A DNA stretch of 64,000 bases from Pempheris klunzingeri (Eukaryota; Chordata; Actinopteri; Acropomatiformes; Pempheridae), in the NCBI RefSeq assembly GCF_042242105.1, contig NC_092012.1, forward strand, positions 8,127,470 to 8,191,469. The letters run 5' to 3'. Positions 1 to 64,000 of the stretch are shown piece after piece. The notes beneath the pieces were generated by a model, which worked only from the letters and a program-made list of their open reading frames with translations, did not search any database and was not told the DNA's origin. A program made the translations under genes and the position numbers. Positions within the stretch are counted from its first letter, which is position 1, and each line of letters begins with the position of its first letter.

Positions 1-3000
1 ACGCAAAATTAAAGCTGTGTAATGATTACTGTAGGTTAACATATAGTGGGCTCTCATCCGCTTGTTTGGGCTTCAAATGAAAAATCCTTTTAGAGGAACA
101 CAAACACTGAACAAGGTCCATCCCAATCCTAGGTGTATTTTTGGATGAATTGACATTTCAAGTCACTGGAGAGGTTCATATTTCAAGTCTTAAATTTCCA
201 AACAATTAAACACGAGCCTGCAGCCTTGATAAAAACAAGATGCTTGAAGCACTGGGGTTAGGATAAATACAGCGGAGCACATTTTCATATCAACACAATA
301 AAACATTTCAGATCCCACACTCCATGAGAAAATCATCTTAACGTATAGAATATGTTTAGGTCTGATATACTTTAACACAAATTCCTGTCAATTTAGCATT
401 AAAATGACAGGAGGATCCCTCCTGGTTGGTTATTGCCTTTAATTGTCATACCTGTTCCCTTAAATATTCTAATATATACCATCTTTATATATTTACTTTG
501 CCTTTTTGTTGTTAAAGTGAAGAAGTTTTGGTTTTTGTCAATCACAGGTGGTGGTATCACACAGTACACACCTACTGTATGTTTACTCATCAGCACTCAC
601 GCTCTGATGCATTTGCACAAGCAAATAACACAAGAAGTCACAATAATAATACAAAATACAAAAAAAAATACCCAAAATAAACAACTAGAAAAAAAAGAAA
701 TACATCCAAATAATACATCCAAACCTGCATTTTTGTGCAAAGTTGGGGGGAGGCAAGAATCTTAAAAAGAACACAGAATGGCTCTCACTGCGGAAACTGG
801 GTTTGAGCTGGTGTTGTCAATATTCATCCGGGTTTTTTTCTACGAGCCAGAATTAATTCAAACCACGCCTTTCTTGTTTTTGTTGAAATGAGAGCTGTGG
901 ACAGAGTGAACCATGAACCATGTAATCTCTCTCGGGGTGAGTGAGAGGATGTTCGCCCTAAATGACTGGCAGTTGTAGTTGGGTCTCCCTGACAACAGAT
1001 GGCAACAGTGATTTGTGGTTTGAACAAATGCAGGATGACGGTTTTTACAGGCAAAGAAAGAAGGTGGTGGCTCAGACGGACCGACCCAAACCCTTCAGTA
1101 AGTGCATCGGGAGGTCAGTGATCCACATTGAATACAGTTTCATTACAAAATGTAGTTTTTCCCACTTTCAGTTCCATTGACTAAGTCATGACTTAATGCC
1201 ACAGTCTCATTTCACCTTCCAGTGCATGACAATGATTGCAATGAGTGCAGATTTGAATGTGAGAAAAAGAGGGGCACTGGCAGCAGATTGGTAATTGGTA
1301 TTGGCAGATACCCTGAGTTGAGAGGGATAAAGTTGGATCAGTGAATCCTCTATTTTTAACATTAGCCAAGGCAGCATGGGCGAGATTAATACCTGGATTT
1401 CACAGTATTTGCGCAGAATAATCTCCAACAAAGGAGGTTATATGTTTGAGCCAATTACATGTCAAAAACCAACAGATCTCCATAAAATGTGGTTGTAAAA
1501 TTGTCCTTAAAGCCAAAGAACAACCCCTTTGATTTCAGTAGTGGTCAGAATCACTATTACAGCACTGAAAAATGACATGGCATTGACAGACGTTATTGAT
1601 TCTTATAATTTAATATCCTGCACGCTCCGATAGATGGTGTGTGCTATTTTATGAATTGTCCTAACAAACCAAACTTCCTGCACCTCTAATAAATTATTCT
1701 ATTTGCCAACACTATCAAACCCAGGTCTTATAAACACACAAACCTTGGCCTAAACAGCTTTACAAGAGCTGCTGTCGATCACTGCATAACCCTTCATCGT
1801 TTCAAACCATCCATCTGTCTCGTCACAGTGTTCAGTAGTTAAGATTACTTGGCTGGACTGGAAGATGCTTCCTAAGCCCTTAAAACAAGAATCGCAACAA
1901 GTTCTCAATCGGATTCAGGTTTTTAAAGTCCACAGGTCCCATTATTACAATATGATTTCATGAAGACAGGTTTGAGATGGATTTCAGCAATTCATCGCAG
2001 CTTTTCAGCCCACCCTGCTGTGTTGAAACAGTTTTAACACTCAGCCTTGTCGAGAACATGAGAAAAGCTTCTCAGTGTGGAATATTCCCTTGCATTAAAA
2101 TTTGTCTCTTCTTTCTCGCATGCAGTGTTCTCCACCTAATTATACAACATAACAATCACCAGTATTTTACAAACAATCCAGTAAAATAAACGTTTGGTTT
2201 AGCGTTGGTGTCCTCTGCCCTCCTACTCATCACACCTCACAGCTCAGATTATTGAGAGAAAATCTGCTTCACACTGTTGTGAACACACGGTTTCCCTTTT
2301 AAAAAAAAACAAAACACAGCCCCACATCTGTTGGCTGTATTTTCAAAATCCGACACCACAGAAACATCTGAGGTGTTTACAGGGTTGAGCGCCACGGGGT
2401 GAGGCTCGCGCTCAACCACTGGTGGCAGGTCTGTGTCTGCGCGGTAAGAGAAGGATATCAGAGTCTTGGCTAGACCTGCAGCTGATCAAAGGCAGACGAA
2501 AGAGTAAGAGGGCTCAAAGACACTTAAAAGACAAACACAGGGAACACTTGAGTCATCTAACTTTTCGTTATCATCCTTGCTCCCACCGGGTCTTCCTCTC
2601 GGTCACAAGGAGAGCTAAACCTTCAATAGCGTTGGAACCTGCGCTTCGATAAATGAGGGGGAAAAAAAAGGAAAATAAAAACAAGATTGTGTCAAATAGG
2701 GTGTAAAGTGCATCGAATCAAGGTGATAGAATGCGACTGTGGGAATGTGCATGGATCCCCACTGGGGTTGATCCCTGGTTATGTTTGCTAAGCACTCAAC
2801 ACTTTCATTTCAAGTGCCAAACATAAGTGCCAGGAGGATGTTATAAGCTGGAAATAAATGTGTAAAATCCCACCATAATACTTAATTGTTCTACTGTACA
2901 GTTTCTACAAACGACAGAGCAACAGTTCACCCCAAAGAATGGACATTATTAAGGGCCAAAGGACCAGGAACAGAGAATTTGGATCACACCTACCAAACAC

Positions 3001-3690
3001 AAAGATCACATGCTCCGTCACAGGTCTCTAACTCTCGGTCGACACTATCGCACGCAGACATACACACTACATCTGTGAGTTACATACATACATACATACT
3101 ACAAAGACGCTGTGTTGGTTAAGACAGCAGAACGGCCTATATGGCCTTGACGGTGATAAGCAGTGAGCTTCTTACAGGTGCAGTAAATGGCCATTGACTG
3201 CAGCAAAGTCCTTGTTTACAGTGATAGGAGGCTTCTTGTGTGCTCTTGTTTTTCACTGGACTACTCTAAAGTGGTGCTCTCACTTTCGTTTTAATACCAG
3301 CTGGACTCCATTTCCTGTTATATTTGGTCGATGCCTCCATTAGCCAAAGGATCATTGTTGTGTACATGAAGAGAAACAAAATGTTCCTGCTCTGAATTCA
3401 AAGTCTTTGCAACGGAAAGGAGCACAAAGGCAGTTAGTTGTTTGTGTTCCTTCGCCTACTGTAAGGTGATGGTGATAACAGAGGAGGAGGGGGACTGTGG
3501 TGAAGGCGCGGAGACGTGTAAATGGGAAGTGTGGGTCGGGAGTGGTGAGTAGCACCGGAGGAGAAGGCAGACAAGAAGAGAGCAGTTTAAGGTTTAGTTC
3601 AGGTGTCTCCTCAGTGCTGGGACAGTGGCGTTGGAGAGGGGGGGGCAGGGGAAGAGGGAAGAGGAGGATAGAGATACAGAAGGCAGAGGT
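1..3690 (-). other. abhd2: abhd2 3' UTR and downstream sequence
   Basis: This stretch follows the abhd2 stop codon on the minus strand. I see no conserved reading frame in it; the ORFs present are short and show no family motif. Mammalian ABHD2 transcripts have 3' UTRs of several kilobases, so much of this is probably transcribed UTR. No strong AATAAA was found on the minus strand. ATTAAA-type hexamers near 3,288 and near 437 are weak candidates, so the transcript end is unresolved. Confidence 0.55.
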
Positions 3691-6600
3691 TTAAGCTTTT
3701 TCCTCTGCGCAGGAGCTCTCACTCAGGTGTGCACTTTGGCATGGCGGTTTCTGTTTCTCCCACTGGCACATGGCATTGGCGTAACCCACAATCACTTTGT
3801 CCATCCAGGTGAGGGGCTGGGGGAAGAGCACCGCGCCCTCGAAGAAGCCCAGGTGGCCTCCGTGTAGCGTCAGGGCAAAGATCACGTTCGGCCTCTTTGC
3901 TAAAGGACGACACAGCACACAATAATTACACTTCTGTACTCTGCACAGGGTGTACTCATCATTATCTGGGAAACACTGGACACGTGTCCAAATATGGGCT
4001 TGCCAGGGATTATTTTATGCCTGTCATAGATAGTGAGGGTGTGTTTGCATGTTCAAACAGACAAGAGCATGACTCAACTTGTGGCAGGTGTGTTAAAGTG
4101 ACAACTACCACAGCTGAAAGTTTGAATCCATTAATAAGATGCAACATCTGTAGTGAAAAACTGACGCAAGTAGAAAAAAAATGCTTCTATCTTAAATTAC
4201 AAAAATGGTCAATTTCAAGTTTGATTTAAAGATCAAAGTATATAAACTAAACTATATGAACTAAATCATATAAACTAAATAAGGCCAAAAGTATGTGGAC
4301 ACTGGTAGTGCCCTTGTGTACAAAACAAGGTCCGTAAAGACTTTTTTAAATGGACTTTTGATGTGGAGGAACTAGTCTGCATAGAGGCCTGACCTCAACC
4401 CCATTAAGCTCTTTTCAGATGAACTGGAGCACCAACTTATCAACCAACATCAGTGTTGGACCTCATTAATGCTCTTGGGGCTAAATGGAAGCAAATCCCT
4501 GCGGCCAGGTTCCAAAATCTTGTGGAAAACCTTTCTAGAAGAGTGGAGGCTGCAATAGCAGCAAATTCATGCTTGTGGTTTTGAAATGAGATGTTTAACA
4601 ATCATATAAGGGTGTAATGTTCAGGTGTCCACATACTTTTGGCCATGTAGTGTAATCGTTGACAAGTGGCAAAACAGGATTGAGTGTTACACCAACACAC
4701 CAGGTTACAAAAGACCTATGGTTGTTGACTGGCTGTTTTTCTTCAGTATATAAATATAGCAAGAGACGGCAAATCCATTCATATAGGTTTTATTTAGTTC
4801 ACATCATCTCTACGCTGCGGGAAAGCCATTAATCTCTTTCTAACTGCCACATCAACCTATGCAGAGTGCCACAGATGTGGACATCCAGGGAGAGTGGTCT
4901 CCTGAAAAGGATTGGCCTGGATCTCTTTATTCTCCTGCTCTTATCTGGGTTAGTGGGTGAGTCTGACGCGGTTGACTAGTGATTAAGATCCCACAGGGCT
5001 TTCACCACTGTGCGTTTTTCATGACAGCTGCTGAGCTGCTCTGGAGCCACCGAGTGCTCGTCCACACCAGGAGCCACCGTCTGATCGGTGACAGGTGGGA
5101 ACAGAACGGTCTAGAAACAGCTCATACTAAAAAAAAAAAAAAGTGCAGAAGTCATTGTTTTTAAACTTAATCGAGCAACAGCCGCATCCAGTACGTTCAA
5201 TGTACACAGAAATGAAACCCATGAACGGTACTGATCACAAGGAGCGTATAGACTTTTAATTCCACATAACTGACTAAGTAGTACACTGCAAACTCTTCTT
5301 ATGAAATATTTTTAAACTAAGCTAATTACACAGCATGTATTTTTGTCCTTTCCTGGCAGTCGTGTGTCTGAGTCACTGTGTGAGACTTTAGGGCTACAGG
5401 GCAGCTGATCCTCCTTTCAGTAAGTGTTGCTCTCTAGAGACACAGTCGCATGCACTTCCAGCCAGGACTCATCCACCCACCCACCCACACACTTACATGA
5501 GGGATGTTCCTTTTCCAAAATAGTTAAAGTGGTCAGTAAGTTTAAATATAGCACAGGCTGAGGGGGAAGCTTGATAGACACTGTGTAACATGGCAGCAGT
5601 CAAAGAGTAGATTGCCTCTTGTTTGTTAAATGAGGTTCAATCATCCTGCACAGTCCCCACCAGGATAAAATCTTTAATGTTGAGAACCTGCGAAGCAGCT
5701 AAACTCACTTTAGACAGACAGAGGGGAACAATCTGGGTGACTGAGTGTTACAGCTGCTGTAATGACATTACTCATAGACTGAACCTCTGTGCCACACCCT
5801 GTCCTGCTCAAAGTGCAGAGCCATCTCATCAGAAGGCTTTTGATGCTTTTAAAGAACCAAATCTGGGGTGTTGACTGCAGCCAGCAGTCAGACAAGACAA
5901 GCTAGTTGTATTAAAAAAGAAAAATGTTGAAGTGTAACTGCAAATATGTGCTACGGTCAGTCTGCAGTCACAGCTACTGCGGCACCGAGCCAAGTATGGA
6001 GCATAATTTTGGTGCAATATTAAATATTCAGTACGGTTGAGTATTATCAATTTTTCATATTGTCAGTGTTATTCAAAATAATATTATGAAAATATCACAT
6101 GCAGTATGTATGTATATATAAGAGTGTATTTTGGAGATTCGTTTTAGTAACTCTGATCTGCAGATTTTGAGCATTTCCCCCCCTTTTATCTTCACTTTTT
6201 ATTAGTGGATGCACATTGTGAGCTGTTCTTGCCAAAAGAGGTCAGAGTTTACACTGAACTGCATTGATCAGCATTTTCTTGGCACAGGCAAAAACTGAGC
6301 AACCTTTTAGACACATGTTTAGGTGACTTTGAGATTTCATAGCCAACAAGCCCACTGCCTCCCTCACGGTTTGCCCCCCATTACTGAAATGTGAGCAGAA
6401 TCAGATCAAATATACAAAATTCAGTGCTGATGCTACCAAATAAATGACCACTAAAAAAATCATAAGGCCTGCCAACGTGTACTTTACGTTTGCTACGGTG
6501 AACGTGGTTAAAATAGATTTTTTATTTTATTTTACAGTTTAGTACTTTTGCTGTTGTCATGCCACATGCTGTTAGTTACCTGCTAGTGTGCGAGGGATGG

Positions 6601-9600
6601 TGAGCAGTGAGTCATGAACTAGAGGATCGTCTGCAGCATTCACTAGCAACAGAGGCACCTTCACCTGGAAAATAAACAATACAGAAAAACTCCATACATC
6701 ACACTAATACACAGACAAAGAGACACATTAAATGAGCTGATGTTCAAGTTCTTACGTTGTGAATATAATGTACACAACTCTCCTTCTCATAGTACTCTTT
6801 GAGAGAGCTGTGGCCGTGGAATTTCCTGTTGAAAAAAGAAACATCATTAAATAACCCCACTTAAATACATCAGAGATATTTCATTTTCTCAGTGCTGACA
6901 AATGATGAATACTACAGTATTTGTATTTGGGTAAAAATACAGGCAAGATTCAAAAACAAAGATCTGCAATCTACTACATCAAAAGAATACTGAGAGCTGT
7001 GAGTTTCACTTATTTGTTTCTCCACATACCTCATGATATTATCGTCGATCTGCATGAGGGATGTCGCTGTGTACAGCCGACCAAGATCTGCATCAAACTT
7101 TTTCACTGAGCTTCCCCCAAACAGACTGTGCCTGTGACATACAAATGACACGTAGGTACATACACTCAGGCAGGCGTCCTGCATTAAAACATGGTGAAAT
7201 CAGTGACTACTCATTGTGTCTCCAAATAATACCAGTAAGCAAAAACATAATCATTCACCAATTAATAACTAAAAAAGGAAAAGCAAAAATAATTTAAGAT
7301 GATATGTACACTTGACCTTAACATTGAACCTCAGTGTGTTAATAGAATAATACTTTTCAGAATTTGGGTATTTGATCCTTTTTTTCCAATAGAGTAAAAA
7401 TAATACAATCCTCTGCTCTACACTTTCAGAGCCATATTAATTTTCATACAGTCCCTTTCTCGTGTAATTCTTAGGCCTGCTAAGCCTAAACCATATTAGG
7501 GACTATTTAGAGAATTGATAAACCATCTTGTCTGTTTTATTGATGTGAAGTCCCATCACTGTATTTGGCAACCACTAGAAAACATCTATATAAAAATAAA
7601 CATCATGTGGATAACTTGTAGGGAACTGGATGTGTATGGCCGACACCGATGATACCTGTGTGAGAGGATGATTTTCTTCATGTTGTCAGCCATGAGAAAG
7701 TTATAGAAGCGTCTGAACTGGTCCCACTGTAGGAATGTTTCCTGTGCCCTGAGAGAAAGAGACAAACACACAGGAAGTTAGCTTAGTGCAGCCTGTCTGC
7801 ATTCCAAACAACACACCAAATGTCCTGTGTAATCCAGAGCACAAAGAGCCACGCCGGTGGAGAGAGCAGCAATGGTGTCAGGCATTAATATGCAGCTCAC
7901 TCACAGAGACAGGCTAAACCAACACGACTAAAGATATTTAACAAATAAATGACCATTACATAAACCGTTTTGTGTTTTCCTTTTGCCATTTCAATACCAT
8001 TTGAGGTCAAATACAACCATAAAAATCATGAAGCATTATTTATTAATCACACATTATTTGTGGAAATGAGAGACAGTCACAGCTCTCAAGAAACACTGGC
8101 AGAAGGGCCAGATTAGGTTTGGAAACAGATTTGAAAGGACAATAACTGCAAATTCAGTTAAACAAAAAGCCATTCTCTATACACAGGTTAGAGAGTTAGG
8201 GAACATTAGCTTGCAGTTTACTGCATACAGCCGGTGGCTGGAATGAACGTATGATGTGGAAGTTACACTGGAATTTGTCATTTTTTAATGTGCCAGGTTT
8301 CACAAAACCGGAGTGACAATTGTGATGGAAGTTTCTGGAGCTTCAGAGCTCAGACTTCTCCCCTGTCACTAAAGTCACTAAAGTTCATTAATATATGAAT
8401 GATATGAAAACATGCTGATTTGTTTTTCTGCATGAATAATTGTTTTAAAAAAGACCATTTGTTTAAGGTATTACACATGACCTGATAATCCAATCTGAGT
8501 GTCAACCCCACCGACACGCTTAAACAATGCATGATAGTGACAGGGGACCACCTTGTGGGTGATGGACAGACACAAACCAGCTTCAGTTGCTGATGAGACT
8601 ACACTTGTGCTGGTTCCAGCAGCTGCTTAGCTTAGCTTAGCACAAAGACTGGAAACAGGGGGAAACAGCTAGCCTGGCTCTATTTAAAGCTGCAGTGACT
8701 TCCTGTAGGCTCCACTGGTTTCTTAGAAAGTTGATGGTAAAGATACTGGGTCTGATTGACAGGCTCTTTTCATTTTGTCTGACTGCTCAGCTGTTCCTTA
8801 GATGATATCTGGCCATGAATGGCATTAAACTACCAGCAGTACAGTAGTGAAATTCTGTATCACATTTTGCATGGATTCAGCTGCCTGTCCTGTTTCCTTA
8901 AACAAACTAGCTGCAGTTTGTCTATTCTGGTGCTTAAAAACCAAGATGGCGAGGGCCATGAAAACAATATGGCAACACCTGTACAGCAGGACTCAAGGCC
9001 TCAAAGTGGCGGTCCACAAACCAAGCCCCGAGTCCAGATAAAAATTCATACTTGAAATGTAAATACGAAGATGGAATGATGCAGGCGGCACACAAACAGA
9101 GGCAGCGCTACGGAAACGAGTCAAGCTTGGCTTCCCCTATACCCGATATTGCACGCCGATTGAATCTGACAGCGGGGGGAACACCCTGCAGACAATCGGC
9201 GGCTCAACTCGAGGCCTCTGTTGGTGAGGGACACCCGCTGCATCATCCCATCTAAGGGAGCCGGGTCGACTCCAACTCAGTGGGTTTGATCTTTTCAAGG
9301 TCTATATACAATCTTCCGTATGACAACTGGTGACATCATCTGTGACATCATCTGTGAGGTCACCATTCCAACCAACTGTGACATCAACTGTGAGGTCACT
9401 AATCCAACATGGTGGCCAACTGTCATTAGAATCAGAATTCCTTTAATCAGAATCAGAATTACTTTAATAATCCCCAGGGGGAAATTGCTTTTTGTTACAC
9501 ACAGCTCCAAAAGAATAAGAATAAGAATACACTTCAAACACAAAGTAAAATATAAATATATAAAAGTATGAATAATAATAATAATCCCCAAGGGAAATTG

Positions 9601-12600
9601 CTTTTTGTTACACACAGCTCCAAAAGAATAAGAATAAACTTCAAACACAAAAAATAAAATCAACTGTGAAGTAACATAAGAGGCTAAAGCCTTAACACAA
9701 CAAAAGACTAGGGCTCTACTGGAAATGGCCTTCTAGACTGGCAGTTTGTATTGAATAGGACAAAATGTAGTTTGTCTTATATAGTTTGCAAACAAAAGCA
9801 AAATCTGCAGCATGCATGGGACCAGTCTACTTCACCTACAGTGTCCCACAATGCAAGGCGCTTACCGTTGTATGAACAGAGACGTTTCAGAAAGCCATGT
9901 AAAGTTTGACTTATTTCTCCTGAGCAGTCCACCTAAAGCTGTTAGCGAGGGAATTTCAGGCATGAAATATGCTACCCAGCTGCTGGACATTCACTTCTGT
10001 TAGATTTACAAGGACAATTTAAGTGCTTGTTCCCACTTTGGTCGACCTGCTTTCTTGGCCGCTAGCCTGTTAGCTTACCAGTGGAATTTCCCATAGAGCA
10101 GACCTGGGCATTTTACGGCCCGCGGGCCACATGCGGTCCTTTGGGCATCCCTGTCCGGCCCGCGGTAGGTCAGTCATAAACACAAATGAACAAGTATTTA
10201 TGCTGTGCATGCACTACAACTGTGTTGCTTTTATTTTGAAAAGCCTGGCATTATTATTATTATTATTTACTTAAGGACGCACGTATCTGCGTCTGTCTGC
10301 ACGGCGACAGACGATGCTAGCCAGCTACCCCTAGCCCCCTAAAAATGTCGGCTCACGTTAAAAAAAGAAAAGTTGATTCCGAATGCCGCGTTTTCAACAA
10401 GACATGGACTGCTAAATATTTCTTCACAGAAGTCAAAGGTAAAGCTATGTGCTTAGTTTGTGGTACACAAGTCGCTGTCACCACGTGACCAAACACGAGG
10501 AGACCCAGAGCTTCACACCCAGAGATGCAGCTGTCAAGACAAGTTATGTCATATCTCACAAAATCGCCAGAAAAAGTAAACAGTTTTCTGACGGAGAGTT
10601 TATCAAGGAGTGTGGAGTGTGGTGGACTCTGGTATGCCCAGAGAAAAAGGGTGCGTTTGAGAAGGTTCACTGTGACAAGAAGGGTTGAGGACATCGCGGG
10701 AAATCTGGAGCTTCAAAATCACGGAGGAGCTGGCAGCCATGCAGTCAATGAAAGGGACAACAACAGGGAGTGATTTCTTAACGGAGGTAAATCGAGTTTG
10801 GACAAGTTGGGACTGAAATGGGACAAACATTCAGACATTCAGTCAGATTTCAGTGCACTTGTTCAAGCCCAAGACAGACTGGATTTTTTCTCATTGAACA
10901 AGTACACTGAACTGAAAACATCAAAAGAGCTTATTGCTTTTTGTATGAAGTTGATCAGTTGCTTATCTTTAACATACTGCAAAACACCTTTTCAGTATTT
11001 GTGAAGATTAACAAGTTACAAATAGAATGAAACAGTGATGTAATGATTGTTTTTGTTTTAAACTGTTTTACTTTTATAGGATTGTTTTCCTCTTCGACCT
11101 ACTCCACAATTCATGAATTTACATAAATATTTACAGAATGTTCTTATACTTCTGATTACCAGTAGCAGCTAATCAAAATATATACTTTACTGCCTTTTAC
11201 AATGGGAGATAATCAATATTGAGCAGAATTAAGTTCAAGTTATCGTTGGTTCGGCCCTCCAACACAGTTCAGATATTTCATGTGGCCCCCTGTAGAAATG
11301 AATTGCCCAGCCCTGCTCTATAGTCTCTGCAACACACTCTTTCCTACATCCAAACTTTTACAGACCCAGCCTGTCATGTCTGCCAAGAGACGCTGGCTGC
11401 CTTAAAAATACAGAAGGTGGGGCTCAGTCCAACAAGAACACAGGGTGCAGGGTCGGCCCTCACACCCACATGCGCAAGTGGTTCAAAAACACCATTGTAA
11501 TACATTTGTTTAGCTTGCGCGTTCTGGACAAGTTGTCAGACAGCCAGTGCAGTTCAACACTACAGAGTAAGAGCAAATGATGGAAAAAATAAGTGGGTGA
11601 GCCATTGCAGAGCAGTAAACAACAACAATCTTCAAAACGACAACTTAAGCAAAAGCGTATTATTGAAATAGTAGCTGAATGGTTACAACAGCTGACATGA
11701 GATGCTTGGTGGGCAAAACACAATTATACCACACAAACACTAAGCATTTAATGGCACTATGCTGAGCTTCATTTATATTTCGAAAATATGCGCACATCAA
11801 GTGCCAGTATAAAGGTGCTTTGATGAAACAATGAATTTTAATTAAGGCATGAGAGGACAACAACCCACCTGAGCGCGCTGTACCCCTGACAGACACTGAC
11901 GCAGCACAGCACTCGCTCCTGGTTCGTCCTGTTCTCGCCCAGGAACTTGCACACTATGTTTCCACCCAGACTGAAGCCCACCACGATGAGCTGGGTCTGA
12001 GGATACGTCCGCTTAATGTAGCCGACCATAGATGCAAACTCCCATGTGCATCCTGTTAGGGACACAGTACAGATAGCAATCAATACAAAACACCTCTGCA
12101 GAACAGAGAGGTTTTATCTGCACAGCAGTTCTGGTTGAAGGTGCCTCTAACTCAGAGTATTAAATTTGTGTCTTTATCAGACCTTTTGAATATATTCACG
12201 TCTTATTATCTCTAATTCTGGGAGCTCATATAGCCTTTCAGGTTTTACATTGAAATGATTTTCCACTGAGCGTTGTCTAGGGGAAGATAAATTATGATAT
12301 TAACGTACTTTTAACAAACCAGACATCATCAAAATACACCAAAATGAAATTATGGTGCCACTAAAGGATATAATATTTTGAAAAAAAGACTTTCAACTAA
12401 TATTTCAGCTGTGCTCACTGCAATGAAATTGGCTTCTGGCCAGAGCCTCTTAAGCCTCAACTGCACCAGACAATTGGAGAAGAGCGTCAGATTACTGATT
12501 GTCAGACAAAAACCCATTCATTTTTTCCCCCTCATTTTAAAAACCTTTCCTCGATACTCCTCACATGAAAGTGGTTTTGAGGTTCAGCTCTCAGGAAAGT

Positions 12601-15600
12601 GTAGTCAGCTCTGTGGTCTCACCATAGGTGAACATGCGCGGGGAAGTAAGCTCGATGTTAGGAAGAGCTCCCAGGTGGTTCAGCACAGCACAGCGGTAAC
12701 CGTCCTTCTGGGCACAATCCACGAAGGTTCGGATGTAATGCTTCTCACTATGGTTACCAATACCAGGGCATATCACCATGGTGATGTCATCTGGTGAAAC
12801 AGACAGATGGATTGGAAAGATATTTGCCAGTTAGAAGCATGTAAGCACAGATAAGAAGGAGAGTATGTCACTCTCCTAAACAGCACATCACCATATCAAA
12901 GAGAGCCGAGGCAAAGCACTACAGCCGATGCAAAAAAAGGATTAGGCAGTTTGCCTGTCAAATGTAGCTTTAACAAAACAGACTTATAACAGAGTAATAG
13001 TACCACTACTTCTTTTGGGGAATCTAGTATCATGTGAGCCTTAAGCTCTCTGATAGGATCACAAGATCAAAGTTGAGGTGGTAGGGTCATGGTTCAGCAG
13101 AGGCACTCAAAGAAAGGAATCTCCTCACACAACTCCCTCATTTAAAGATCAATGACTTCAGTGAGAGCTATTCGTACTATCATAGCTTAAGTGGAAAACC
13201 TGATAAAATTATCAAAAGTGGATATAAATTACGAGTGAATTCACATAATCAGTTTTCCACGTATCTCAAATCAAGGTTGTTTAAGTAGCCAAAGGAACAG
13301 AGGCTTTTGTAATCCGTACAGCATGTGACGCCGTCTATCGCTGACCCTCAAGTTGGATACAGAAAAACACCATCAGGAACAACGACTTGGGAGAAACATT
13401 GGGAGGATCAGCAGAGGAGGGATCCCTCTTCTAGGTGGACAGACACTCATTGTGTGTCGCATGAACAGACCAGGCAAAAGTAGCAGTAGCAGAATCACAA
13501 TATAAGAAACCCAAAACATGAGATTTCTATGTTTGGCATGGCAGCAAAGAGCCAGTTCAGCGAATAATTATCGTCCAAATAGCAGCAACTAACAAAAACA
13601 TTTTTTGGTAGAGAACATCACCTCCTGTTCGATGGTCCCCCAGTGGCTCAAAGAGGTCAAAGGTTGCTGTGGCCCCGTCCTGCATGGGTAAGTACTTCCT
13701 TATTCCACTGGGGTGAGGGGAGCTCACCCGACCAAGTTTGCCATACAGTGCCGTCTGGAGGTGACCGCTCTTACCCCACAGTAAAGGAGGAATGTACCTG
13801 GAAAGAACAAAATTTGACACTGCTATTAAATCTGATCCAACTTATTCTACGAACGCGCTTGATGAGGGCACAAGGTTACTGCCCAGAAATTACATCAACA
13901 AAATGTCATGCTAAGCAAGTACATTTACATTGGTGGTCTATGACACGTTCTGGCACATCATTTGCAAAAAATGTCTCGTGTGTTTAACGTCAGCCTGTTT
14001 CTATGTTTTGAGAAGTTATGCTGAGCATGTGTTCTTGGATTCCAATGACACCTCTGTAGGAGTTATCGGCAGTAGGAGTGAAGCCTTTGGATTACGTAAT
14101 AATCCTTTGAAACGTAGCGCTTTGTCTTGTACATTATCATGAATCACAAAAAGAATGTGATCAACTTGACAGGAAAACCCTTTGCTGCTGTTTTTCCCAT
14201 CCTTTCTTATAAAAGGAAAGCCACATCAATGCAATATTATAATCATGGCTAATAACGGGAGTGACGGGGTTAACAGCAAAATAACTATTTGCCTGCTTTT
14301 CATATAATGTTGCAGCCATAAAAAGGGGACAAATAAGGGATTACTTTTAGTTTGACATAGTGATTCACTATACAATAGATTTTGAAGCACCTGAAGGTGG
14401 GGGGGTTATTAGGCTCAGTTAAAGACAAGCCAGACCCCATCTGTGGGGTTAGTGCTTGTTCACCATGTTTAGAAATGACACTTTAGCAGACACTTGATTC
14501 CCTCTTTTTAACTTTCCTTAAATTCAACATTTTATCTTGAATTGTTCTTGTTCGGCTTGCTGACAATCAAGTGAAGTGTGGGACATCTGGTATGTGATGA
14601 GATGAGATGAGATAAACACAAAGTGACATAGACACCAAGCATGTATACAGTGCATAGACCAAAAGACACTGATAGTAAGTAGCTACAGCGAGCAAAGGGT
14701 TCAATGACAACAGTTACACAAGCCCCCTCAGCCTCGTGCTGCCTCACCTTCCTGTAGCTCCAACAATTACTGCACCTAGAAAATACGCTCTTACATAAGA
14801 GACCTGTCAATCAAAAGCACACTACTTCCATTTGGTGATAATGTGATCACCTCCAGCATGAACTGCGAGGGTAGTTGAAGCTTAACCACACTTTTCTAGA
14901 AGCTACTCTGCTGGCTTAATCTATGACTACTAGAAGAGGATAACCGCATTGTAATATGGATTGGCGGATAAGCACACACGCAGGTTAGCTGAGTGCATCA
15001 ACGGGAGCCAAACTGCTTTTTTTTTTTTCTGTTGGTATTTTTTTCCTCTAAATCGATATAGTAAGAAAAATCCCAAATAGGCCCAATTAAACATTTTCTG
15101 ACAAATTGCAGCTAGATGTACATATACATAACCAAGGAGCTTCACCATTTGATAAAAGATGAGCATTTTGAGTTCCTCAGCTGATAATAGAAACCATAGG
15201 TCTTTTTTATTGCAGTTTATAAATGTAACTAATATAAAACAACCCTCAAATTAAAAATTGCGTGATTAAAAACTCAGTGTTGAATCTTCATTTCTGTATT
15301 AAAAGACCTTAGGACTCACAGCAGGTTCAGACCTCTTGTTGAAGTTGAATGACAGGGAGTGAATCTTTTGTTTAAATTGAATTGAATCACAGTCTGCCTT
15401 TTACAGTGGTAAATGTCAGCTTCTTATACAATGTGCGTGTGTGTGTGTGTGCGCATGCTGCTGTCTTACAAAAAAGAGGAAACAGATGCGTTAGTGTTGT
15501 TTGATGAAGCACAGGAAAAGATCAAAGTCCGGAAGTAAAGCCTTGGGCTTTAGATACTAGTAAGCTGAGAAGACACCAAACAGTATAATTGGTAAAAATG

Positions 15601-16948
15601 AAAAAAAAGACAAAATGGTTTGTCCAGACAATTTGTTTAAGAAATACTTAAAAAACTGCCTAGACGTAAGCCATACTTCGCTCTCTTGTTATTGTTAAGA
15701 CAGTTTATTAGGCTGCTGCCTTGATAAATGTGCTTCTAACATCACTGCTGCTGTATCACCAAGGACTAAAGTTAAAACAAGCTGTGTCCTTAACACTATC
15801 CATCATAATCAGCTGAGGCATATCTGTTGAATACTGATGAAGTCAAAATATGTTGCTTTAGATCATTTAAAAAAACCTATTTATCTATGTAACACCAAGA
15901 TACACTTCAAAGAAAAGTCACTTGTTATTGTCCTCTATGTTAGCCAAAACCCCTGCGTGCACGTTCCCAAACACAGCCAGACAGGCTCTGTTAACCTCAA
16001 TGCCCCTCCTATGACTTCCACTGTGTAATCGATCTCTGTTATGCAACACCGCAGGGCGTCATTATGAGTTACAAACAACACTCTCAACAACACAGAGACC
16101 CAACGCAGATGATGCCGACACCAACATCAACAATACCGGAAGACTCCAGGAATTATCTCACACACATTGGGGCGCACGTTTCTGTGATCAAAATGTGGCT
16201 GTTGGGGAGGGAATGATAACAAGCCAGAAACAAATGTAAACATCAGTGTAGCCCTATGATTCACTGACACTGCAGCTGAAAGGCAAAGGGCTCTGTAACA
16301 ATCGGTTATATAAGCAGACACTCGTGATGAAGGCCAGAGGAGAGCCACCCTACAGAGCTGACAGTCCCTCTGGAGTATTACGACACCAGCAGACCACAGC
16401 ACATGGGTACTGCTGCTCAATCAGGAAAACCAATTCACTGTTTTGTTTACTTTGTTTAAAGGCAGGTAGAGGTTTTCCCGCAACCTACAGGGCTTTAGAG
16501 CCCAGCTGCTAACCTGGATTAGCCTCCACATAGAAGACTCGTCTCCCATTGGCCTGTACCAACAACCACTGGTCTGCATCATTCAAATTATTGACGCAAA
16601 AGCCGGACATCTCTAGTACAGACATGTGGGACACTCAGGAACACTGATAACAGACGGGACCGTCTGCTGCCTTCACTGCGGCCCCAGATGGCCAACAAGG
16701 ACCTTGAGTGACAGACAGAGAACTGGGAAAGCAACTCACTCTTTGGTCAGCTGAGGACAGGACTTGAGGAGGAAGCGGGTGAGGGGTGTGTCCTGGTAGG
16801 TGAGGTCAGGGGGCGCAGTGGGGCTCTTGAGGTTCAAGCAGCGGACGATGATGTAGAGCACCGTGGCCACTGCTGCCAGCTTCATGCCGTCAAACATTGC
16901 TGGCAGCTCTGGCGAGATGGTGTGCACGTCTGATTCGTGGGTGTTCAT
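3691..16948 (-). CDS. abhd2: Monoacylglycerol lipase ABHD2, nine coding exons, 431 aa
   Basis: Coding exons in transcript order: 16740-16948, 13622-13797, 12623-12790, 11869-12052, 7656-7748, 7030-7131, 6756-6825, 6580-6664 and 3691-3899. All joins are GT-AG and the frame stays open for 1,296 nt, giving 431 residues against 425 in human ABHD2. A hydrophobic N-terminal segment (about residues 22-38) matches the family's type II membrane anchor. The alpha/beta-hydrolase triad is intact by alignment: Ser212 in GFSLGG, Asp347 in NAADDP and His378 in LHGGH. In mammals ABHD2 is a serine hydrolase that cleaves monoacylglycerols such as 2-arachidonoylglycerol and is activated by progesterone in sperm. 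The start is the ATG giving MNTHESD, a few residues longer than human MNAMLE; an upstream in-frame Met lies on the intron side of the acceptor. The C-terminus after the His motif diverges from human. In teleosts this is probably the a copy, which the sequence alone cannot prove. Confidence 0.96.
4283..4644. mobile_element. Decayed, internally deleted Tc1/mariner-type element
   Basis: A 20-bp block at 4283-4302 (GGCCAAAAGTATGTGGACAC) recurs as its exact reverse complement at 4625-4644, so the unit has terminal inverted repeats about 360 bp apart. Plus-strand codons at 4385-4441 read R-P-D-L-N-P-I followed by a D-E-L-E block. This is the signature around the third catalytic acid of Tc1-family transposases, but the frame breaks soon afterwards. 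It is a non-autonomous remnant in the last abhd2 intron (3900-6579). No clean TA duplication is visible because the left flank is AT-rich and degraded. Confidence 0.75.
8621..8690. repeat. Teleost dispersed repeat fragment (TTAGCTTAGC type)
   Basis: The segment contains the TTAGCTTAGCTTAGCACA block followed by a GACTGGAAACAGGGGGAAAC block. I recognise this combination as one that recurs throughout teleost genomes. The class of the parent element is not clear from this fragment. Confidence 0.5.
8940..9024. repeat. Teleost dispersed repeat fragment (CCAAGATGGCG type)
   Basis: The segment opens with CCAAGATGGCGAGGGCC and ends with GGCGGTCCACAAACCAA. Both blocks are familiar from an abundant fish repeat of unknown class. 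The middle is diverged and the copy is truncated. Confidence 0.5.
9312..9422. repeat. Short tandem array of GTGACATCA-type units
   Basis: A unit containing TGTGACATCATCTGTGAGGTCAC is repeated in diverged form: a second copy has CAAC in place of CATC and is followed by a similar AATCCAAC tail. About two long units plus a partial one are present. No coding content is supported. Confidence 0.6.
9425..9660. repeat. Duplicated LINE-tail-like block
   Basis: Two nearly identical copies (about 9465-9545 and 9575-9655) share AATCCCCA, an AGGGAAATTGCTTTTTG-type core, ACACACAGCTCCAAAAGAAT and an ACTTCAAACACAAA tail. The first copy is preceded by AGAATCAGAATTACTTTAAT. The ACTTTAATAATCCC motif resembles 3' ends of fish LINEs or LINE-derived SINEs. 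The family was not identified. Confidence 0.55.
10099..11315 (+). mobile_element. Degraded hAT transposon with BED-finger N-terminal remnant
   Basis: The element begins CAGACCTGGGCA and ends TGCCCAGCCCTG, imperfect inverted termini of hAT type. Flanking 8-mers (ccatagag left, ctctatag right) match at only 5 of 8 positions, so a target duplication is possible but decayed. From an ATG at 10345 a frame reads MSAHVKKRKVD and then CLVCG, typical of the zinc-finger BED start of hAT transposases and of GTF2IRD2-like proteins. It stops at 10486. The homology continues in another frame (10449-10688, for example ISHKIARKSKQFSDGEFIKE) with a frameshift, after which the catalytic region is missing. It is a dead, internally deleted copy inside abhd2 intron 4. 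Confidence 0.75.
13798..16739. other. abhd2 intron 1 (between first and second coding exons), no feature seen
   Basis: This 2.9-kb intron is AT-rich. Apart from a TG-rich microsatellite at 15431-15452 and a poly-T stretch near 15018, I see no gene, RNA or well-defined repeat in it. Confidence 0.6.
15431..15452. repeat. (GT)n microsatellite
   Basis: Alternating GT with one GC interruption, lying within an abhd2 intron. Confidence 0.8.
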
Positions 16949-17741
16949 GATTATTCTGAAAAACAAAAACAGTGGACCACATTTCTTTCAGTGCTTTCCT
17001 TTATGAAATACAAATGAACCTAAACTGAATGAATATATTTACAGAAACACAGCTAACTGTGTTTTAACAACAAATATGCACTTACTCATTTTATATAAAT
17101 ATTAATTCATAAAAACCACACCCGACTTGTACAGAATACAACTATTTTTTTGACTTCTTGGTTAGCTGCCATTAAATCAGAGGTGGGCTAAAATACAGAC
17201 ATGGAAAAGAGAAATATCTGATGATTTCTGACTGACCTAAATCTTCCTCTTGATGCCCAAGGCTCTGTAGCAACAGATCTGTGGGAATGCAGAGTGAGAG
17301 CAACTCAGTCCGATAAAGCGCAGTCAGTTATTTAATGCACTCACCTTAATTACATTACAGCTTAGGAAGTGCTAATAGGAAACCTTGCTACATAGAAGGT
17401 AGAGGTGCCAGGTGACATTACATTCTATAAATCAAGGCATATAATATAATATAAGGCAATATTCTACACATTTAGCACATCAAACAGAGCCATCTGAGTT
17501 GTGAAATTACAGGAAATACATGAGAACTACAGAGGCCACAGTATCTCACTACGGAAAAAGGGAAGTTGTGGTACAAGATTTGACAAAAATAGATAACATT
17601 GTTTGTTACGACCAATCAGTCACATAAAACTACAGGAAAAAAAAAAAAAAAAAGTGCTGTAACTGTGTGTTGCTTCCATTGGTACAGATGATGACACATT
17701 GCGCAAGAATTCAACGCAAAGCTAGAAAAACTTTTACTTAC

Positions 17742-17828
17742 ATTTTCTGTTGAAGTTGGCCTCAGATATCGACCTGTTCCGAAAGTCTGAAAATGTGAGG
17801 AGGTCAAGTCACAGTGATGTGGTCAAAC
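17742..17828 (-). other. abhd2: Predicted abhd2 5' UTR exon
   Basis: Read on the minus strand, this 87-nt block is preceded by a CAG acceptor and ends in AAAAT followed by the strong donor GTAAGT. It carries no candidate start codon extending the protein. Mammalian ABHD2 also has non-coding exons before the start exon. It would join to the start exon, whose acceptor places its 5' edge at 16955. This is prediction without transcript support. Confidence 0.5.
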
Positions 17829-19090
17829 CTGAAGACAAACACAGAAAATACATTGACTAGTGTTCTCTGTGTCTTCTTATTTTAGCGTCTTATCATAAAC
17901 TGACTCTAGATCAGATGCACCCGTAAGCATGATGTCACCATACTGATTTCATTTAGAGGGCAAATGATCAACTGATAAAAAAGAAAGAAAAAAACATTCA
18001 AAGCTTCACATTTATAAAGCTTACTTGCTTTTATCTGCTTCGGCCATTGTTATTTTTTATTATTTGGTTCATTTTTGACCAGTGGTCAAAAGGTAATTAT
18101 AGACAAATCATGAATCATCGAGACATTCAGTCCCCCTGATGTGTTACCGCTTAACACCAGCCTGTTTGACCTCAAACCAGCTCGAGATATTAAGAGCAGG
18201 CATGTGTCTCTGCCCACATGTTACTATAAAGAAATAAACTGTTTTACACTACAAACCCTGTTGATAATAATACATGTCCTCTCAATAATATGCCAAATTT
18301 GCCACCACTGCTCTCAGAAATGTTTAATCTAGGATTGCCACCTACAATATAGATTTAACCTCAGTCTTTTAGAAGTAATATGTTTCTACAACCATCAGCT
18401 GGAAACACAACTCAGCCCCAAACAATCATGGTTCCACAGCCATGCACAGCTGCATAAATTTAGCTTCATTAAAACAACCCGCCCCACATCCACACAGCTA
18501 ATACCCGTCACAGCTGGTAGTCTAGCTAATGCCAAGAGAAAAGTGTGTTTATTAGAACACACATTGTCACATTATGACCACCAGAGCTGCTAATATTAGC
18601 TCTTCTTTCTTTGTCACGACTCACAACAAGCCAGAGAGGAGTTTACAGCCACACTGGCTCACACAGAGGCGTTTGTTGCCGTTAGCCAGGAAACCAAGCG
18701 AGAAAATTAAATACAAACAGGCACATTTCTGGACGAAACACAGAGGACGTCAACCTGTGCATCTGTGTTTTGTTTGTCTGTCTAACGGGAGGCCAACAAT
18801 CCCGGCCGCATCTTCGCTCGTCCTGCTGGTCCAGAAAATGAAAACCGTGTCGCCCCTTCAGACGAGCTCGCTGACCATCCCTGAATTTTCTGCGCAGTAC
18901 CTTCACTTTGAGGAAATACACTGACTAAAAGCAGCCAGCTTAAAGCTCTTCTCTAGCCTCAAACTACAAGGCTGAATATGTGACTGTCCGTATTTCTGAC
19001 GTTAATTATCGATTTTTAGAGGTGGCATCATTTGAGCACCGACACCAAACCACACACGGCAGCAGCAGTAGCATCGTTAGCTTAACTTAC

Positions 19091-19340
19091 CTCCGCTTGA
19101 GACAAAAAAAACGGATGAACTCCTCGCTCCTTACAAGCGACAGGCCTCATTTAAGCTATATTCGAGACATGTCGTTTGTTTGTTTGCCTCTAAACCATGG
19201 CTGTCTGATGTGTATCACGCCCTCTGATTCATAGAGCTGAAGCTATCCACACTAGCTGAGGCAGCAGCAGCAGCTCCGACATCTCCGATTCCACTTCCTA
19301 GAACAATCTCTCATTTGCATACTGGCACTCTCATTGGTCA
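19091..19340 (-). promoter_or_regulatory. abhd2: Predicted abhd2 first (non-coding) exon and promoter
   Basis: On the minus strand a consensus AG|GTAAGT donor sits at 19091. Upstream of it (19092-19340) the sequence is richer in GC and CAG repeats than its AT-rich surroundings. A start of transcription somewhere near 19240-19340 would make this exon 1 of abhd2, placed divergently from mfge8 about 2.2 kb away. No TATA box was identified. The assignment rests on the donor, composition and position only. Confidence 0.4.
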
Positions 19341-20312
19341 AAATGGCCGGTGACGTTATACATGAGTTTAGTTTCCACGCCCCTTGTCTGTGCGACATTA
19401 TAATATGTCATGTTCACTCTACATTTCTTATCAATATAATGCTTCTTTTTGTCCTTTTATTAAGATATACGTTCATGTTCCAACTTACTTTTTATGATGG
19501 TGTTCAAGAGGAAAATATTGTATCACATAAATATATTAATTTACTGCAAATCGCACGCATTTAAGCAAAAATATCGCAACAAATAGAATAGAAATTGCTA
19601 ATTCATATTTTTTATTGCATTGTGTCTGTGGATAGAGCAGTGTTTTAGTGTGCTGGACAAACAGCCAGCGAGATTATTCCTGAACGTGACCGGATAATGA
19701 GCTGAAACCTGTTACATAACATTTCAAACACACTGTTTTCCATATGGGCGACTGGCATATACCATCAGATGATGTTTTTCTTTTCTTTTAAATTAATTGG
19801 CTACCAGTTACCTTTTGGTTATGATTTTTTTAAATCATAAAATACAATTTATGTTTAATTTTCTTTCCTTTTCCAGCTTTAGGGCACACATACACTAAAG
19901 TCATGGAAATTGTAACTTTGCAATAAAAATACTACTCTTTACTTAGATATTTTATTACATTGCAGCTTTGAAGTGAAAAATGAGTCTAAAGTTAACCGTA
20001 GCCAGTAGTAGAGCCTTATTGCGCAGTGATCCAGTCCCTGTTGCACTTACTGTATAATATCCACCTGATGGCGACAGAGTTTAACATGAGCTATTATTTA
20101 AGACGCTCTAATACTCAGCAGATGTACAGTTTGTATAAATATAGTAGTAAAATAAAGTTTAATCATGCCTCGGTTACCTGAGATAACAGAACAACATTTT
20201 ATTTTCCCAAATACACAATTCTTTCAATGTCTACACTTAAGAGATGTAAGATGCTATGGGTTTAATGTTTAACTATATTTTTGAACCATTTTCCTGCACA
20301 TATACAATACCT

Positions 20313-20361
<49 letters not shown>

Positions 20362-21557
20362 GCCTAAAAATGCGAGATCAGCAAACTTCCTGTAGTTGGA
20401 AACGAAATAAGCCATACCTCTGCACCCTAATTATGATATAATCACATGAAGATCTTTCAGTTATTACTTATTTTGTTTTATTTGCTCAATTTTTCTTTTG
20501 CATGTGCTACAAAGTTTGCAATATTCCTGACAGAGCCCCTGACTAGAGGAAATAGAGGCCTCAGAGCTGGAGGCTGCACTTTAGCTGCTGTGTTGTTAAA
20601 TAGCTGGCAAGGATCACATGCAGAGTTTTCCCACGGGGGTTAATTCAAAGTGCCAAATTGTTAAATGTCTCCAATTTTCACGCTTCTTCTCCAGATTCGA
20701 TCTTGGGAGGAAGACGATCATCTTGTGCATTCAGATTTCACCAGTAAACCCTCTGAGTGAAACATGATTATTGTTTTCTTAAATATGTGTTTAAATGTCA
20801 TCCAGATATTTTTCATTTTCACCTGAAGTGGGTGCGCACACTAATTTGTCAGTAATAATCCCTGGAGGTTATTTAAAACCCCGCCTACCCTACTGTCAAT
20901 CAATCAGGGGATAGTGATGCCTTCAAATGCTCACAATAAAACAGGTTGTTTAACACTACAAGTTGTTTATCGAGCATTAAAATCGGAAGTGACAACTAAT
21001 TTGACTGTAATTTAGATCATCAGGTAACAGAGCTTGTTTATTTTGAAGACAGATTTAATTGTAGGCAAGGTTGATATATAATAGATAAATTATATTATTA
21101 GATATATTATTAAAGGTCTACAAATAAAAATCAAAATCTAAAAGAGCAGTTAAACTCAAAAAGAAAAAAATATATTTGCTAAATTTAATTTCTAGCTGTA
21201 ATAATCTTCAAAAGACACCTCTAAATTAATCGAAGAGCAAACATATAAAATGACATAAATGTCAAAGAAATGGGCCAACTGTGAATTAATGTATTAGCAG
21301 ACGTTCCTCCTATTATTGTCACTGTGTGTTTGGTGACATGGCTCCGAGCTCTCCGCCCATATAGCGTCACATGTCGTTAACTCGGGTATTATCGAAAAAT
21401 CCCGGCTGCCTTATTTATCACTTCATCGTTCCTTCACGCTCCAGTCCAGACCAGGGATTCCCAAACTTCCGACAGCACGTTAAGGCAGCATCAGTCAGAA
21501 GTTTGGTCGCTGCTGTGAACAAACAACCTGCGGAACAAACAGTCACCGTAAACAAAT
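19341..21557. other. Divergent abhd2-mfge8 intergenic region
   Basis: AT-rich spacer between two head-to-head genes. It holds an (AT)n microsatellite at 20314-20358 and no supported coding sequence. The last 250 bases, with TCCGCCCAT near 21351 and the sequence just before the mfge8 ATG, should contain the mfge8 core promoter and leader. No transcription start could be fixed. Confidence 0.5.
20314..20358. repeat. (AT)n microsatellite
   Basis: About 45 bases of uninterrupted AT dinucleotides following CCTTATATA. Confidence 0.9.
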
Positions 21558-24500
21558 ATGAAACGTCCCGGAAATGTAATACCAGCGATTGTGACAACAT
21601 TTACTCTCCTACTTTGCCTGTATTCAGTCAGAGGTAAGTCCCTTTTTCTTTCTAAACCACCGACACAAATCTGATTAATCGTATTCACACTGAACTCCTG
21701 ATCAACTCCTGTTGCCTGTTTATGTTTGTGTAGCATCTCCACTGGTTTCTACTTCTAACACCAGACTTCATTCACTTTTTCCATGTAATCCACAAATGGG
21801 ACTTTGGCACTGAACTATGCCACCTAGGCTTATTTTCCATTTTCCTTTCAGTGACTCATGAAGATCCAGTTTTGATTTTCCTACTGTCTGCTAAGGTCTC
21901 TACAGGATGGGAAAAGTGTGGGCTTTAATGAATACCAATGGGCCATTTAAATGTAATTAGCCTGCATGTCTTTCCTGTGTAACCACTGGGGTTGCTATAT
22001 GCCAAACCTCTTTGATTTTAAACCTGTTTTAATGTAATAATGACAATATCCTCATGTGGCAGTCTTTATCATTTCCCATCACCAAATTGTCTGTTAAATG
22101 AGTTCAAAATTCAGGGTTCAGCCATGAAAATATGCCTAAAAGAAGTCAATATTTAATTTGTACCTCCTTCATCCCAGCATGCTAGTGTATTATTGTCATG
22201 GTAGAATGGGTGATTAAATGTGAGGCCACCCTGTTATTACATATGACACACTGCTATTACAAAGTTTCACACAGTGTTTATTTAGCCTTTTTTGCAGTAC
22301 TGAACGGCTCTTGTGTGTGTCTTTTTTTCATGCGTGCACCACCCACAGTACAACATAGTTTGTCCACCTCCAGGGGAGTTTGCTTGTGTTATTTGTGCTT
22401 AGATTTTAATGTATTATTATTATCCCAGTGGACACCTTTCTGGTCACACTAATGGGTGGTGCAGATGGAGAGGAAAATAACACCATATGTGCTGGTGTCT
22501 GGAGCTAACATGAACCAGCTGTCCACTCACCAACTTTTAGTTCAACCTAGAAACCTGCTGAACACCAGGAGCACTTAAAATGCACTGAGTCAAATTTACA
22601 CCCAAAGTGTTTTGACTGTCTTTAAATGTGGCTGCTTGTTGTTCCTCTGCTGCTACGATGTCTGTGTACGTTCAGAGGCATTGTTGCTCTGCTCATCACG
22701 CACATGTCAGTCAGGTGGGCTGTGTGTCCTGAGCCACTTGTGAGCTGCTGCACTGTCATGTTGTATAACTGCTCATTCCTGAAAGAGCTGCATGCATCTG
22801 TCCAACCTGGCTAATCCTGCAAGCTCTTAATCCTGCACGTAGACACAGGTTCTGCTGTCAGTGTCGGCTGCGTAAAACTGTCTTGTTTGTTTCAAATTTC
22901 TTGACTCAGTTTAGATTTTTCTGTTAAAATCTGTCGGTCACCAAATAATATATTCAGTATCTATGCAATAGAAAACATCACCTGTTCCACCAGGTTGTTT
23001 TCATGCTCACAGAGACCCAATTGCTTAAATAAAGAGATGAAAAAGCTGAATGACTTGAATTACTTACTACTTCTATTCCAACATGTGTTCACGGTGCACG
23101 TTTTTTGAATTTTGTTTACACAATAAAAGTAACCAGTATAACTAATTTCATCAAATCTCATAAAACTTCTTTAGAAGTCACACTTTTTGCTGTATAAATT
23201 GTCCCTCTGGTCAGTTTCTTTGTCAGAATGGTTGTGCTCAGATTTGTTTCACTTCAGCAGCAAAGCCAGTGACACTCAGTGTGACTTGTCTACGTCTCAT
23301 AGTTGTGGTGGTACACTTTCCAAAAAGAGAAAGTCTGCAGTATCCACAAAAGGTTTTTACCTCACAGATGCCAAAGAAAAGGAAAAGTCCTCTAGTCCCT
23401 GTTTAGAGCTCAAATGACGACTCTGACGTGGCGTCTAATGAGTCAACAGGCGGATTAAATGAATGAAAACACAAGGGTTATGAGTTATGGTTTCGTCATT
23501 TTGACAGCTCTGGTGTGACTCATGGGTCTGTGCCCTGACGCTCCTGCTGGAGGTCTCTGCCTTCATTTTCCTAATCCAGCCAGGATCTGTGACTCAGCAC
23601 TTTGGGCCTCACCGCCGAAGCTGCAGCACTGCTGTTGTTACAAACGCTCAGGCCAGACACTCCAGTAACAAAGAGGAAACACAGTGGAAGCCTCTTTCCT
23701 CCCTCTTAGTACACACTGTGGTATCTATGAGAACTCAGTGTATTGGATTGATACTGAGCATTAAGGAGAGACAAATGCATCCCAAACTCAGCATGTTGTT
23801 TTATCATTATTCATTTAAAACTCAACAAGCTTTGGATGCTTGTATGCTGTTTATGCCACTTTGATATTAAAGGGGCTCTGAGCCAATTTTACACATTCTT
23901 TAATAGAACTGCTCAGCCAGTGAGACCCCTGTTAATGTCATCAGGGTAATTGTAGTTTGGGCTTGGAGACTACACACACTTAGCAGACAGCCTTTGTTAC
24001 ATGTCGGGGTTGTGAAGTTTCAACGGCCATTTAAAAGCAAGGGAGCATCTGATGAAGTACACAATCTGGGGAATGAAGGAGTCTACATTATACTTAAGAC
24101 TAAAAGTTAGCATGTATCTGGCGCTTCTGCTTCATCTTTGGTGATTCTTTTTTAAAGCTATTTCTTGTACATCCCCCATCTTTAAAGAAAGTGCAATATT
24201 GAATTGCTGGAGGTGGCTTTTAATTGTGTTTCAGGAATGATTTTGTGACAAACTGTTGTCGCTTAAGCTTTGTTTTCATCCCAATCTGCCTTATTTTCCA
24301 CATACTGAATTCATTCATTTCCTAGAAGGACTTTTGACAGCTCCAGAGAAAGAGTGGGAGCTTGTTCTGTTCTGCTGTGACTTAAATTTGACTTAAGGTT
24401 TGAGAGAGCAAATAGCAAAACAAGATCAGGAGTGCTAATAGTTTCCCCATGCAAGAAACAGCAAGGGATTCCAACAGCATGTGCTGTAGCTGCGCTGCAG

Positions 24501-27500
24501 TCTAGTTTATCGTAGCTGCTGGCAGTTGAGAAAACGGGATCTCTGGTCTCCACGGTAACAGGTAGAATACACCACCATAGTACAACAAAATGGGTCAAAT
24601 GGCAGTAGTTGTTTTTACTGTGGATTAAGGTGGATTTAGCATGGGTTTGTAAATAGTTGTTTGAGTGTCATTCTCTGTTTATTTCAATCTCATTCACTCA
24701 GGTAACTACTGTGAGGTGAATCTTTGCCACAATGGAGGAACATGTGTGACCGGGGTGGGAGAGGATCCATTCATCTGTATCTGTACAGATGGCTTCGGCG
24801 GAGACACCTGCAACCTGACGGAGACAGGTACGGCAAAGGCGAACCTTGCGTTGGATGGGCACCTTTAATCATGCGCTAAAATCTCTCCCCGTCTTCCTTC
24901 TCTCAGGACCCTGCAATCCTAACCCCTGCAAGAACGACGGGTCGTGCGAGATCATCGCTCCAACCAGACGAGGAGACGTCTTCAATGAGTACATATGCAA
25001 GTGCCAGCCCGGCTTCGAGGGAGCGCACTGCCAGATCAGTAAGTTACTTCTGGACGTGATTCGAGAGTCTGAGCTGGTTCTTTTTTTTTTTCAATAGGCA
25101 GTGAAATACAAATAGCAGTAGGCTTCACTTTGAGCAGATTTCTCCATGAGTGTGAACACATGAGTTTTTTTTTCCACCCTGTCATAGCATCAGCGGTGAA
25201 AGAGGCGTAGAGTCGGTTCAGCAGCTTCATGAAAGGCTCTCATTCAGCGGCCTCTGCGGTTCATTCTGTTTGTCTAATTAGTAAAAGACCACTCCAAGTC
25301 TCTTAGCATGCAGAGGCCTTCCTCACAGGTCCGACACTGCATCTGTTTGTGCTTTAGCTGAATGAGATGAAGAATTTGATAATAGTGAATCCCATCATAT
25401 CCTCTTGACATAACATCCAAGTTGGCTTGGAATTATTGCATGTGATTGCGTTTTTTTAGCGGAAGAAAAGGAAGGAAATAGAGGATTATTTTCTAGATGT
25501 GTGAATTATACAAATCCTAAAAGGTATTTCTGACACCCATAACTTTGGAGGCTTTGTTTGTGAGACATCTGAGAGCAGATTTATTGTATAATTATAGTTT
25601 GAAAATATAACTTTAACTCCCAGGACTTTAACTTGTGGTATTATATAACATTTTTTAGTGGATGGAACAGCTCACCTCAAAGCCCAAAGCCTGACCACCA
25701 GTTATAGTGTTTGTGCAGTCTGGTCGTCAACTCCCAAATGCTTTCTAATTTTGATTCAGTCAGACGTCACTGGCTGGACTGGTGTTGCAGCACTGGAATG
25801 AGGTGGAACCTGTCCCATATATTACGAACAGTAAACATTAATTCATAGTAGTTGTTACTGCAAGTAATACTAGAAACAATTGGAAAATGAGAAATTCAGA
25901 AAGGCACTTTAAGATTTTTGGACACCATATTTCTTTAATTCATCCTTCCCCTGCATGAATGTCATATCGGCAATGTTGCAAAACATGGGAAAAATAATTC
26001 CAGATCAAATCAGTAAGGCTGTGTTGCCCTGCTCTTGGTAGGCTCACCAGTTTCTCAGTGTCAGCTGTGTGTTGCCAGTGTTGTCACACACATGCAGGCA
26101 TGTGTTTCTAAGTTGTGACCAATCCTCTTAGTGTTAACAGGAACAAGAATTACACAGACCCATGTGGCATTACGTCAACCTTTCCTCTGCCTCATTCTGA
26201 AATCTGGTAGAGTGTCTTAGGATTAGTGGGACGGGTTACAAGAAGGCTCGACAAAAATGGATTTCTGTGGTAGAAAAATGGGTTGGACTTCAAGAGAAGA
26301 ATGATTCTTTGCAGTAAACTGAGAGGCCTCAGCATCCTTCACGCTTCACTTGCTTTGTGTGAAGAGGCTCCTGGTCTCTGGCGATAAAGTCCAGTCTTGG
26401 CCAGTGGTCACACACACGATGTCCACCCCGCCCTCATGGCGTGTTTATATAAGAACCTATGCACCACAGAAAGCTGAGAACTGGTGGAGACTGTACCCAT
26501 GTGTGCTCTTTGTACTAAAATCTTTAAACTTATATTCTAAACATATATTCCAGTGAGGAAAACTGAGGCTGGTCAGGTTTCATTCCTTTATCCATCAAAG
26601 TGAACGCTGACCTGAAGTACAGATTTTCTTTAAATTCCTCTATCTTGTTTCAGTGGCATCTTATTTTGTATTGACATTAACACTATTGATCCATGATCAT
26701 ATAATCTGGCTCGATGCAATTTCAGTCAATTCTAATGCCAATGCTTTTTCTCCTATTTCTGTTTCACAGCTTTTAAACTCAGTATAGGGTTCTTTTTTTA
26801 TTCTATGATTAGATTAACTCAAGTAAAACAGCATATTATTTTGCTGGCAGCTTAATTTATACACACGAGGAATATAAATTGCAGTACAAAACAAATTAAT
26901 GCATAAAATGAAGCTTTCTAAGATTATTTCTAAGAACTTCTCGTCTTAGACCAATCAACAGGTAAAGACACAGAGTAGCTTTGTGTTACATTGATTGATC
27001 CACTCGGCTGTGATTTCCTAGTTGTGTCCAGCTGTGGGTTTCAAAGTGGATCCTCTTGCAGCAAACAACAGGGAGCGGAGCTGCACTCAGACCTGATCAG
27101 GCTGCAGTGACGACGGTCTCAGTGCATTGATTAGGGCCAGGAAAACCTAAACATACATCATAATCCAGTGAAAAGCAACATCCCTGACAGAACTACTGTT
27201 TTTGACCGGATCGTGATGCATATAAGTGATGACTATCATTATCATCATTACCTATCATTACCAAGGGATCTTAATACAGGTCCTGCAGTGACACTGTCTG
27301 TCTTTTCAGCTACCCGGTGTCTCCCTAGGACTCAGCAGTAAATAGAACAAAGTATTCACAGTGAGGTCTGTTGTTATGTTGTTTAGTTGGTGTTTTGTTT
27401 GCTCTAACGTCTGAGTAATATTTGAATTGTTGTCAGGGTTGTCTAGTATCAGATTAACTGTAATCGGTATTACATAATCAGATTTCAAAAAATAAGTAAC

Positions 27501-30500
27501 TATAATCAGCCCAGATTGCATTTTTAAAAACTGCAATTAGATTATATTTACATTGTCATGGATTAGTTCATTACAAATTTGATTACGCCTTTAGAATCTG
27601 GCAATCTCAAAATTATAAACCTTTTTTTTTTCTCATGAAAACCATCAGTATCAACTCATTAATAGCATACCTGACACAGACAAGTGCTCCACTTTGTGGC
27701 GAGGGAAAACTGAGCGGTGTTGAGTCAGGATGGAGGGTTCAAGCAGCAGTCGTCCCTCCAAAACAGCCTCCCATTCGTTCCCATTCACTCACAGAAAAGT
27801 CTGTCACACTAACACAAAAGAGATCCCACAGTAGAACACACACAGTACAACTGTGGTTAGTGCCAGTTTTTGTAAGGCTGATTTGATTTGAACTATATGA
27901 ACTTTAAATGCTGAACATGAAAAATGCATTTTATTTGCATTAAAAACGTTTTGAGATGTTAAAGGATAAGAAAAGAATATTTGTGTGAATGTGAAAGTAT
28001 TCAGATTAAGTAAAGTTTTTTGTAATCCAATGTATCACTTTACTAATTGCAAATTATTAACATGTGATTTGCATTCAGCACCTGACTACATTTCAAAGTA
28101 ATCTGGCCCAACCTTTATTTTCATTGCTCTTAAAATACTGAATTTCTGCATTGATCCCACTGCTCTACTCAAACCATGCAGACATGCTGTGCAAGCACAC
28201 CATCTTGTGATTATCAGGGAGCATTGCATGGGCTTTTTCTCAAAGGGGATACAATGACCACATGCTTGCTTTTTTTTTTTTATCGTGGTTACTGTAGAGG
28301 AAGGCAGGGCCTTTATTTGTGGAACAGGATCTTTATTAGAAGGAGGAAAAGCTCCCATATGACATTTATCAACTAATTCCACTTCAGTCAGCTGAAATAC
28401 AAAATTGATTCCAAAGAGCCCGTCTCCTGCATCTGCTCACACTCATCGAGTCACAGCACAAAATTAAACAATTATCAGCTGTGACCTCTCACCCCTAACC
28501 CGCTGTGCCCTTTAAACTGAGTGCCCTGTCTCCTCAGTGTTGCCCTCAGGGGCATTTCTGTCATCGTGTTAGATTTAAGAGAAACTAGTTGTCACCAACT
28601 GTATTTTCCAGACACAGTGAGGCTTTTGTGTCGCTCCACCTGTCTCACCTCTCCCCGAGCCGTTTGTGGGCAGGTGTGCGCTACATCTCCAGCAATCATC
28701 TTTTTTTTTTTTTGGTGATTGTTGCGTTTCACTGAACATTTAACCAGTTCATGACCAAAGGTGGCTCGATGGGTTGAAAATCGCACATTAAGTTGTTTTT
28801 TGTTTTTTTTTCAGATGTGAATGACTGTGCCGATCAGCCCTGTAAGAATGGAGGCAAATGTCGAGATCTTGATGGAGACTACACCTGCCAGTGCCCTTCA
28901 CCGTATGTTGGAAAGCAGTGTCAGCTACGTAAGTTCTTCAGTCCAATCCAATCCAATCCAACTTTATTTATATAGCATATTTAAAAGCAACAACAGTTGA
29001 TTCATAGTAATGAATAGAATAGCAAAAACCATATAACAAAAACATATAGAAACACAATAAAATACCAGTTTAGCAGACAAAAGGACAATACAATAACTAA
29101 AGCAAAGGGCAGCTTTCATACTGAGTTAAATCTGAATAAACGTGTGTTTTAAGGTTGGATTTAAAAACAGGCAGTGTAGGGGTCTGCCTTTCCAGAGCCT
29201 GGGAGCTACTACTACAAAGGTGCAATCTCCCCTTCAGCTGTGGTGGTAACACTAAAATCTTGAAATCAATCCCAGTCACTTGGTTTTCCTGAAAAAACCT
29301 CTTTGGGAAATCGTCCAAATGACCTAATACGATATTGAATAAGTTGCTTAGAGTGTTTGAAGATCCTGAAGTACTTCACTGATTTGTGATTTACTCAAAC
29401 ATGTAGTAAGTAAAAGTAAGACATTAATATTTGAAACCTTGTAAAATACAGAATTAAGTGTCTAAAAATAAAAATTTTAAGCACCATAGTTAAATTATAT
29501 GGGCACTAAACAAACTGTTGCACTGATGACATTCAAACTGTGGAGTGGTAAAATGACTCAAAACCAGGAGTAAAAAAAATTACGTACTTCTACCCTCGGT
29601 AACAGTTTTAATGGCTGTGTCCCAGGTTGCATTTCTCTGCTGGGGATGGAGGGAGGATCAATCGTGGAGTCCCAGATTACAGCATCCTCTGTGCACTACG
29701 GCGTTCTGGGCCTGCAGCGTTGGGGACCGGAGTTGGCTCGACTCAACAACCAGGGCATCGTCAACGCCTGGACGTCAGCCACCCACGACAGGAACCCCTG
29801 GATCGAGGTGAGAGAGGTGGACACTTTAAAATTCAAATGACATTGACCAGTGAGACCTGTGAAGTTGGCTAATACTTGACCTCTTGTTAAAAAAAAAAAA
29901 CCAGATTGACATGCAGAAGAAGATGCGTCTGACGGGCATCATCACTCAGGGTGCCAGTCGCATGGGCACGGCCGAGTACATCAAGGCCTTCAAGGTGGCG
30001 AGCAGCTTTGATGGAGACGCTTATACCACTTACAGAGTGGAAGGCCAACGGAGGGACAGGGTGAGAGGACTTGATGATGTGAACAGCAGATCTCACTGAA
30101 AACTCCTCTTTCTTCAGCACACTCACCGTATTTCCTGTGTCTGCAGGTTTTCGTGGGCAACACCGACAACGACAGCACGAAGACCAACCTTTTTGACCCT
30201 CCTATCGTGGCCCAGTACATCCGCATCATCCCTGTGGTCTGTCGCAGGGCCTGCACGCTGCGCATGGAGCTGGTGGGCTGTGAACTCAATGGTAAGCACA
30301 CAGACAACATACAGCACAATGCCAATACAGTTCAGACACGTGGCAGTGAATAATGGCAGATCAAAAAACAAACGTGATATTAATAAAAAAGGACACGTGA
30401 CCTACGTCGAGTTCAAGTTATAGCCTCTGTGAACTTTCCATTTTGAGCAAAGGTTAAAACAACATGTGTGAATATGTATAAGATCCCCTGAGGTGGGGAA

Positions 30501-32268
30501 AAGTTAGGAAAGTCTCTTTTGTTTAACTTTTCCTTTGTCTCTTGTTTTACTGTGTTGGTTTCCTCTTGCTGTGGTTACACTGACAGTCAAAACAGTTTGT
30601 CAGCTACATAATACGGTCTCCATCTAGCCGTGGTCAGATGGAAGATGTGCAGTATAAACAGCTTTCTGTGCAGAAACCTCACTGTGCAAAAATAAAAGCG
30701 ATGCTTCCAAGAACATACAGACAGAAACACACACATTTGTGCTTTTTTTTTTCCACCTCCTCTCTTTTGTCTTTTGTCCATTTCGCACGTAATCATTTAC
30801 AGAGAAACATGATCAATGTGTACACACTGCATATGTAGCTCTATGCAGCTTATCGCATGCATTCTCCTGCCGTGCGCCTCTTTTTGTTCCTTCTGCTTGG
30901 TAGTTGGTGGGTGTAAAATTGATTTTAATCTGTCACTTTGTTCTGAAGATTTTCTTCAAATGAGGATGAAGGGTGAAGTTTTCTTGTCTTTTCTTTGGGT
31001 GTACTCATTTTTCCCCCCTCTTTCTTCTCTCTCTCTGCCACTTCGGTTTTCCCTCCCTCCGTCTTTCCATCTGCTCTCGATTCACAGTTTATTCAAACAC
31101 GGCAGGTTGCTCAGAGGCTCTGGGAATGAAGTCTCGGCTAATCTCAGACGGGCAGCTTTCAGCCTCCAGCTCGTTCCGCACGTGGGGCATCGATACCTTC
31201 ACGTGGTATCCTCAGTTTGCCCGCCTGGATAAGCAGGGAAAGACAAACGCCTGGTCTCCTGCCCACAACAACCGCTCAGAGTGGATCCAGGTGAGAGCGT
31301 CTTTAGCGGTAAAAAGGTCCTCTGAAGCCAGCAGAGGCTGCGGAGTGTAACTGATATTCTTTGTCCCATCACCAGGTCGATCTAGAGAAGACAAAACGCC
31401 TCACAGGCATCATCACTCAGGGTGCCAAGGACTTTGGGGTGGTACAGTTTGTGTCGGTGTTTAAAGTTGCTTACAGTAACGATGGCGATACATGGAGCGT
31501 GGTGAAGGAGGAGAGCACCGGCAATGATAAGGTCAATAATATTTATTTCCCTACTACAGTATGCAGTATATGTATGTCTTAGTAACCAACTCTCAATTCA
31601 ATGAAGATCATTTAATGCCTCTTTTTTGAAGTGTTTTTTTTTTTTTTTTTTACATAAAGCCCAGTCTTATAGCTTTCAGTTTGTAAAATTAAGTCCAAAA
31701 TGTTGCACATAATTCAGCTTCCCTCTCCGTTCTTTCTTGATTCTGATGTATTTTTGGCTCTTGTTGGAGATTTGGAAGGCATCTCATCACTGTAGCCTCT
31801 TTCCCTGAGATGATCCAGTGAACCTGTAAAACGAGCTTTGATGTTTTTACTGAGCACAGAGCTAGTTGGTTCGTGGCATAATGATGCTGCCCGGGGGCTT
31901 AGTCTGAATGCTCTGAGCGTCTGGGTGGGGCTGCTGGGGGGGGGGGTAAGGTTTCAGAAGGCAGCACAGCCCAGTTTGATTAACAACCCATGATGACTAT
32001 TGGCCAGTAAGACACTTGGTGGATGTATTCACCAAATGTGCACATCACAGTGTCACAAGATTGTAAACCTCCTCATCATTCTCTTGATCGATTATAATTT
32101 TTTTTTCTATTTTACTATTTGCAGCTTTTCCAAGGCAACACTGACAACAACATCCATAAGAAGAATCTGTTTGAGCCTCCATTCTACGCCCGTTATGTCA
32201 GAGTCATCCCCTGGGAGTGGCACGAGCGCATCACCCTACGCATGGAGCTGCTGGGCTGCGATGACTAG
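21558..32268 (+). CDS. mfge8: Lactadherin (MFG-E8), three EGF plus two discoidin domains, 471-477 aa
   Basis: Coding exons: 21558-21633, 24702-24827, 24907-25038, 28815-28928, 29626-29807, 29905-30060, 30147-30291, 31088-31290 (or from 31106), 31376-31531 and 32125-32268. All junctions are GT-AG and the frame stays open for 1,434 nt. The product is secreted: residues 1-25 form a signal peptide. EGF1 spans about 28-65. EGF2 (about 69-110) carries an RGD at 89-91. EGF3 (from about 112) begins NVNDC and has the C-x-D-x4-Y-x-C hydroxylation/calcium pattern. Two F5/8-type C domains follow, the second ending at LGCDD. MFG-E8 bridges phosphatidylserine on apoptotic cells (C domains) to alpha-v integrins (RGD) for engulfment. 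Three EGFs and CSEALGM also resemble the paralogue EDIL3, but abhd2 and hapln3 as neighbours, and C-domain wording, favour mfge8. EDIL3 would be expected beside hapln1. Confidence 0.93.
21634..24701. other. mfge8 intron 1, no internal feature recognised
   Basis: This 3.1-kb intron separates the signal-peptide exon from EGF1. It starts with GTAAGT and ends in TCACTCAG. I see no coding segment or clear mobile element. First introns of this kind often hold enhancers, but none is identifiable here. Confidence 0.6.
25039..28814. other. mfge8 intron 3, with one repeat-derived region
   Basis: This 3.8-kb intron lies between the RGD-bearing EGF2 exon and EGF3. Its right part (about 27420-28112) is repeat-derived. 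Poly-T runs occur at 28268-28280 and 28690-28703. No coding feature is supported elsewhere. Confidence 0.6.
27420..28112. repeat. GTAATC/GATTAC-type fish repeat, probably non-autonomous DNA element
   Basis: The left part holds repeated TAATC and AGATTA words with TAACTATAATCAGCCCAGATTGCA. The right part ends CTACATTTCAAAGTAATCTGG followed by CCCAACC. When the right end is reverse-complemented it opens GGTTGGGCCAGATTACTTTG, loosely matching GGGTTGTCTAGTATCAGATTA on the left, so the ends look like diverged inverted repeats. The pattern is common in teleosts. Exact edges and family are uncertain. Confidence 0.4.
28941..29330. repeat. Interspersed repeat starting (CCAAT)n-ACTTTATTTATATAGC
   Basis: Three or four CCAAT pentamers are followed by ACTTTATTTATATAGCATAT, a start seen in very many teleost dispersed repeats. 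The minus-strand frame 29097-29318 (ending [17 protein letters not shown]) is a familiar by-product of this repeat, not a gene. It begins 12 nt after the donor of the mfge8 EGF3 exon. Confidence 0.6.
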
Positions 32269-33062
32269 AAGCTCATCGGTCACCGTCTAACCAGTGCTCC
32301 ATCCTCATCCGGTCGCTCCGGCTCCTCCAACCACAGCAGAGGAGCGGATGTAGAACAAATCGTCATTTGTTTGTCTGGATAAAAATCCTGTCGGCTGCTG
32401 GGACTTTAACACACGTAGCACTTTCTGACTAGTGACTTTTTTTATGCTTGTGTTAATAGACTTATTTGACATCGAATCTTCTATGAAGCAATTTGAATTT
32501 TAATAGCTTTGGATATAAACAGAATGTGCATAGATTTGTTCCTAGCCCATTTTATTTGCTCCTTCCAAGAGTTCTCTGAAGCCTGGAGACTTGATAATAG
32601 CGTCCTCCACCACTTCCAGTTGTACTGCAAGCTAAATTGCCAGTTTTAAGCTTTTTCTGTCCCTCCCTTGCAGTCCTACACCAGTTAACAACCCGGCTAT
32701 TTCTTGTAGTTTTAACAGCCTGCAGAGGACAGATGACAAACATCCACATCAGCATACCCACTATACACATTTTCAAACTGCTGTTTCGTTACTCGAGCAC
32801 AAACCAGCATTATGATGCAGGGCCTGTGCAATATAGGGTATATTTTGGCATTTTCAACCATATCGGAAGATAAAATATGTCCAAGAGTAGACAATTAAAA
32901 TGTTCACCTTTGAGCTGCAGCACACTGATCTGACAAACTGAAGGAGTGACGTCTGTTTTTTACGCATTTTAGCAGGTTTTTCAGCTTCATCCTTACATAT
33001 AATTTCATTGTGATTTAATCCTTTTTACAACAAATGTGAAATATATAGAAAGATGTGTAGAA

Positions 33063-33068
33063 AATAAA
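33063..33068 (+). terminator. mfge8: mfge8 polyadenylation signal
   Basis: AATAAA about 795 nt after the stop codon, followed within 20-40 nt by a T-rich tract at 33084-33098. It would give a 3' UTR of about 0.8 kb. Confidence 0.7.
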
Positions 33069-33099
33069 CATTGTTTTACACTCTTTTTTTTTTTTTATT

Positions 33100-34478
33100 C
33101 ATTGTTGGTCTTAAAGTGAGATCATTTATTAAATGTGAAAAGAACTCTATGTATGTGTTTTCTTTTCAATCAAGAGAAACAAAACATGTCTCTGTCATGT
33201 TTTAGCATGAGCTGGTATTAATGAATGCCACCAGTTATATAAGAATTTATTTCCCACTTGCTGGTGGAGTCCTATGTGCTCAGACAATGTCCATGTCAGA
33301 GTGGATGTTGGTGGCTGATTTCTGCATGAGCAGACTGGTCAGTGAGGCCACATACGGTCCAGGAGGCACAAAGGGAGCAGCATGAAGGAGAAGAACATGC
33401 TCATTAAACAGGACTGCTGCTCACCATTAAAGGGGGCATCTCTGCATTGCTCAGATGCTGATAACATCTAGAAAATAGACCTGCTTTTGCAACACATTAG
33501 AAGACTGCAGTAGGATTTTGTATTTGACCTGAAAGCCTCACATGAAACGGAATTAAACATTTCAAAGAAGAACCTGCTGTCAGTTCGGCTTTCTTGCACA
33601 AAGTACAAACTGTCCCAACCACGTAAAGATGTTGTCAGTCTTCTCCATGCTGGACTACCGGGCTTTGACCTGCTGTTTACAAGAGTAATTACACCCTGTT
33701 AGCCACTCATCTCTCTAAGCTCACAGTTCTGGTATGTTTGGCCCCTGGCAACCGCTTTCATCTCTATGAAATAACTGCGGCGGAGGACGGAGCATCTCTG
33801 GCACATCTGTCCTCGCTGTGCATGCCTGTGTCTACTGTATGTGGATGTTTTCCGCAACACAGCGGGGCTTCCTATAAAAGATCATAGTGCTTCCAGGAAA
33901 ACACAGCTGCTGGCTGGAGACTACATGGAGACCCTTTGCAACAAAACATCTGCTTTCACACAGTTTAGGAGGGATGCAAAAGAGCTTTCCCCTCAAGATG
34001 CTCATCCACAGACAGCTGCACAACGTGAGCCTATTTGTTAGGGTTGGTCCCACTGTAATAAAATAATGATAATAACAATACAATGATAGTGATCCTGTAA
34101 TTTATGTTTATGGGAACAGGACCAGAACAACACCACTTAGTGCACCTTTAAATGTTATCACTTTCTCTAAAAATCATAATTGTACTTCAGCTCATATTAT
34201 TAAAGCAGATTTAACAGTCAGCACTGAATGACAAAAATCCCAATGAACAGAATGGACTGGTAGATAAAAACAAAACTTGTTGTGGTCTTTCAGAAAAATT
34301 ATTTTTTGCTTTTAAACCTTTGGATTTCCTGTATTTTTGCACAGTGATGGAAACTGCAACAAAGTAAAATTTTACAACAGTAAAGTGTTAAAGACTAAAC
34401 CAAAAGCAAGCATTTTTTTTCTTCATGATTAGTGTAGGTCTACTTGAACTATAAATGCCCCTCCACTCAGTGGCTGCA

Positions 34479-34479
<1 letters not shown>
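33100..34479. other. mfge8-hapln3 intergenic spacer
   Basis: No gene, RNA or clear mobile element is recognised in this 1.4 kb. Short ORFs here lack family features. The spacer ends in a (CA)n tract just before the predicted hapln3 leader. Confidence 0.6.

Positions 34480-34510
<31 letters not shown>
34480..34510. repeat. (CA)n microsatellite upstream of hapln3
   Basis: About 31 bases of pure alternating AC, immediately upstream of the predicted hapln3 first exon. Confidence 0.95.
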
Positions 34511-34514
<4 letters not shown>

Positions 34515-34519
34515 GGTTT

Positions 34520-34817
34520 CCAGCCTGAGCTGTTCTTTCAGTTGTAGCAGCAGAGCAGCATTACAGCCCTGCAGCCCCTCTGCGAACAGTCAGGATACAT
34601 CTTATTATTAACTGAGCGTGTTTTTTTTTTTAAATCATCGATCAGACTGGAGGAGACTAATGACTGACCTGTGATTGCTGCTTTTTGAACCCTGACCAGA
34701 AAATCCTGATTAGTTTCCAGCAGACTTTTGCGCATCATTTTCTCCTTCTCCTCGGAGTCACAGCTTTTCTTCAGGGGATTTAAACCACGCAAGCAGAATA
34801 TCGAGGTATTTTTGGCG
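34520..34817 (+). other. hapln3: Predicted hapln3 first (non-coding) exon
   Basis: A GTAAGT donor follows position 34817, and the next coding exon has a clear acceptor before 35305 (CTCTCCACAG). The 5' edge is a guess placed after the (CA)n tract. No ATG in this block continues into the hapln3 frame. Confidence 0.45.
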
Positions 34818-35362
34818 GTAAGTGAAGAAAATAAATGTGAATAAAATTACTGAGCGTAAAATATAGTCCGTGATCTGTACAAAACGGGTCTTTATGGGTC
34901 AGATGAGCCTTTCACATTACATTTGTTTTAATGTATTAGACCTGTTTCATTTCGACTTCTTTTTGTTCTCACTTGGCCTCCAGGTGTGTTATGTTCTTAA
35001 ACTGAGTGAATAATTGCCACAGGTCGAATATTTGTATACCTGCAAAGAAAACCATCATGCAAACCAACAACATTTATATCTTTTAAATCAGTAACTCGTT
35101 TTTTTTGTAGGGACACAATGCAGAAGCAACATGTTCACTGACTCTTAAAGCACAAAAAAAGCTGTTGAAGAGACAAAATGTATAGTTTGATAGAGTTTAC
35201 TGGCATCATGGTATCATGCTGCCCTCTGCTGGCACTGTCCGGTATTAAAGAGACAGCAGGTTGTGTGTTCATATTAATCAGATTTATCAGGTTTCTCTCC
35301 ACAGACTTGAGGGCTGCAGAGACATCATTCAGGATCAGGATTTTGTCATTGCAGCCAGGACG

Positions 35363-37285
<1,923 letters not shown>

Positions 37286-37559
37286 ATGGACCCCTTCTAC
37301 GGGGCCAGAAATTTAAAGTTGACAGATTTTCCAAAAACATGTATCCTTATGAGAAAGTTGCTTCATTGACTCTGTACACCGCCCCTCTGGTAATTTTACT
37401 TCATTGTATTGTATTTTTCTATTAGTATATTCTCTTTGTGACTTTGTCTGTTTGTACACAAGAACAAAGCATTTACTTTACTGTGACGTTGTCTCGCCAT
37501 TTATGAGAATTTATATAATTATATTATATTTTATAAGCTATTGAAATGACCATATGCAA

Positions 37560-37565
37560 AATAAA
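37560..37565 (+). terminator. hapln3: hapln3 polyadenylation signal
   Basis: AATAAA about 275 nt after the stop codon, the first good hexamer on the plus strand. Confidence 0.65.
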
Positions 37566-38967
37566 ATTTTAACTTTGAATTCTGTTAACTGATGAACCTG
37601 ACGTGTGCTTCAAAGCTAATAAGTGAATTATTTTGTTTTTAACGGTTTACTGTATAACCACATACCTCATTAAAGCAGGTGCTGAGTGATCACTTCTCAT
37701 ATCATTGGATATCTAACTTATTTTTGTATAACAATTGCTTTTCCTAGCTATTAAAATCACTGTACAGACAATTCTCCGCTTTATCTCTCCTTTAAGACGC
37801 CCACAAACACACAACTGAAACAACAGTTGTCTTAACCACAGATATCTTTAGCATCGAAGACAGAAAAGACAAAACGTTTCTGAAGGCCAGTCAATCCAGG
37901 AGCTATATTTGAACAATATCTTGATTTGTTTTAGGCATTTGAGAAAAACTGGCCTGAGGATTTATAATGTCATGTTATAATTGCATACATCTTTGGTTAT
38001 CATTAACCATACATCTGTCTAACTGTGTCAAAAGAATAGATCTTAACAAAATGTGTAAATTTACTTTGTACACTACATTTTCATTCAGAACTATTTTGTT
38101 TATAGCTTCTCTTAAACATACAGATTAGTGCTCCACAAAAGGAAATTCACTCTGTGGTTGTAGGTGTACTGAAAATAGGAAAAGCAGCTGTTAGCAGCAT
38201 ACTGGACTGAAGATTATTCATCCAGAAGAGATGTTCTCGAGTCTGATCAAACTCATTCAATCAGGAAATGACGCTGAAGCTTCTGACATTTATGTAATTT
38301 AAACAAATGTGGGGTCCATTAAACAAAGGTGATTCAAGTGGTAGCAGCAGCATGTTCCACAAATCAGTCACTGACAGACTTTCAGGTAAATTTGTGAGTC
38401 CTCCTGGGTTTTTGTTTGAATATGAGTCTCAGAAATAAAATAATAAAAAGACTTGAAAGACACTGAAACTCTGCTTCTTATAATTCTTTCAATAAAAAAT
38501 TGAGTTTCCTATTCAAACTTTCGCCCTTTTGATTCTGCAGAATTACTTTTTAATGGGTATTAATCGGCTTAACTTCTTTGCTAACTGACTCCTGGTCTGT
38601 TCCGATGTTTTCTATCGTGAAAAATGTTTTACTTTGACTTTTTTTTAAAGGGTTAAAGTTCTCACAGTGACAGTCCAGTGCTTTGGATTTAAATTAAAGT
38701 GTTAACACACATACCAAATACCCATTATTATGGTTGGCATTAGCTAAACTGGGTTAACTTGGCATATTTGCTAATAAGACAACAGCTCTGAGGTGTTTGG
38801 TTTACTAACTTGGCAAGGTTGAAAAGTGAGAATAACACCACTATCACATGTGAATGAATGGTTATAATGAAAAACAGTTAAAATTATTATTGTCATTCGT
38901 TCACGTTTTTGCTTACTTTATCCATTGATCCCACAGAAAAGTTAACAACTTCTACAATAGATATTTT

Positions 38968-39092
38968 CTTTTCTTCTTCTTCTTCTGCTGCTGCTGTTTC
39001 TTCTTCTTCTTCTTCTTCTTCTTCTTCTTCTTGGCGGTTGGCAGACCATCCGACAGATGCATTACCGCCACCTACAGGACAGGATTGGAAAA
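38968..39092. repeat. (TTC)n with attached fish repeat tail
   Basis: A TTC/TGC trinucleotide tract is followed by TTGGCGGTTGGCAGACC and GCATTACCGCCACCTACAGG. I know this tract-plus-tail combination from other teleost loci, so it is one mobile-derived repeat and not a simple microsatellite. Confidence 0.6.
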
Positions 39093-40567
39093 TAAACTAA
39101 ACCTGCTGTGTAATGACAATTTATCATATTTAATCAATACTTGATGTCTCATGCTTAAAGTGTGAATTAACACTCTAACATCACAACTGTTTTTCCCTCC
39201 ACCTGTCACTGAAAAAGCAGCCACGGTTTTCACTTGTGTTGTCTGATAATATTGTTGTAATCTTTGATAATCCCTTAGTTCCCTTAGTTTGACTTTTATT
39301 TCAAACAGTGGTTTCAAGTTTATTACAAGCTTTAAATAAGGTGGTTTAAAAAAACTGGCCAAATTGCTGCACAACTGACATTGTAATGGCATAAAAGGCA
39401 CAAATGGTGGTACCAAAGGCAAAGTATCAACAAGAAACAGCAATGTTAGTTGAAAAAAAAAATTAACAATAATGCAAGGCAATATCAAGATATGTGCACA
39501 AGTATAAGACACAAATGCAATAAAAAAAGATCAATTTATTTAGAATATAGAATACTTGAATATTAAAACCACTGAGAAAAGCTAGAGTTCATTGAAAACT
39601 TGTGCTTCTCTTTAGTTTAGTCTTAATGGAGGGGGACGTTTTCATCGAAAGCAGTAGGTTATTGAAAAGCTTTGGAGCTTTTACTCTAATTTACCTGATA
39701 ATTATCTTTAGTCAGAGTAAACCCTCGAAAGTTAACATTGTTGTTCAACAAGAAGCCACGTTTTTACTTCAGAGAAAGACAAAGTGGAAAATCCTTCCTG
39801 TAGTCATAGCTCTTTATGTATATGTTTCATTGTTGTTCACACAGAGAAGTTCCAAGAAAACACAGAGCACATTGTTGCCTGTGTAATCCAGTCATTTCCA
39901 GGGATGCCTTTGTCTCAATTGCTGTGTCATCCCATTCACATGCTGACCTTTGTTCATGTCTGTCCCAAACAAATTATTTTCCAAGGCATTTATCTCTACC
40001 ACGGTAACTCATCAGGGGATCATTTAGTTCCTGTAAATTTGCATCAGCAAACTTAAATGACCTCTCAAACTCATCTGCACTTCACATCTTTCGCCTTTTT
40101 CTGTATATCTTCCTTCTTCTCCGCTGTAAATGATCTGCCTCGGTCAAAAATCACATGCACAGTTAGACTAAAAGAAATCATGGACGTAGCACAGTGAACA
40201 AAAGCAACACCCAGGTTCTGATACACAAAAGAAAAACATCAAAAAATATAAGAAAAATATCAGAATATCAAAGAAAATATTCTGCAAGCACGCATCAGCT
40301 ATCATAACTTTAGTGTAAAGTGGGGAAAGGTAACTACAGTTAGTGAAAGGACACATTTTTTATTTCTTTCTCTCTTTATTTATTTTTATTTGTATTATTC
40401 CTGATCAGTAGTATTAAATATTATACTATCATTGTAATTAAGCATGCATCTTTTTTAAATGTCTTTAAAGGGATATCAAAATATAAATACTGGCACTTTT
40501 CATTGCAATATATGAGAATTTTCATACATTTTTCATTATATTTTAATGCAATGTAAAGTGAGTGTGC

Positions 40568-40588
40568 ATGTGTGTGTGTGTGTGTGTC
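40568..40588. repeat. (TG)n microsatellite
   Basis: Alternating TG directly before the GATTCCCAAA-type repeat fragment. Confidence 0.8.
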
Positions 40589-40617
40589 TAATCGGAGATC
40601 TGACTGAGATGTACTGC

Positions 40618-40680
40618 AGTGATTCCCAAACAGGCGTAATTGTACCCCAGGGGGTACTTCTACAGTTAGGGTACATGGTG
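40618..40680. repeat. Possible hAT-type terminal fragment (GATTCCCAAA)
   Basis: The fragment starts CAGTGATTCCCAAACAGG and contains TACCCCAGGGGGTACTT, a self-complementary core found at ends of non-autonomous hAT elements in fish. No matching second end was located. Confidence 0.35.
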
Positions 40681-43600
40681 AAAGTACACAGGCTCCACTT
40701 ACTTGGCAAAGTAGAAATTGTGAACTAATGAAGAAAAAATAAATCCACATGTTGATTCTGCTGTGAAAACTTAAAAGTTACCAAGACCAAACAGTTAGCT
40801 GAGAGTAATGGATAAATAGCTAAAGTAAAATCAGTGACATGGTGCATGGTGTCTATGAATGGGTGCTTGAGCATGATTTAACAAGGCTGTGGAGGTACGA
40901 CAGACAAAAACTTCTCAAATGGAGGTTTAATCACAGCCAGCAGATGGCAGTCAGATGTTCAAGTGCTTCGAGTCGACAGTAAGATCAGAACAAAATGTGC
41001 AGGAACTACTAAACTGTAACAACTCTCTCACTTATATGACAAATACTATCAGAGAACCTTAGGCTCTTATACCCTGATCAGCATGTATGCAGTCCCTCCA
41101 TGCACTGATTTAACACGATCCATCAACTGTAACACACGACCAAACTAGATAATACATTTCCTGGATTTACTGCGGAGAAACGGCAGTCATGCAGAGAATG
41201 TTGCATTTGTGGAAAAACAATCAGTTTAGATGTGAATAATGCTGCACGACACAAGCGTGACGTGAAATGTGACAACCCAGACAGTGAGGAGGGGGGGGGG
41301 GCAGAGGAGAACACAGTGTACAGTCAGTGAAGTATGTTCACAGACCCCGCAGTATCTCTCAGGTTTATGAGACATTCATATGTGGGACAGTGTAATATTT
41401 GCTGTGCAGCTGATTTAGCATCTCAGGTCAGCTTCATGTCATCTTCACCAGTCAATGCTGGACGGTCACTGAATTTCACTCCTGTGAATTTCAGTTTATG
41501 TGAGTTATTCAGATGTGTAAACTAAACAAAATGGCCAAATGAAGATGAGGAAGTGTCACATGAAAGGGTGATGCAACGCTGATTTATTATAGTTCACACA
41601 CTATGTAAGGATGTCCAAAGAGGTTAAAACGACTGAAATTCATAGAAAAACAAGTAGATTCATGCTCAGACCTCCACATCCATGACTGAAAGGGGGGTGA
41701 CACAGTTTAGTGTGAGTGGACACACTAATAAGGGCATTTCCAAAAACTCACACAGCAAGTTACTGCAGCTGTATTACATGGAAAAACAAAAGAGCAAACC
41801 AAAACAGACCAAAATCTTCCTGACAAAACTACAACAAAATAAAAGCAGATTGCCAAATACACAAAACTGATGCTCAGGTTTGGTCAGCTTGGCTCATGTA
41901 AAGCAATTTTAGCTTTTTTTTTATGCTACTTTAAAGGCACTTACCACTTTATGACATTTCATACTTAGGCTCAACTATATTTCAGTGAGGATCAATGTAA
42001 TATTTACTGCACACATTCATCTAATTGGTGTATTTTAATAGTAACTTTTCAGATTAACATTGAAAACACGATTATCTAATCTGATGCACACTAAATTGTG
42101 AAGTAACTGAAATGTTGTGTCAGGATATATCAGGATATATATGATATATATAAGATATGGGGAGCAGCAATTGTACAGACATTAAACGAGTGTAAAATAA
42201 ACCATCACATCACAAGACTGAACAAATGTGAGGGTTCACGCAAAAGGTCGTCTTTAACAAATTTTATGATTAGATGAAAAATATAATTAGGCTATGCTTT
42301 CAGTACCAACAATCTCTCAGAAGTCACATTTTAAAGGTGATGTCACGATATCACATGGTGGTCGAATGAGAAGGCAAGAGATAGTTTAGCGAAGCATGTT
42401 CATCTGGCGTGTAAACCAGCTGATATCAGAGTATCAGAGTAGGTTTATTTATCTCAGCTTGAACCCCCTAGAAACATTACACCAGATTCAGCCCATGAAT
42501 GTGAAAGAATCTGTGCTGCTTGTTGTTTTAAGCTTCAAGAAAATTTGAGAAAAATCTCTCAGTCTCAGGCTCCAAATCGGCAGAATGGAGCTGAGTCAAA
42601 CTATGAATAGAGATCTTACAAGCTGAGCTGAATTCCACACTTGGCGACTTCCTCTTCATAGTTGAGGTTCTCGAGGGTGTAAACCCCAAGATAAGTAATA
42701 TTTTGGTGAAACCGCGGGAAACTGTGTCATGGAGTTGGTTGGGAAGTTTCGAAACAAAACAGAGAGAGGTCAGCTGCAGGCTGGTGAAATAAACACCACA
42801 GCATTGTGAGTTTGTGAAGAGATGGTGAGCTTTGTGTCTTTTGTGTCTCTGATTCAATAAGAACTGTTTTCTGTGGCAGCGTACCAGCCGCCTTACCTGT
42901 TTTATTATGTGTTTATTGGTGTGTGTGTGTGAAAGTGAGTAGCTGATAACACTGCTGAATGGAACCAGGCTGACACAGAAAATTAATAAGGGGGGAAAAA
43001 ATCTTACAGGTCATTGGCACAATGCAAACTTGCTCTACAGTTAACATGCGTCTGTCAAGGCCTCAGTCGTAAAACGAGGCCATGTCTTCCTATAAATGAG
43101 AAAAGTCCAAAAGATTCACAAACACAATTGAATACAATATACAGTTTAAATACTAGAAATACTTAAAAAGCACCCAAAGTAAAAGTAAAGTGTTATCTTT
43201 GTTGTCTGTAGTATGGTCCAGGTGAGACTGTACCTAATAACTATAACTACTATTGGAATACATAAGTTATATAAACTTATGGTACATTTTGTATCAAAGT
43301 CTAATATGCAAACTAACAGCAGATACCATTTCCTTCTGAAATGTGGTGTGAAAATTGTTATGAATAAATAATAAATAAGTCACGTAAAATGAAAAATAAC
43401 ACACAAAATGGTGTTTTAATTATTGAAGAGATGCATTTTGCAATTAAGATAAAATGTATGTTGATTAAGATTACAGCAGACTAAACAAAGCAGTACCACA
43501 ATGTAAAAATACTTAATTATAAGTAAAGACTGTACATCTAAGATTTTACTAACTCAAAAACATAACTAGGCTATAGTATCAGTGAAATATAGTGGTACTC

Positions 43601-43824
43601 ATTATGCAGAAAGTGGCCACTATGTGTGAAGGTTATTACAGATTACATTATTGGATTGCTAATCCTGAGGCATTAAAATACACTATGAATAGTATTTAGG
43701 AGCTAATTCAAACTACTTTATATATCAAACCATATTTTATGAACTAATCACATGTTTTTTGCTAAATAACTATAACTGTATGATAAAAGTTGTGTAAATA
43801 TTTCATAGATAGACAGATTACAGA

Positions 43825-44060
43825 TAGAGAGATAGATGGATTACTTTATTAATCCCAAAGGGAAACTGCAGAAATTATACACAGTAACGTTGTATACAAC
43901 AATGTTAACAATAAATACTTCCAGAATATTCTATTCAGTGTATAATTACAGTAATATCAATATGTGGAGAACAAGTCAAGTTCAAGTCAAGAGATGCAGT
44001 GCAAAATTACTGTACCATATTCTTATTTTTGTATACTATCATGTTAAAAACAAAGTGGAA
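43825..44060. repeat. LINE/SINE 3'-tail-like block
   Basis: GATAGATGGATTACTTTATTAATCCC followed by AAAGGGAAACTGCAG matches the ACTTTATTAATCCC tail motif also seen at 9425-9660. It ends about 100 bp before the nmrk2 promoter. Confidence 0.45.
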
Positions 44061-44145
44061 CTATAAAGCAGCACAAACAGTCAAGTAAATATATATTTTT
44101 ATATATATATATTTTTTTTAGTTTCTAGCATTAAAAATGACTAGC

Positions 44146-44489
44146 AGGCGGGGGTGGGCGGAAGCTGCGGTGACGCTCGCTCCTGATTGGCTGTCGGGAG
44201 TTCTACCCCGCATCTTGGGGTGTTTAAATAGCCAATCACGGCGCTGTCTGCAGTATGTGTAGCAGCTGCAGTCCAGCCACGCTCCTCTCTCGGTGGAAGA
44301 CCGCGTGACAGCCCGTCTCTGCTCTTACCTTACTCACTCAACCAAAGTACCATGGAGGAATCGAGTAGTTGACGTTTCCTGCTGCAACCTTCTCTTTTTA
44401 AGCTTTCTTCCCCGTCTGATCACTGTGTTCCTGAACCGGTTTATTGACGTTTTGAACGACTTTTTCACGAGCTTCGACCACACGACAAC
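44146..44489 (+). promoter_or_regulatory. nmrk2: nmrk2 promoter and 5' UTR
   Basis: A GC-rich block (GGCGGGGGTGGGCGG near 44147) is followed by an inverted CCAAT box (ATTGG, 44186-44190), a TATA-like TTTAAATA (44223-44230), a direct CCAAT box (44232-44236) and a CAGCTG E-box (44263-44268). The spacing suits a start of transcription near 44250-44260 and a leader of about 230 nt. The E-box fits the known muscle expression of NMRK2, but binding is inferred. Confidence 0.5.
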
Positions 44490-46470
44490 ATGAAGTACAT
44501 CATCGGCATCGGCGGGTGAGTTCCGGACGGATGAATGGCCCGGAGCTATGCTAGGATAAACTAAGCTATGCTATAGTATGCTATGCTATGGTAAAATAAG
44601 CTAAGCTATGCTAAGCTAGCCGGTTAGCCGAGCTGATAGGCCCTAAAAGCCCTGCACACGTGGGGAGGGCGAGTTCTTCTTCCGCTAAATTGTTGCTTCC
44701 TCTTTTTTGTTGTAACTGTTCAATAACCAACTATGTCAAATATACAGCTTGTGCAAACGCTTAATTATGTCGGGTAATCACTAAATAGAGCTAAAGCTAA
44801 CAGTTGCAAGCATGTAATAAAGGTGGGCAACGTTATCCTTGGCGGGTGACCCACCTTTTTTTTTTTTTCTCTCTTTTTTTTTTTTTTTTAATAATGTAGA
44901 CTAATGCCTACAATGGCATAAAATCAGTTGCACTAATGGTATGTCGTGTTTTAATAATATAAATTAATAAAATGCAACCCAGAACATGCGAAACTCCACG
45001 TTCAAAGGGAACCTCCAGTGTCCAGAAACAAAGTGATTGTCTAATCATTAATCAAAACTTATTGTCTAGGATGCATCATCCACCATTCATTCCCCAGTTT
45101 TTGCTTTGTTCCGTGTAGCGTAACCAATGGAGGGAAAACCACCCTCACCGAGAGGCTGATCAAGAACCTGCCCAACTGTTGTGTCGTACACCAGGATGAC
45201 TTCTTCAAGGTGAGCCTCACACACACACATCGATATCTCTTTTTAAAATTTGGATGTAGTTAAGGAAAAGGGATTGCTCTGAGTGACTCATGTTGGCGGG
45301 GTGTTAACACTTTGCTGCCTATGTTACTAGATGCAGTTTGATGTAGTGTGTAAATACACTATCAGAGCCTTCCATAAAGCAGAGTGTAGCACTAGTGGAA
45401 TGTACCTGGGTACATCTTATCAATGTATGTTTCAGCCACGAGATCAGATTGAAGTTGGTGAAGATGGCTTTAAGCAGTACGATGGTAAGCCTGGGTTTTT
45501 ATGAAAGGGTTTGTGTGTCTGAGTGTGTATGTGTGTGTATGTGTGTGTGTATTTTCGTGTGTTTGCTCCTGCTGCAACGTCACGTTTCATTTGTAATGTG
45601 CATGCAATATAGACAAACTTGTATGCTGAACTTGCGTTTCTTACTTGCTCTTTGCAATTTCCTGTACGCTTTTCTCTTCCCTTCCTCATTACTTCCAGTC
45701 ATTACTGCTTTGGACATGGACGCCATGATGAGTACGATCTACGGATGGTTGGAGAACCCGGTGAAGTTTGAGAAGTCTCATGGCGTTAATAACACCCTGG
45801 ACACTGATATTGTCCCAAAGTCCGACCATGAGGAGGAGGAGACTCACATCCTTATTGTGGAGGGCTTTCTGCTTTACACCTACGGGTAAGAACATGTGCT
45901 CATTATTACACGTTGGTGTTGTTTCTCACTGTAAAACAAACAGGACCAGGAATGAATTTGTCTCTACCCCTGCAGACCTTTGATCGACGTGCTGAACCAA
46001 CGTTACTTTATTTCCATCCCATATGAAGAATGCAAAAAGAGGAGGTGGTAAGTGTTTCAGTGCTTTAGACACCATTCTTAGCTGGTTTTTGTTATGTAGT
46101 TTCTGTCTTATTACCTTTTTATGTAATTGGTGGTGTGTGTGTGTCTCTTTGCAGCTCAAGGAACTACATGGTGCCAGACATCCCCGGCCTGTTCGATGGC
46201 CACGTCTGGCCCATGTATCTGAAACACAAGAACATCATGGAGGAATCGGGTGTTGATATCTGTAAGTATTTATTATTATTTTTTTATTGCTGTATTTTTG
46301 TATCATATTTTGCATGCAACTGTGTTTTTTATTTTTAAAGGTAAACGTTTCTCCTATTGATTATATGTTTGTATGCTATTACAGTGCAGCTAGATGGAAC
46401 CAAGTCAAAGGAACAGCTGTTCAACTTTGTCTATGGCAACATCCTGAATAACATTCAGAAGTCTCTTTAA
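44490..46470 (+). CDS. nmrk2: Nicotinamide riboside kinase 2, 205 aa
   Basis: Coding exons: 44490-44515, 45119-45209, 45436-45484, 45699-45885, 45976-46047, 46155-46261 and 46385-46470. All joins are GT-AG with 618 nt in frame. The enzyme phosphorylates nicotinamide riboside with ATP to NMN, feeding NAD synthesis. The P-loop is GGVTNGGKT (residues 8-16, Lys15). Asp36 in HQDDFF is the expected substrate carboxylate, and the lid region [14 protein letters not shown] and DGHVWPMY are intact. It resembles NMRK2 more than NMRK1 ([36 protein letters not shown]). Compared with remembered human NMRK2, the segment between HGV and THIL is about 10 residues longer and acidic, and the basic C-terminal tail is absent. 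NMRK2 is also known as the muscle integrin beta-1 binding protein. A further intron lies in the 3' UTR. Confidence 0.96.
44544..44624. repeat. GCTA/GCTATGCTA tandem repeat in nmrk2 intron 1
   Basis: Imperfect repetition of CTATGCTA and CTAAGCTA words starting about 28 nt after the nmrk2 exon 1 donor. Confidence 0.75.
44853..44889. repeat. Poly-T/CT tract in nmrk2 intron 1
   Basis: Two T homopolymers joined by CTCTC. Low-complexity sequence, prone to length variation. Confidence 0.8.
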
Positions 46471-46560
46471 TTAACAAAGGTACACAAATCATCCGACTGT
46501 CCTGTCATAAAGTCTTTCCATTCAAATGAGTGAGTGTCTGATAATTTTTCATTATTGCAG

Positions 46561-46835
46561 GTCATACGATCGGCTAAAAGGAGGATATACTCAACCTGCA
46601 AGCAGAAGACCGCCTTGCCTTAAGTTTCTACCTGGCAGCTCATGTGGCTGACTGCTACGACTTTTTTTTTTTTTTTTTTGTAAATGTTTTTACTGACGGC
46701 ATCAAATGCTGGTTTTTATATCAACCATATTTATTGCTTTGTAACAGCCTACACTCCCAAGACAGGTGCTGGATATGTTCAGAGGATGGTTGCACTTAGC
46801 TGCATGTGTCAATAAACGACCTCCTGCCAACTCTG
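46561..46835 (+). other. nmrk2: nmrk2 terminal 3' UTR exon with poly(A) signal
   Basis: After the stop codon the sequence AACAAAG|GTACAC and, 81 nt later, ATTATTGCAG|GTCATA look like a donor and an acceptor, placing an intron at 46480-46560 wholly in the 3' UTR. The final exon carries a long T run (46661-46679) and AATAAA at 46811-46816. Because the junction is only 9 nt after the stop, nonsense-mediated decay would not be expected. Confidence 0.55.
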
Positions 46836-48185
46836 TGCTCTTGTGATTATTTAAAGGGGACAACGTCCCCTCTTAACACTGAAGGTAGTACAAAGTGAAA
46901 CCCCACAAAATGTAACATAAAGAATTATTAGTCTTTGCACCAGTGAAGTCCACATTTGTAAATTGTAAGTTTTCAATGTTTTCAACACTTGCCGCCCTGT
47001 GAAGTTGTTAATGTCAGACATGGCGCGCAGTTTCGTTATCTTGTTCCCACTCAACATTTGGTGTGAGAGATAAGCGGACTCACAAGGTTAAAACTCGTGA
47101 CCTTAGGTTTAGAGCAGACACCTTATCTAAATTCAGACATGCGCACACACACCCAGACAGACTATTTCTCTGGACGTTTTTCTTTCAGAATAATCTAGAA
47201 TAATTTATAAGCCCCCTTTTACTTGGTTTTACAGACCAATAGTTTTGTATGATAATGGAGACAATAAGTGGAACTTCATACATGATTTGCATTTGTTGGA
47301 AAATAGACATTAGACAAAGGTGTTAAGCACACACGTTATATTTAAAGCTTGGTATAAATTTGTTTTGAAGTACCTGGTTACTGTAAACAAGGTGACAGTG
47401 TCCAGAATTTATGACAGAAAATTAGCATCACTGGATGCAAGCAGACCATCACTTGGAGCAAGTGGGGAAAATATATGGTGGACAACCTGATTTTAATCCC
47501 AGACCACATCTTTTTTAAGTGAATGTCTTTAGAACAGCGGTTTAACCCCAAATTCAAAGACATTTATTTTGAATGCTTTACCTCAGTTGCAATAAATAAG
47601 CCCAACCATTCTGTCAGATTCCCCACAAAGCTGCGGTAGCCTTTTTGGTTGCAAATGCTGCCTAATCTGGTATTACGACAGGCACACATAACATGTATTT
47701 ATCCCTATATTCCTGTTATTTTATGTGTATATACATATAAAATGGGGTTAATGTAATATATGTGGATGGCTGTGTTGTATATATGTGTAAAATTAAGATA
47801 ATCTTTGTTTGCATAAGCAGAGACATGAATCTTTACCAGTTTGCGCAGTTATGTAATCCCAAAATAATGCATTAGGATGGTATATTAATACAATACTTAT
47901 TTTACTGCAATGGAAATATACAGCTGACGAAATCTAAATTCATCATCCACACAAGCCTGAAACTATCTGAGTCATGGGTGTGTCACGCCCCTCTGAGGGA
48001 GTGAAATCTGCTTTCCGCTCTCCTTTATTCATATACCATGAAAGCAGAAGTTATGTAATGTTACTATAGGCATGCATGGAAGTAGGTCAGAGTCATGTGT
48101 ACGTTAGGGGGAAAAAAAATTTGGCCTAGATGTGAGAAATGGTTTTTTTTCTTTTTTGTACCTCTACATGAGGGTACCTGCTCTT

Positions 48186-48204
48186 GTGTGTGTGTGTGTG
48201 TGTG
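48186..48204. repeat. (TG)n microsatellite
   Basis: Pure TG dinucleotide repeat. Confidence 0.85.
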
Positions 48205-50689
48205 CAATCTATTGTATTTAGAGCTTAAAAGACATGTTATGTATTGATTTTAGTAATTCGCAAAAATCCAACTGTGCTTTTTCAACCACCCATTCAACTG
48301 ATCCACTTCTGAAAACAAACTACACGATATTTTCAGCATTAAATCTTTTTCCATTTTAATAGTCACTTTTTCCCTTCTGCTGGTCTGCTGGATGTGTCAC
48401 TCTGGAACAAAACAACCCTCGAATGTTAGCATTAGCAGGAGAGATGGCGGTCTGACAAAGAGAGCGTGTGTTGTATTATTCACAGAGCACAAAGCAGCTC
48501 ATACAGGTTTCCCGAGCTCCAGACAGACTGCATGAGTGACACATCAGCCCCTCTGCAGCAACAGCATGGGCAAACACAAGCAGGCGGTGAACACATGTCT
48601 TATAAAGCATGTTTTTTCAATGCATTGGTGCCAAATGATCTGCTGTAATTTAGATTTTATTGTCGTATTTATGCATTTTCATGCCCTCAAATGAGTCCTC
48701 AGTATTTACTCCACCCATTTCCTCTTTGGTTACTTACACAATACCTGCTGCATGCACACTCACACACACTTTTAGCTCTTCCGCATCGCCTGTGATTGTT
48801 GTGACTGTTTGCACGACATCATCGGCTCAACAACACAAACACAAGCTAAACAATTTATAGTTTGAGCCATTCAAATTCCCGATTAGTCTTTGCTTACTAT
48901 CATTCAAGCTTAAATTAGATTAAACTTTTTGTTTATGGGTTATTGAGTGGTTAACTGATTTGTTCAGGACACCAGTACACTCCAAAGTTTCAAGGGAGAG
49001 AGAGAGAGACAGAGAGAAAGTGAGATGGAGATCCAGTTACAATCTTGGGAATTTCCTGCTGCCTACTTTAGAATCAGCAGGACAAATACCAAAGCGCTTC
49101 ATGTTTAAGATGTAATTCTTTAGGTGGGACCAAACCTTTCAAGGCAGAAACCTTTACTTTTGTGTAACTTTTTGCAAAGTAACAAATTTCTGTTTTTCTG
49201 TGTGAGATTCTCACTCAAGCCCAGATATTCTGTGTGCTAACGCCCTCATATGGCTCAACATGTTATTAGTAACTCATAATATGCTTCACTTCTGTGGCAA
49301 AAATCATTTTAAGATGGTCTTCATTTGCTCAAAGGTTAGCTAAGTCGTTTTAAAACGGGTTTTTCTTCACAGCGTCGGTCTTGAATGACTTGAATGTGAG
49401 AATGTGAGAGATAAGCAGTTATGTAACCTTGACTGCTGCTGGTGAGGCCTCCCCTGGAAGAAAAAAACAGAAGGTAAGATTGTTTCAGATCCACACAAAG
49501 GCATGGCTGCATGTGTTTTACTGACCTCTACTTTCTGTGGCTTTTCTTTCTATACACAGCACTGTGATAGGCTTGTCACACATTGAAATGTTAAAGAGTA
49601 TTTTTTTTTTAATTGAACAGTGGGTCCCAGCTTGCAGAAACTAGGTTACTGTGAACTCTTTGTCCTCAGATGCGATCTGTCATGGACGAATGGCACTGTG
49701 GTGATAGAGGACATCGTCTTCTGACACCCATACTGCCTCTGGACTACATCAAACCCTGCAGTTTTCCAAACCACAGCAACCACCACACAAGAGGTTATGA
49801 GGGCTGCAGTTCTGGCTCATACTGGATCTTGTTTGTGTATGTGAGCAAGAGTGTGTCTGCCTGCCTCTCCGTCTGCATGGGTGTACAGTGTGTCAGTGCT
49901 GCGCCCGTCTCTCGCTCTGTCTCCCGACACACCTCTCCTCACTGTGCTCAGAACATCCAAAGAGCAGAGGAAGCAACAGTCTGCTGTGGTTGATTCAAAT
50001 GGAGCGTATAAACAACACTATAAATCCTCCCTTCAGACCTCTAACTCCATAGAGTTAAGGTTTGGATTATCGCATCTCCTCCTGACTCAGGTCAGACAGG
50101 ACACGGCTGTGCAACCACTAACCACCCTGGCAGCAGAGGTGACTCTGACTCTGTGGCTGCTTGTCTGAAAACAATTTCTTTGTCTCGCTCGCAGCTTTAC
50201 AGTGCGTCCTATAACATATTTTCTCCTGTTTTCGTCTGTTACCCAACCCAAGAAAACAACAAGGACAGGGCACATTCATTTAATCAAATCATCCTTTCCT
50301 TCCACCGCAACAAAGCCTCCCTTTCAGCCTACGAGTGGTTTCTATATTTACTGCTTTATTACAGTCTCAGAGGAGCCATTTGTGCCATAAAATCTTTTGT
50401 CACGATTGGGGTTGTTGCGAAGACTTGTTTTGAAAATGTGATCCTCTGAGGCGTCTGAAGCATGGCAGTGAGCTGAGCGGGGTTCATGCCACACCTGTGG
50501 GGCTGATGTGAAAACAGCTTTTCACCTACTGTGGTTCACTCACTCTGTCTGTGTTTACGCTGAGTGGAACTGGCCCAGGGAGAAATTATACCACAGTGCA
50601 GACACAACACACTCACTATAACTATGACCCATTCACAGCACCAGACACATTTCACTGCTGTACGCGTTCGCTACGACACAGGTCGCAGA

Positions 50690-51445
50690 AGGAGTATTTA
50701 GATCCTTTACTTCAGTTAAAGTAGTAATACCACAAGTTAGATATTTTCAGCTACAATTTACAAACAGTCAATGTTTTTGCTGAAATAAAGTGCCATAAGC
50801 GTACACATTTTGCACAATGCCCCCTTTCATAGTGTTACAGAGGCTATCTATTCTAATATTGGATTATTACTACTGATCCATCAAAAATATACTGCAAAAC
50901 TATCTAGCTCTCCAGGCGCCCTGTCTTTATTATTTCAGTTTTGTCCTTTGACCAGTGGTGGAAAGAATATTTACTCAACTACTGTTCTTAGGTACAGTTT
51001 TGAGGTACTTTAATTGAGTATTTTCCTTTCCTTTTTTTTTTAACATATATATAATTGTCTTGTATTTATTTTCACGTTTTCCACCATGAGGTTTTACTTA
51101 CAATCTCTTATCAGCAAGCATACATTATAATACCTTGATATATGAGATAGTGTCCTAGGATGGGGTCAAGATAACATAATTACGTTTACATACTCAAGAC
51201 AAAGGAAACCAACACAAGATCTGTACATTCATATTCCATTCATGCATTGTACACGTAACATATTTACTGGAGTATTTTCATGTTCTGCCCCTTTAAACTA
51301 ATACCTCACCAGATTTCAGGGTAAAATACTTTACTTTTTACTGACAGATGTATTTAATAGTGATTTTCTAGATAGTTTTGACCCCTTGGTTTGAGTAAAA
51401 TACCTGAGAAAAGTACCTAACTCGATATAAAGTACTCAAAGGTAG
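50690..51445. repeat. Teleost dispersed repeat with AGTACTTTACT/AGTGGTGGAAAG words
   Basis: The segment contains GAGTATTTAGATCCTTTACTT, AGTAGTAATACCACA, AGTGGTGGAAAG, ACTCAACTACTGTTCTTAGGTA and TTTTGAGGTACTTTAATTGAGT. These are hallmark words of a very common fish repeat. The right end carries related words in inverted order (AAAAGTACCTAACTCGATATAAAGTACTC), suggesting a foldback or nested copies. Confidence 0.6.
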
Positions 51446-53130
51446 TTCCATCTCGACCATCTATAATAGCAAACCTGTATTTACACATCGATGCCTCAGT
51501 ATTAACATTTAAATCATGTGATATCTAATAATGTATCAGTCAAAGGGGCCATTTGTCTTTGACAAAATGTGCACTTTTACTCTGCTCTTTTAATGAAGTT
51601 TAAATGCATGAACATGTTTGCATTGTTGTATTGGGACTTTTACATACAGCAAGTAAAGGATTTGAAACTCCTTCTACTGTATTCATGTTAAATAAAATAT
51701 GGGAGTAAAATCAGGTTGATTTTTGTTTCTGTGGACTCCAAAAGGTTAATGCAGCCATGTCAAGATGAATCTGTTTTCACTACTACATGTATAAGCCAGG
51801 TTGTTTAATTCTGTATTACAAGTTACAAGTTAATCATATGTTTTGGGTATGAAATTGCTCTCGACTACGAAGCTGTCAGATAAATGTTATAGAGTAAGAT
51901 AAACCATAAAATCATAGCCTTACAGTGAAGTTATCTCAAAACTACTATTGCATTCACATATTTAAATTAATTATAAGTGTAAAATTGTTGTTTTGCAAAG
52001 ATGTGGTGGTAACATAGTAAACAGTTATGCTTAAATATCAACTCTGTACCATCTGTTGAGTCACAAAAACCTAATTACTAATGTTCTCCTTGGCCACTTA
52101 TCCAGACTTGCGTATGTAGAGTTATATAAGAACTGGTCGAGGAGGGAAAGTAACCTCATTCACTGTCACTTTGGTCAAAAACACCACAGAGAGATATGTT
52201 TTCCAGAGCCCTCAGTCCAGTTCTTCACATGGTACACACCGTGCATGAACATTACCACACCAACCAAATGGTAAAACCTGAGGGAAATAATAACATGATG
52301 CAACCATCCTCAGTGTGGGCTCAAGGACCATATCCTGTTATGGTGGGTCTGGGAGAGGCCTGGTCCTGCCAGTCTGAAGCAGACCGCAGCCTCCCACTCC
52401 TCACCCGTCTGAATCACTGTTTACTTGGACAGGAAGGCCGTCCGCTATACAACTTCATCATCATCTGCTGCTGCTCCATGTCTGTGACTCGCTTGTGGCT
52501 TTGGTGAGGGGAGGTTTGTGTTTTCCCCGACGGCCAAGTTTCTAAAAGCAGAGACAAGTTAAAACCAAACGCTTGGAGGAGTAGGGACCAACCTTGGAAA
52601 CCGCTGCTTCTCTGAGCTGTCTACCTATGAAGCTTCATACGCCCCCTCCTGCTGCAAAAACAGAGCCCCATTCAATCACACTGTTAGTGAGTTAAGAGCA
52701 GATTCTGTTAGAGATTCAGTGGGTAAAATATTACCACGCTGAAGTGAAAACATGAGCATTCAGTTTGTTGGTATAAAGGTTTTTAAAGTGGATAAATAAA
52801 ACTAAGATCCTTGAGATGAGACTAAAAGTTCAGGAAAAAGCTAATTAGTGACAACTTTTTTTGGGATCAGATTTTAAAATGGTTCATGAATATGTGGATC
52901 ACTGATTATTGGTCAGATTCTGTGTTCAAATCACCTTTTTTTAAAATATTTTTTGCCCATAGTTGGAGATCCAAGGGCCAGCCAAAGAACTTTGCTCCCA
53001 CCCTTCATTCACAAATTCAAATCACCTAAATGGACATTAAGTAAAAAAAGATAATTCATAACTGATTCAATAACATATACCTGCAAGATGTTTTTAGGAT
53101 TTTCTATTCCTCTAATGAGAACCTGTCAAA

Positions 53131-53152
53131 CTATAGATATATATATCTATAG
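53131..53152. repeat. 22-bp perfect AT-rich palindrome
   Basis: CTATAGATATA is followed directly by its reverse complement. It may be a small cruciform-prone site or decayed microsatellite. Confidence 0.8.
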
Positions 53153-53332
53153 ATCTGAACAAAACGTCCCTCCTTTTTTGGTCTCCACTGACCCAGTTTC
53201 ACAAAAATGAAGAAAACTAACAGCAATTAGTTTTGCAAGAGACATATATATATGGAACCTTTGTATTTAGACATACACAAAACAAATGTCAAACAAAACA
53301 CAAAGTCAAGGTACTGAAAACTATATTTAAAG

Positions 53333-53490
53333 TGTGGTTTCCTCTGCATGGCCTCACTTTCATCAAGTTGCCCCTCTCCCTGAGTCTGGACCCCTTCATG
53401 GCCACATTGTGGTGCAGCTTCCGCTCCAAGAAGGACTGGGCGGGGCTGGACCAAGCCTTGTTGGTTTTGACTGAGTTTCCTGCTGTAGTA
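53333..53490 (+). pseudogene. Unassigned exon-like segment
   Basis: Within a plus-strand frame, about 52 codons from near 53333 show strongly coding-like composition (mostly C or G in third position) in an otherwise AT-rich neighbourhood. They read, in part, HGLTFIKLPLSLSLDPF and CSFRSKKDWAGLDQALL. The block has an AG before it and a GTAAGT donor at 53491. I could not assign a family, and no partner exon was found on either side. It could be an isolated exon of an unrecognised gene, a gene relic, or a conserved fragment moved here. No function is proposed. Confidence 0.35.
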
Positions 53491-55128
53491 GTAAGTATAA
53501 AATTAGATTTTTATGTGAATTGGAGGGGGTGGGACAGACACATGGTTGTGTTGGGATAGAGAGGAATGTAACCTAGTTTTCTGTCAACAAACCTCTGTCT
53601 GTGCGGCTGATGCGTGACAATGGTGCACAAAATGTGCATGAAAAGACACAATGTTTGTTGACAACATCTGTCTGGTGTTTACCAATCCAGAGGCAATTTA
53701 AGGTTTATGGGGGAAAGGCCGAGTCAGTTAACTAGGACCAGGCCCGTGCTCCATCCTACCAGCTTCTTAACTACATTCACTTTGCATCCAAAGTGACCAG
53801 GTAATCTGTCTCTCAATACATGGATGTAATGAAACACCACCAGAGAACGAGGACTATAAAATACTAGTTCATATCCCAAATGATCAATTGTGTGCAACAC
53901 ATGAAAGACAGACAGTCTTGCAGGACTTCACTAGAAGCAAACATCCCTCAAAGATGTAATTAAGATGAATTCACAGATTAGATATTCCTCTCTTGTAGGT
54001 GTGGTAACTATTAACATCAGCTGGTGCAGAAAAAGCAAAAAGCCCTGCAGAAGCTCAGATTTTCATGGAGCATGTGCTCAGCTTACATTTGGTCTCTGGT
54101 GACCCCTGGTGGACTGAGATGCTTAATACAGTTCACAGTCATTGTGCATGTTTCCCTAAAGAGGAAGTTTACATTTGACTCTCCTACACTCATTATACTT
54201 TAAATGTGTGCAACTGTTAGAAATAGCACTACAGTGGGTACTGATCCTCACACATGCAGTGTACAGCATAGAATATGTACTAAACATAGACAAATTTAAT
54301 GTAAATCACTTTACTACAAACCAGTTTGTGTTGCTTTTATTATTAATTGTACAAACAGTGGAGTTCCAGGCATAAGTAGTGCATAGAAGCCTATTTAAAA
54401 GGTCTAATTTACAGATGCTGTGTATGGTGGGGGAAAGGTTTGGTACATATTATCATCCAGTATCATATCATCCGGACCCCACAAATACAGTCAGTCAAGT
54501 TTAGTGCAGACCTATTTGATTTTAAACAACATACCTGTTTTATAACATTCAACACTAACAGGGCATGAAGCCCAACAACAACATATATTAACACTTTATC
54601 TTGAACAAAAGACAGCAGACGCATTGATTCTCCTCCTGTGCATTGTCTGACGGCTGCAAAAGTGTCTTTGAGTAATCTGTCCCGTTCTCAGGGAAGTGCT
54701 CCAGTTTGCGAGTCGGAGGTTGTCGTCATCACCTCTGTGTCATTAAAGGTCGATAGTGGGAAGTACCAGCATTGGATGATTTAGTCCATGTCTTTGGTTT
54801 GTGGAGATCTTGGCAAATTTCTGACATAAAGGATCGTACCAGAGTTTTTGCAGGTTTTAGCCCATTTACTAGGAATCGCATATTTCTATTATTTCTTTCT
54901 ATTAACTTTGGAGCCACTTTTTCCATTGCTTTTCAATAAAGACTGTTTCACACTTTGCAACTTTTTAAAAAGTATTTCAGCAGAAAACGGACGACCTCGG
55001 CTCGAGTTTCCAACACCACACCTCCTATTAAAATGGTCTGTACTTCAAAAACCTGCTGAGACATGAAACCTGTTTAAGATATGCAATAAAGTAGATTGTA
55101 GTAGTAAATTGTAAAAATCACGTCTGCT

Positions 55129-55134
55129 TTTATT
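55129..55134 (-). terminator. bloc1s6: Candidate bloc1s6 polyadenylation signal
   Basis: TTTATT on the plus strand reads AATAAA on the minus strand, about 530 nt past the bloc1s6 stop codon. Confidence 0.45.
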
Positions 55135-55661
55135 GTCTAAACTATGCATCAGTATGTATTTTGCTATAATTCAGAGCACTGAATAAGCACAGCCAACTGC
55201 ATTACCATGTAAAACTAATTAAAGTGGGACAATAATAAAAGCAGATGCTAAAATTCAGCGTGATCTCTATCAAGCATGTTTCAAGTAGATTTTTAGCACA
55301 GAACCAAAATGCGTGGCATCAAAATGAGCCTGGATGGCAGGGATACCGATCTGAAAGTCTAAAAACGTTAAGGTGTGTAAGATGCATATGAAGTGACCAC
55401 GACGTCCCACTTGGGATGTGGCTGGAAATATCCACTGCATCTCATCTCCCCTTTCTCTCCTCTCACTTTGCCTGTTCGATTCTCTACTGTATTCCTTCAA
55501 ATAAAAGGTGCAAATGCTCAAATAATTATCTTAAGAAATATGCAAAATACTTGGACTTTGGAAAATTGTGAGCAGTAACATAAATTTGATATGTAATAAA
55601 TAGGCTAAAACATGCAAAACCACCTTTATGTTCACTAATACAGCAGAAACACTTGGAATTC

Positions 55662-58600
55662 CTACGTTCTTTTAGCAGGTTTGGCAATGAGCTGCCTTTC
55701 TCTCTCAAGCTCCTTCTCACGTTGCTGCTCCTTCTCCAGCGCCTCCTTCTGCTTCTGTTGCTGCAGCTTCAAAGCTCTTTTCTGACAGAAAACAACAGTC
55801 AGCATTTTAACAGTGCAAGCATTGTTTCATTTCAATCCAACCACGTATATCTGCTTTCTCTGCGCATGGTGTCAACTAGACTAATGCTAAGTCTGTCTGA
55901 GATGAGCCATACCTTTAGTTTAGTTGTCTTTTCATGGAGCATAATCATCTCTTTCCTTATGTTCACCAGTTTATTGTGGTAAATTTTCGCCTCTGTAAAC
56001 TACAGACAACAAGCTGGATTAGAAATCCTTCCTGCTGGCTCGTGTGCAGAGTACAAACAGGAGCAATGTGAGTACAAATGAGATTAGAATTCAGTCCAAA
56101 CATACCAGGGAGTTGAGGTCCAGTAAGGCATTACATTCTCTGAACTTGGTGACCTCTTGGTCCAGTGTGTCTAGCAATACCAACTGATTTTGTCTGGTTG
56201 AGGCAAAAATGAAGGGGAAGAAATAAATGTCACCAAGTGCACCATACATTACTCATGAAAACTTGTAGATAGATAAAACGTGTGTATGCCAATTATTCAG
56301 ACAATGACAGGGTGTTTTGAAGTGTCCCACTGACAGTTCAGGTTGCATTGCATGACATAAAGGATAACTCTGGTGTTTTTAAATTTGGGCCCTATTTTTA
56401 CACATTTTGAGTTTAAAACATCTGTTAGTTTCAAAAACGTTTGACATTGGTCCAGTAGATCGGTTGATTCTGTCGACAGCCAAGAACAGGTGGTGAATGA
56501 GCTACAATGGCTGTAATGTAATTCATCCTCTAAAGTGCATCCACTAAAAGTGCTTGTTTTTGACACTGACAGGCTCAGATTGTTATTCTAAGTGTCAGCA
56601 TTAAAGAGAGGATTGCTTCAGAGATAGAGCTATAAGATAATTTCCGTTTAATCAGAAGTAGTTGTTATATTGCTTGGTTCAAAGCCACCAGACTCCATTG
56701 ACAAAAACAATAATTTTACATAGTAGCCGCTGGTCTATCACTGTCTCGATCAGTTAGTTTGTTTGCATTATTGTGTGACTTTGGTGTTTTTAAGGGTTAG
56801 TTTGGATTCAACACAATATCTGTGCAACACACAATAACACAAACAGACTAACCGACACAGGCAGCAGTAGACCAGCAACTTCTGTGCTCAGTGAGATAAA
56901 ATTACTGTTTTTGTCAATGCAGTTTTGTGGGACTGAATAGAGCAATATAATGGCTGTTTTTGGTTGAACTAAAAGGATCTTAGAGGTCTATTGCTTTAAG
57001 TATCATTTCCCTAATCTGAGCCTGTCAGTAACAAAAACAAGCACTTCTAGTGGACATACTTCAGGCGTAATTGCCCATAAGGAATACATTACAGCTGTTG
57101 CAGTCCGTTCTCGGCTGCCAGCAGCAGAAAGCTACTGGATGAATTCCAAAACTTTTTGTACCCACCAGTCATTTCTGACCCAAAATATGTAAAACTAGGT
57201 CCCAGGTTTAAAAATATCAGTTATTCTTTCATGCATACAAGTGAACGCCAGCATATGGATAGTTCAACTGTTTCACTGGCAGACACCAAAACAAAGCTTA
57301 AAGCTGCTGGTCAAACCCATCCATCCAGTTCTGCTTGACACATGATGACATGTGACACCCATTTGTTTATGGTGTACTTGTGTCTGTGTATGTATTTTTT
57401 CTGTGAGGTGACGGAACTAATCAGTACAACTTCAATCTGTTAGGGGAAAACTTGCCAATGAAATCACAGATTGCATCTTTAGATGGAAGAAAACCAGCAC
57501 AAACTTGTCCTGTCATGGCACATAGTTACCTGATCTTGATCTAGCTCAATCCCCTACCACTTTTACACCTTACCCCGGTGCTCTGATATCAAATGTTAAA
57601 TTGCTTGTGACCATCAGGTGTAGGTTGTCTATCATGAAACACAGAGCATGTAAATACTCACGTCAGCTCTTGGAGGGCTCGTTTAGAGTTCTGTAGATCT
57701 GGCAGGTAGTGAGCGATTAATCCCTCTGTGAGTTTGTCCACTGCTTTCTTATCCACGAACACATTCTCTATAGAGGCTGAGCTCTCCAGACACAGTGATT
57801 CCTGCTGTGGCAACTGGAGATCTGTGAGATATTTAAGGACAAAATGTACAAAGCTTTTCATCGTCCGCCTTTTGGTGGCAATCTGTCTTTTCTTGCTTGA
57901 GATTTCAAAACTTTAAGAAAGCCTGGGTTACAAACTGGGGGTCTGAAGTTTGAAACCTGTGGGCAGTTATAAGTCAATGAGGGTCTAATGCCGCTTTCGT
58001 GTAGAAGATATGGTAAAGATGAGAAAGACTCATATTTATTTAATGCAAGTGTTGTGTTAAAGATGTGCAGTAACAATATAACACTATATCCATTAAATGT
58101 TGGTTTAATTACCTGAACACACTTTAGTTAATGTGAGGAAGTGGTTTTACAGCACTTCTGTATCCTTTCCTTTTCACACACTGTATTTATAGATTTTCAT
58201 TTTACAGAACAAAAGCAAACATCCATTGGCAGTGTTCAATTAATCGGGCCCAAGTTTTAATATATCTGTTGGATTATACCTTAACTTCTCCAGTGGAATC
58301 ACAGAAAGTACTTCCTTGACCCAGTGTTTAAACAAGTGAGATTTCACTGACTTCCGGTGCAGAGGATTTAACCTCCAGGCTAGCAGTGCTACAAATGCTT
58401 GAGCATTTGACTGGAAAACTGTATGCTGACACTTCTGTATCTCTACGCTCCACCTTCTATATATGTAAAAGATTTCAGAAAAGAACCTTGGTCAAAACCA
58501 TGATTCTGATTTTCCTATGTTTGCAATTTACAAGTCAGGAACTAGTGATTACACCAACTCTAATATGACATGAACACGGCATAATCAAAGGTGCTTTTGG

Positions 58601-58937
58601 CTGGCATTATGGGATGTACTACACGATCCACTATTTTTGAAGCTTGCTGTACAATAGGAATCTAAAGGTTTGGATATCTCAGCCTCTACATTGTTTTAAA
58701 GTTCATGGGTTAGGGTTCCTTCTTTGGTGAATGAGGATGCATTAGTTGGCATTAGTTGACAGGCACAAACTGAGGCTGCAGCAGGACTCAGCTAATCTAT
58801 ACTGCAGCCTGCTCGTAGCAGGCTAGGACAGGTACAGACAGACAGAGAGCAGGTAAAGTATCAGCTCACATACCTTCACTGTGTGGGAGTTCACTCTGGG
58901 ACGAAGGTCCCTCATCTTCCATCCCCTCTACCTCCAT
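55662..58937 (-). CDS. bloc1s6: BLOC-1 subunit 6 (pallidin), 172 aa
   Basis: Coding exons in transcript order: 58874-58937, 57662-57821, 56106-56193, 55913-55999 and 55662-55781. The joined frame is 519 nt and gives 172 aa, the same length as human. The product is a subunit of BLOC-1, the cytosolic complex that sorts cargo from early endosomes to lysosome-related organelles such as melanosomes; loss causes Hermansky-Pudlak-type phenotypes in mammals. The conserved core HYLPDLQNSKRALQELTQNQ is intact. After it the protein is a continuous coiled coil, first ELTQNQLVLLDTLDQEV, then the charged ALKLQQQKQKEALEKEQQR region, ending in AKPAKRT (human AKRM). The N-terminal 25 residues are divergent, as usual in this family. 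The ATG was chosen because the frame is closed upstream by a stop in the same exon. Confidence 0.95.
56361..57229. repeat. Giant imperfect palindrome (foldback element) in a bloc1s6 intron
   Basis: The left arm starts GGATAACTCTGGTGTTTTTAA and the right arm ends TTAAAAATATCAGTTATTC, its diverged reverse complement. Pairing continues inward: AGTGCTTGTTTTTG with ACTGACAGGCTCAGATT on the left matches AATCTGAGCCTGTCAGT with CAAAAACAAGCACTT on the right (57013-57051). Further in, ATTGACAAAAACAATAATTTTA pairs with TAAAATTACTGTTTTTGTCAAT, and GTTAGTTTGTTTGCATTATTGTGTG pairs with CACACAATAACACAAACAGACTAAC. The centre is near 56,785-56,820. It lies between the exons at 57662-57821 and 56106-56193. It looks like a foldback-type non-autonomous DNA transposon with arms of about 420 bp. 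Confidence 0.85.
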
Positions 58938-59215
58938 ATGCAACGACTCTGTTGACCCAGACTGCTTTTATAACCTAAAATCAGACACATGGATCTCACT
59001 GTTTTATCAGGTGGAAACTGATCAGTTTCTGGGTCATTAAAACGTTTGTTTATCACAACACCGAACGTCCAGGCGTTGAGGAAGTGTCCAGCTAGCTTGC
59101 TGAGCTGCTAACCAGACAGTCAGTCTGTAAACACTTCACCTCAGTCATCACCATCTTACCTGTCTGACTGTCTATTTAACAGTAACTGTAGGTGTGATGA
59201 GTTGAGATGGCGGAT
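58938..59215 (-). other. bloc1s6: bloc1s6 5' UTR exons
   Basis: The start-codon exon extends upstream to 58974, where TGATTTTAG forms the acceptor. A non-coding first exon ends at 59160 with ACAG|GTAAGA on the minus strand and probably starts somewhere near 59200-59290. The ends are estimates. Confidence 0.5.
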
Positions 59216-59345
59216 GAGGTGATGATCTGTTCAGCAAATGCAGAAGAAACGAAGATTTTCTTTTGGATTTGTTGCTGCGTCCAGAAAAAAAAACCGTCAT
59301 GTGACTCCTGCGTCATCACGTGACTGCGAGCGCAACCTAGCATGC
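59216..59345. promoter_or_regulatory. Shared bidirectional promoter of bloc1s6 and slc30a4
   Basis: The predicted first exons of two divergent genes lie about 100-200 bp apart. Between them, GTCATGTGAC (59296-59305) and TCACGTGAC (59316-59324) fit, with one change and fully over nine bases, the MiT/TFE CLEAR consensus GTCACGTGAC. TGCGTCA, a CRE/ATF-like half site, lies at 59309-59315 between them. No TATA box was seen. Regulation by TFEB, TFE3 or MITF is inference from motif and gene function. Confidence 0.55.
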
Positions 59346-59455
59346 TAGTATTAACGCTGCCGCTGAGCGCAGAGGAAGCTAGAGGCAGGACTGTGATGAC
59401 AGTTTTTAAATTTAAAAATGAAGTAAGTTTGTGCAGCCGAACAGTGTGTCTTTAG
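59346..59455 (+). other. slc30a4: Predicted slc30a4 first (non-coding) exon
   Basis: It ends TTTAG|GTAAGT, a full-consensus donor at 59456; an alternative donor with GTAAGT lies at 59423. The next exon starts at 59755 after a pyrimidine-rich tract ending CCCGAAAG. The 5' edge is approximate. Confidence 0.5.
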
Positions 59456-59762
59456 GTAAGTCTGCCTCGTGTTTTTAAACAAAATACCACCCAACAACGG
59501 TCGCCTGATAGCCGCAAAGGGACATGACAAGATAGCTAACCTTAACTAGTTAGCTTGTTACTGTTTAGCCTTGACTCTTTTCACGAGGGCTATTAAACTT
59601 GAAAGTTTATCAGCTCCTGTAGGAACGTGATGGGTTTATCTTTAGCATTTAAATGCACCAACTTAGTCACAAGAATAGGCCATGCTGTTGAAATTGCTGA
59701 GCTGTACTGATGATGTGTTCCGGTGTCACTTTTCCTTTGCTGCTCTCCCGAAAGGTGCTAAG

Positions 59763-59804
59763 ATGGAGTGGAAGTGCGAGCTGACAATGGCCACGAGAAT
59801 GTGA
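59763..59804 (+). other. Upstream ORF 1 in the slc30a4 leader (13 codons)
   Basis: ATG at 59763 opens a 13-codon frame closed by TGA at 59802-59804, wholly before the main start. The main start at 59875 is out of frame with it. Confidence 0.6.
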
Positions 59805-59963
59805 ATGATTACCCCAGAGGACAGGCTACAGGCAGAGCTCACCTGGATATACCTCGCCCCTGTAATCATTAAAGATGTCAGGTGGGAACTTCTTGAGCAA
59901 GGTGCGGTCCGTCTTCAGGATGGAGCGGAACGACTGGGACCTGAGCGACACGGCTCCCTTTGA
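59805..59963 (+). other. Upstream ORF 2 overlapping the slc30a4 start
   Basis: ATG at 59805-59807 follows directly after the TGA of the first upstream ORF. It runs 52 codons to TGA at 59961-59963, crossing the main ATG at 59875 in the +1 relative frame. It shows no protein similarity I recognise, so any effect would be through translation control. Confidence 0.6.
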
Positions 59964-62499
59964 CTTCTCCGACGAGCTGGTGGAGGATGAGACGCCCAAA
60001 TTCAACAAGCTGAAGGTCGTGGTCTCCGGAGAGATGTCGGACTACTCTGCCGGAGCTCCGTCCAACGGGGTGGCGGTGAACACGCTGGTGGTGGCGGATG
60101 ATGATGACTCCCTGCTCGAGTCCTCCAGCCTGGGCAGCCCGGGGTTAAATATGGACCCTTGTGACAACTGCGCCAAGAAGAGGGAGAGGATCAAACACAG
60201 CAGGGTGATGAAGAGGCTGGTCATTGCAGCTTTGCTGTATTTCCTTTTCATGGCAGGTGAAATTGTAGGTAAGTATGTGCAGAGTACATTTTGCACTTTA
60301 GTGTGAATGCTGCACAGCATTCACACTAATAATCCATTCACACTAGTTATCCTGTTCTTTATTATTCTTCATTCAACTTTTAAACAGGTCACAAGACCTT
60401 CAGCGGTTACAGTATAATTCAGCCTTTTGATATCTTTAACTGTTTTGACAGTTAAAGATATCACAGTTTTAGTTTTATGCTGTTTTCCCTCCTTTTCAGA
60501 TTTTATAATGAGTGTGTATTGCGCTGCCTAGAGTGGGTGATGTCATCGCTAGAGTGCAGAGGAGCAGAAAAATTGTCTGAAAGTTTTGTCTTTAGCTTGC
60601 TCTCACGCCCAGTGTGTCACTCAAACTCACCATTTATGCATCAAAATGTAGGAAAAATCATGCCCGTCGCAGTACTGTGGCCACGGAAACAAAAAAACGT
60701 ACACAGCTGCCTCCATGAGCCTCGAAGTGACAGGAGTGCCAACCAACTGCTTAATTGCCTGCCATGTTAACTGAGAGCACAAACTGGAACAACAAACACT
60801 TTTCTAACCTGCTCCAGCTCTCTCAATTTAGAAGTTAGAGACATCAAACTACATGTACGTGTTCAGCAGAGTGTCTTCTCTCCACAGGTCTACACATTAA
60901 AGCTGTGACAGTTACTGTTTTTAGCTAAAACCTGGATTTTCAGAGATGTGTCACAGCAGTTATTGACATCGGCTAATTAGTGACGTTTGACACAGAAACA
61001 CTTTAATGGTGCATTCGCAGGCAGTAGGAAATCCCACCACTCAAATCATGGAACCTGAAACCATGAATTACAACAGGCCGCAATGCAGTGTGCCGTCAGC
61101 TATTCAGCAGGCAGCATTCACACTGGCATTTCTTCAGGAATTGCAAATATTTATAGTTTGATTAATGATGCCTTGTGACTTGTTAAGACTGGAATGTTTA
61201 TAACCAACCTGAGGTGCAGGACTAAGGAGCAAACCATTTACAGGCTTTTAAGATGTATATCTGGACAAGGCTCTTAATATAAACACAACTGAGTAATGTT
61301 GACACCTTACAATGAGTCATTTACCCAAATTCCATTATATTATATTATAAGATATTTACTCACATACTCCCAGTTGTAAAGTTATGTTGAATTAAATGCA
61401 GGTCATGTTATCCCAGTTGGGCCACCTTGCCTAAACCAGAGAATACCACAATCAAAATCTCCATACCTAGATATCTCTAGAGAAAAGTAACACTGTTTTT
61501 CTTGTTCTTTTGTAATTTGGATGAATTGAGTTCAGGATGATTCACTCTCACATCGTTACCTCAGATGCCTCAATTAAATCATCACCTGTGTGACGAGGCC
61601 TAGACAACAAACAAAGGCAGTGTTTGTCTCAGGATTGTTTTTAAGGACTGAATTAGTCACCATACATGCATCCACATTATCAAAGACATCTCCTGTTATT
61701 TCCCAGCTCTACACTGGAATCAAAGTTTCTGCATTTTCAGTCTTTCTGCATTTAACCTCTAGTCTAGGAACTCTAAAAGCGTGTTCAAAATCTCTAGATG
61801 ATATATTTCCCTGTTAAATACTATTATACCACAAAGAAGACAATGCTACAAAGACAGAAAATGACCACGTTCAATACTGTCCATTTTGGAAACCATTTGG
61901 GTTGCCATGTGCTAGGCATTTTCTGCTTTGCTGTTCTTAAATGTGTTTTTTCCACATGATAGAGAGGGCCTTTGTTTTCCTTTTGAGCCTGAGCGTAATG
62001 AAAAAGTGGTGACCAGAACATAACCTCCTTGATTAAGGTTTGCTGAGAGTGTGGCAGTTCAACACAGAACACATTTAATATAACATAACAGAATTAGATT
62101 TCATTGTACTAGGGGCACATATGTACAGTGTTTCAAATTATGGTCTTTATTTACCAAGTGAGTTATCCAAAAAAACTAAAAACTTTAAATATACCCGTCG
62201 GTTCACAGTAAATGAAAATAAACCCGTATCTTTGCTGTTGATGATGATGATGATCTGTATAAACTTGTTTGTTTTGTATTTCAAAATCTGTGCATAAATA
62301 ACTTAGCCAGGGCTCAGCAAATAATATTCTTATTGTTGTCTTTTACTCTCAGGTGGTTATGTGTCAAACAGCTTAGCCATTATGACTGATGCTGTGCACA
62401 TGCTAGCAGACGTGGTGGGCATTTTGTTTTCTCTGCTGGCCCTCTGGCTCTCCACCAAGCCACCCACCAAAAGGTTCACCTTCGGCCTCCATCGCCTGG
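59875..62499 (+). CDS. slc30a4: Zinc transporter ZnT4, N-terminal part (two of its coding exons)
   Basis: Exons 59875-60268 and 62353-62499 code for residues 1-180; the gene continues past the right edge (human ZnT4 is 429 aa). ZnT4 is a cation-diffusion-facilitator antiporter that moves zinc from cytosol into endosomes, lysosomes and secretory vesicles. The cytosolic N-terminus has the ZnT4-specific FDFSDE and KFNKLKVVV stretches, an acidic DDDDSLLES block and the cysteine pair in DPCDNC (residues 95-99). TM1 lies at about 114-133. TM2 contains [15 protein letters not shown] with the zinc-site His147 and Asp151 (HxxxD). The next segment reads [10 protein letters not shown], as in human ZnT4. 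The start agrees in position and wording with human. The head-to-head bloc1s6 neighbour supports orthology. Confidence 0.94.
60300..60327. repeat. Perfect 13-bp inverted repeat, 2-nt gap
   Basis: AGTGTGAATGCTG and CAGCATTCACACT are exact reverse complements separated by CA, giving a strong potential hairpin 32 nt into the intron. Confidence 0.9.
60429..60462. repeat. Perfect 15-bp inverted repeat, 4-nt loop
   Basis: GATATCTTTAACTGT and ACAGTTAAAGATATC are exact reverse complements around a TTTG loop. Confidence 0.9.
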
Positions 62500-64000
62500 G
62501 TAAGTCTCAGGTTTCAGAAGCCCACACACTCCCTCTTTCCAGCCCACCTTCCTCAATTTCTTTTGTCCTGTTTGACAGATGTGCTGCATGTAGTTTTGAT
62601 GCCGATGAATCATGTTCAAAGAATAAAGTGTGTCTTCAGCAGGGGCTCAAGCCAAATAGGATTTCTGCCACTAATTGATAAATTTAAGTCACTTCAGGTG
62701 TTTGTTATATCTTTTATGAGTTGCTGGCCCTTGTGTTTTGTCCCTGTCAGATTAAAGCTGAAGTGAAGAGTGAAATAAAGGCTATGGCCTAATACACAAA
62801 TTCCACAACTATCATCCACTATGGAAATGTAGTCTTGTAAATGATGAATTAATGGACAACACTGAAAAAACTTTATTGTGTGAATTTATTGACAAATTTC
62901 CTCACTCTGACTCGGGCTTTGTTTTTACAGATAAATGTGCACAGTCTGCATATACGCGCATTGATAACCCTACGTCCACTGGACTAAAATGAAGGCCCTG
63001 CTCTTTATTTACCAGTTGCTGTGGTGACTCGCAGTATGAGAGCTTCACTCATGATGGCTTTTTATAGTTACTTTGAACATGTTTCCATCAGGTTCAACCT
63101 ACTCAGTTGATAGAACAAATTCTGAGCAGAGAGTTCAGTGTTAGGCTCAGAGTTTGTTAAACTGGCTATCTGAAACAGGCTCCTGTCCTGATTTATTAAT
63201 GAGCATCACACTGTTTCAAAACTTCTACAATCACTCACGAAGGAAAGTTACTTTAACTCAAATGCAGAAAAACACAATGTAATTTATGTGTTGATTTTGG
63301 TATAACATTATCAAACATTCGTTTAGCATTTTTTCACAGCGGTTGGATCGTTTAAAGCTTCCCTGGAAGAAGCTAAGTGTCACACAATCGCCTGAAGCAA
63401 ACTAAACAAGATTCATGTAATACACGCTTGATTATACAGATCCGGTTGGCTGAACAGTTACAGTGAAAACAAGAAAAGGTGGAAAAGCGAGTCATTGATA
63501 AAACAGAATAATAGACAACGTCAACAAGACGTTGGCAGAGGACAATCTTTCAAATATTTCAACATTTAGATGACACTGCAGATTATTCCATGAGGAATGC
63601 TGCAGGAACAGTAAATCTGATCTTTGCTAGATCAGATCTGGCATGTGGTTCACAAAGCATCAAGCAGTTACTGCAGCAGGGTAAGAATGCACCAGAGTGT
63701 TGTGATTATCACCAGTTTTGATCATTGCGACAAAATGACAAATGAAATCTAGAAGTGAGAAGGAAACTGCTTCCCAAAGCTCTCTCTACATAGCTTCTGT
63801 TCTGTGCGATACTGTGTTTAAATGTTATATAATTTCTCGTCAGGCTAGATATTTGCAATTTGTGACCCTCTTTTTTGTTTTTGTTAACTGAGATTCATAA
63901 GGGAATCTTTCAGTGTATTCAACTTAAACTGCAGTAGTTTCTCAGTGGATTATCACCAACACAGTGTGAAATTAAATTGTGTTGTCTGCTTAAGTTGAAT
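62500..64000. other. slc30a4 intron 2, running past the window edge
   Basis: The donor is GTAAGT at 62500. The third exon (expected to continue the FGLHRLEVLSA-type region) was not found before 64000, so the intron exceeds 1.5 kb. No other feature is recognised here. Confidence 0.65.

What the first reader, a model, noticed from the sequence alone, without database searches (positions are those of the whole stretch)
59296..59324. Paired CLEAR/M-box E-boxes in the bloc1s6-slc30a4 bidirectional promoter
GTCATGTGAC and TCACGTGAC lie about 20 bp apart (two helical turns) between two divergent genes whose products both act in endosomes and lysosomes. The CLEAR consensus GTCACGTGAC is bound by TFEB, TFE3 and MITF, and the CATGTG form is the melanocyte M-box. 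One regulator could therefore co-induce BLOC-1 sorting and vesicular zinc loading, relevant to pigment cells and lysosome stress. The motif matches are seen directly; the regulation is inferred.
Basis: partly seen in the sequence, partly recalled or inferred. Interest (0 to 1): 0.7.

Follow-up and report, generated by a model that had tools for sequence, protein, structure and literature searches.

The report
Paired lysosome-type E-boxes, shared fish promoter
Two strong binding sites for lysosome and pigment-cell regulators sit in the shared start region of two back-to-back fish genes, one for organelle sorting and one for loading zinc into vesicles; the sites are real and non-random, but that they control the genes is still only a good guess.

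Summary
GTCATGTGAC (59296-59305) and ATCACGTGAC (59315-59324) both fit RTCAYRTGAY, centres 19 bp apart. They lie between a minus-strand pallidin gene (bloc1s6) and a plus-strand slc30a4, whose start codons are 938 bp apart and whose predicted exon-1 donors are 296 bp apart. Single E-boxes in the window are at chance level; the close pair is not (0 of 300 window shuffles, 0 of 20,000 local shuffles; post hoc). Genome-wide, CACGTG-bearing pairs exceed a reversed-pattern control about fourfold. One other lies in another head-to-head lysosomal promoter, sgsh/slc26a11, but most that I looked at had no recognisable promoter. In human melanoma cells a TFE3/MITF ChIP peak is reported upstream of BLOC1S6, over only a partial consensus, in data where the factors bind thousands of genes. 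USF factors read the same sites. Two metal-response-like cores lie beside the pair, but their number is not rare. Conservation could not be tested. Verdict: a credible new member of a known kind (CLEAR-type promoter); co-regulation of both genes is inferred. In worm, the zinc importer cdf-2 does not need HLH-30/TFEB, which argues against the slc30a4 half.

The parts
59296..59305 (+). E-box 1, GTCATGTGAC (RTCAYRTGAY; TCATGTGA, tyrosinase-enhancer type)
   Evidence: site class from PMC10539308 passages
59315..59324 (+). E-box 2, ATCACGTGAC (TCACGTGA = CLEAR-box core)
   Evidence: TCACGTGA as MITF/TFEB/TFE3 consensus, PMC12828906 section 9
59309..59315 (-). TGACGCA, ATF/AP-1-like half-site between the E-boxes (label recalled)
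59328..59334 (-). metal-response-element-like core TGCGCTC (consensus TGCRCNC recalled)
   Evidence: two or more cores in 1,545 of 20,000 local shuffles, so weak
59365..59374 (-). second metal-response-like core, within CTCTGCGCTC
   Evidence: 4 such 10-mers in the window
59160..59455 (.). 296-bp interval between the two predicted exon-1 donors: should hold both non-coding first exons and the shared promoter
   Evidence: donor scores 11.2 (CAG|GTAAGA, minus) and 11.1 (TAG|GTAAGT, plus), with recalled weights; CpG o/e 0.97 and 0.95 in 59200-59499; no transcript data
58875..58937 (-). bloc1s6 first coding exon (part), starting at ATG 58937
55660..57819 (-). further bloc1s6 coding exons (Snapin/Pallidin); outer end approximate
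   Evidence: translations; PF14712 E = 2.9e-21
59875..60270 (+). slc30a4 first coding exon (132 aa)
   Evidence: joined with the next exon, best PDB match is human SLC30A4 (9jj3, E = 1.7e-48)
62352..62498 (+). next slc30a4 coding exon (part)
   Evidence: translation; PF01545 Cation_efflux E = 1.2e-16

Best explanation
This is a compact bidirectional promoter. Two full-consensus MiT/TFE sites lie between the start regions of bloc1s6 (BLOC-1 sorting) and slc30a4 (ZnT4, vesicular zinc loading). Most likely mechanism: bHLH-leucine-zipper dimers occupy both sites. USF-type factors give basal activity, and TFEB/TFE3 (low mTORC1, lysosomal stress) or MITF/TFEC (pigment cells) displace or reinforce them and raise transcription in one or both directions. 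Shown here: sequence, gene identities, head-to-head anatomy, non-random pairing, presence of MiT/TFE-type genes, and a second in-genome example at sgsh/slc26a11. Inferred: start sites, occupancy, which factor, direction, and co-induction of both genes.
For: Both sites keep the 5' T and 3' A that raise MITF affinity; WT MITF binds TCATGTGA only moderately less well than TCACGTGA (PMC10539308 passages; PMC9545041 passage). The pair is absent from 300 window and 20,000 local shuffles. CACGTG-bearing pairs number 32/31 against 7/8 for the reversed control across the genome. Of 35 other such loci whose longest ORFs I read, one is the head-to-head promoter of sgsh (PDB 4mhx, E = 1.1e-52) and slc26a11 (PDB 9iar, E = 2e-37). 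CpG peak and two strong opposed donors 296 bp apart; of 34 pairs profiled, ours included, ours alone has donors scoring at least 11 within 250 bp on both sides. Six PF11851 (MITF/TFE C-terminal) exons in the genome. A human TFE3 peak, also present in the MITF ChIP, lies upstream of BLOC1S6 (PMC12828906 section 9).
Against: No orthologous promoter could be compared. The human BLOC1S6 peak covers only a partial consensus, and in that study all three factors bind 37,123 sites at 11,219 genes, so a peak is weak evidence of regulation. In worm the LRO zinc importer cdf-2 is induced without hlh-30 (PMC13160143 section 8). Pairs occur 292 times genome-wide; of the 34 profiled only 5 have flanking CpG o/e of at least 0.75 (ours 0.74, sixth), so a pair alone does not mark a promoter. 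The donor test does not flag the sgsh/slc26a11 promoter either (8.2 and 7.4). Donor weights were recalled approximations, and there are no TSS data.
Confidence: 0.45

Rival explanations
1. The E-boxes are general promoter elements bound mainly by USF1/USF2 (or other CACGTG binders) for constitutive expression; no MiT/TFE programme is involved.
For: USF1/2 can bind the same elements, though not at the same time as MITF (PMC9545041 passage). USF tetramers are reported to interact with two E-boxes at once (PMC10570711 passage), which would suit a pair. No TATAAA was found in 59000-59500 on either strand.
Against: The T/A flanks of both sites raise MITF affinity; that USF would prefer other flanks was not tested. 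The one confirmed comparator promoter is lysosomal on both sides.
Confidence: 0.3
2. The sites regulate bloc1s6 only; slc30a4 is driven separately, for example by MTF-1 through the two metal-response-like cores on its side of the pair.
For: Human peak assigned to BLOC1S6; [quoted passage not shown] two TGCGCTC cores at 59328 and 59365.
Against: Two or more such cores arise in 7.7% of local shuffles. A single enhancer can drive both genes of a head-to-head pair in worm (PMC12239621 abstract).
Confidence: 0.15
3. Chance or non-functional pair that happens to lie in a promoter.
For: 292 pairs genome-wide, a number of them in arrays or repeat-like DNA; the finding was chosen after reading.
Against: 0 of 20,000 local shuffles; location in a 296-bp double-donor interval.
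Confidence: 0.1

Closest known systems
CLEAR-element promoters of the TFEB/TFE3/MITF network
   Same: TCACGTGA core with RTCAYRTGAY flanks, in the start region of endolysosomal genes; a second site close by.
   Different: One site is TCATGTGA; the promoter is shared by two genes; no occupancy or response data.
sgsh/slc26a11 head-to-head promoter of the same genome (C3:21487873)
   Same: CACGTG plus CATGTG 10-mers 14 bp apart between two divergent lysosome-related genes. SGSH as a CLEAR gene is recalled.
   Different: Different spacing; the one metal-response-like core in the 600 bp scanned starts 215 bp beyond the pair, not beside it.
C. elegans head-to-head HZA enhancer and the HIZR-1/HLH-30 zinc-lysosome cascade
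   Same: One element can drive two divergent genes (PMC12239621 abstract); zinc sensor and TFEB co-regulate lysosome genes (PMC13160143 abstract and section 8).
   Different: Different zinc sensor and motif; cdf-2 is HLH-30-independent; the terms glo-2, pallidin and BLOC-1 do not occur in PMC13160143 or in PMC13286216.
USF-type E-box promoters
   Same: Same palindromic CACGTG core.
   Different: One site is CATGTG; whether USF or MiT/TFE binds is not resolved here.

Membership tests
CLEAR / MiT-TFE target promoter | TCACGTGA-type element matching the family consensus | tested here: met
   ATCACGTGAC and GTCATGTGAC; consensus from PMC12828906 section 9
CLEAR / MiT-TFE target promoter | element lies close to the transcription start of an endolysosomal gene | tested here: inconclusive
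   within 296 bp between two predicted exon-1 donors, but no TSS data
CLEAR / MiT-TFE target promoter | occupied by TFEB, TFE3 or MITF | not testable with these tools
   only a human BLOC1S6 peak in the literature seen, over a partial consensus
CLEAR / MiT-TFE target promoter | gene responds to TFEB/TFE3/MITF gain or loss | not testable with these tools
   no expression data here
CLEAR / MiT-TFE target promoter | site conserved among related species | not testable with these tools
   the genome has no relatives here (stated); the other collections are described as prokaryotic, viral or plasmid and were not searched
bidirectional promoter | divergent genes head to head with under 1 kb between start codons (start sites not measured) | tested here: met
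   start codons 938 bp apart (58937 and 59875); predicted first exons closer still
MTF-1 / metal-response promoter | multiple TGCRCNC cores beyond chance | tested here: inconclusive
   two cores; two or more in 7.7% of local shuffles

The most novel reading that the evidence does not exclude
The 296-bp promoter is a two-input switch. Zinc excess (MTF-1 at the two metal-response-like cores) and lysosomal or pigment-cell signals (TFEB/TFE3/MITF at the E-box pair) jointly raise BLOC-1 and ZnT4, so that lysosome-related organelles are built and filled with zinc together. It would be a vertebrate counterpart of the worm HIZR-1/HLH-30 cascade, hard-wired in one shared promoter.
Probability: 0.08. 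Interest if true: 0.65.

Novelty: new member of a known kind. Interest (0 to 1): 0.33.

Why it matters
If confirmed, it would place organelle sorting (BLOC-1) and vesicular zinc loading (ZnT4) under one control point, with a simple two-way reporter test. It would also suggest that head-to-head lysosomal promoters, such as sgsh/slc26a11 in the same genome, share paired MiT/TFE sites. Otherwise it is a sensible but ordinary addition to a large known target set.

Tried and rejected
Rejected: (a) that single E-boxes in the window are remarkable: they are near chance. (b) That any such pair marks a promoter: of 34 pairs profiled, ours included, 5 have flanking CpG o/e of at least 0.75 and ours 0.74, and others lie in repeats or inverted repeats, in tandem arrays, or in an intron of a saposin-like gene (L076). 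(c) That the metal-response-like cores are significant in number. (d) CpG o/e as a promoter test: it does not flag the sgsh/slc26a11 promoter (0.61), so I did not rely on it. (e) That our pair comes from the repeat seen in L010/L012/L020: L011, which holds our pair, matched no other of the 34 loci in the self-comparison.

Led nowhere: paper searches for BLOC1S6 with bidirectional promoter (0 papers); SLC30A4 with TFEB (9 papers listed; passages read of one, PMC13234162); zebrafish/tfeb/bloc1s6/slc30a4/mitfa (37 papers hold at least 3 terms, 12 listed) and pldn/slc30a4/zebrafish/melanophore, from which I opened only PMC3706446 (passages; no slc30a, bloc1s6 or pldn). PMC6355916: no BLOC1 or SLC30. 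PMC9545041: no BLOC1. PMC6689058: only its title matched. The 12 papers listed for CLEAR/TFEB/SGSH show no SGSH, so SGSH as a CLEAR gene stays recalled.

Limits and rows dropped: one search lists only the first places of 292; from that list I count 39 distinct loci, took 34 and left out 5 array-like clusters before the profile. Of 43 distinct CACGTG-bearing pair loci (my count), I read by eye the longest four or five ORFs at 35 plus our own locus (within 1.5 kb of the pair for 32, 5 kb for 3); 6 were held with 1 kb on each side and profiled only for CpG, donors and repeats; one (C5:90532) was not fetched. Five further loci without CACGTG (L047-L051) were read and none was recognised as lysosomal. 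Most of the 35 have no assigned gene, so lysosomal promoters may have been missed.

Full report
What is there. The stated motifs are present: GTCATGTGAC at 59296-59305 and ATCACGTGAC at 59315-59324. Both fit RTCAYRTGAY. The gap is 9 bp and centres are 19 bp apart.

The genes. Minus-strand exons between 58937 and about 55660 encode pallidin (PF14712, E = 2.9e-21). The plus-strand exon at 59875-60270 plus the next exon best matches human SLC30A4 among solved structures (9jj3, E = 1.7e-48; next SLC30A3 at 1.1e-20). The N-terminal slc30a4 exon gave one match in the genome, itself. Start codons are 938 bp apart. The bloc1s6 coding exon has an in-frame stop upstream of its ATG (read by eye), and strong donors at 59160|59159 on the minus strand and 59455|59456 on the plus strand (scores 11.2 and 11.1, with recalled approximate weights) suggest non-coding first exons on both sides. 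The interval between the donors is 296 bp. CpG o/e is 0.97 and 0.95 in 59200-59399 and 59300-59499, against 0.41-0.60 in the windows covering 58900-59299 and 0.77 falling to 0.40 downstream, before the coding exon rises again to 0.98. No transcript data were available, so start sites are inferred.

Chance. Single cores are near chance in the window. RTCAYRTGAY occurs 3 times against 1.33 expected. The close pair occurs in 0 of 300 window shuffles (3 of 300 with the looser 8-mer), and two 10-mers occur in 0 of 20,000 shuffles of the 296-bp interval. These are post hoc tests. Genome-wide the pair pattern is found 292 times against 210 for the reversed pattern. Both listings are capped; the control rows shown are mostly repeats in a few tandem arrays, whereas the real rows shown are mostly dispersed. 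Requiring one CACGTG gives 32/31 against 7/8, or 43 distinct loci by my count. The reversed pattern does not match vertebrate dinucleotide biases, so the fourfold excess is indicative only.

In-genome comparator. One of those 43 loci (C3:21487873, GTCACGTGACCTCTGTCATGTGAC) lies between minus-strand exons best matching 'Sodium-independent sulfate anion transporter' (9iar, E = 2e-37; the name belongs to SLC26A11 by recall) and plus-strand exons of N-sulphoglucosamine sulphohydrolase (4mhx, E = 1.1e-52). A first sgsh exon, recognised by eye, has its ATG 246 bp beyond the pair. So the genome holds a second head-to-head promoter of lysosome-related genes with one CACGTG and one CATGTG site close together. 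That SGSH is a classical CLEAR gene is recalled. Against over-reading this: of the 35 other CACGTG-pair loci whose longest ORFs I read by eye, only this one was a confirmed lysosomal promoter. One more (L075) sits beside CCAAT boxes and a signal-peptide-like first exon that I could not identify. One lies in an intron of a saposin-like gene, one near a SPARC-type exon, one near an exon that looks like SNX27 by eye only (no Pfam hit). The rest were unassigned. In the 34 pairs profiled (34 of 39 distinct loci in the capped list, array-like clusters left out), ours ranks sixth in flanking CpG o/e and is the only one with strong donors on both sides, a test that the sgsh/slc26a11 promoter does not pass.

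Trans-factors. Six exons match PF11851, the MITF/TFE C-terminal domain, all above the curated cut-off. The reading machinery is present.

Literature. In human melanoma cells a TFE3 peak upstream of BLOC1S6 is also visible for MITF, but only a partial consensus lies under it, and all three factors together bind 37,123 sites at 11,219 genes (PMC12828906, section 9), so a peak alone says little about regulation. A term search of that main text found BLOC1S6 once and SLC30A4 not at all. MITF-bound elements can also be bound by USF1/2, not simultaneously (PMC9545041, passages). Zinc is reported to activate TFEB (PMC9558701, PMC13234162, passages). [quoted passage not shown] a preprint). A single zinc enhancer can serve two head-to-head worm genes (PMC12239621, abstract). 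I recall that the human genes are divergent but tens of kilobases apart, so the shared promoter would not be a mammalian feature; this was not checked.

Other elements. Two metal-response-like cores TGCGCTC lie at 59328 and 59365 (minus strand), the second within CTCTGCGCTC. Two or more such cores arise in 1,545 of 20,000 local shuffles, so they are a lead, not a finding. A TGACGCA half-site lies between the E-boxes; ATF3, FOS and JUN motifs are reported near MITF peaks (PMC9545041 passage).

Judgement. The bidirectional promoter is well supported by sequence (about 0.9). Binding by some bHLH-leucine-zipper factor is likely (about 0.75). MiT/TFE control of at least one gene is plausible (0.45); co-induction of both genes is less certain. 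These odds are my estimates.

Noticed in passing
L052 4990-5013 (genome C3:21487873-21487896): Paired CACGTG/CATGTG 10-mers in the head-to-head sgsh/slc26a11 promoter.
   Followed up: yes
L012, L020 and L010 around position 1000; L024: Some MiT-type E-box pairs with 27-28 bp spacing lie in related or inverted-repeat sequence (L012 and L020 share 83 bp over the pair; L010 and L020 share 24 bp beside it; L024 is an inverted repeat), suggesting that a repeated element may spread them.
   Followed up: partly
genome C1:1193373-1193472 and C5:90532-91678: Tandem arrays or clusters built from RTCAYRTGAY units.
   Followed up: no
L075 1229-1509: An E-box pair (ATCACGTGACTTGTGTCACATGAC) beside CCAAT boxes about 200 bp upstream of a signal-peptide-like first exon on the minus strand; gene not identified.
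   Followed up: partly
59763-59963: Upstream ORFs in the slc30a4 leader: 13 aa from 59763, and 52 aa from 59805 overlapping the main start out of frame.
   Followed up: no
59403-59418 and 59337-59348: Perfect palindromes TTTTTAAATTTAAAAA and CTAGCATGCTAG in the slc30a4 side of the promoter.
   Followed up: no
59207-59213: ATGGCGG, a YY1-like core (label recalled) in the predicted bloc1s6 first exon.
   Followed up: no
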